In this document: positions 1 through 64,000 of the stretch, piece by piece | Position numbering within the stretch: the stretch's first letter is position 1 | Layout: every line of letters begins with the position of its first letter | Assembly: GCF_037975245.1 (NCBI RefSeq) | Contig: NC_092563.1 | Span: forward strand, 23,776,960-23,840,959 | Length of the DNA: 64,000 bases | DNA from: Apostichopus japonicus | Lineage: Eukaryota; Echinodermata; Holothuroidea; Aspidochirotida; Stichopodidae | Direction of reading: 5' to 3' | Notes under the pieces: generated by a model | The model's input: the letters and a program-made list of their open reading frames with translations, nothing else | Told to the model about the DNA's origin: nothing | Databases searched by the model: none | Position numbers and translations under genes: made by a program

Positions 1-286
1 AATGCTGTCCTGTCTTGTAATACCCCCCCTGTTCAGAAGTACTGCCACTCCTAACCACTAAGATACATTACTGACGTTTTTAGGCATGTGCTATCCGATT
101 AATGGGTCGCGACCCAAGAGTGGGTCACCAGACTGTTATGGGTATCACCAGCCGGGAGGCAGGCAGCAAAAAAAGCAATTGAGCAGCAAATAAAGTTTGG
201 AATGGAAACCTGAAAGTTAACTTCATCCCTGCTATGCAGTGATTTGCTTCACAAATTTGTTTGCTTTCAAAGCTTTGCAGTCAATG

Positions 287-562
287 TGGAGTATATATTG
301 AGTGATTTGTAGGCCTTAGGAATTGAGGGGCCCACCTCTAGCATACACAGAACATGTTGTCAAGGAAAAGGCTTGGAAAGCAGAGTTTTACGTTATCGTG
401 ATGATTTTTGGTGGTTTGCAAAGTTGAGTATGTATTGGGTGATTTGTAGGCCTTAGGAATTGATGGACCCACCTCTAGCAAACACAGAACGTGTTGCCAA
501 CGAAAAGGTTTGGGAAGCAGAGTTTTACGCCATCGTGATAATATTTGGTGGTTTGCAAAGTG
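287..562. repeat. Two-copy tandem duplication, period 137 bp
   Basis: Two adjacent copies (about 287-424 and 424-562) share landmarks such as gtgatttgtaggcctta, gcagagttttacg and tttggtggtttgcaaag, with scattered substitutions. The second copy ends about 45 bp short of CNOT10 exon 12, so the duplication lies in the next intron of that gene. I see no coding potential in it. Confidence 0.85.
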
Positions 563-606
563 CTACATCTTTGAGAGTCTTCTCCATGGTGACATATCAA
601 ACCTAC

Positions 607-3600
607 CTTCATTATGCATTTGCGAGCCTTGTCCCATTCGCCACATAAAGCTAGAGAACTGGCCAGATTAATCAAAACTGTTGCCTTGGCAGATTCAGAA
701 GTAGAAGGGTGACTTTGTCTGACCCTTGACCCATGCACTTCCTGAGAGTCGGTCCCATCTCCACTAGCTCCATCACTTTTATCCGACCTGTCTTTATCTC
801 TCTCTGCAAAGGAGATAAATTGAAAGAAACGTTAATTGGACAGGCTACCATCGGACTCAATGACCCAGTATGGCAGATGAAGATTGGCTCATCAACTTTA
901 TTGAACCAGCCCAGATTAATGCTAGATTTTATCAATTCATTGAAAAAGTCCAGGAGATGACATCATCGAAACAGCACAGTAGAGAATATATAACTCAAAT
1001 TTGTTGAACCAGCCCTGTTTATTTTACCAGATTATCAATTTGATGAACCATTCCAGAGAGATGACATCATGTTATTCAATTCATTGAACCAACACATCGC
1101 AAAATATTAGTTCAAATTTTATTGAACAAACCAGGTTCATCATTATGTCAGGTTATCGATTCGATGAACCAGTCCACAAAGATGACAACATGTCAAATTC
1201 CAAGAGCCAGAAAAGGAGAAATAATTAATTCAATCTAAAACCAGCTCAGTTGATATTGTTAGATTATCAAATATGATGAAACAGTCCAGCAGATGAAATC
1301 TTGTAATTGAATTCACCGAACCATTCCAGCAGAAAACAGTCCTTTTATTTTTTTTTTGAAATTTTTGACCAGCCCAGATATTTTCAGATTATCAGTTAAC
1401 TGCACCAGTCAACGAGAAGACAAAATGTCACTAAATTCACAGCAACTGGTAGCAGAAAACATTAGTTCAAATTTATTGAACCAGCCCTATTAATAATGTA
1501 CGATTACCGATGCATTTAATCACTTGGGGAGATAGCACATTACTTAATAAAATTCATACTTAGTGAGCAACCATACAGGAATAAAGCTGTGATGTAAACA
1601 CCTAATATATACAGCTACAATAATTCAATAGTATTTACATACTTGCTACATGTCATTTTCAAAATTTCCAAGTTTCAACAAGGTCATCCAACAGCCTCAA
1701 AAAAACAATATAGCATAAACAATTCAAACTTCTGTAAGGACACATCTAGACTAAAGAGGTGACATCACCCATATGACTGCATCGGTAAAGTCTAGCCATA
1801 GTTTGTTAGATAGATACCTTGTTCAGGAGAGGCAGGGTAGATAACAGATATGTAGTTTGTTAGATAGATACCTTGTTCAGGAGAGGCAGGGTAGATAATA
1901 GATATGTAGTCTGTTAGATAGATACCTTGTTCAGGAGAGGCAGGGTAGATAACAGATATGTAGTTTGTTAGATAGATACCTTGTTCAGGAGAGGCAGGGT
2001 AGATAACAGATACATAGTCTGTTAGATAGATACCTTGTTCAGGAGAGGCAGGGTAGATAACAGATATGTAGTTTGTTAGATAGATACCTTGTTCAGGAGA
2101 GGCAGGGCATATAACAGATATGTAGTTTGTTAGATAGATACCTTGTTCAGGAGAGGCAGGGTAGATAACAGATACGTAGTCTGTTAGATAGATACCTTGT
2201 TCAGGGGAGGCAGGGTAGATAACAGATACATGGTCTGTTAGATAGATACCTTGCTCAGGAGAGGCAGGGTAGATAACAGATATGTAGTTTGTTAGATAGA
2301 TACCTTGTTCAGGAGAGGCAGGGTAGATAACAGATATGTAGTCTGTTAGATAGATACCTTGTTCAGGAGAGGCAGGGTAGATAACAGATATGTAGTCTGT
2401 TAGATAGATACCTTGTTCAGGAGAGGCAGGGTAGATAACAGATACGTAGTCTGTTAGATAGATACCTTGTTCAGGAGAGGCAGGGTAGATAACAGATATG
2501 TAGTTTGTTAGATAGATACCTTGTTCAGGAGAGGCAGGGCATATAACAGATATGTAGTTTGTTAGATAGATACCTTGTTCAGGAGAGGTAGGGTAGATAA
2601 CAGATACGTAGTCTGTTAGATAGATACCTTGTTCAGGGGAGGCAGGGTAGATAACAGATATGTAGTTTGTTAGATAGATACCTTGTTCAGGAGAGGCAGG
2701 GCATATAACAGATATGTAGTTTGTTAGATAGATACCTTGTTCAGGAGAGGCAGGGTAGATAACAGATATGTAGTTTGTTAGATAGATACCTTGTTCAGGA
2801 GAGGCAGGGTAGATAACAGATATGTAGTTTGTTAGATAGATACCTTGTTCAGGAGAGGCAGGGTAGATAACAGATACATAGTCTGTTAGATAGATACCTT
2901 GTTCAGGAGAGGCAGGGTAGATAACAGATATGTAGTTTGTTAGATAGATACCTTGTTCAGGAGAGGCAGGGCATATAACAGATATGTAGTTTGTTAGATA
3001 GATACCTTGTTCAGGAGAGGCAGGGTAGATAACAGATACGTAGTCTGTTAGATAGCTACCTTGTTCAGGGGAGGCAGGGTAGATAACAGATACATGGTCT
3101 GTTAGATAGATACCTTGCTCAGGAGAGGCAGGGTAGATAACAGATATGTAGTTTGTTAGATAGATACCTTGTTCAAGAGAGGCAGGGTAGATAACAGATA
3201 TGTAGTCTGTTAGATAGATACCTTGTTCAGGAGAGGCAGGGTAGATAACAGATATGTAGTCTGTTAGATAGATACCTTGTTCAGGAGAGGCAGGGTAGAT
3301 AACAGATACATAGTCTGTTAGATAGATACCTTGTTCAGGAGAGGCAGGGTAGATAACAGATATGTAGTTTGTTAGATAGATACCTTGTTCAGGAGAGGCA
3401 GGGCATATAACAGATATGTAGTTTGTTAGATAGATACCTTGTTCAGGAGAGGCAGGGTAGATAACAGATACGTAGTCTGTTAGATAGATACCTTGTTCAG
3501 GGGAGGCAGGGTAGATAACAGATATGTAGTTTGTTAGATAGATACCTTGTTCAGGAGAGGCAGGGTAGATAACAGATATGTAGTTTGTTAGATAGATACC

Positions 3601-6600
3601 TTGTTCAGGAGAGGCAGGGTAGATAACAGATACGTAGTCTGTTAGATAGATACCTTGTTCAGGGGAGGCAGGGTAGATAACAGATATGTAGTTTGTTAGA
3701 TAGATACCTTGTTCAGGAGAGGCAGGGCATATAACAGATATGTAGTTTGTTAGATAGATACCTTGTTCAGGAGAGGCAGGGTAGATAACAGATATGTAGT
3801 TTGTTAGATAGATACCTTGTTCAGGAGAGGCAGGGTAGATAACAGATATGTAGTTTGTTAGATAGATACCTTGTTCAGGAGAGGCAGGGTAGATAACAGA
3901 TACATAGTCTGTTAGATAGATACCTTGTTCAGGAGAGGCAGGGTAGATAACAGATATGTAGTTTGTTAGATAGATACCTTGTTCAGGAGAGGCAGGGCAT
4001 ATAACAGATATGTAGTTTGTTAGATAGATACCTTGTTCAGGAGAGGCAGGGTAGATAACAGATACGTAGTCTGTTAGATAGATACCTTGTTCAGGGGAGG
4101 CAGGGTAGATAACAGATACATGGTCTGTTAGATAGATACCTTGCTCAGGAGAGGCAGGGTAGATAACAGATATGTAGTTTGTTAGATAGATACCTTGTTC
4201 AAGAGAGGCAGGGTAGATAACAGATATGTAGTCTGTTAGATAGATACCTTGTTCAGGAGAGGCAGGGTAGATAACAGATATGTAGTCTGTTAGATAGATA
4301 CCTTGTTCAGGAGAGGCAGGGTAGATAACAGATACATAGTCTGTTAGATAGATACCTTGTTCAGGAGAGGCAGGGTAGATAACAGATATGTAGTTTGTTA
4401 GATAGATACCTTGTTCAGGAGAGGCAGGGCATATAACAGATATGTAGTTTGTTAGATAGATACCTTGTTCAGGAGAGGCAGGGTAGATAACAGATACGTA
4501 GTCTGTTAGATAGATACCTTGTTCAGGGGAGGCAGGGTAGATAACAGATATGTAGTTTGTTAGATAGATACCTTGTTCAGGAGAGGCAGGGCATATAACA
4601 GATATGTAGTTTGTTAGATAGATACCTTGTTCAGGAGAGGCAGGGTAGATAACAGATATGTAGTTTGTTAGATAGATACCTTGTTCAGGAGAGGCAGGGT
4701 AGATAACAGATATGTAGTTTGTTAGATAGATACCTTGTTCAGGAGAGGCAGGGTAGATAACAGATATGTAGTCTGTTAGATAGATACCTTGTTCAGGAGA
4801 GGCAGGGTAGATAACAGATATGTAGTTTGTTAGATAGATACCTTGTTCAGGAGAGGCAGGGCATATAACAGATATGTAGTCTGTTAGATAGATACCTTGT
4901 TCAGGAGAGGCAGGGTAGATAACAGATACATCATGAGCATTATCAGCAGACAGATGTTGAAGAGCATCGGTAATTCTATTGAGGTGAACCAGTGCCTCTG
5001 CTGCATATAAATGACCAAGGAATCTGAAAGAAAAATGCAAAATAGCAATCCATTTGATAAATTTAGCAGATTAAAACTACAGTCCTCCTGTGTCTGTCTC
5101 TAATCCTGGTATCAAGTTGGCTTAAAATGGCCATCTTTTGTTTCTAACCCTATCTGCTACACTACTAAGGGATCATATTAACATATATACTCACTTTAGT
5201 GATCCAGCTAAGCCTGGTATGGCCAGCAGATCCTTGGCATGCTGAAGAGCGACCACATTATCCCCCAAGACTAACGAGACGTACGAACTGCAGGCCAGCA
5301 CAGAACATCTCAGATTCAGAATTTCATGTGCCTTCAGAGGAGGACCAGGAGGTGCCCCTGAGGTACCCATCAATGGGGTGGTGGTCTTAGCTCCAGTGCT
5401 TGTTGAACTGCAATGTAAAAGGAAAAGTCCAGATTAAAAGAAATGCAAATGGAATTTTTGGCTTCTTCCTTCTGAGACGGTGATTCTCCAAGCAGTGTAA
5501 AGTTTGCCAATCTGATTAAATCATCATAATCATTATCATAGAAAATAAATTGAAAAGGCCTTCACAGGTACTGTGTAGCATATCTGCTTTTAACCTAATG
5601 TTGTATACCCTTCTAATGATATCATAACAGAGTTTTGTCTTTCATTGCTACTCGACAAGTTAGTATCAAAGTAGGAAGTCGTTAATAAAATCGGCATCCA
5701 GGCTTCAAATATTTTAGGAAAATTCTGGTACAGACACTGTATCACTTACCGGAAGGTCCCAAGAACAACAAGAAACATGAAATCCACATGGTAACTTAAT
5801 CGCAATATTTTGTCCCAAACTACAGAACTAAAGTTGTATGAAGGTAATTACTAATTAAACTACTTAGGTACAGCTGTCTCCATTTCCAAGAAAAAAAAGA
5901 TCACAGTGAATCATCTGTGATGCCACCATGGCAGATACAATTCTATTTTACAACTTTGTGAATGGATTCACTTTAAATTGTGACACAGTTTTAATGTTTG
6001 CTCAGCCGTAAATGTACTCAGAGTTCAAAAATTTCATGTATATGTTTGTTAAGAATGATACCATTTAATACGTAAATTAATGATTACACCAAAACAAAGA
6101 AAAAACAGAGACAATTGTCAGCTCAATTGCCTTTATGATGTCATAAGTTCTATTGCTACCAGCAAAGCTCATAAAATCTCACATTAAACATCATATCTCT
6201 GGGCTAAATATATCATCAGGATGTGGTTTTCACTCACTGGTTGGTGACAAACTTGATCAAACTTGGCAGCATATTTTCTAAAAATATCAGTTTCCATATT
6301 CAAACAACTCTTTCAAAAGGTCAATACACACATAGCATTGTAACTAAACATGACTTAAAAGATATACAGATATGTTTCATCAGCAGTATATCTATTTTAT
6401 GTGGAATTTATATTCTAAATCAATATCAATATCTACATCCACACCAGTATAAATTTTTATCAGTATCAATATCTATATCTACATCAGTATCAATATCAAT
6501 ATCTACATCAGTATCAATATCTTCATCAGTATCAATGTCTACATCTACTACATTAGTATCAATATCATCATCAGTATCAATATCAATATCTTCATCAGTA

Positions 6601-9600
6601 TCAATATCTAAATGTACATCTATATCAATATTCATATTTACATTTACATTTATATCTACATTTATATCTATATACACAATCAATCAGACAGACATACAGA
6701 CTGACAGACAGATAGATAGACAATAACTTAACAGTGACTGTCCACCCTCTGGACTGCACTTAATAATTTGTTGTGTCTTTCAATGACCGAGTCAGTTCCA
6801 TGTACACTGACTTGTTGATGCTTGGGGTAACCCTCACACCAATCAAACGAAGACCCCAGCCGACTACTAACCTGCTATCTGACACATCGGAAGGATCGCT
6901 GGACAGGCTGGTAGAGGAGAATGAATCCGCCGGTAAAGTGATCTTAGAGGGCAGCAGAGATAGAGCATTACAGAGACACAAGGAACCAAACTCCAGCGAT
7001 GCCACAGGAATGGCAGCAGATTTGACTTCATTGCTGAAAGAAATATGAAAATCATTGCCATAGCTTTATGATCGAGTGAGTAATCTGATAGATTGGCCCT
7101 TGAAAACACACACGTCTTTCCATTCCACATAAATATCAACCAAAATTTTATATGAAGCAATGAAATATTAAATGATGCGATAAACACAAGTTAAGTGTAT
7201 ACTCATTATACACAATAACAGTAAACATATGACATTTTCATGACATTACATACAGCACACCTAACAATACAGTACAGAAATATGACATCCATAAAATTAC
7301 ACACAGTACTTCCTTACAGTACAGTACAGATGCCCACATGTAATACACATCACATTATGTGATAATAATACCAGTCTTCAAGCAGTAACGTCAGTTTCTT
7401 TCAACACTCACAAGACACGCAGAATGAAGACAGACAGTGTCCGTTTAATACCTGTATTTCTTCTCTGTGACACCTTGATTGATGACAACCCTTCTGTGTG
7501 GTCCTGATCCTATGACACTCTTCACGATACCATGCCTGTTGGCATCGGGTATCCCTTTAGACACAGACTCTGGTCCCTGCCAAAAATATAGAAACAAAAC
7601 CATGACAGAATTTCAACATTTATAATTCATTTAACACTCACTACTCAACCTCCTAACAACCAATCACATTCTTTCCTAAAATTTTACAACTTTATGTTTT
7701 AATTTCATTTAAATTAATTTTTATAATTTTACAAAGCAACTTTACAACTTTGCACTGTATAATGTCTCTGCCCATTCAGATACAATTCAGCAATGTGCTT
7801 TGAATACTAATTATTTAATTCTGAGGGGGGGATAAAAGTAATTGTTGACTTAAACAGAATTCCAATTGACTCCACTATCCAGACCTATTGAATTGGTGGC
7901 CATCCCTATCAGCAAGAGATATGTATACTTAAGGTCAATAGCAGTAGAAATTATCTACCAAGCCAATGACATCTCTGCTCTTTCAAAATTTGGCAATTAT
8001 TTCCCTGCCAGATACCTCTTTAGTAAAACTCAAACCAGCTTCTGGTCTTTGTGGCTTGACGTAAATTACTTGAGCGATAATGCCCAACTTTGCCTGTAAG
8101 TTTACCAACTCATTAACCAATTACTCTGTAAACTTACAGGCGTTCCTTGGTGAGCTGCTATGCAGCATTCCGCCAGTCGTAGCCAGAGCCTGGGATTAGT
8201 TGAATACACCTGAACGGTTTCAATCAAGCTGTCAAAAGCTGCTAGGGGCCTTCCTGCGTGCAGTAACTGAATGCCCGCGTTGTAGAGTAACTCATAGTGA
8301 CGGCTGAAGCCCATCGTGTGTAAGGGTCGACTCGTCCTCCTTTGGCCTGAGGAAGAAACGGAGTACCGATGCCAATGGTTGTTGTTTTTTTACTTTTTAC
8401 TAATTTGTTTCTTTCTAATTAGCTGATAATTCATATTTTCGTTAAAGACAAAACTGTGGGTAGTGAAATGTTCGGAACCAAACCCATACTCTGAAATTAC
8501 TCTCTCTCTCTGTAAGTGATATTCAGTTCCAAAAAAAAAAACATAGAAGCATGTCTTCTTTTTTCTTCAAAATCAATTGGACCCTTTTTACAATCATCAT
8601 AAATGAAATACTCCAGAGTACAGGTGTTGATCAAACACAAAAACCTACCATTACAAATAGACCTACTTTATTTCATTAGGTGATAAAACTTACAGACATG
8701 CAAAAAAACACATATATATCTGGCGTGCCACTCACTCGATTTCTTAATCAATACTTGCACAGCGTCTGCGTTCTCCGATAAGGCCTTCTTGGCATAGTGG
8801 CACGAGAGATGATATTTTCCCATGTAAAAATGTACACATCCTAGATTGTTATAATACATGACCGGTACGGATTCCCCGGTCTGCCAGTGGTCCGACTCGT
8901 GATGAGCACCCGTTAACAGCTTGATGGCTTTCTTGTAGTTGCCCCTCTCGTATTCAAAGTTGCTCTTCAGAAAGAGAGCAGCTGATGGGTGCTGTGAAGA
9001 ATAATCGAGAATGATAAAGCTTACAACGATATCTTCAATTTAATGGATAGTCGAAATGAATAAAAAAAATTGGGCTGATGACATAGAAACATTGTTTTTA
9101 AATTTATGTATTCTGGTGAAAATTGGATTCAGTTTTTTAATATACTGTTTTCAAGATAACAACATTTGAATCTGATCAATACATTTTGTTACAAAATTAC
9201 ATCGCACCCGTTTGCTTCAAGTTCACTATGGTACAAACTGTCACAATTCCAATTAACTTGAAAACAATATGAAGGAATTCTGCTTGCAAATTTCACCAGG
9301 ATGCTCAGAATATATTCCTCTTTTCATCTGTTAAAAAAATACTTGGACTATCCATTTGAAGCTTATATTACACATTTTAAGATATGTAAGTCTGAATATG
9401 GTCAATTATATCCAAACTTCCATTAGAATGTTTACCACTACTCTTTAAGCATTTTAAAACTCACTCAGCCATATTTAAATTCTACTTCAACATTACTTTA
9501 TAAAAGTCTAGAAGAATGAAGAGGGTCCAAACCTCCACAATTTTTTTTTATATTTTTAGCCAAATAGTTTCAAGGTTCATAACTGATGAACATCTCCCTC

Positions 9601-12435
9601 AATTTTACAACTCTGCACCCCTACTGACCAATCACAGTCCATGATGCAAAGACGATGTTTGTATACAATGTTACGTGACTCATCCACTCTCATAGCGCTA
9701 GCAGAATAGTACAGACGAATAAGCGATTTCCATGTCCGCTGCCGAGTAAAGAAGGCCTTCATGAAAACTTACCCCAGAGGACGATGATGTCATAACTGAC
9801 TTGAGTTCACGTTTACAAAACCTCATGTGTTTCAACTGCAGGTAACATTTGGTCTTGAGCTGCAGACAACGAGACAAACAACTTCCTTTAAACATATCAT
9901 ATCAACAATGATGTCGTCTGTTGTATAATTACTTTGTATTGCAACCCAAGAGAAACAATACCGTTTTAGGAGTAATGGATGAAAAAATACACCATCTTGT
10001 CTTTTATACTGTACCCTGTTGACAAATGGACAGCAAACTAATAACCAGACAGAGGTGACTGTACTTAACTGTACATTGAAAATGAATGTGTCCCTCAGAT
10101 CAGCCTTTCACTATTTGATTGCCTTTCTTGTCATTTCTCTTCCAAGTCAACAGCACTTCTTTCTGGATACTTTTGGTCAGGCATTCTGAATTTTGTACTA
10201 TTTTAGTTGCTGTTCCTATAAACCTTTCCTATAACATATACACCAGACAAACTGAATACATACAATGATGAAAGCCACACCCCGACGACATAAACTAGCA
10301 TTCCAGCTGGCCGAGTACTAACCTGGTGAATTTTTGCTTTGTTCCTCTCACACAACGACACAAAGTCCGAGTCTGTCTCTTTACTTTCTTTACCCTAAAT
10401 GACGAAAGACAATGGACCAGAGAAAATGTTGTCACACAAAATATGAAAATATTCACGTAAGAAAAAAACACATGTGTAAATTTAAAAGGATACTTAAGCA
10501 GTTCTTGCTGCCGATGACGATAGACAAAAAACGTGACTTCCGTCTTTAGAACTTTCGGAAGTGATCTGTCATGATTTAGATTTGAGCAGATGAGAAATGC
10601 TAGCTTGAATCACGGTGGAAAGAAGGGGGCAGGGACCTAAAGGGGACAGCGACCCAAAGGGGGCAGCAAGGGCACAAAATTTTACTAATTAGGTTAGGTA
10701 GATCAAAGTGAACTAAACTAAAATATATCCCGGTTACGTTTTCACTCACAGAATACTAATCATAAATACATTGTGGTTGTGGCGACTCTTTGCTTCCGGT
10801 TAACTCTCTGACCGTCATCTCGACTTACCTCGGTCTTATCCCCGCCTTGTTTACTACTGGTCATCTGTTTGTCAATGTAACTGAGAGGTCTGAGGGCCTT
10901 GTCTGGCTGTTGTGTACACAAACAAGCCTCGGCTAACAGTAGAAGAACCTGCAACGCCAGCTTGTCCTCTAAGAAATCAAGAAAAAGAAAGAGAAAATGG
11001 TCGCTCACTTACAAAATATTGAAACGGTTGTAAATGGGTATGAGCTTAAAAAGGTAATATCAATAACCTTATCTGTAAAAGTTGAAAGTTCAGTAAGCTA
11101 AAAACAACAGTCACAAAGTTAAATTTGTTTAATACGGACTGGTATCAGACCAGATTGGATTCCATTGACACTTTTAATCTATATGAAATGACCCCTTAAA
11201 CCTGTGAAGGTAAAAAATTTGTGTCTAAAGTTTGTGTGAAATAGTTGTGTGCGCCGGTTTGTGGCTGCACCCGTGCCCCAGGAGAGATTGACTGCATGTG
11301 CACACTTTGGTGTTTGGGTGTGACAAGTTACTAATGACCAGGGTTAAGTTGTAAAGTCGTGTGAAAGGGCCTTAGCCTTAAACAAGACTGTAAACCAGCA
11401 TCAGGATTGTCACGTTGACAGATATGGCACGTTATGAGTGGTCACTTTATTATTATTGATACGTAGACCATTAGGTCAGTTTCTCAGATGCAACACAAAA
11501 CTCAAACAATTATGGGAAAGCGTTAGGTCCTTTCATGGCCTAAAATGACATGTTTGGAATGCATTATAAAATTATGCTTAGACAAATGGTGTGGATGTCA
11601 TCCAATGTTTTTAACTGATTTATATGAAGAACATGTTTCAGTTGAATTATTAGAATTTATAAATCAATTAGTTAACTTCAACATTAAGGGCTGCACGCAG
11701 TAAGCAGTCATCTCCATCTATGGGGCCTTAAACAAGTATTTCAGAGTTTTAGCTTATGTTTAAGGTGAATATCGTGAAAATCCTACCAGCTGTAGAAACA
11801 TTACTAGAAACTTAACTTATTCTCTAGTTTTTTTTTTTTGGAGACTATCTAGCGGATTGTTTTCTCCCAGTGGATTGCCTTCAAATTAAACAAAGGCCCA
11901 GGTCAACATCATTCTTGTAAACTTACAGAATCATTGGTGGCTCAAAGACTGTCAGCTATGATAGTCTGTGTATTGAGTTTGTATGTGGATAGGCATTTAA
12001 AACTTAGCAGCGAGAACTCTAGCCAGATGTGATTCCCTCGATAAAAGCTTGAGGTTGCCATTTAATTAGCACAGCTCTGTTAAATTACCTCTGAATGTGG
12101 CTAGATACGTACCGAGAGGTTCGATAACTTGGAAGAGCTTCTCCAGAATCTTTATAGCCTGGTTGTGTTGTCTTTGATGATAGAGAATGACTGCTTGATT
12201 GAAGAAGAGGACAGCATGATCTGTATCTTCTACAGATGGAGCATTATCTGGATCAACCTGAACCTTGAGCAGACAAGACAAAAAAATAACATAAATTAGT
12301 AAAAGATAAGAAATTACTATGGAAGTAACAAGAAAATGATAGTGAAAAGAAGTTTGTTGTCACTTTCCTGCTCATATTTAAAACAACCAACAATGAAATT
12401 ACCCATTCCACTCTCTCCTTACCTAACTATACCCC

Positions 12436-12469
<34 letters not shown>

Positions 12470-12802
12470 ATCACTCTCTCACTAAGCCTACAGTCTCTGC
12501 ACATACACAAACAAATCCTGTAACAAAAAGGAGAAGCAAATACTACTGTGTTAGTGACTTACCATATTATAAACTTGTTTGAGACCCTTCTTCAAGTTTT
12601 CTACATGTTGAAATCCTGATTGATGGAAATGGCAGACACACATGTTGTGCTGTACCTTTGGATTAGTCTGTGACATGGTGCTTAAAATTTTGAGCTTGTC
12701 CATGCAAGCTGAAAAGTTCTTGGCCTCAAACTCTTTTCGGGCTGCTTGTGAAAGTTCCTTTTCTTCATGGTTATTATTAGATCCACTCTTTTTGTCTGCC
12801 AT
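607..12802 (-). CDS. CNOT10: CNOT10, CCR4-NOT complex subunit 10 (3' end outside window)
   Basis: TPR-rich scaffold subunit of the CCR4-NOT deadenylase complex; in animals it pairs with CNOT11 on the CNOT1 N-terminus. Recognised by residue-level similarity to human CNOT10. Coding exons in transcript order: 12563-12802, 12113-12263, 10829-10968, 10323-10394, 9773-9859, 8736-8991, 8138-8346, 7452-7576, 6872-7033, 5195-5407, 4896-5023, 607-803. All have AG/GT borders and consistent phases, giving 660 codons of an expected ~740. Diagnostic stretches are [13 protein letters not shown] (exon 2), [17 protein letters not shown] (exon 6), [20 protein letters not shown] and [15 protein letters not shown] (exon 7), [20 protein letters not shown] (exon 11) and [12 protein letters not shown] (exon 12). 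The start is the ATG five bases after a ttcacag acceptor, so the 5' UTR continues upstream. Intron 11 carries the 54-bp array. The final coding exon(s) are left of position 1. Confidence 0.95.
897..1520. repeat. Degenerate ~118-bp tandem repeat, about five copies
   Basis: A block beginning with a variant of attgaaccagccc, followed by a variant of agattatcaatttgatgaacc and then agatgacatcatg, recurs near 900, 1003, 1120, 1238, 1363 and 1477. The copies have drifted strongly in sequence and length. The block is in CNOT10 intron 11, between exon 12 and the 54-bp array. Confidence 0.75.
1798..4937 (-). repeat. 54-bp minisatellite, ~58 units, each with a splice donor
   Basis: Head-to-tail 54-bp units, very similar and constant in length, run from CNOT10 exon 11 into intron 11. 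On the gene strand each unit carries TCTGTTATCTACCCTGCC, then CCTGAACAAG and GTATCTATCTAACA. Variable sites include TAC/TGC (Y/C), AAC/GAC (N/D), TAT/CAT (Y/H) and ATA/GTA (I/V). One frame stays open through all copies with an 18-residue period, and stops at 1792 only after the array ends. I read it as an intronic array grown from the exon 11/donor junction, not an independent gene. Intron retention or use of a distal donor would place it in CNOT10. Confidence 0.95.
4896..5023 (-). other. CNOT10: CNOT10 exon 11, whose 3' end is the source of the 54-bp array
   Basis: The exon begins after tttctttcag and encodes [14 protein letters not shown] through [15 protein letters not shown]. Its proposed donor, CAAG|GTATCT, lies in the exon-adjacent repeat unit and ends in phase 1, matching the phase of exon 12 (607-803). 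The join gives [16 protein letters not shown], corresponding to the acidic linker in human CNOT10. The last ~35 bases of this exon and the first ~19 intronic bases form the 54-bp unit. Which donor is used in vivo cannot be told from sequence. Confidence 0.85.
6411..6722. repeat. Degenerate ATCAGT/ATATC simple repeat ending in AGAC/AGAT
   Basis: A run of tatcaatatctacatc-type hexamers and dodecamers (about 6420-6670) passes into acagacagatagatagaca at 6690-6722. Open frames through it encode only SIS/DID runs. It lies in CNOT10 intron 9. Confidence 0.85.
11463..11502 (+). repeat. Short dispersed repeat, copy 1
   Basis: tagaccattaggtcag followed by tctcagatgcaacacaaa recurs nearly unchanged at 43310-43349, in an intron of DPM1. 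The copies are 32 kb apart. This is probably part of a larger decayed interspersed element whose borders I cannot define. Confidence 0.55.
12428..12470. repeat. Poly-C followed by (CT)n microsatellite
   Basis: A run of about 17 C residues is followed by about twelve CT repeats, in CNOT10 intron 1. Confidence 0.9.
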
Positions 12803-14760
12803 TTTGGCTGTGAAAGGAGAAGAAAAAGGTATAATAAGACTAGAGGTTTTTAATCTTGTGGGTTGGAAGAGTCTGGTTACCCAGACTTAAGTGAGGAACA
12901 CTTACTAACACAACTACTAGCGGATTCATAATGTAAGGCAGTTTAAAAGAAAATTTGTAAATAAAGGATGATGGAATAAGAAACTGAATTTACTACCAAA
13001 CTTAAAAAGACCACACTTATGCCTGTTCTCTTTGCGGTCAAACACGACGAAACAAGTGAGAACATTGAAACATTGTAATTTGTGGGAGAAATACTAGATC
13101 CTAGTTGTCTTCTATGGAGTGAGCTGTTGAGGTCAGCTCTAGTTATCTAGGCAAGCCTAATCATCAATGGATTTTTGTTTAGAGAAGAAAGAGTTTAAGT
13201 TTGCTGTAAGGACTGCAGGCACAGTCGGCAAAATAATCCAATGAAAGAACACTCAAAACTAATAAACTAGGCTTGAGCTTTACACAACTATGGACACTGA
13301 AATGTCCAGGCGATAACTTGAGAAAGATACACAGACAAGTTTGAGCAGCTTGAATTGCAGCATAAACTTTGTAAATGCCATATTCTGAAACTTACTATCC
13401 ATAAAGTTGTGTGATATGTTTGGCCAATGATTGATTTTCATAAAGTGATACAAAAAGTTTTCACCTATGTATAATGTGCCTTGCAGTACAATATGTAATT
13501 CACAATAAAAAAAAACATTAAATATTAATTCTCACTTCCAATTTAATTTGGCTGATTAGTAATAGCAGACTTGGTCAACAATGCTTTAATAAAATTGGTT
13601 ACAATATACTGCCAATTACAAAGTACAACATGACCTGCCCAGAGATTTCCAACTTTTCTTTTATAAACATACAATTTTGGTATAATGTTAGGAACCCCTG
13701 TGGCCTATAAACTATGCAGATGGCGAGAAGATGCGATAAGGACGTTACATGATCACTTATCTCAAATCTCTTATGTACAAGGGGTCCCAAGAAGACTACA
13801 GTAGTTTAGACTGTGAGAATAAGCTTTTCTTATTGATCACTTACACATCACTAGTAGTAACATTAGCAGGCATAAGTTACATTATGATAGGAGCTGCACA
13901 AACCTCTCCTATAGGGTCCTTGATAGGGACTTGAGTGTCCCTCCTGATCCTTTTTTCTACTAAATTTAAGTAAACCTAATCAATTGCAGGTAAGTATAGC
14001 TATCCTAACCTGCAGTTAGGCCTATCTCAGGCTACACATTGCCAAAACAATTGCTACGTGACATTTGACCAACCTTAGCAGTTGTAACAGTTTGCATTTT
14101 CTAGCACTAAAATCCACACTGGAACTGTAATGTTGTTACACCTAGCCTAGTCCCTATTTCGGACAGGTTATTGACCTAGCCTACGCCTTAAGCTCTAGAG
14201 TCTAACTCTAAGGTTAGGCCTAGCCAGCACTTAGTAGACTAGCCTAGGCCCTGGTTATACACTATCTTTTTGTTCAATGAAGGAATATGTAGGCCTAGGC
14301 CTTGACCTTTCCACAATATACTGAAATTTTCCATTACTACTCCTTCGTGGAACCCATCCTGCTACTGTAGCCTTACTGTTATATCTTCAGGCTACCAATC
14401 ACAGAGGTCAGTGCTACCAATGGAATAAAGTTAGGCTAGCAATAGCATCCCCATCCTATCATAGATCTAAGTTTGGCTCGGCCCAGCCTAGTTCGACTTC
14501 TAGGCCTAGGCCATTTCTGTGTACCCGGCCTATCCTAGCCTATGGCCTACCCAAAAGGCCTTTGTTTTGAAGAATGAATAAAGGTTCTGTATAATTGGAA
14601 ACAGTTTCTTTCGATAAAAGTTTAGTAGTGTACTCACAGTTGCGGATGAAGTGACAATACACTTGATAAAATACTGTCTTCTAGCATAAATTTATGCATG
14701 CCGAGTTTACACAGTATTAGAAACTCGCCGATCGCACATGAGGAACGCCAAGTGATCATA
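12803..14760 (-). promoter_or_regulatory. CNOT10: CNOT10 5' UTR splice acceptor and candidate first exon/promoter zone
   Basis: The sequence just upstream of the CNOT10 ATG is ctttcacag|CCAAA (exon part 12803-12807), so a non-coding first exon must lie further right. A good candidate donor is CGCAACT|GTGAGTAC with its exon edge at 14638; the exon would lie between there and about 14760. The interval 13990-14560 is rich in AGGCCTA motifs, as often seen around echinoderm genes. No core promoter element could be assigned. Confidence 0.35.
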
Positions 14761-15554
14761 TATTCGAGCCTATGAAGAGATTATAAAGTGTCTGCTTGTG
14801 AGTTGTAACCATTTACTCAAGGAGTTCTAACTCTATGCTCCCTCCCTGTTGAATACTCACTTCTCTATAGATAAGAACAAATCTGCGTAGTTTTCTTTCT
14901 CTTGCTATTCTTTGCAAAATATCACAGTGAATAAGAACCTTTTTTCAAACCAAGTTTCGTGCTCAGTGCAGTGACGTTGCAAGGAGCAACATAGCCCGGT
15001 GAAGCAGCAGAAATGGCCCCAAAAGCCGAGAGACCACATTCACCTAAGCACAAAGTTAACCATGGCTTTGGATCGGATGAGCAGTTTTGATATTTGGCAC
15101 AACAAGACGCCTGCATATTGCACTCTCAGACTTTCTCTGTTTGACGGTAGAATTTCGTTTGAATTCCCATTTTGTCGAACTTGTATGAACATTACTGAAT
15201 AAACTCGTCTGAAGTTGCATCCAATAGTTACATGCAGTTTGGGTAACACATTATACCATTCCTGCTAGATGTTTATTATTAATAAAACCTTTTATTTATT
15301 CAGCCCGAAGGCTTCCGATTGCAAGGCCATTAAATGATTCTAAGGCGTCTTAAACAGTTTGACCTACGTTAGTGGACTGGCCGCCTTATCCCTATATTTA
15401 GTGGGCCTGGCGGAAGAAGGAACCCATGCATCCGGATATCTCATAGAACAATCGGTGGGCCATGAATATAACATGGGACTCGTTTGCTGTACTGACTGTG
15501 TTTTACAGGTGGGAGCACCGGCCGAGTTACGCCGTTGACTAAGTTCCATTAGAT

Positions 15555-15640
15555 CAGGGTTGTCCAACCTACTGCCCGCGGGCCACAGTCCGGCCCGCCT
15601 CAGGGTTGCGTCCGGCCCGCCAGAGATGCTCTACGGTGCG
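15555..15640. mobile_element. hAT-type transposon terminus (solo end)
   Basis: cagggttgtccaacctactg followed by cccgcgggccac and cggcccgcc matches the general form of hAT termini that begin CAGGG(G)TGTCCAACC and continue with a GC-rich palindrome. I could not find the partner end or an 8-bp target duplication, so this is called as a remnant. Confidence 0.5.
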
Positions 15641-17369
15641 AAATTTTAGTGAGCAGAATTATTGATAACAATTTGAAGCTATATAATCAATCATTCGAAC
15701 CTTCTGGGTCCAAAAACTGCATACAGGTTAGTTTGTGTGACTCTCTCAGCGGAGGGGGGGGGGGGGGGCTGCGGCTGAACTTTATTCATCTGTTTTATCA
15801 GTTTTTGGAATGGTATCCAATGTTCGCGCACAGGCCTCAGATTTAGGGACGGTGGTAACGGCAGCGATTGGATTCAGTACACCTACTAATTGAGCGGATT
15901 ACTAACTTGAGTTAAACTGAACACTAAGAATTGGATTGAAGTTTGCTATTATACCAATGTGCAATTCAGAACTTGCCGAGCCACAGCTTCTGAATCCGGA
16001 GACTGATCTATATGAACCAACCTTCTCCTCTCCCAGCCAAAGTCGATGAGTCGAACCACATGCAGCCTTGGGTAAAAATGCGGCTCGTGAATCACTATTC
16101 TGCGTCCCGCCAGAAGGCAAAATTCTGTTGAAATGCTTTGGCATAAAAAAAAACCCAACAGATATATGTGTGTCGGCCCTCTTTTGGGTGTATGGGGATT
16201 GGGAGGGTGGGGGGGGGGTAAATTAAAAGACATTTTGTGACCAAACAAGACGGAAAGTTCGTTAGTGAGCTACCATAAAGGGTTTCAACCCCACAAAAAG
16301 GGAGTAAACATATGCCGCTCCAAATACCTCCCTCACGTCCTCGGACCCAGATCGACGCCCATGTCATCTGACTATTTCATTCGGTATAAAGACGCTGATA
16401 CGAAACACGAAATGTATGAACAAAATGACTTTCGAGTAATGACGAAATTTTTATTGCCTACCCTTATGTGATGAAGTTAGATCAATGAAACGAAAACAAA
16501 CAAAGGCGGATGACGTAATGCAGCTGGATGCAAGTCATGACGTAGTGATCTGACACTCGTAAAGATTGATCCATCTCGAGCTAATTCTTAAACTTAAAAG
16601 AAGAATAAGAGGCAAACCCAAAGATCATCTTTAAGTTACATTTTGATTCAAATTGATTAAGATAAGATTTGATATGATGAACGACATCCAAAACAGCTAA
16701 GAGAAATGTGACTCTCTGTTGGAGATATCATGTGTTAAGGCGGGTTTTTTTTTATTTCTTACAACTTTACGACTTGATCGAGTCTAAAACTGACGTCAAG
16801 GAGTCACTACGGTAGTGGTGGAGTAGTTTTATTGTTTGTATTAATTGTTCTGTTCCTTCTCTTCGAAGCCGGGCAAATTTCGATTTCGAAAATGATCATG
16901 ATATCATGGTAATATTGGCACCGGTTTCAGCTACAATGCTAAATACTTTCACAATGAAGATGTAGAAAACAAAGGGGAAATTATGAATTTCCATTATTTA
17001 GTGACACCATGACATCACAAATTGACAAAATGGAAGGCTTATGACCTTTGAACCAGGATATATCCAATACGATACAAGCTTCCTCCTTTTGCAGCTGTTA
17101 TAGGAGTAGTTGTTCGTCTCAAGCATATCAGTTATATAAGATACAAGTGATGATTGGGCTTTCCCTTCTCGTCAGTTAAACGAATAATGACGTCATGATT
17201 TCGCAATCATGTATTTCCCATACTGACAATTAAGTGTGACACATTTAAGTGTGATATATTGGCCAGAATTTTAGTATTGGTATTTCATAGTCCAATAATC
17301 TGAATGCAATTTTTTCTGTAGCTATTCCGGTTTACAAGATTTTCGGCTTTTAAGCTATACTAAATGCGA

Positions 17370-17560
17370 CATGGAATGCTCCTTTAAGGATACATTAATG
17401 ATGACGTCACTCATGAATACACGCATAAATGTTAATGCTAATCCATTGATTTATAAATTCTTATAACTCAACAGAATAATGTTCTTTTAACATCATATAA
17501 ACAACAAAGAGCCCTTGAAATTTCTTTAATGCATTGTAAATATGCGGTTTTATATTTGTC
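17370..17560 (+). repeat. AT-rich interspersed repeat, copy 1
   Basis: Blocks aatgctccttyaagg, gttaat..atccattg, ataactcaac and attgtaaatatg occur in the same order and spacing here and at 29795-29995. The intervening bases are diverged. Both copies are intergenic. Family unknown. Confidence 0.55.
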
Positions 17561-18243
17561 CTATTGGGTTTCTTTATCTTTCTTTATAGTAATCGGTACA
17601 TCATTTTCCACAGCATTAAACATCTGTCTGTGATCTGCCTTAGCAACCGCATCATCAATCTCAACTCAACCGAAGCATTACAGATCTTCAACAAGAAAAC
17701 AAGACGCAGAACGAGTGCGTAAACAATCACACAGAAGAATTTCCTATACCTATACATGGAGGAAGTGACAGAATATATTTATGTTTTGAAATAAAAGGCA
17801 CACTTATGTTTAGCTGATATATCTATATGATAAAGTCAGCGTCACGTGTTGGCGAAAAATTGGATGATCAAGGCTTTAGTAAACGCTGTCTGACAATAAA
17901 GAATAACATACTATAGATCCTTAGCATTAGTTTATTGACAGTTTTGAAGTAACAGCCAGGGCGGCGGAAAAGGGTTCGAATCAAGGGAGGAATGGGGTAG
18001 GTTGGTGTGTGATGTGATGTTCTGCAACTCTTTCAAGGGCAACAGTGAGACAAATGACCAGATAGGGCAAACCACACAGCCTAAATCAAAGCCATTTACT
18101 ACAAAATGGATCCTTTGTGCCATACATTATAGTACTTGAGCCTTCTTCATTTACATTTTATTTATATTACGGTTTGTCAACGTAAGGGCTCTTTACTTTA
18201 TCTTTCATAAATGGACATGTTTTCAATAACAGCTGGAAGGACA

Positions 18244-18249
18244 TTTATT
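18244..18249 (-). terminator. Candidate poly(A) signal of the lectin gene
   Basis: AATAAA on the minus strand about 160 bases past the lectin stop codon. A second AATAAA is at 18157-18162. No downstream element could be assessed. Confidence 0.45.
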
Positions 18250-18406
18250 CACTACAAACACGGAAAAGGGTACTATGGTATAATCAAAGAGCGGCACTTT
18301 TAAGGTATGGCTTTTATCTATTTTTCACCAAAACTGCGGAGGGGAAGGGAGAGTTGGTAGATGTAACCCCTTTACAACCGTTTCCGCCACCCCTGCTCTC
18401 TGGTAA

Positions 18407-19343
18407 TCAACGTGGTGGTGCTATGTAAACCGGAAGCATCTTGCACATGAATGGTAACACGAGGGTGCAGCGTCCATCGTCCCAACTGCCTCCCATGAAA
18501 GTTCCACTGTCGGCGTCGCTCAATGCCACACAATTCTGGTGGCCTCCTTTGTTGTTTGGTTGTTGAATCTTCCACCTGAAGTAATCGTAGGTGGTTCGAT
18601 CAGACCAGACAAAGTCGCCCTCTTTTCTCACGTCGTTTAAACCTATCCAGCAATTCTGAATTAAGAGAATCAACAATGAATAATCTTATATATATATACA
18701 AATAATAATCACCTTTTTCAAACATCATTTACTCATAGCAATTGTTTACTTCTTATATTTACTACATTTTGTGTTAAATTTTATTACAATTGGTGAAAAC
18801 ATATCCAACCTTTATAATAAGAAAAGTCCAGGTTCACATGTATTGTCTGTTAGTATTGAGTTCATTAAAATCATTCAGTTCATTAAAATCATTCATTAAA
18901 AATCCTTGAAGGTATGCAAATTAGATATACCAATATGTTAAGCTTAATTAGAAAAATTATCAGTGGCGTGCGCAAGTTAGGAGGAGGAGGAGGAAGTCGG
19001 CTCCAACGACCCCAGTCTTTTTCCATGTTGTCTTTATTTATAAAATGTGTCATTTTCTGATTTGAGCTGGCATAGCAAATGTTGAACCTAATATTTACAC
19101 TGTATAACATGGCCTAACCAATGTGGATTTGCAGTAGTCAACACAGCAAATATTCCATATTTTCAAAATATGTAAAGAAAAGCAAAGGGAAAGGAAAAAT
19201 CCCAAAACCAGAACATGGTTTTTCGTAGCTATAAGTTGTTCCTTATACAAAGATCTCCGTCATTATGAGCTAAAGAAGATACTCATGTCTGCGTCTTATT
19301 TTAATGCCCGTATAATTTTCGCCGCTTAAGATAGTATTATATG

Positions 19344-19441
<98 letters not shown>

Positions 19442-21184
19442 TAATATATACGATAATTCACAAAAGGCAAAAACCCACATCTGAGACTTTCAAAATTGTA
19501 TTCTAAATCGCGCATTGAGGCGCAGATTATTGTGACACATAATGTGTACTTAACCACTAGGCTGTAGTATATAAAGACACAGGGTATACTTTACCCTGCG
19601 GTGACCATGGATGGTTTCAGAAACTCCTTCCCACAGTGATCGAACAAACATGTTTTCAAGTTCTGAATGAATCGAAACCAGATGAGCAAGCTGGTCTTCA
19701 GCTCCTTCGTAAATCGTCCCGAACTGGTTACAAAACCTCTCTGCGTCAAACCATTCCATCTGATGATTGCTGAAAAACCTAAATAGTATAATTAAAAAAA
19801 AAGTCAAAAGATGTGACTTTGGTGTAGTTTTATGAATTTCAAGAGTGGATAGGCAGGCTAGCAGATAGATATTCATGGATTGACGGGGCACTGATGGACG
19901 AATGATGGATGGGAGGGAGGGTGGATGGATGGACAGATGGATGGGTAGGCGGATGGACGTTTGGGTATATGGACAGGTGGGTGGATGGATGAATTGATGG
20001 ATGGCTGTATTTGTGGATGGGTACTGGGTAGGTAGAGGTAGCGGTGCAATACTTGCTAGCAATAATGACTGAGTCATTAATATTGTAGGCCAAAAGATAT
20101 TCACTTGAGATAACCAACCGTTTCACTATAATTTTGATTTCAATATATTGTCCACATAATTATTTGTGAAAAGAATTTCTGATCATTTATGCTGACGGAG
20201 GAGACAAATTCCCATTTAGCAGATAGGGTCACCGAGCTATTAGAAAACGTAAGAAAAACCTTACAAAAGTTCCTCCTTTCTTATTAGTTTGAAGGTCAAT
20301 GTGTAGTTTTGACTAGGTCAAATTGTGATTGAACCAGTCGTCCGGGTCTTAAATCGTTTGAACGAAATGAGCCATACGTTCTTCGCAGTGGCGTAGGAAG
20401 GTACTTTTGAGTGGGGGGGGGGGGGGCTGAAGACTGATGGCCGGCCTGGGGGAGGGGTTTAAGGGGAGGGGGAGGGTGTCCCCCTCCCCTTTGGAAATTT
20501 TTTGTTTTTCCAGGTGGCCTCAGATGCAATTTGGTGCAATATAGCACACTTCAACCCACCCACTCCATTTTGTATATAATTTTGCATTTTCACCTGGCCT
20601 TAGATGCAATTTGGTGCTCCAAATGAGATTTTTTTCTCATTTGGAAATGAAAAAGGGGTTTTCTGACTTGCGAAGCGGGGGGGGGGGGGGCGGAATGATA
20701 CTTCCGCCCCTCCACATTTTTCACTGGGGGGCTGGCGCCCCCCCCCCCAGCCCCCCGGTTCCTACGCCCTTGGTTCTTCGAATATTTGTTCATGAAGGTC
20801 TACGGAACGAAGGTTTACGCGTTTAGTTGTAAGGCAACATGCTACTGGACGTACGTATACGCTATGCCTATAGAGTTAAGAGCTATACGATGATAGGTAT
20901 AGGCTATGATAAATATAAAGGATCCCATCGGTAGGCTAAGGGAAAACATATGTAGGTGTAACTTAGCACCCTGTAGACTGGTTGCCCCCTGTATGCTTCA
21001 GTACACACTAAGTGTAACTTTTAAACATTAATCCAATGATCTACCTGTAACAATGACTGCCCCAAAAAGTCCATCCAGGGACACATCTCGAGGATAAACT
21101 CCCCTCGTTTGATAATGGTATCGCCTTGATAAGACCGTTGAGATATAAACACGTGATGGCCAACCACCACCGTTTCATTCTCAT
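18407..21184 (-). CDS. Secreted single-domain C-type lectin
   Basis: Three coding exons: 21045-21184, 19595-19778, 18407-18655 (phases 2 and 0), giving about 190 residues. Residues 1-21 form a signal peptide (basic start, then WWLAITCLYLNGLIKA). The rest is one C-type lectin domain: RCVPGWTFWGSHCY, then RFFSNHQMEWFDAERFC, HLVSIHSELENMFVRSL, NCWIGLNDVRKEGDFVWSD, QPNN and GSWDDGRC. Six cysteines fit the canonical pairs 34-45, 63-179 and 150-171; C110 is extra. The sugar/calcium site reads Q140-P-N with W166-D-D, between mannose-type EPN and galactose-type QPD, so specificity cannot be assigned. An acceptor nine bases before the first ATG implies a 5' UTR exon upstream. Probably extracellular recognition or humoral immunity, by analogy with echinoderm lectins. 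Intron 1 holds a hAT-like MITE, intron 2 a long (TA)n tract. Confidence 0.92.
19340..19438. repeat. (TA)n microsatellite, ~100 bp
   Basis: Nearly pure AT dinucleotides with a few TG interruptions at the left end, in intron 2 of the lectin gene. Confidence 0.95.
19850..20025. repeat. Degenerate (GGAT)n simple repeat
   Basis: ggatggatggacagatggat-type tetranucleotides with many substitutions, in intron 1 of the lectin gene. They create spurious minus-strand open frames rich in HPS/THP. Confidence 0.85.
20386..20772. mobile_element. hAT-like MITE with G-rich ends and perfect 8-bp TSD
   Basis: The left end cagtggcgtaggaaggta pairs with the right end, whose reverse complement is caagggcgtaggaaccgg. 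The element is flanked by identical 8-bp copies of gttcttcg at 20378-20385 and 20773-20780, the target-duplication length expected of hAT transposons. Runs of 10-12 G and C sit just inside each end. There is no transposase. It lies in intron 1 of the lectin gene. Confidence 0.88.
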
Positions 21185-21819
21185 CAGAATTCACTGGAAC
21201 AAAATCAGAAGATAAAGTTCCTTTATCTTACCAGCCTAATGAAAAATGAAGGTTGTAAAAAAAGAAAATGAGGAAATGTATACTAGATGTAACCCGTAGC
21301 CAGGAAATCTGAGCTGGGAGAGGGGGGGGGGGGTTAAAGTTTTGAGGAGGGGCACAATATTTGTATCCTGTACAACGTGTAGGGAAGCAAACCCAAGCGG
21401 TGTGTCACCATTCGCAAAGCTATAAAATCTGCTAATATCCAATCATGTTTTGGACTTTGTATAAGTATATATATACTATATAGTCTGTATACAGAGAGCA
21501 CCAAGATCGTGTAATATTTTTTTATACCTTTTATCACCTTTATCATTTCCTATATGACTTGGAAATTGGCCTAGGCATACATGAATGACTTTCACCTCTG
21601 TTTTATAAGGTGACAGGGCTTTGTGAGTATTTGCTTCTGTTATTGTCAATACCAAATATTGGGAAAACACAACTATGTTGGTATAGTATTGGTTAAAGGG
21701 GGCGAGGGAAACATTTTCTTCATACATATTCTTCATGTTGGACAACCCCCCTACCCCACCGCCCCCACCCCGCCCCACCCTTTCATCGTGCCCTAGCCTG
21801 GTCAACGAGCTGCTTAATT

Positions 21820-21891
21820 AAAGGGTGTGGAGACTCGCGCAAAAAGAAACGTCTAATGCCGGTAATTTGACCTAGTTTCGAATGAGGTGTA
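21820..21891 (+). repeat. ~70-bp dispersed repeat, copy 1
   Basis: aaagggtgtggagactcgcg through atgccggtaatttgaccta and tttcgaatgaggtgtaa recurs with few differences at 41220-41293 in a DPM1 intron. The conserved cgaatg segment loosely recalls a B box, but no full tRNA-like head is visible. Probably part of an uncharacterised SINE or MITE. Confidence 0.7.
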
Positions 21892-24800
21892 ACAGAAGTG
21901 TTGAACACCACCATCGATCCCAGAAAATACACACACAGCTTGCTACCGTCGGTAATTAGACACTAGTGTACAGTCAGTACATACAGCTGCGGTCAATACC
22001 CACAGCACAGTATACAAACGATACAGCGATGGACATCTCAGGTCCAGCTTAAGATAACAATTAAGGTATCACGTTTCATTACTATCTGCATTTTGTAGCG
22101 ACATGAACAAAACGTCACTTGTAAGCAACAGAAAGTTAACTTTTTCAGATGGCCGCACGCGGTTTGGGGCGAGTCTTCAAAAGGCTATATGCAAAGACAA
22201 ATTCAGGTTTCGATGCTTCATATATACTGTTTAGATCAAGATTTCCTTATTTATAATATACGGTATCTATAGAATACTGTCGTACGGTACTTGCAACCAT
22301 TTAATATTATAACCATAAACGGACTTGAGTTCCTTGATAAAAGGTAATGACAGTTTTGTCTGTTATTGCTTTGTCATAATGACGAATATAATATACGTAT
22401 TAAATAATTTCGCCAAGCAGCCTTATTAATTTCCAAATGAAAATTCCTTTACAATTCTTACAAAGAGGAACAACCCATTACATATAGATGGGTATTGAAC
22501 CCGTGCATGAGGGGTTTATAAAATATGGATGATGAACGGACGCTGTTGAGCCATGGAAGCCCTTTCCTCAATATTTCCTCAAAACAGTGATGGTGTTTAC
22601 GATTTGCAAGGTGACGTAGTAAAGAAATCATTGGCAAGTAATAACAATAAAGTTGAACTACTATACAAGGTTGTAAACATTGAGAAATGTTAAATACCCA
22701 AAAAGACAACATGGCGGATACGCCACGTCAAAATAGACCCCCTGTAAACGACATGAGTATAAGCTGCTCTACCAAGGCTTGTTTCCTCTACCATATATGC
22801 TATCACATTATAGGGCATACCGTACACCCGCATCCCATACAGGTAAGCCTGTGATTACTATACAGACTAATGAGAAGTCTGTTATAACCCATACACGGCA
22901 ATTAAATGTGGTGTAGAAAATATGTAACAGATGACGTCATTGATCCTCTTACCTGTGGCGTTTAGAAATAAATCCTTGTTGTTCCTCTTTAGTGCGATGG
23001 AATTTCAAGCAATACAATCGATTTTATTTAATTTTTATACAACACAGTCTCTTTCCATTTGTATTTAGTAATCATAAAGTGTATATGTCTATCCAGTGTG
23101 ATATAATTATTATTCTCCGGAAACTGGAAACTTGATGACTACCCACAAAAGTAAACCACTATAATCCCCTTGGACCAAAGTTTAAGTGGACGGCAGGTGA
23201 TTTCTATCCCTTTCTTCTGTTTGATAAAAAAAATTCTGAATATTGACATAATTTTTATCATAACACAATTCGACGGCAAATAACAGAGCATCATGTGTGA
23301 AGAATAAATATTCTCTGTGATCTAATTGCCGATAAATCAATTTATTCTCCTCTTTAACATGAACTTATGCATGACATTGGGAGCATCAAAGACGGCTCTA
23401 AATAAGCAACTCTCTTTTTTGAAATTAGTTTGCAAATCAAACTAATATATGTTAAAACTAAAAGTGTATTCTCTGTGATCTAAAGGATTTAAATTAAAAA
23501 TGATAAATCTTTATATGACGATAGTTTTTAAAATTTATAATTATTCCAAAATGGTGTTTCGTAACGAAAAGTGAAGGACATTGTTAGATCAAGTCTTGCT
23601 AAAAACATTGCATACTTTACCAAAAACTTTTTTCTTTTTCGATATTTTTTCTTGACTAAAGTCTCAATTTGTAGGCCATTTAGTTGTCTAGTGAACTTTT
23701 ATTTCAATTATTAGAATATAAAGTGAAAAAGAAAACAAGTTCGACATATTTCGAGTGTGTTATTGAAAATTTGATTAATACAAGTACGAACGAGTGTCTG
23801 GGGTACAAGATTGCTAAGAACCGATTTTTATTTGATTAATTCTTCCTTATTTACCTTCAATTGGAGATTAACATGAATTAAATCTAGGAGGATATTCTTC
23901 AAGTTGTCATGAAGGCATTGGCATATTGGTTACTTCACATCCTCTTGAAAAGGTCAAGTGGCAACCCATATACATCCAGACATACAATCAAACGTCAATA
24001 AAATACAGTTAAAATCACAGTAAACCAAAACATTTTCTTGTCAATGAGCAACTATGACATCACACCTGTTTGCTTCAAGTTCACTGCGATTTTCAATAAT
24101 CGATACTTCGTGATAAACGTCATGCGGGAGTTTCAACAGAGCGCTAAGAAATATGTTTCTCTTCCATCAGTCTAATATTAATTTGCTCATATCCGTTGTC
24201 GATTCGGTTTATAACCTCTTTTCGGTTACTTGGTTTATACCCAACATAAATTACATTATAATAACTTTAACATTGAACATTGCACTGTCTATACGTTCAA
24301 TTCTTATACCATGAAGCTATCAATTTGAAATATGTATTCAAATCTGGGTCATTTTATGTGATCTGCTAAAGCTTAACTTTTCTATTTTCTTTCAGAATTT
24401 ATGTTTCTACATACTTCAATTGGTTTACAGATGTCACTCTGATGATCTCCTGCACGAATGTCAATAATTATACGATCCAGTTAACTTGTTAACCTGACCC
24501 ACTAAATTCATCTCATTTAGAACCTCTTTGAAAAGAAAAATAAATAAAGTAATTGTTTACGTCTGTCGATAACAAACTTTGGAACTTTCACTAACTGCGG
24601 GTAAAGTATAGCTAAGTAAAATTGGTTGATTGTTATAGTGACATTTTGTTTTTAACTTTAAAGAAACAATGCATGGAGATGCAGATGCTTGATGCATTTA
24701 ATTATGTGATACATCACTCGCGAACCTCCATAATTCCACTTTGTCAAGATCAGTTAACCTGACCGTCTAATTTCCTATCTACCACATTTAATAATAATAA

Positions 24801-24984
24801 TGTGCAGTTTTTCTTACGATGCTTAAGCGACCACAAATGTGGGAGAAACCCGCAAGGGCTTATGGATTACAACTTACACGTCGGGTGGCTTCCAATTCAA
24901 CATTTTAAACTCAAATTTGGATTCTGTTTTATCAATTTGGAAGGTCATTGCAGATGGGAAAACCGTAGATTGCTCTTAAATGAA

Positions 24985-25089
24985 AACCCACCTTACTATG
25001 ACCCGGCCGGGTATCGAACATGGAACATCCCGATTTCTAAGTCTCATTTCTTCAAATGCAAATGCCTTTATCCTCTCGGCCACAGCACC
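24985..25089 (-). mobile_element. tRNA-derived SINE head (class II tRNA type)
   Basis: On the minus strand, from 25089, GGTGCTGTGGCCGAGAGGAT contains a pol III A box (TGGCCGAGAGG). A B box GTTCGATACCC follows at 25019-25009, about 60 bases on. The long A-to-B spacing and GGCCGAGAGG form are typical of Leu/Ser tRNAs with a long variable arm, which are ancestors of V-type SINEs. The acceptor stem does not close, so it is not a functional tRNA. The full 3' extent is unclear. Confidence 0.6.
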
Positions 25090-26073
25090 ATTTACAATGA
25101 AAAATAACTAAACTACTGTAAGTTTTTTGTCTTGACTACCACACATTTTTAAAACCTAGCTTTTCTGCGAGTGAGTTGCTTGATATCTTGTTGAATGCCA
25201 TTTAAGCTGAACAGTCGAGGGTACACGTGATGCTAAATGCGTTTAGTCATGTGACGCGTCTCCTGTCTAAGAAAACTAACCAATGACGGCAACTGTTAAA
25301 CATTGTAGGTTTACGTGCGTTTGTAAACAGATTGGATTAAACGTATCATGTTTTTGACAATGAAACAAAAAGGCTCACGTTATACGCCTACATTTGAATA
25401 TCGTATACACTGACGTAAAACATACGATATTTTTCCATCTCCAAGGGTCCATAAATGTCTGAAAGTGGACCTGAGATTTTTGATTGATATAAGGACACTT
25501 CCATGTCTATCTCAGTCAAGTCACACAGAAACCGATAACTGTTCCTTCTATAATAAATGGTGTATTATTTGTAGTCATTGTTAAACAAGTCCTCAAAATA
25601 AAATAAAACTGTTAGCAAACTGCTTATCCACTTGAGAGCCTGTGTAAGAGAATGCGTAAAAGTAAGTTGGCCTGGCGTTTCGATCCTAGTAGGATCTTCT
25701 TCAAAGGCTAACTGACAAGTAACAGTAACAGAAGGGACAAAAACACGCACAGAATACAGACAGGTTAATGAGCATGGTGAACACAAAGAGATAGATGTAA
25801 GGGGATTAGTATTTCATTAGTGATTATTAAGGGGATTAGTATTAACATTTCAATGTGAGACGTTACTTTTGCACTTTATTTTGCACTACGGACACTGACG
25901 ATAGATGTTAGGGGATTATTAGACAAAGGATGGAGCGAAAAAAGTCCTGCTTACATCCAGATTAAAAGTACAATTTTGTGTGTGCGTGTTTTATTTTTTA
26001 CATTTGGCTCAGTTGAGGCGGTAGCGTTTTTAAGGGCAGGAAGGGAATTAAGTCCACCGTCTTTGGAACACTT

Positions 26074-27423
26074 CAGGGGCGTATCCAGGATTTTCCAATA
26101 GGGGGGGGGGGCGCCAGGCATGAATGATCGCCGTCCTGGGGGGTGGGTCTAAGGGGAGGGGTGTACAATTTTTGCTTTCAAAGAAGGGCTGAAATGCAAA
26201 ATGGTGTCATATGCATGGGCGGCGATCCGTACTTCCGAGTGGGGGGGGGGGGGGATATGACCTTGTTGACTATCTAAGCGTAGCGCCACCATGGGTTAGC
26301 GCGAAGCGTACAAGAAGATTTTGGGATTAACAAACCCTCTAGATGGCCGGAAACGGCACTTCCCGAGGTTTCCAAGCGGCATATACCCAACTTTAAAATA
26401 GGGATGTCATGTCCGAAATATCTCATAATCAGGATCCAAAATACTTTTTTTTTTTAATTTCGGGTGTTATTTTGGGAAAATTGCCCCTGTCAATCTTGTT
26501 TCAGGCGCAACGTTAGAATGTTCGAGAGCTCTGTTATATTATTCGATGAAGAAAATGGCCCCATGCAGGCTATTATAGGCCTATACACATGCAATACACA
26601 ATTACACATAGTTACATTCCTAGGTACCGATTGCTAGGGCATCCAGGTGAAACGTGTATTAAGCATTACCCTGGGTACATGAGATTCTCAGCTGTTCGAG
26701 GGAACATGTACGTGTGTAGGCCTACTATAGGGCCTATATGAATACTATGAGGGTGCATATATGTACTATATCAATACCGTGGGCGCAATAATACATTTTG
26801 TTGTTATAGGGCCAATGAAGCCTACAGTCAACTATTTTTGCTTTATAAAGACGCTTTATTTGAAAAGATCGCACTGCGTTTATGGTAGGCGAGAAATGAA
26901 GCTAAAAAAGAGCCGTACATTAACGAAGATGCATAAATGTAGGCATGAAAATATTCTTATCCCTGGCATTTGGTGGGGGGGGGGGGGATATGGTGCATTA
27001 CATCCCCTCCACCCATTTTCATGGGGGGATATATCCCCCCCTCCACCCAGGATCACCGCCCATGGCCATATGTGATCCATTTTTCGACCTTAATAATAAG
27101 CAACATTTCCAGTAAATATGGACACAAAATGCACAATTTAGTATGGCTGGCATGTCATTTAGTGTTTATAGTGATAATACAAACACAATTACCATCTATG
27201 TTTCTAAAACTATTATGCCGCCGAACTTCGCCAGAACCTTTTTGTGGCAAACAAAAAATAAAGCATACGGGAGGGGGGGGGGGTGGTTGAGCGATCACCG
27301 ACATCTCACATAAAGGTCGTCATCAATTTTTTTTTTTTTTTTGCTAAACTTTTTTTTTTTGGTGACGGCCAATAGGGGGGGCGCGCGCCTGTTGCGCCCC
27401 CCCCCCCCCTTGATACGCCCCTG
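26074..27423. mobile_element. MITE with TIR CAGGGGCGTATC, interrupted by a nested MITE
   Basis: Left end caggggcgtatccaggattt; right end, as reverse complement, caggggcgtatcaagggggg. The bases cactt flank both sides, a possible short target duplication, but no clear 8-bp repeat is seen. A second element is inserted at 26214-27064; without it this one would be about 500 bp. G/C runs of 10-14 sit at both ends. No transposase. Confidence 0.75.
26214..27064. mobile_element. Nested hAT-like MITE
   Basis: Left end catgggcggcgatccgta; right end, as reverse complement, catgggcggtgatcctgg. It is flanked by gtcatatg (26206-26213) and gccatatg (27065-27072), an 8-bp target duplication with one mismatch. 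It is inserted inside the 26074-27423 element, so it is the younger of the two. No transposase. Confidence 0.82.
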
Positions 27424-27648
27424 CACTTTGCCATTTTCCGTCTGTCTGTTCCATGAGGGAAAAGGCTAATTATAGTTGCATTTGGTTTTAGTGTAATTGA
27501 ACAATTTTAAACGAACTGAACTTTATAATTAATACAAAAAGAAGACGATTTGCGTTTGTTTGCGAGTTTGTGAGTCAGACACTGAGTAAACAAGCATTAT
27601 GACACACGGCTAACACTTAACTGAAATGGATAGCAAACACCTGTTGAA

Positions 27649-28009
27649 CAGTGGCGGAGCGTCCATACAGTCAGGGACTCAAATTGACTGCTGGCGCCCT
27701 TTTCAGCTCTTTACCACTTTTTACTTATTCGCGATTATTGACTTTTTCATTGCGCTCCCATCTACCTATTGACATTTGTCACATTTTGTTGGTGTAAAGC
27801 TTGGCGATGGCACCTATTTATTCTTCGTTTATCTGCAAATTAGCCAGGCCCGGAAAGGGTCATTTCCGGCGATCTAGGGAGTATCTTTACTCAAAAAAAT
27901 TATGTACGCTACGCGCCAACCTGTGGTGGCGCTCCGCTTAGATAGTGTCGAAAGCGCCCCTACAGACCATTCTCGCCCCTCCTAACCAATACCCCTAGCT
28001 CCGCCACTG
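27649..28009. mobile_element. hAT-like MITE, TIR CAGTGGCGGAGC
   Basis: cagtggcggagc begins the element and gctccgccactg ends it (12/12 inverted match). Flanks are ctgttgaa (27641-27648) and ctgttgga (28010-28017), 7 of 8 identical. It starts only 226 bp from the end of the previous composite element. No open frame of note. Confidence 0.88.
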
Positions 28010-28484
28010 CTGTTGGAACTATAAACTGCAGTCATAAATTAGGATTAGCTTATATTCAAGAAAGATGTGTGGAAGTAGCAAAGCTGGTAAATAATCATCA
28101 TGATATAAGTAAATCAACAACAAACTAACTAACTGAATATATGAGTGAAGAAATTTTGGGCTAAAAGCGATTCGAACCATTGACAATGTAAACCTGAGGT
28201 GGTGGGGATCGGGGAAATGATTCAGTCGGATTCTCCTTTTTACAATCAGTGTAAACATCGCTTCTTCCTTCGAGTAGAAGAACGAGTGAAAAAAGCAACT
28301 AAAAGACGGTGAAATTTTAATAAGAAAGTGTAATATTATCATTCTTGTTATAATAACATGTGCAGTATATAGATACACACATAATCACTGAAAACAGTAA
28401 ATTGAGCTGAAGACCAAATCACCGTGCAGCTAAACTTGTGTATAGTATATATCATCCTACTTAACATTATTAACTATCGAGTCC

Positions 28485-28771
28485 CATTGTATAAAGGAAC
28501 TTGGCTTGTATAATTACATTCATTACAACTTAATTGGTACAAATTTTAACTTATATTAAACAAACTAACCATTCGACCTTATACCATTGTATAAAGGAAC
28601 TTGGCTTAATTACATTCATTACAACTTAATTGGTACAAATTTTAACTTATATTAAACAAACTAACCATTCGACCTTATACCATTGTATAAAGGAACTTGC
28701 CTTAATTACATTCATTACAACTTAATTGGTACAAATTTTAACTTATATTAAACAAACTAACCATTAGACCT
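28485..28771. repeat. Three-copy tandem repeat, ~98 bp
   Basis: Copies start at 28485, 28585 and 28681, each with cattgtataaaggaacttg, attacattcattacaactta and ttaaacaaactaaccatt. Copies 2 and 3 share a 4-bp deletion relative to copy 1. Near identity implies recent expansion. Confidence 0.92.
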
Positions 28772-29794
28772 GTAATCAGGAAAAGACCTTTCAACACATG
28801 CAAGATGGGCTAATCGACACACCAAAAAATGACACATCCAAAGGGAAATTTATGAAAAATTCGTTTCTTGGGTCACAGCAGGTTCTTCATTAGTGATAGA
28901 ATGATTACTAATTGTTGATATCTTTATTAGTCAACGATTAAAAGTCGAATTGAGGGACATCTTTTTCTTTTTATAAACTTTTTTATTGACAGAGCGGTAA
29001 CGACTCAGAGATTTCAAATTTGCTGGTTTTATGAGATTTCACCTACGCAAGCAAATAGGCAAAATTTGGCTGTCCTCTTTATATTTTTTCTAGGGCTGGA
29101 AGGGTTACGGTTAAGGTTTTCTCCCAGAACAATGCCATCATTATTTTGTAGTTTCATGATGGGTTCGATTCCTCATGTGAACATTTTTCAAATGACACTT
29201 GTTTTCCAACTATCGATGTTAGAAGGCTTTTATCTGTTTTCTATTTGTTTCATTTTTTTCTGGGCTTTTTATTGGCTCTATTTTTTAAATATCAAACACT
29301 CTTTTTTAAATGTGTTGTGTGAAATTCCTCAACCATATATATGTAGATAGCTATAAAGAAAAAAAAAGGTTGATGTCTAGTTCAGGTCTGTTAAGAAATA
29401 ATTTTTTTTCTCTCTTAACGTCCATTTCATTGTAAACTTATTGTCTCTTCATTCATCACATGATTAGGTGTGATATTACTGTATCCCCTAACGATTGTGA
29501 TAATAATAAGATAAAGAATGATTTTTTTTATCCTGTCTTGTACACAAGTTCTCTGTTCAGCCCTCTCTTCTGGTACTCTGTTAGTAGCAATAACGTGTCT
29601 ATAACCCATCAATGTGCCATTTCTTGGTTGCTGCGACAAACACTACTGATACACAGTGACTTAATATACTGTAGGTAGAATTTCAGGATGGATATGTTAT
29701 AGTTCAAGAAAAAGGAAAAATGGATTGCTAGTAATGTTTTCTCTAGCAATGGAGGTTTAAAGATATTAACCTTCAAAATATGTTAAAACTTTAA

Positions 29795-29995
29795 ATGCTC
29801 CTTCAAGGCTTTAGAGATTATTACGTTGACCCCGTCAATGAAGGCCTGGCCTAATTGTTAATCCATTGTTCTTTTAATTCTAATAACTCAACTAAAACAT
29901 CCCCTGTTAACTTTCATATAAAACAAGAGGTCATCAAACACCATCTGTCCTTGACAAATTTTTAATTTATTGTAAATATGTCTTTTTATGCCATA
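29795..29995 (+). repeat. AT-rich interspersed repeat, copy 2
   Basis: Shares ordered blocks with 17370-17560 (aatgctccttcaagg, attgttaatccattg, taataactcaac, ttattgtaaatatg). Borders are not resolved. Confidence 0.5.
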
Positions 29996-30081
29996 AAACG
30001 TGTTGTTTGTGTAAGATAAATAACATAATGAGTCATATCAAAATATCCGTTCCATTAAATAACCACCATTTCACTAGAAGG

Positions 30082-30429
30082 CAGGGACGTAGCCGGGGGG
30101 GGGGGAGCAATGGGAGCGACCACTCCCCCCATCCCCCTTTGAGTACCCCAAAAAATCAAATTAACTAAAAGCAGCAAATGTCATTAAAGCCCTCTATTCA
30201 GGTTGAAGGAAGCTAAGCCACCCTTTTCAATCTTTCCCTGAAAGTTTGTCTGCTACCTAATACAATACTGTTTATTTCCTGCAACGTGGGAGGCATTTTG
30301 GGCAAAAAGTTTCTTTGTACATCATGGCACTCTGTTAAGTGTAATAAAACTCCCTTTGTGAGAAATGCCCCTTTCAAAATTCTGCTCACCACCCCCCCCC
30401 CCCCCTTCAAAGTTCTGGCTATGTCCCTG
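30082..30429. mobile_element. hAT-like MITE with perfect 8-bp TSD
   Basis: Left end cagggacgtagccggggg; right end, as reverse complement, cagggacatagccagaac. It is flanked by ctagaagg on both sides (30074-30081 and 30430-30437), identical. G and C homopolymers of 10-14 lie near the ends. No transposase. Confidence 0.9.
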
Positions 30430-31284
30430 CTAGAAGGAAATTGCATAAAATCAACCAATAAAATTACCAGGGAAAACAGTTATAATTTCACAAATGTCAA
30501 GCTGTTGTTAATAATGCCATGAGCTAATATCAGCATACTTAAAAAAAAAAAAAATATCAGCTGAATTTCATCACAAATTTTTTACTCTAAATATATCCAA
30601 AGTACAAGTAAAACTTAAGAATATATGATAATTGAGTCCAAGACAGAGCTATACAGCTGAGGAATCATAATCAAAATAATTTGTTGTAGCTGTATGTAGT
30701 AATAGCCTTTTGTTTTGTTAATAAATGCAGCAATTTGTTAATACAGTTGCTGCTATGGTTACAAGCATAAGTGCAGAAAGTATCTAATTAAGACCGATGG
30801 GATGTAAAACTTGACCTGAACTGAATACATAATCATTAATATCGCGCTCACTTCAGAGTACAATGGCACGTATGCACACTGACAGTAATGCATTTATTAA
30901 TAAAAAACACATTTATGTTAGCTGCTCTGTCACAACAGTATAGAACCAAGTAAATAATGAATGAACATATGTACATACTCTTATGGAAATGAAATATCAT
31001 TGTTTTACAAATTTATCAATCATTTTGGCCTTCCATGGTCCCGCAGGACGCTCTTGTTACGTTAGTCACGAATTGGTAAGGTGATGTGCCAAGCCAAATT
31101 GTTTATAGAACACCATCAAGTTCACCTACTTTTTCATCATATTAGATCTTTGCTCATTTACATTCTTAACAGTCCAATTTAAAGAACCTAATTTTTCCCA
31201 AAAAAATCTCAGATCACTGAATATCAGCTGACACCACGGACAAAACAAATTCATTCGAGATATCAAATATAAAATTTGCTCATT

Positions 31285-31358
31285 CTTGGTAGAGATTCAT
31301 CACTTCTCTTAATCACTACCATTGGTAGTGATTTAGAGAAGTGATCAATCTCTTCCAA
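31285..31358. repeat. 74-bp near-perfect palindrome
   Basis: Arms of 37 bp (31285-31321 and 31322-31358) meet with no loop and differ at about three positions. The arm starts cttggtagagatt and ends aatcactacca. It does not resemble the neighbouring MITE ends. It may be an inverted duplication or a small foldback element. Confidence 0.88.
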
Positions 31359-31499
31359 GAAGTGATTTCTTTTTACCATATTCCTGGTACTGATGCTCAC
31401 CTTAATCGCAAAAGGGATAACAGCACCGAAACACAGGCATTCTAGAGAAATGCGGTCCAAGCTAATGTGACTCTTATTTTGTGTTTTGACTCTTCCAAG

Positions 31500-32400
31500 T
31501 CCCATTGCTTCACTATGATATCTGATAAGATGTGGTATGCCTGGTTGGTATACTATCTAATCTGTATACACAGCTGTGATACATGATGTGACATACTTTA
31601 CATGGTTTACATAACTGAATGAACCGTGGTTTCGTTTATATCAAAGTGAATTAATCATGCTATCCCATGTCAATCTTTCCTGACATTTTCCTCTCCTTTG
31701 GTGGTATTTTTTATCCTCCTCTGCCATCGACTTCACCGTCATGGTTATATATCACATTTCCTTAAAAAGCTTGTCTGGAAAAAAACATATCGAACGATAC
31801 CACGGTTTGTTTGGTTTATATTTCTAGACCATGGTTACAGTACCACTGGTATTTATTATTTACTTTTACACTAACGCCAATCATTCTTCCCTATGTCAAC
31901 CTTTAATGGCCTCCCCTTTGGTGTAATTTTTGTCCTATCCTCCTCTGCCTTCACCTTCATGGTTAAATATATACAATGGTTCCATAGCCTGTCTGGAAAA
32001 TACAGCTGACTGAAACACGGTTTGTTTGATTCATGATTTTGGAAAACCATGGTTCCAATAACATTTGTCCTTCCTTCCCTCTGGAAATCGTTTCTTCATT
32101 CTCACATGCCACAAATTGCTTCATACTATCTGACTATCTGATGTGATACGCTTTTTGCCTTGTTTATATATCTGACAATACCACGGTTTGTTCGATTTAT
32201 ATTTCTGGACCATGGTTCGAAGACCAACTGGTCCTTTTCCTTCTCTCTGGTATTCTTTTCTTCATGCTCAAATGCCATATTGCTTTCATGATGATATCCA
32301 ATGTGATGTGTTCTTTGTCTCATTTAATATATTTCTCACAGAACCACGGTTCTCGTGTCATCCTTTTATTGCTTGGCGGCTTCTCTCAAATATCCTTATG
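31500..32400. repeat. Degenerate ~190-bp tandem repeat downstream of RAB5IF
   Basis: A module containing ccacggtttgttygrttta, then accatggtt, then ccttccctctgg/cctttggtgt and ttcacc/cttcat blocks recurs near 31625, 31800, 32010, 32180 and 32342, each copy heavily drifted. The last copies overlap the probable RAB5IF 3' UTR. Confidence 0.65.
32365..32370 (-). terminator. RAB5IF: Candidate poly(A) signal of RAB5IF
   Basis: AATAAA on the minus strand about 90 bases past the RAB5IF stop codon at 32461. Confidence 0.45.
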
Positions 32401-32460
32401 TCCGTTCGAGGTTACAGTCAGTGTTTGTTTTGCTTCGAGTCTGTTCACAGCTTCTTTACG

Positions 32461-35393
32461 TCAATCAAAGTAGAGTGCAGAGTATATGATAATCCAAACC
32501 ACCTGGTAAAATGAAACAGAATCACACCTTGACTTCGCATATAGAACAAACTTTAAACCATGGATCAAAAGTTATCAGTTATTACCCTTCACCTAATAGT
32601 CAAGAGTGTTTATATAAGTCTCTCTCTCTCCCTCTTCTAAGAAATTGTACAAATCAGTTATAGCTTTTAAATTCTAGTTTCTTGGGGTATTGGTAATCAT
32701 CTTATCTGGAAACAACTTCTATCATCTATAAAAAAAAAATGCTATGCAATAGAAGCTACACAAATGAAAACAAGAGAGTACTAGCACTTTCTGAAGTTTT
32801 TGTACATTGATTCAAAGTACTTCAGTATTTCACCAAACAAACAAAAATCGTAAATTTCAAACGTGCTACATAAAAAATGAAACACTAAAATTATTCCCTG
32901 CCTTGAAAATAAATTCTTGAAATGACCATAGCATCGTTGGTCCTTGGTGCTAATGGAAACAACCCCCCCCCCCCCCTCAACCAAGCAGCCAGAAATGATT
33001 TACTGTATATAGAGCCTTGACTTCTGTAAGGTAGTAAGTGCACCCCAAACAGTAGCACTGGCAGTGCACATTTTGGAGGATTTATTCTGATTGTTCCCAT
33101 GGACAGTTCAGTTCAGTTAATATATTTCGCATATACATAGACATACAAAAACAGTGCAGTAATGGTATATACAGGATACTAGAAAAAACATAAAATGTTT
33201 ATCAAAGCTAGTAACCCTAAAGAAAAAGAAAGAAACTAACAGAACAAAGTAAGAAAGAAAAACAAAATGTACAAAACAAAATTGACAATAATATCAATCA
33301 CAGTACTTGGAAGTTAGATAACTCTTTAGTTGATACTTAAATGAAGAACATGATTTCGAATGTCTAATACCAGACAACCAGGGCTTATGGTATGGTTGTC
33401 CAAACAGCAAATTCTGATGCAATTTTGGTGAACTAGAGTAACAGATGGTGCATTCATTTCTACAAATCTTAATGGTCAGTATGGGTGTCAACAAATTTCC
33501 ACAAGTCAATGAAGGATGTAGCATTAATGTTATGAATATCCCCAAAGAAGAACTAAAAAGAAAACTTCTCAATACTTTATCTTCATCTTTTAACTGACAC
33601 GACACATTCCTTAATCTAACGCAAAAGGAGAGTTTAAAATACGACACTCACCATAAATAACGCAAACGAAGACATGAAACCTTCTTTGGTTAACTCCCAA
33701 AGTCCACCGAAATCTTCTTCGTCAACTTGTTGGAATGATGTGAAATATATGTAAAGAACACCAGCATTGATTGCACAAAATCTGCCAAAAAAAATAGTAA
33801 ATACGACAAATTCAAAAATAATTCGAAATACAATAGGGGTAAATGAATGAGAAAGTAAGAATAAGAATAATGTCCATAGAATTGCAGAAATTTGAAATAA
33901 GAGAAATTTTTCATAAGAATCTACTTCATATTGGCAGAAAACTTAGTTACTCTCAGGGACATCAATGTCAAGTTGGGCCCAGGGACAATTATGTCACAGA
34001 AACCCCTTTCTGAAGTCATCCTTACTTCTCAAGTATATTATGAAAATGAAAACAATAGTAAATTATACTTCACCCCATTATCCTCAGGCCCTAAGTTTCC
34101 CCAGGCCAGCAACTGCAGCACCGCTGACCCCCCCCCCCCCCTTCTCTTGTCAGATCTGGAGACTCCAGATAGAGAAGTGGGATATTGTTGTGAGAGTCTA
34201 CCGTAATTGAAAATCAAACCAAGAACCATTGTCTGTTTGTCTCTCTGTCTCTCTATCTGTTCATTCCACTGATATACTTACAAGGCTAGTCCAATGAACC
34301 CCTTCAGGGGCACGATTCCCCAGACTATTCCCAGCAAGATCCCTATAACCTGACGAGTCCAGTAAATCACATCCAAGAACTCGTCCTAAAATAGAGAGAG
34401 ATACGAAGCGTGAATCACTATATTTGCTAAATCATTCAATGATGTTAATTTATACAATACAGGAAACCATTCTATCTTAGCCAAAGATGGAGCTTCTTGA
34501 TTAATTTCCCCAAAGTTTGGGGCTCTAGAAACACTTTTGTATGGCCTGATAATAATCACCATCGCAACACACCTATATACTGTACACATCAGCAATGTGC
34601 AGGGTAGTCTGGAAGGGTGTGTGTGGGGGATTTGGCTTGCGTGTGACAGTTCTAAGAACCCCCGTACATTGGAGATGGCTAGAAAAATCATTTTCAAATT
34701 TTGATTATTTAAAATTAGATAATTTAGCAAAATTAGGAAACAATCCTGATGACTTTTAACCAGTTGAAAAACACTTTCGTGGAAACTTTTCATCAATGTA
34801 CCTCTCATGATGAGATTGCTGTTTGTACAACACTTTCAATTTTCATACAAAGCTTGTGGTATCGTAATAATCAGTTTCACAGGGGTACTCAAAATGGTTC
34901 GAAATGCCAGACTTGAAGTACTCGAGTACTGAATTACAATTCTTGCTGTACTTGTACTCATAGGTTTTGTACTGAAGCTTCTTTGTCAACAAAAGTAAAT
35001 ATCGTGTACTGTACATGTACAACTCATGCCCTGTACTCGCAATCATACAAGTACTCCAGACCTTGTTGTACTCGAACACTTTATGTACAAATCTGGTTAA
35101 TACAGTGCATCCTACATGACATAGAGCCCAATATCCTGCTTAACTTTAATAACAAAGTTCTGTCAATTTTTTATCTTGATCTATGCTTTAATAGTTCTCA
35201 TTGAACTTGTACTCAACTTTCTGACTTCTAGCTCCAACTTTTGGATAAGAATGAAAATCTTGGTGTAACAGGCAATTACCTTTTCAGGCCATGATGATTT
35301 CGCTGTGAGAACTCTTTTCCAAATGCTTGGTGTTAGACTGCCCTCCCTTTCTTCTTCCTTGTTACTTCTGTTTGTTGTTCGTTTCGAAGCCAT
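32461..35393 (-). CDS. RAB5IF: RAB5IF / C20orf24 (OPTI), ER multipass protein
   Basis: Small membrane protein first named Rab5-interacting factor; in mammals it is also OPTI, partner of TMCO1 in the GEL module of the ER multipass translocon. Four coding exons: 35280-35393, 34282-34385, 33652-33781, 32461-32502. Phases 0, 2 and 0 agree, giving 129 residues, close to the human length. Exon 1 encodes the basic N-terminus with SIWKRVLTAKSSWPEK. Exons 2-3 encode the conserved core DEFLDVIYW, GIVWGIVPLKGFIGLALFC, NAGVLYIYF and DEEDFGGLWELTKEGFMSSF. The 42-bp last exon encodes VVWIIIYSALYFD and stop, matching the human VIWIIFYTAIHYD end. Three hydrophobic segments (about 50-65, 70-88, 108-124) are visible. 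An acceptor (catgctag) directly before GATGG implies a non-coding first exon upstream. Intron 3 contains a LINE fragment. Confidence 0.95.
33103..33640 (-). mobile_element. LINE 3'-end fragment (CR1/L2-like)
   Basis: On the minus strand an open segment ends IRHSKSCSSFKYQLKSYL then TSKYCD and stop. This resembles the C-terminal IRxSxSxxxFKxxLKxYL tail common to CR1/L2-type reverse transcriptases. It is followed by a T-rich ~180-base 3' UTR ending in the short tandem gaactgaactg (plus strand cagttcagttc at 33104), typical of these elements. No reverse-transcriptase core motif is present. The piece lies in RAB5IF intron 3. The terminal repeat is the stronger evidence; the protein similarity is modest. 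Confidence 0.5.
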
Positions 35394-35399
35394 CCTAGC

Positions 35400-36975
35400 A
35401 TGAAAAATTTGAAAACAAAGAAGTGTAATCGGAAAATGTTCAATGCTGTTCAATGGTTGGCACCATTCAGCTTGTCTCTTTCGCTGGCAAAAATAGAATA
35501 GTACCTTCTGCTTGTCAAATCAATCACCATTTGTTAGAATAGATGGATAATCCAGTATTTATCCATCTGGAGCTGTAATCCACTCATATGTGGCCACTGC
35601 AAGTTACAGTAAGCTAACTCACTACATGTTCTCAATATACCAACACCTTAATTCTGCACTGGAAAAATATCAACGACCCTCCTTAAAAAGATCCATGCAA
35701 ACATGAAAGAAGCCCCAAAGTGAGAAATGTACGTGCCACAAAGATACAAAATATACTCGACTAAAATGTTTACACAAAATCATGGAATTATACCTCCATT
35801 AGATGGCAGTATCGAATGCTTCTGGAGGTACAGAAGACACACTATGTATCCTAACTTTGAGTAAAAACCATATTGAGCAATATATAACTTTATTGACAGT
35901 TCCTTTAGACTACTTTATGTTGCTGTGATGTGCAAAAGTGCTGTCACATTTTGCCAATTTTTTAATGCAAGTTTAAAGGAAAAAGCCTTAATGAAAATGG
36001 TCAAAATTGCTATTTAACAGAATGTGCAAAAAATTGCTCTAGATTTTCCATTGGAGGTGGACTGTTAAGTGTAGTTACAACTACTAGCCTCTGATCAGTT
36101 CCACTTTAAAATGGAGTCCAGGCTAGGCTGTTCATTCGTTTACATGTGATATTCATAGTTTTTATGTGATATTGATAGTTTTTAGAACTGACAATTGCTT
36201 TAGGCTTTAATCATCTGTAGGCAGTTTAACAGTTCAAATCTTCTTAAAATAACTGCGACCTTAAGTTATAGGGTCAGCCGTGGGGGTCTTAAACTGCAAA
36301 ATGGTTTTGGTCCAACTTACCATTTCTGTTCAATAAATAAAATTAGTGCTGATAAAATGCAGTTATACGATGATGCCATCTTGCATTGTGTTTTCTTTTT
36401 AGCATAATAGATTGCATATCACTGGCTTGGCTACCTCTAAAGCATCCATAATATTCATTTGTATTCACACCCTGTTTTCAATGAGATATATATTGGACCA
36501 CTTGCTTCATTTAATTTACCTAGTCAACTTCATGTGTCTGCTAAAATAATGGTGCTATGTTTGGGGTTTTAAATCAGTATTTAGAGTTTTGTACTACAGT
36601 ATTTTTTGGGGTTGGATCTGTTTGCACTTCACTAAAATCTCATATGAAGAATTAGTGCAGATTTACTGTAAGTGCTGCATGACCTTCAATTAACAGAACA
36701 AGTGGAAAGGGAGGTAGGCCTAGTATGAGTGCATTTCTGTCACTGCAAAGAACCACCTTAACATTGAATCTTTCTAAATTCTAGCTAAGTAAGTATTACT
36801 TAGCACAAAAATGAGGTGTCACCGTGTCAGGCTGTCAGCAATCAAATTATATCCATCATACTACTCATGTGCGTATCTGCCATTGGTGAAATTAAATAAA
36901 TGGACAGTTGATCAAAATTTACCACCAGATATATTATTATAAAATATATACCACATAAAAGCATCATTAATTAAT
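35400..36975. other. RAB5IF upstream region, no gene seen
   Basis: AT-rich sequence without supportable exons. It contains a 20-bp tandem doublet (atgtgatattcatagttttt-type) at about 36146-36185. It probably includes the first intron of RAB5IF. Confidence 0.5.
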
Positions 36976-36980
36976 ACAAA

Positions 36981-37243
36981 GTGGCTATTCTTACGACTAT
37001 TCGTAAGAATAATTTCCGAATACGCATGCGCAGTTGCTATTTTTATGACAGGCGTACTATTTTTACAACCAGGAGTAACAATAATTTATCGGTTAGGGTC
37101 AGTGGGGTTTAGGGTTAAAGTCAGGGTTAGGGTTACCCCTACTACATGTGCAGTTGCTTTATTTACTTTACTGCGCTTGAATTCGCCTTTGTCGTAAGAA
37201 TAGTTTATAATTAATTGTTACGACTAGTCGTAAGAATAGCCAC
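36981..37243. mobile_element. 263-bp inverted-repeat element carrying TTAGGG-like motifs
   Basis: Ends are long inverted repeats: gtggctattcttacgactat at the left, and gtggctattcttacgactag as the reverse complement of the right end, extending about 30 bp. The core at 37090-37135 contains ggttaggg, gtttagggtta and cagggttagggttacccc. Similar attaata-type AT sequence lies on both sides, so the target duplication is ambiguous. It is a MITE by structure; superfamily not assigned. Confidence 0.8.
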
Positions 37244-37739
37244 GGCCTAATTAATAACAACAAAACTAGCCTAGGCCCTAAGTGGTTTCACAGATTATAA
37301 TCCTGTTAGTAAATACAAGAACGGTACACTTAATACCTTCTCTGGGTGCTAAAGAACGAGGTCAGTATTACTAGTGGTCAGGCTAGATGAATGCTCACGT
37401 TAGAAAAGAAATAGGCCTAACCATAGAAATTTAACTAGTTCAATTTCTGTGGACCTAACGGAGTAACGCCTAACGTAAATGTAATTAAGTTCATGCCAGC
37501 AATGAACGTTAAACGTCTGGTCAATTGTACAGGCTAGGCCTACTTCTTTCACTTCAAAGCAAAATCTCTATGCAGAATCAATCAAACGACTAAACATGGA
37601 TTTGAACCTTTCTTGGTCCTCAAGTTTTGTTTCCAAGTTCGAAAGAGAAGGTGCAAACTATGTTGTTTAACACTTAAAGAAGCTAAAAGTTCACGTGTGT
37701 TTAGTTGCTATTTCTGTCGTGTCGTTGGTCAGTTTCGCG

Positions 37740-37748
37740 AAATGGCGG
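37740..37748 (+). promoter_or_regulatory. YY1-like AAATGGCGG site, possible RAB5IF promoter zone
   Basis: The core AAATGGCGG, preceded by a CpG-containing tttcgcg, resembles a YY1 initiator-type site. It sits about 2.3 kb upstream of the RAB5IF ATG, where a non-coding first exon is expected, in an AGGCCTA-rich stretch (37260-37560). The link to RAB5IF is inference. Confidence 0.25.
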
Positions 37749-37759
37749 AGGTAGTAGTG

Positions 37760-40500
37760 AACTAAACGAAAGCCTCTGACGCCACTGGAAGGGTTGTGGG
37801 TGACACTCTTTTCATATTTAGGCTTTAAATTTTTTATAGGTGTATTCGTAACGCTGTGCTGATAAATACTCTAAATATTTGTCTGGTTGGAAGAGAGAGA
37901 ATGAGAAGGAAGAGGGTTAGGGGTATGCTCCTCAATAATTTGGTTAAAAAAAAACAAGAACGGAGATAACGAAAATGTATTGTAGGTTTCCGCAGTTTCA
38001 GAATACTCCTTTCACAAATACCGGTCATAGGTTTGTACTTACAATCAATACGAGTTAACAAGATATATATGAAAATTCGACAGTTCTCCGGACCCTGACA
38101 TTGCTATACATTCAAGAGAAACTTCACTCTTTTTTAGTTTTTACTTCAAAATCGCAACGAAAATGCAGCAGCAGCTTCTGGTTGCTTTGGTCGGGAACAC
38201 AAAACACTGCAATGTGAGAACAAGAAATATCTGACAATGCTGAAGCCTGGGGGGGGGGGGGTCATTAGAACTTTTCAATGTCCCTGGGCCTCAGCGAAGG
38301 CCCTCTGAAACCCCTTCACTTCTAGTGAATGACAGAGAACATAATCGCAAACATCTATCTATGACTCAAAGACATAAAGAAACTAAAAAGAAAAAGAAAT
38401 TTACCCTTTTCTGAAACTGCTATTCGAGAATCATTCTACACCCCATTGAAAGCCTGGACTGCATCATAATTTTGCGATGTGCTTGAATAGGATTTGGATA
38501 CGCGAATTTTATCTTCTATACCGTACAATAACTCTCCCAATTGATTATGCTGTTTGCCTAAATAAAGATAAGGCACATCCAAACCATGGTATGCCTTTAA
38601 AATTAACAATTAAACATAACATAATATTGAGGGCCTGACCCTAAACAAATGCAACAAATTACTAAGAATCCGAAACTGTTCAAACAAAATTTCATTCTCG
38701 TATTATGGGCGGGGATTTGGTGTACACAAGCTTTCTAACTATTTGATAATCATAACGCAGTTGGTATGAGATAGTAAAATCGTCAATTTCAGATTTTTGC
38801 CGAAGTAATGCATCACGCCAAAATATCAATTTTCAGATATTTTTTAATTTGGTGAGTTTGCTTTGGTTGATAAAAGGTCTATTTTCAAATTTTTGTCATT
38901 TTGACTAATTGTTGCATCTCATCAAAACATCAATTGACATGTTCCTTCTACGCTTCCGTGAGTTGAGTTGTACATTCTGATGTTTCCTCTTCTATAAAAT
39001 GGCTTTCGAAAGAACAGATGTTAAGCTCTTTCGTCAAATATTAAAAATTGACAGAATTGCTTTTATAAATACAACAATACTAATTTAGACCGATTTGCAA
39101 ACCAGGTCAAACTATCTAATTTTTTATTGTTTTTACCCCATTTTTCCTCTCTTTGTGGAATATTTTGAAATCTTTTGTTTTCATCCCAACTGGCCGCTAT
39201 TGCTTCAAAATACGCCCGTTATTTTCATCAAGATTGTAATAGATTCATATACGGTGGTTTGTCAAATATGGTGATTTCAGATGGGTCCGTTTAATGTTTA
39301 CAATGCTGTCATTTAAAACGTTGTCTTTACTATGAACAAAACGTAGGCTCATATCTTTTATTATTAGTAGGTTGCTGTCAACATTTGTCCTTTGGGCGTT
39401 CAATAACAGTGAGAAAGAAAGGGTTACATTCGCATGAACTATCTCTTCATGAGAACCATTGCTAATAGTTTGCAAGCCTCTGTTTTTTGAAATCTATGGA
39501 GCGCTATATAAATCTGTAAAGTCTACTTTCGACATGTCCAACCGAAGATGAGAAATTAGGAAGGTTTGGGTCAGGGGGGTTGGTGTAGGATTGGGTGGGT
39601 CGTGTAAAGTTTGTAGAAATGAAACTGCTTTGATTCAATGTAAGTTCCTCAGAATTGGAGAAATATTGCTTGAGAGTGAGAACCTTCTTTACATGTTTAT
39701 GACTTCCTTAATCTTCAACCTGCCAGTCATTCCAAAATAAATAAAACAGAAATATGTGTTGGATAATAATTTGTATTCTCATTTGCATAATATACTTAAG
39801 TGAAACCTCAGACAGCAGGCCTGGTTACATTACCCCCCCCCCCCTGCTTCACATTTCACTTCTCATTTTGATCACGTTGTATTATTTCATTGCAATAAAA
39901 ACTTTTAACAACTGCTGATACATGGATGATAAACAATAGTTTTGTATTTTTTTTTTTGGCACTTATTGTAAGGGTGCATGATACGTTAGAATGCAAAAGA
40001 AGAAGAAAAAAGCAAGATTAAAAAAAATATCTAGAAGTTAATTTAAAAAAAAATTATGCACTTTCTAACTGTAGACAATTTAAACATTTAATGGAGTAAG
40101 TGGGGAAAGCTTCATCATTAAGCTTCATCAGAGTCCTAACTCTAAATCTACAGCAAGTATGGTACCTTCACTTATGCATGAATTAAAGAATTTCCTTCAT
40201 AATTTCAAATTCAAACAAGCTTTTTTAAGCATTAAATTTTAATAACCCAGGCCATCCCTTCTTTTGGCAATGAAAATGACAAACATTTTTAGCTTCAAAC
40301 TTTTTTAGCTACAAACTTTAGCTACAATCTTGTTTCTCGAAATAAAGTACATACTGGAAACTCTTATCGACACTTTCCTCATATCTGCTATTTTCATAGA
40401 CCTTATATATCCTTATTTCGTAGGAATGTTGTGATCTACCCATCTTTGTCCAATTTTAGCGCCCACATCTGTCATTGCTTAGTAACATTTGGCCTAAACC
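37760..40500. other. Intergenic, RAB5IF to DPM1 3' end
   Basis: No supportable exon. Contains a poly-G run (38249-38260), a poly-C run (39833-39844) and A/T-rich low-complexity sequence. Confidence 0.55.
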
Positions 40501-40522
40501 CCTTTTTCAAGTCAGAATACGA

Positions 40523-40528
40523 TTTATT
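40523..40528 (-). terminator. DPM1: Candidate poly(A) signal of DPM1
   Basis: AATAAA on the minus strand about 175 bases past the DPM1 stop codon. Confidence 0.45.
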
Positions 40529-40701
40529 GCTCCAATTTACTTACAAGATTCATGACACAGCTCATCTATTGGATAGCAAAGGTAAAAGCCTGTTAGACTT
40601 ATCACATTCTCAAAAAGCAACAAAAAAATACAAATCTCTCATAACCTCACGACATTCATATTTTAGCACATTATCTTTGTTCTAATCTTTGTCTGGAGAC
40701 T

Positions 40702-49087
<8,386 letters not shown>

Positions 49088-52000
49088 ATGTCTATGGCTG
49101 ATTCTGACTTTGAAACGACTTCATCGAATGCATCCCTGGTCCATGCTACCCCTCATCATGACAGAGGTAGAGTTCCACCCGGTGGTATAGTATGCCACCC
49201 TCGATGGAAGGGAACAGAGGTTGCTAACACCATGCAAGGTACTACTTCATGCTACAAAGCTTACAAAACAGAAATGTAGTTTATATGCCTCAATCAGGGG
49301 CTTTGAGACTTGAGGAGCCAAGTCAAGCCCCAGGGACATTTAATGCAGAATTACATTATATTTTATCCCTTATTTGACCCAGGGCTATTGCCACCTTAAA
49401 CTTCCCCTAAAAGGGGAAGTTTAAGGTGGCAATATCCCCTCAATTTTACCCTGTGTGGTCTGGAATCTAGAACCATTGACATCTTGATTTCTTTATTTTA
49501 TGAATTATTCATATTGACTCACACATCATGACAAATGTATAACAGGAATGGCTTACTGTTTATCAACTTTGATATTCCTATATAGTTACATAAAATGTCA
49601 TATAGAAAAGCATGTTACTTGTTAATTAGAATGGAAAGAACTGCCACAGTTTTAATTAAATTTCAGATTGTTTCAGAAGCCAACCAAGGGTTTGTACTCT
49701 AGGATGATGTTTTAGTTATTTATGTATTTATATGATATTTTTTTCTTTCTTTCTCTGTTTATGTGTGTACTTGGCCCTACTTCCCTCTTTTTAAAATAGG
49801 TAGGGTAAGAATAGTTTTTGAAGGTGACACCGGAGTTGTAGATTTCCACACAGCACATGACAAGGCAGTGATTTATGTCTCGGAAGCAGATCTGATCAGT
49901 GGTCCAGCATACAGAAAGAAACTTGCTAAACTGAGAAAGGTAAGGATTTTTTAAGTATTAATTTGATCAGTCAGTGCTACTTATTTGCCCAATGGATTAT
50001 CAAGGTTCATATACCACAGTAAATTACTGTAGGTTTCTTGTGTACATAGACTACTTACAAAGTGGTTTGTTTGGATCATGGCTAAAAGGAGTCATTATAG
50101 CTTTATAAGCAGTAGCTTTAAATGTCCCTGGAAACAGCTTTGTAGCATACTGTTGGACTGCCATTCCTTAATTGTAAATTTCTATACATATCACTCTTAA
50201 AATTGGACCTCTTCTTTCATGTCAGAGATTTGAATTGTTGAAATGACAGAAGAATCTTTCCCTATTAAGTTATATACATCAATTTGGGCAATTTTCTTGC
50301 ATTTTTGGAACAGTTGTTTCAATGATTTTCATAGGCTGTTGTTGCAGTGTTATAAAGTGAGTAAGAGAGTCATTCAGTGAAGTTTGATATTATCAGGCAA
50401 ACCTCTGCTTCATCCCATAGTCTGTTTGCCAATTTTCATGAATTCATCTTTCAATTTTTTTTTCCTCTTCATTTTCATTTTATTTTTCAATTCCTAGATA
50501 CATCTTATTAAGGACAGAAAGACTCTGAACTGTAAAACTCAGCTGCCTGAAATTTCTTTCATTTTCTTCCTATTTTTATTTTTTTATTACATCTTTTATT
50601 TTTACAGGCGAAGAAATTAAAAGGCATCGTATTGGTTGAGAAGACACCAATGACAGAGCAATATTTTCTTGATGTGCAGAAGTTTGTGGTCATAGAATTG
50701 GGGTTTGTTCTTCTTCCAGTCACAAACCAAGTCGAGGCTGGTAACTTGCTTGTGCAAATGGTAGGTAAATTATTTACAAGAAATAAACCACCTGTAACCA
50801 AACTTGTCATCAATGTCACTTCCAAGAACTTAGGGAAGAGAAAAGGTACACAAAAACAACATTTTATCCTGTAACTACCTTTATGTTTGGATTTGTGTTA
50901 TATGAAACAATTGTAATGTATCTGTTACATTACAGACTGATTCTACCTGCAGAGAACTTACAAAGTTATGTCTGATTCTGAACTTTGCGTTTGTTATCAT
51001 TGTTGTTGTATTAAATATTTGATCAATACAGTTTCCGTTGTGGCGATATAAGCAAGCATTGGGGTAACTACAGTTTGGTACTAGTTTACAAGAAGCCTAT
51101 ATGTCTTTAGAATAAAGTTATGACTTACAAAGGGAGCCTATTGATAAGATGATAAAATCAATTTAAAACAAAAGTAGAATTTCTTGAAATATTCCAAGTG
51201 ACAATGTAACATTGTGTAACTTATATCTCTATCCTGTTAATAATAAATTTTGGAAAGGAGTAAAATGAAATTTATGGCTAGAATTGGATTCGAACCAGCG
51301 ACCTCTGGGTTACCAGCCCACCGCTCCACCAACTGAGCTATCCAGCCCTTAGTTGTTGACATTCCCTATACAACCAATTCTTTGCTGTGGGGCGCTAGTA
51401 AGAGTCCACAGTAACCACGGACCACTCTCCAGTATCATTCAATACAACCCAGAAAGTGATGTCATGAGAGCTTTGGGTGTTTTATATATACTTATATAAT
51501 TATTCCATTACTGAATAATAATAAATTTGTATAAAATCTATCATTCTCATTCTAATTGATACAGGTTAATGAAGAGAACAAACCCAATGGCAATCCATTC
51601 ATAGCTAAAGTAAAGCGAGGCATCTCCCAGGACCAAGCTGTCCTCAGTACTGTACAGATGATACCGAAGCTAGGATCCGTTAAAGCCAAGGCCTTGCTCT
51701 GCAGATTCAAGAGCATCCATGGGATACAAGCCGCAACGATGCACGTAAGAGTTTGACTTCTGCAATGTTCCTCTTTCTCCTCCATAAGTAAAGTAACTTT
51801 AAGACTTTGTTGGGCAGTTCTTAATTCAAAATCTTCAGAATTCATAGTACCTGGACCAATTAAAGCAACAATGTATATGAGTAGTGAAGGGAAGATGCTA
51901 CTTGACAAGGAATTGCTCTTTAACAGGCAACTGTTATTTGACAGGAAGGTGCTATTTGCCTTCTGACAAGAGCAGTTCCCTGATCACAGGGGTTTTAGGT

Positions 52001-52389
52001 AACTTGTAAGCAATCTAGCTACAAGTTTCTAATACTATGGGTACAGCCCCCTCTTCCCTCCCCCTCACCTCCTTTACCAGAAATGAAGGTTATGTAAACT
52101 AGTGTATATAAAACAGCTGAGTTTGATATCACCTTCACAATGAATGATTCTCAATATGACAAAAAAATGACCTAAAGGATTAGAAAGGGTGCACAAAATA
52201 ATAACCTATAGATGAATAACCAAAGATTGAATTTCTCACTCCCTTGACACAAAAATTGAAAACATTTTCCTAGGTAAGTGGTAAATGCCAGTCCATTTAT
52301 ATTTTGCCCAGGATCTTTCGGACGTAGTCGGTAAGACTAATGCGCAATATGTGAAAGCATTCTTTGAAGAGAAAAGAAAAGTAAGATGA
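49088..52389 (+). CDS. FAAP24: FAAP24, Fanconi anaemia core complex-associated protein
   Basis: Partner of FANCM in the Fanconi anaemia interstrand-crosslink response; recruits FANCM to branched or single-stranded DNA. Five coding exons: 49088-49238, 49800-49939, 50608-50760, 51565-51744, 52312-52389, phases 1, 0, 0, 0, giving 233 residues (human 215). An XPF/ERCC4-like pseudonuclease domain covers about residues 29-150: GIVCHPRWKGTEVANTMQ, VRIVFEGDTG, AVIYVSEADLISGPAYRKKL, LKGIVLVEKTPMTEQYF and LGFVLLPVTNQVEAG. A tandem helix-hairpin-helix domain follows: LSTVQMIPKLGSVKAKALL, FKSIHGIQAATMHDLSDVVG and NAQYVKAFF. The nuclease ERKxxxD motif is absent, as expected. The N-terminus (residues 1-28) is longer than in human and unconserved. 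The first of two near ATGs (MSM) was chosen. Confidence 0.95.
49386..49434. repeat. Perfect 23-bp hairpin with 3-nt loop
   Basis: The left arm tattgccaccttaaac..cccct (49386-49408) is exactly complementary to 49412-49434, with loop aaa. It lies in FAAP24 intron 1, about 150 bp after exon 1. Partial complementarity continues a few bases outside the arms. Confidence 0.92.
51276..51347 (-). mobile_element. tRNA-Thr(GGU)-like SINE head or tRNA pseudogene, copy 2
   Basis: On the minus strand, GGCTGGATAGCTCAGTTGGT has an A box and GGTTCGAATCC a B box. The acceptor stem GGCTGGA/TCTAGCC pairs 7 of 7 (one G-T), the D arm closes, and the anticodon loop CTGGTAA would present GGT. The T stem pairs poorly and GGT-anticodon tRNA-Thr is not normal in eukaryotic nuclei. 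With the related copy at 44429, a tRNA-derived SINE is more likely. In FAAP24 intron 3. Confidence 0.7.
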
Positions 52390-52770
52390 ACTGCCATGGA
52401 GCTGTCACCATGGTGATATTGACGAAGAAACAATTTAGAGGAAGTCCTAATGTTGATCGACTCGAGACAGCCGATGAAAATGGATTAAAGAGACCAAAAA
52501 ATGTGAAAATGTGGACTTTAGTCATCAACAGCTAGCATTGTGGACACCAGAGAGGGAGCTGTGGTAGTCAGTGTGAGCATTTGTTTGACAAGAGTTGTAC
52601 TGTGTTTAGTTTACTACTCGTAGACAATTTTATTATTTTATAAGTTCATGTTTGTGAGCAAGGATGAAAATAAGAGCTGACCAGGTGCCGCACATAGATT
52701 TCCGAGAAAATATGCGAAGAGCTTTTTTTTGTTTTCATTTGACATTTAACTGCATCACCATTTTTGTCAA

Positions 52771-52776
52771 AATAAA
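52771..52776 (+). terminator. FAAP24: Candidate poly(A) signal of FAAP24
   Basis: AATAAA about 380 bases after the FAAP24 stop codon, within a T-rich context. No closer AATAAA was seen. Confidence 0.4.
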
Positions 52777-52881
52777 CAGCAAACTAAATAGTCTGTGTAA
52801 TTTGTTGTTGGTGCGATAGCTCTGTACATCAAAAAGAGTTGTAAAAGATAGATTATAAAAAGACAAATGGCCTAGACTTAC

Positions 52882-52990
52882 ACCCAGTTGGCCAATGGTT
52901 CTACTGAAGAGCCTGTTAACTAGGGTCCACATGTCACAGAAGGTGGCCCCCTGGTTCTGAATACCTTTCATGATCGCTCCTGTTTGTGAC
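52882..52990 (-). CDS. Exon-like open segment, unidentified
   Basis: Minus-strand 109-bp segment bounded by gttcacag and GGT|gtaagt. It is open in one frame (one base plus 36 codons) reading SQTGAIMKGIQNQG, then CDMWTLVNRLFSRTIGQLG. Its composition looks more protein-like than surrounding AT-rich sequence. I do not recognise the family and found no partner exon, so it may be an isolated fragment, a pseudogene piece or chance. It is antisense to the FAAP24 3' flank. Confidence 0.25.
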
Positions 52991-52999
52991 CTGTGAACA

Positions 53000-55590
53000 T
53001 TTACCAAGAATAATGGAAGGTAAAATAACATCATTAAATTTATTGTTGGACTCCAGAAAGAGATCATTTTAAACAGTGAATATATTTCAGAGGAACTGGA
53101 GCTAGTATTTGTAGGACTTGTTATTTTTATCCTCATTCCGGTTATTTCATTCATCAATTTTTGCCCCCTTACAAATGATAAAACATTTGAGTGCTAGGTT
53201 AGTATGTTGAAGACTATCAATGTTGATGGATCCAGCCCTAAATATCAAAATCTTTACTTTTAATGTTTAAAACCGGTTCTTGTTTTACATGGTATTGAGC
53301 TTTTCAATGATAAAATCTTGTGCATTCTCTGTGCTTTGGTTTCCAATCGGCTTTAAAGAAGTACTTTTGTAAAAAGAAAAGGTGGGGGGGGGGGTGGATT
53401 AATTCCTGCTTTGAAATAAGGTATGCTGTTATGTAGTCATGATTTGCAGTATTAATACATAATATCAAACGCTGTAGGCAACAGATGGGCAAAGTGCAGC
53501 TCGCAGCCCTCAAGCAAAGTTTCTGAGGCTTGCAAGAAGGCTTTCAAACTCCTTATTGACGAGGCCAGGGAAGCTTAGCCTATGACAAGGAAAGACATGA
53601 AATATGTTTAGTTTGAAGATTTTGTATACAGAGCTCCTACTTGTGATAAAATTATTTCAACTTAATAGATGGACAAGATGTAGAACGTCATATTTTATTT
53701 CTTGTTTTATGTCAATAGATTAGGTACATTCTAATATTTTGTGGCATGTGGATTGTTGCGTACAAAATTCCACTGCCAGGGTACCAAATCCATTTTATAC
53801 CCACCCATGACAACCCTTGTTTTGTTGTATTTTTCATTTTGAGGTTATTTGCGAGAAGCGTTACTAAGCTGAGGTTGTTGGAAGTTATCCTTGGTAGATA
53901 TTTCACTGTAATGAAATTCATATTTCCATATCTGGCAAAAGTGACAATCCTTTTGAATTGATCACTCTTCTTTAATATAGTAATGGTAAACATATCACTG
54001 ATTCGAATTCATACCTCGAGCAGTGCTTCACAAAGGAAAAAGTCATAATCACAAAATAAATAAATTTGTTCACTCAAAGAAACAAAAAAAAATTGTTAAT
54101 TTGTTTATTGATAATTAAATCACAAATATTACAGATGATGTGAATTATTTGAATTAAATTATAAGTTGAAAGAATAACAAGGCAAAGATATGATTTTTTG
54201 AAGGCAGCTTATATAAATAAGCAACAAATATTATAAAAGGGTAATTCATGTAAACAAGTTTGCTTCCCTGAGCCAGTTTTACACAAAGAGAAAAGCAATA
54301 ATCATAGAGAAGGAAATTTTTGTCTCTCAAAAATAAGTGTTTTTATTTGTGTTTATTGGTCATATATATATATATACAATTTCCTATTTTGCCGATCATA
54401 TGAATTATATGCATTTAAGTATTGATTTAAAAAGTAAAAAAGTCTATTTATGTTTTTTTTAAAGTTTGCATGAATAAATAAATAAATATAGATATTATAA
54501 AAAGGTTTTTCTCGTAAACAATTGTGCTTCATGAGAATTAAATAAAAAACTTACAGTGGAAAAAAAAGGTCAATTAAATAACAATTGGCTTAAATAACAA
54601 TTAATAACAATTGAAAAAAGGTCAATTAAAATATATATATATATATAAGTTCCGGTGGGTAAAACCGCGAGGGACTCCATCTATTATTTTTATACAAACA
54701 TCACCATAAAAAAATATATACATGATGGTAGGTAACTTTGTCAAATCCTATCTTAAGGATTGTTCCCCTGTAAACTTAGACATGCTGTCATCTATGCAGT
54801 GACATGTATAGGATTACAAAATGAAAATATCCTCCGACTGATTGAGGTAGAAGCCTGACATTTTGTAGGAAGGCAACCAGTGAATGAAGTATCTGATAGG
54901 TTTTGAGGCCAAGTCCTATATTAAACTTTTAAAATGTCAAATGGTGTTTTCTGATTCATTTTTTGAGTATAATTAAGGTATATGTAAGTAGCTCTAAATG
55001 CAAGATTTTGCTAATAAATCATTCGTGTGAGGTTGAAAAAGGAGAGAGGGTGGGGGAGTGGTGGGATATACCAGTGGTAATGGTCTAACACTTCCCTGGC
55101 AGAAATGAAAAATTCCTCCGAATAAACCACTTTCCCCCGACTGATGGTCGGAGGTGAGGAGCCAACCCCCCCCCCCCCTCCACTGCCTGTATGTTATTTT
55201 TTATCTCGTCGACCACTGTCAGCAATTGTAGCGCCAGGTGTTACTCAAAATAGTATCTGAAGTGGTCCATCCAAGAGAGTATCCTAGACTATGAATATGC
55301 ATATTTAATTGTTTCAAGCGTTTATCAAACTTAGACACTTTCACCAAGGACTAGTTGTCATATCAATAGTGTAAACTCGAACTCCATACGTATAACGACA
55401 GTACCAAGGATTTCCGTTCCGTAACTTCATGATCGTATTGCTTTATCGTCAACGAGAATCCGGCCTTGATGAGTCTTCTGAACGACCCGTTACATTGAAA
55501 CTTCGCCCATTTTCGGAAGTAAGATTTGTGCGTGCATGCATTCCTGGGGAACGGCAATGTCAACCCTGACTAACCCTCGGATTATGAATA
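53000..55590. other. Intergenic, FAAP24 to membrane-protein gene
   Basis: No supportable exon. AT-rich sequence with a poly-G run (53383-53394), a short (TA)n at 54632-54648 and a poly-C run at 55167-55179. Confidence 0.5.
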
Positions 55591-55596
55591 ATGCCT

Positions 55597-57981
55597 TTAG
55601 TATAGCTTAGGTGCTGAAGGTATAACATTAGGCCATTCCTTACTAGTACTAGCACAATCAGCAATATCATGCGAACACTTTATGTTATGTTTACAAGATA
55701 TCTCTTCATTTGAGGTATTTGGAGTTTCTGATATATCACCAGGAGGCGGAGGAACAATGATATTGACCACGTTAGCAATGGGACGGCCATCGTTTCGTCT
55801 CGTTCTGGATCTTCTTGGAATGTGTTCAAATCTCCCGCCAAGTATCGGTCGACCAGGTATACCCCGATTCAGGATTCGAGGATTCCTTGTTACATTTCCC
55901 TGAAAGAGGAGGGGGGAAATGTGATAATTCTTTCATCCTCGATTGAAATACAATATATTGTGAATATCTATTCATATTGAACTATTAATTTACAGTCATC
56001 AGTGACAATCGGTAGAATTTCTATGGCTAAGACTATACTTAAAGGTCGTCAGTTTGCCCAATATGTACAATTAAAGAACCACCAGGTTATTGCGGCCATT
56101 TCCTTACTGTACTTAGTGGTAACATTGTATATCATTTTCCTTTGCCGTCGGACAGCCTGTTTTTCTGCGCTTACTCATACTCGATGTTTACGAATAATTT
56201 GGGGTTCATTTAACAAAGAACAGCCCCCCCCCCCCCCCACAAAAAAAGAGAAAAGAGTTGCAAGAGGATATCAAATTGCTCCAATAAGTTTTTACAAAGA
56301 TATTCACGCGCCCTGGTTCGCCACAGGCGGCAACCTTCTTTGTTATTAACTTAGATTATTAACCGTCCTGTGAGTAATAATGCTCTGTAGAAAATCCGTG
56401 TAATATAGGCTATCAGTTGACATTACTGCAGAAAACCTTACAGGCCCTATGCAGCTTTGGTTCATTTGCACCATAATTTGAGATGGGGCGGGGGAGGGGG
56501 AGGGGAACTGGAGAAACGTCTCATAGTAGTGGAATTGAGGTGGCACAACGCCAAGTAGCGGGCAATGCTGTGAAAATATGCCCCGTCCCGCCCCTCCGGA
56601 TTTACTTTGACGTCACCATATCTTGTTCGGTAAATTATTCTTACTTCTAGGTCAGTTACTCGTCTCTGTGCAGAATACGAGAAATTCCTGCAAATGACCC
56701 AGACAGCTACGATGGTGATGATAAACGTCTCCAAGCCAATGACCGATGTTAGTATGTAAACGAGGTGTGGTGACGTACCATGTGCATGATTGTGGTCGTC
56801 CCGTGTATTATCTGAGAGATTGAAAAAATGATTTAAAAAATATGAGTTGTGAGTTATAACATATCAGGTTTTTTGTTTAACTAGGGTTCTGCTACTTACC
56901 TGGTTGCGAGGAGAAACCTCGTCTAACAGGCTAACATAGCAGTTACTGGTTGAGAGAAATATGGTGATAGTATGGAAACGTTGACATGCCATAAAATATT
57001 AAGATCTTTCTATAAATATGTTGCTAACGTACAACAAACTGATGGATTGATCATGCAGTTCAGATCTAAGCAAATTGCGACAACTTAATTAACTGATTAA
57101 TTCCTCATTAATCTGCAAACTGATTTGTTTTTAAATCAATTTTCATTACAAAACATTTCAATAGTTTTATGACAACTACTAACATAATTCATTAAGTAAA
57201 CAATTCTAACTTTTCAACGGCACCATGACGTTTCCGTACAACAGATCTATAATAGCCAACGTATATACATATGTCATCACTTTGTGTGGGTGACATGGCG
57301 AACAATATGTTCGATGCACATGCATGCGCACGTAGCCAGATCTTCCATACGTCGAGTTTAAGAATCCGGGTTAAGACGAATCACTTGGCTGACAATGAAA
57401 GATATGTTTACGTCGAAGAGTTTTATTTAACAGTATTTATATCATTGTTTCATCTATAGACTATCATCTTCCTATAATACTTAACACATGAAGGTGAAAC
57501 ATTCTAAATTCAGGTTTTTCTACTCATAAATCCGGACAATTTCCCACAACCAAATCTGTCTTGTTCTTATGAGAGACATCGGATGTACTTTCCTCGATGC
57601 CTTATTATTTTGTGGTCTATTAGTCACTTTTATACTGCTTAGGGCTTACTGCTGGTTGTGCAATTAATCCTTCTATTAATTTAGAACATAAATTAATTAA
57701 GCAGCTGCTGCAGCACGAATAAACTTTCACAAAAGAGCTTCAGGAGTAAGATAAAGAAGACAGCTTCGGTTACTTTGTCGATCACGTGATACCCGGAAAA
57801 TCGCCGGGACTTTCTTCTGGGTATAGGCCAAGCGAGGGGCTAACCAGGTTGAACTCGTAATGATAAAAATTTAATGTTTTGATAATTTCCAAGCGGCTTC
57901 GAAAAACATTGAACAAACAAACCAAATATACTCCGTAGTTAACGACATACAGGAGTCATGTTAAGATTTTTCATCATAATG

Positions 57982-58050
<69 letters not shown>

Positions 58051-60570
58051 GTACAATACGTGCATGCATCTATACAACTCATCGCTAGTTCCAAACACAC
58101 GGGAATCAGTATAATTATAAAGTACATGGCCGGTGTCAGTATTTTTGGGTTATAATAACAGCTGTGGCAAGTGCTATTAATAGATACTATAGATTATAAT
58201 TTGACGATTGTGATACAGGTCAGAGCCCTTAAACTTGAACTTCAGCGGAGAGAATTACAAATATGCTGGTCTGTTATTTTGTCGTTTAGTAAAGAGCCAT
58301 TGAATACAGCCTGTTCCTTCATATGCATATAGGAATTATTGAATAGGATAATATTATCTACAAGCCAAAAAACTTAATAACAAATATATATCACCCACCA
58401 GATAGTAAAGTGCTAATTCATAACACAGAGGCCATTGATCCTTGGTTAAGCTTTTAGGTAATATCTTTTGTGTAGCCTTGAATAGGCCGTCTTTCTTTCT
58501 TTCATTCTTTTCTTGTTCTTGAATCTGTAGTCATTGTTTTTGTGCTTTTCCAAAAGTAAATAAAACTCAGTATTACTATAAAGGTCACCAATACCCTCCC
58601 CACCCTTCCCCACCCCCTTCCCCACCCCGCCTTCCCACATATATACTAAAGAGTGTAAAAAATAGAAATGGCCAATCGTGACTTGAAGCTTGAACCAGTA
58701 TTATTTTATTATCCCTAAGCTCCGCGCATATCATATATCAAACCAACATTTATTGTTGCTTGATTTATGCATACGTTACTTGTTTGCTCGCATATTTAAT
58801 CGATTGATTGATACTAATGCTCTGACTTCTCGATCGGTATCATCAACGTTAATGGCCACTGATATGTGCTGCAATCACATAAGCTTTATTCATGTTTGCA
58901 CCGTGGGACTCAAGATGTACTGTCGTCAGGTGAAGGGCTTAATGGGGAGGGTGGTCCATCCCCTTCCCGCCCCCCTTGAGAATTTTGGTAAACTGATGGA
59001 GGCTGCTCATAGGCAAAAGTTACTCTGAAGCAATGTTGAAGAATTTTCGACCGTTAAGGTTTTACAGCACATACATGTTATTTATACACTAGGATTTTGT
59101 GTTTGTAATAATATGTCTGCTGAACCCTCCCCCAACCTCATGATTGTATTATGGGGGGGGGGGCGGGTAAATGCCCCACTGGTATATGAGGCTCCACAGA
59201 TGAAACCCACATATGCATGAAGGAGTATAACCGAAAGGAAACGAAGCTGAAATTATAAAAACCTAGTAAATTATCTGTTTAGTGGATTTTTACTTGGCCG
59301 CAATGATAAGAATTAAAGTAACTTCTCCCTAGGCACCCCAGTACTCGCATGTTTATGGTATATAATTTCTAATTAACTGTCCTGAAAAGGGGAATTGACT
59401 TCAAGTAAACGTATACCCTTGAGACATCTTTACGTTGTAAACATGTATGTTTATACATTATACATGTTAGTTGTACACATACCGGAGTGTGTATACATAC
59501 ATGTTTGCTTATATGTGAGTTTATACCTATATACGTGGATGTTTGGTCATATACGCATGCGTGCCTATTCATGTTTTTATGTTTAAGTATGTATATATAC
59601 TTATGCATGCATGTATATGCTTTTACCATACACATGACATGGCCATGTGGGCCATATACGCTTATGGACTCTGGTTAATGTAAGTAACTCTAGAAATGTG
59701 GAAACATTAGCCCGTACTGATAGTTTGATACACAACAAGACTACACCATGCACGCAGAAAGTGGTACCCCACTGTCACAAATTTCATTCAATTTCCAACC
59801 TCCCCCCTCCCCCTCCCCCCTCCCGGCCCCGAAAACAAATACACATAGACAATGTTTGTAATAGGCCAAGAAATCAAGTCGTGTGTTACATAGTTAACCT
59901 ATAGTGTGTAACTATATGTAAGGGTGTCTACCAAGTGCCTCTATGGATCTAACATGTTAGTATATCCCTACCACCACGATAGGAGGGGCAATATGAGATA
60001 AATTACGGACAGTCTTGTACGCGGAAACTTCCTTAGCCTGTATCCAGGGAGTTGTTATGGAACAACTCCCTGCTGTACCCAACTCTTCCTCTCTCGACCA
60101 GCCTAGATGAAACAGTTATATAAGCCATTGCCTTCAATATATGAAAACCAGTATACTCAACCAAAGTCCAAGTTACCCAGCTCTGTGTGTGTTATTCTGA
60201 AACAATTTCTAGAATGTAGGCTCATAATCTTCAACATGTATATGCAAACTATAAGATCGTTCTGACCTAATGTGGCTAATCCTGTACAGTCCTATGTGAG
60301 ACGTATTCCAATGCGGTGAATGACTCTCCTTTCAATAGTAACTGTTGCCAGGATCCTCCTTTACGTCCGTCGCTGTTTTTTTCTTCTATATATTATTTTT
60401 TTTATTGTAATAAAACATCACAAGATACCTATCTGAGCATCTTCTGTATTCGCAGATAAAAACGAGAGGAGGAACTCACCTAATTCTGACTCCATCGTGT
60501 CCTGTCCGTTAGTCTCTCGAAGAGTAGTTATAACAGCAACCACAAAAAGCAAAATGTCTTCTTTCGCCAT
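55597..60570 (-). CDS. Unrecognised small type I membrane protein
   Basis: Three exons: 60480-60570, 56645-56811, 55597-55899 (phases 1 and 0), about 186 residues. Residues 1-22 (MAKEDILLFVVAVITTLRETNG) look like a signal peptide. A short polar ectodomain (about 23-46) contains DDHNHAHG. A hydrophobic span follows, LVYILTSVIGLETF and IITIVAVWVIC (about 47-71), then basic RNFSYSAQRR. The ~115-residue tail is Arg-rich at first (HIPRRSRTRR), then has VVNIIVPPPPGD and an acidic Ser/Thr stretch, and ends APKLY. No family was recognised. The phase-1 intron after the signal exon is 3.7 kb, typical of genes that could carry extra extracellular-domain exons; I found none. The PPPP run may bind SH3 or WW domains, which is speculation. 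Confidence 0.7.
57981..58048. repeat. (TA)n microsatellite
   Basis: Pure TA dinucleotides in the large first intron of the membrane-protein gene. Confidence 0.95.
59415..59640. repeat. Low-complexity ACATGTAT/TATACAT-rich tract
   Basis: Alternating purine-pyrimidine sequence (acatgtatgtttatacat, gcatgcatgtatatgc) that opens frames on both strands without protein-like content. In intron 1 of the membrane-protein gene. Confidence 0.6.
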
Positions 60571-60891
60571 TTCTTTGAGTTTTCACTGACTATATAATGT
60601 AATATAGGCCTGCATATGTCAAAGTCAACGAGGTGTTTGAAAGCAATTGTTTCAAACAGATGTTGACAAAGTTGACTACTTTCCATACGATTCACGTGTC
60701 TTGACCTCCAGACTTCAGTATCAAAAGCATATATATTCGTAACTGACCCTTACCAAACCATTCAGAACGAATATATAAAACAAAAACAATAAAATTATAA
60801 ATAGAAATCAGTTTCGGCCTCCGAAAATACGCTGTTAGAATATTGAGCTGACTGCCCGCCGAGCGCTAATTGCGCTAATATCTCAGTCACG

Positions 60892-60966
<75 letters not shown>

Positions 60967-61025
60967 AATAACGGAAAAACTGTTAAACAACTATGCTGCA
61001 TTTAGAGAAAGGCTGGATCTCGAGT

Positions 61026-61108
<83 letters not shown>

Positions 61109-63390
61109 CTTTATAGACAGATAGATAGATAGATACTGGTATATTACCTGTATTCATGCACCGGGTTTATCTACAATAATAGTACTGGACTATACACACA
61201 CACACACATCTATATATAGATATCCTACTGGACGTCAGTTATTGTTTCATGACAGCCTTGAGGTAAGCCGGGTTTATTGTTTTGTCTATGAAATCCTGTT
61301 ACTATTGTCTTAAGTTCTTCGTTTTTTTCCCGCCAAGGTCTAATTATAGAAGACGTTTGTGTTCATCAAATGATAAATGTTATAGATGTATATTCAAAAT
61401 CGTACCTTGTTTAATGAGATTGCAGATGCCTTGAACAAATACATGATACATCTAATTACTCAATAAAGAGTGGAACTGAATCCTTCATTATTGAAGTGTT
61501 TGGAGCATGTATTTTCGACAAAGCCTGCAAATTGTTCATATTTTTGTCCATAACTTTGTCCGTCTTTCTGTCGTAGAACAGTTACGGCCAATAAACACCT
61601 ATTTCTGAATAGCCTGTACAGAAGTGAACGAAACCGTAACCATTTTACATCAACATATTGTGAACGACCTCAAAAAGTATATTTACCTGTTTACGACACA
61701 TGTATTCGTCTATAAAACGTGGAACCCACCATTAATAATGCCCATGCTGCAACTCTTTCCATCCCCTCCCTTGCCCGTCGAGGTAACAAGCAAGTCTACC
61801 ACCCCTTACTTTCCCTACCCTACTCTCTCATCCCATTTCGAATGTCCTTATTCCCCCGGGGACTCGGCTGACAACGGCTATCTTTGTTTCCCGTTGATAG
61901 AGACAACCTATTTTCCATCCAAGTATCCGCCATTTACACCAAATAAACAATTTCAAATTGAACGAAGACCAAACGACATTGTTCTTGTTTATTCTTGGAT
62001 TGGTAAATAAAGCCACTTCCAAAAGGTGTTTGCATATGCTTTCCATTGTATGTTAGGTCATGGGCTTTAGTTGAAGGTCAGACGTCAACAGAAGAAGGAA
62101 AATATAGAATTAGGACAACATGAATGGATTGAGTGCAAGTTAACCTTTAGTTTTAACAAATGGAAAATTAAAGGGCTGTGGTCCTTGGCCTTGTAGTAAA
62201 GAAAACAACCCTTGCATGAATTAAGCAGATTGATTGCCTGTACTTTGGACAAACTTTCAGTAACTTTGCAACCCTTTTAGAGTTTTAGAAAACAATGGTG
62301 ATGATTGGAAACATGCCAAAACTAAGAACTGCAGTAAGTCATTTTACGTCTTCTTTTGACGGTTAACATTTTGTGCGCCGGATGTACATTACTGTATAAT
62401 TGTGTCATGGCACCTTTTGAGAGCGTTTGGTCCGTTCGGGTTGTAAACAAGATTGCTGCGATTGGTCAAATCATTTCACGACATGTACATCTGCCATGTT
62501 GTTACCTTAGAAACGCCACTAGCGGAAGCAACCGCCGGGCTTGGTACGGCGCTTTATCGATAACATATAGCCTACCACACTATGCAGTTGGTATCATAGA
62601 TTAGGTTTATGGTATATTGGGTTGCTGCACTCATCCCAGTCAGGGAATACCTATTCATATTCTCCCCAGAGATCCATCCTTTTTATGTGAATTCATCCCT
62701 ATTAAGGCGAGAACCTCCATGTTGGGTCTCTTGTAATTACAACTCCCCACCCCACTCAACCTTATTTGGAAATTTGGCTTTGTTGATTATTATTATCATA
62801 AGCGTGCAAATTGCTTTCCCCCCTTACCGATGCTGTTTCCCCTGCTTATTCTTATTTTCCCTGTAATTACCCCAAATTTGGTATTGATTACTTGTTTTTC
62901 GGCTTTTGTATTACTTCGTCGGTTTTCGGCTTTAGTTTGTGGTAATTTCATGTTTTGTTTTGTTTTAACTTCACACTGTCTTCTTAGATAATCTGTGTTC
63001 TTCCATTTTGTTGTTGTTAAAAAATTAATATTTGTCATATATATCCTGTAGGTTCTTGAACTATACCATGAATTCCTATTGAAATCATGTGTCGCAAAAT
63101 GCGAAATACAGAATGGGTATTTTTACTGCGTTCCTCTCTTAGCTTTCTCATCTCTACTGTTGCAATGCTTTTCGGTCTAGTAGGGTTGATGGTCTTCGGA
63201 AGTGAAAGTTGAAGCTAATAATCCGAAAGTGAGTAATTAATTGGGCGCAGTGCTAAACGTTAGCAATGTGTAGACCAGGAAGATGGAAAAGTTCAGTCAC
63301 AGAGAAGGAGACCGGTTAGTGAGGAGCAGTGAGTTTGTAAGATATATATACATATGTAGGCCCAAAGAATTAAATATGTAGCACATAACC
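60571..63390. other. Upstream/intergenic region right of the membrane-protein gene
   Basis: Contains two (TA)n arrays (60891-60964 and 61028-61110) separated by about 65 bp, then AT-rich sequence. A plus-strand open frame at 61624-62010 has skewed composition and no recognisable family, and I do not call it a gene. The membrane-protein promoter should lie near 60600-60800. Confidence 0.5.
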
Positions 63391-63398
63391 CTATGGAT

Positions 63399-63839
63399 CA
63401 GGGGTTCACTAACTGGGGTGCATGAACCCCCAGGGGTTCATTGAGTCCATCCCAGGGGGTTCGTGAGACGTTTCTGAAAGTCAAAACTAGAGTACATTTT
63501 GTTGAACTAAATTCTGAAATATCATATAATTTAGTAATGTACAAAAGTCGTACCTATCGACAAACTCTTTTCGCATTCCATACGCATATGTTGCAATAGT
63601 AGTTCCGTACCGTGCATATGATAAATGACTGAATTATGAATCAGACACAGGCCGCATGACTTTGGTGAAGTTGGTGAACGCATGACAGTACAATAATACA
63701 CTATGAACTTGATCTTTACGAAGCATTGTTATGCGTATTATAGTATAATAATGACTCAGATCGTGTCTCGAAAAGTTGGGGTTCATGGACAACTCTGACA
63801 TCCACAGGGGGTTCGCGGGGATAAAGTTAGGGAACCCTG
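63399..63839. mobile_element. Non-autonomous hAT element, TIR CAGGGGTTC...CTAACT
   Basis: Left end caggggttcactaact; right end, as reverse complement, cagggttccctaactt. Flanks ctatggat (63391-63398) and ctatatat (63840-63847) match at 6 of 8, fitting an old 8-bp target duplication. Internal sub-terminal repeats of ggggttca/gggggttcg type lie at both ends. No transposase reading frame. Confidence 0.82.
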
Positions 63840-64000
63840 CTATATATGTAACAATTTGAAGGGTTGTCCCAAACTTCGTCTAAAGACTGAACATTGCAAA
63901 GTTTTAAGATTGAGATATCACGAAGTCGATATGAACTTTTATAATTGTTTTTTTTTAGTCACGTCTGCTTTTCATGGCTCTTTTTCCTTGTTCATAACTG

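Follow-up and report, generated by a model that had tools for sequence, protein, structure and literature searches.

A 54-bp minisatellite repeats the CNOT10 exon 11 splice donor in 58 units in Apostichopus japonicus

In Apostichopus japonicus, exon 11 of CNOT10 ends at a 5′ splice site that lies inside a minisatellite and recurs in every unit, which raises the question of whether the array tunes splicing, lengthens the protein in a frame-preserving manner, or is a neutral repeat that the gene tolerates. The initial annotation of this locus took the open frame and constant unit length of the array to suggest selection, and proposed a tuned splice-site cluster or a length-variable linker. We analysed the locus within a window, the whole 64,000-nucleotide stretch of DNA under study, situated 23.78 Mb into a contig of 31.4 Mb.

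The gene is on the minus strand. A manual model of twelve coding exons joins them at GT-AG boundaries and keeps the reading frame open; the name exon 11 follows a numbering of coding exons only. Residues 13–658 of the 660-aa model align to residues 3–644 of 8fy4 chain B (from the solved CCR4-NOT subunit 10 chains) with an E value of 1.8e-163, and on this full-length similarity the gene is assigned as the CNOT10 orthologue. Two exons flank the intron that bears the array:

4896..5023, minus strand: CNOT10 coding exon 11, 128 nt, from the hand model and peptide homology
607..803, minus strand: CNOT10 coding exon 12, phase 1, acceptor tttgcag/AGAGAG, from the hand model

The 3′ end of exon 11 falls within array unit 1, at CCT GAA CAA G/gtatct (AACAAG/gtatct), and exon 12 starts in phase 1 with AGAGAGATAAAG; the solved CNOT10 chain reads NEQDQG-SDKGE at the corresponding junction. 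Intron 10 is 171 nt long and intron 11 is 4,092 nt. The intron after exon 12 holds a 137-bp direct repeat (window 282–562; 2.1 copies, 88% matches). A search with the array and three CNOT10 exon pieces found one place in the 671.6-Mb genome, such counts being lower bounds. A processed CNOT10 copy would reveal how exon 11 is spliced; a search of the genome for such a retrocopy with the peptide of exons 10–12 returned at least three places, all within CNOT10 itself.

The array geometry described in the initial annotation (about 58 copies of a 54-bp unit built from ~35 nt of the exon 11 end and ~19 nt of the intron start, with the donor repeated in each) is confirmed by two methods. Tandem Repeats Finder (TRF) returned a period of 54, 58.0 copies, 95% matches and 0% indels over 1799–4928, and an anchor scan placed 58 donor anchors at a spacing of exactly 54 in 57 of 57 intervals. 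For the limits given below, each unit was cut to hold 35 nt on the exon side of the donor and 19 nt on its intron side; as an ATG is common to both unit edges, their placement can shift by 3 nt.

1799..4930, minus strand: minisatellite of 58 units of 54 bp, each with 35 nt exon-like and 19 nt intron-like sequence and a GT donor
4890..4895, minus strand: donor 1, GTATCT, the expected main exon 11 5′ splice site, from the anchor scan and gene model; score 5.47
4836..4841, minus strand: donor 2, the likeliest leak site, whose putative use would add 18 residues and give an exon of 182 nt
1812..1817, minus strand: donor 58, intron-proximal, in phase with exon 12, from the anchor scan and junction read-through
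1792..1794, minus strand: TAG stop at which the array frame would end on intron retention, from the open reading frame scan

A GT stands at the donor position of all 58 units, in the context AAG/GTATCT in 57 of them and AAG/GTAGCT in unit 35. The units fall into 14 types that differ at 12 columns. The frame of the exon stays open through every unit, each unit encoding 18 residues without a stop in any of the 58, while the other two frames meet a stop in each unit. If the intron were retained, an open reading frame of 1,092 codons (1792–5070) would run through the array, matching the 1000+ codons to a stop at 1792 that had been claimed. The outermost donor was likewise correctly placed in phase 1 with exon 12, for the join from donor 58 reads through 1,134 residues without a stop; the join from donor 1 also preserves the frame. 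The statement that later donors would lengthen the protein in frame, in multiples of 18 residues, is right as geometry.

The order of the unit types records how the array grew. Written as one letter per unit, it reads FBACCCBEDBAFAIGJDBAHCCBEDCEDBAFAIGKDBAHCCBELBAMACGJDBAHANC, and a comparison at a lag of 19 units revealed a block of 18 units present twice:

3533..4552, minus strand: 18-unit block, upstream copy (units 8–25); edges approximate
2555..3526, minus strand: 18-unit block, downstream copy (units 27–44)

The two copies differ by 2 substitutions in 972 bp. Identity between unit pairs was highest, at 65%, for a lag of 35; when the unit order was shuffled 5000 times, no shuffle came up to this value at any lag from 5 to 40. 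Because units 8–25 recur as units 27–44 and the lag identity exceeds the shuffles, the array spread recently by blocks: it is young and has grown by recent copying of several units at a time. Recent homogenisation, which the initial annotation had offered as the alternative to selection, explains these data. It also follows from block copying that the 58 units are far from independent. The array is bounded by GATG/TATC on one side and CTATG/GCTA on the other, and as both edges share an ATG, the first duplication may have used this triplet.

The 12 variable columns were therefore taken as the nearest approach to independent events in asking whether the frame is under selection. Ten of the 12 changes are transitions. 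Four are synonymous, against 3.0–3.6 expected for transition weights of 1–4, and the changes fall 5, 3 and 4 times at codon positions 1, 2 and 3; codon-level constraint, sought in these 12 columns as an excess of synonymous or third-position changes, was not seen in a test of low power. The probability that 12 random changes create no stop is 0.55–0.66. The 12 substitutions are neutral-looking, and neither the absence of stops nor the type of change indicates coding use. The initial inference of selection from an open frame and constant length is not supported by this comparison, given that all variation lies in 12 columns and that the array spread recently by blocks.

Constant unit length was considered separately, against other minisatellites as the initial annotation had suggested. 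The control drew on 210 kb of the contig plus the window and yielded 24 TRF rows, one of which is the CNOT10 array. Twelve of the other 23 were realigned as control arrays. The remaining 11 were left out, of which 2 were degenerate rows in the window, 1 repeated an array already used, and 8 were mostly more diverged, with 6–26% indels by TRF; adding the diverged rows would probably raise the expected number of indels. TRF at first suggested 0% indels for several neighbouring arrays as well, but realignment contradicted this, with at least one indel in 9 of the 12 controls and none in 3. Pooled, the 12 arrays hold 83 distinct substitutions; their indel events number 20, or 14 when those near each other are merged by hand. 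Scaled to 12 substitutions, this small control, picked post hoc and partly counted by hand, predicts 2.9 or 2.0 indels against 0 in the CNOT10 array (P 0.055 or 0.132). The 5 youngest controls (chosen for having at least 5 copies and either a TRF match of at least 95% or comparable youth, and including one array at 90–95% matches depending on the period) predict 4.0 or 2.7 (P 0.018 or 0.069). The shortage of indels is mildly unusual and leaves room for selection on the frame; it leans the way of the initial annotation, at P values spanning 0.018–0.132 in a 12-array post hoc control. As proof of selection, constant length was rejected on these P values and on a counter-example: the units of the human CBS repeat are invariably 31 bp, so that constant length needs no frame constraint.

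The same contig carries other long minisatellites, of 62 bp × 17 (L013, 800–1850) and 40 bp × 13 (L014, 3729–4244), from which we consider such arrays common in this genome. Within the window, a 42-bp tandem repeat (46883–47018; 3.2 copies, 85% matches) likewise has a unit length divisible by 3.

Which of the 58 donors would be used can be anticipated from donor strength and exon architecture. The exon 11 donor, at 5.47, scores second lowest of the 12 modelled donors with an assumed human frequency table, and ranks fifth weakest by U1 duplex energy with an assumed U1 end. Between exons 11 and 12, one site outside the array outscores its donors, CAAGTATGT at 1642, and it lies past the in-frame stop. 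An exon of less than 250 nt results only from donors 1–3 (128, 182 and 236 nt). With short introns defined as <250 nt, after the rule in PMC9225289, the flanks of exon 11 (171 and 4,092 nt) belong to the short-long class. According to the same study, the upstream of two equal-strength human donors is preferred in 60% of events, a bias heightened in the short-long class, and in five human minigenes carrying a pair of identical strong donors, splicing went exclusively to the upstream donor; when the pair was weak, minigenes with the larger exons showed exon skipping, and across all human events, unmatched for strength, the downstream donor is preferred in ~60% (PMC9225289). Under these human rules, the short-long introns favour donor 1, which we expect to dominate, with a small leak to donors 2–3; exon 11 may at times be skipped as well. 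Given the weak donor and the skipping seen in minigenes, exon 11 skipping or intron retention may exceed clean use of donor 1.

Repeats that cover a donor have counterparts in human genes. The title of Turri et al. 1995 reportedly describes multiple splice donor sites in the minisatellite of IFI6 (6-16, G1P3), and Lievers 2001 is said, by its title, to concern splicing effects of the CBS repeat. IFI6 resembles CNOT10 in that several repeat units offer donors, with a much shorter unit of 12 bp, and because IFI6 is reported to make distinct isoforms, the idea of in-frame isoforms has a precedent. In IFI6, two downstream repeat units act as donors and give three mRNAs (PMC4526556). The closest parallel in structure is the variable-number tandem repeat (VNTR) of ABCA7 intron 18, in which, as in CNOT10, the array adjoins the exon, the first GT is the exon donor and later units offer further donors. 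For ABCA7, the published account gives an array of 25-bp units that opens with the exon 18 donor GT, alleles from 12 units up with 9,711 bp mentioned, use of the second unit's donor (retention of one unit) in 2 ± 1% of transcripts across tissues, exon 19 skipping that rises with array length, and, in brain area BA10, alternative isoforms that combined often exceed the canonical one (PMC5954066). Unlike in CNOT10, the ABCA7 GT is at the very start of the unit and retention of a 25-bp unit shifts the frame. The CBS VNTR (c.1444_1467+7) has 16–21 copies, with units invariably 31 bp that carry single-base differences (PMC2630376). By its name, the CBS unit joins 24 exonic and 7 intronic bases and so spans the exon–intron border as the CNOT10 unit does; 31 is, however, not a multiple of 3, and the copy number is about one third of that in CNOT10. 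Tandem duplications that create introns also cross an exon–intron border and reuse existing splice signals, but consist of a single duplication giving a new intron rather than a long donor array.

In CNOT10, a tandem array of constant units (58 × 54 bp) runs contiguously from inside exon 11, and the exon's own 5′ splice site, as placed by the gene model rather than by RNA, lies within the unit and recurs in later ones. On this gene model the array is of the same kind as those of ABCA7, CBS and IFI6, a minisatellite grown across a donor; it also has the open frame and the unit divisible by 3 of an in-frame coding repeat. It sets itself apart by its unit length (54, in frame), its gene and its animal. 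A literature search on CNOT10 and repeats had CNOT10 in none of the 10 papers listed of 1,416 matches, which is not proof of absence. Repeats of this kind arise outside humans too, and this one provides, in a natural gene, 58 almost identical donors that compete with one another, with one acceptor on either side and all in frame. Every choice of donor would leave a readable, translatable product, making the locus a good substrate for testing exon definition among equal 5′ splice sites.

The array is probably a neutral minisatellite spanning a donor, with transcripts mostly spliced at donor 1 and rare in-frame products longer by 18 or 36 residues. It would have arisen by chance across the exon 11 donor, through a 54-bp tandem duplication between the ATG triplets of its two edges, and expanded recently by copying of multi-unit blocks. 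Most transcripts would come from the spliceosome pairing donor 1 with the acceptor of exon 11 through exon definition, and occasional use of donor 2 or 3 would place the extra residues in the linker. A selected function is unnecessary in this account, the leak being tolerable because the array frame is open, and for CNOT10 biology the array may well be inert. Recursive or internal splicing, in which units would act as acceptor and donor and the array would be removed stepwise or as micro-exons, strikes us as highly improbable: ACAG occupies a candidate acceptor position in 25 of 58 units and a pyrimidine-rich stretch ending in AAG lies ahead of each donor, but a long pyrimidine tract directly before ACAG is absent, and a 54-nt step is close to the usual intron size or smaller.

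It is unlikely that the array acts, as reported for ABCA7 exon 19, as a modulator of splicing. In that reading its length would change skipping of exon 11 or 12, how often the intron is retained or the level of CNOT10, by way of many weak U1 sites or other factors. The weak donor in the CNOT10 array would suit such a role, and so would the correlation of ABCA7 VNTR length with exon 19 skipping and lower expression (PMC5954066); a physiological role would, however, require conservation. We hold it very unlikely that the array is a frame-constrained linker of variable length, in which downstream donors are used meaningfully, units with frameshifts or stops are purged, and CNOT10 gains 0, 18, 36 or more residues. 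The divisibility of 54 by 3, the 58 units without a stop, the phase of donor 58 and the 0 indels against 2.0–2.9 (12 controls) or 2.7–4.0 (5 youngest) predicted from the post hoc set are what such a linker would lead one to expect, yet synonymous and third-position changes are not in excess, an absence of stops is already probable by chance, the predicted repeat peptide is aromatic and hydrophobic whereas the native linker is charged, and CBS keeps its 31-bp units with no benefit to the frame (PMC2630376). Were such a linker real, it would be a donor VNTR with productive rather than frameshifting unit retention. For the initial interpretation as a whole, the geometry and mechanics stand, while the functional inference of a tuned splice cluster or length-variable linker is unsupported.

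Elsewhere in the window, an open reading frame piece at 18407–18685 (minus strand) contains a C-type lectin domain (PF00059, E 1.8e-12), and a second piece at ~19550–19791 resembles it by eye, with no Pfam match. A family 2 glycosyl transferase (PF00535), probably the dolichol-phosphate mannosyltransferase DPM1, is represented on the minus strand by two exon pieces, at 46069–46428 and 44868–45044. A tRNA-Thr gene with anticodon GGT is found at 51275–51347 on the minus strand.
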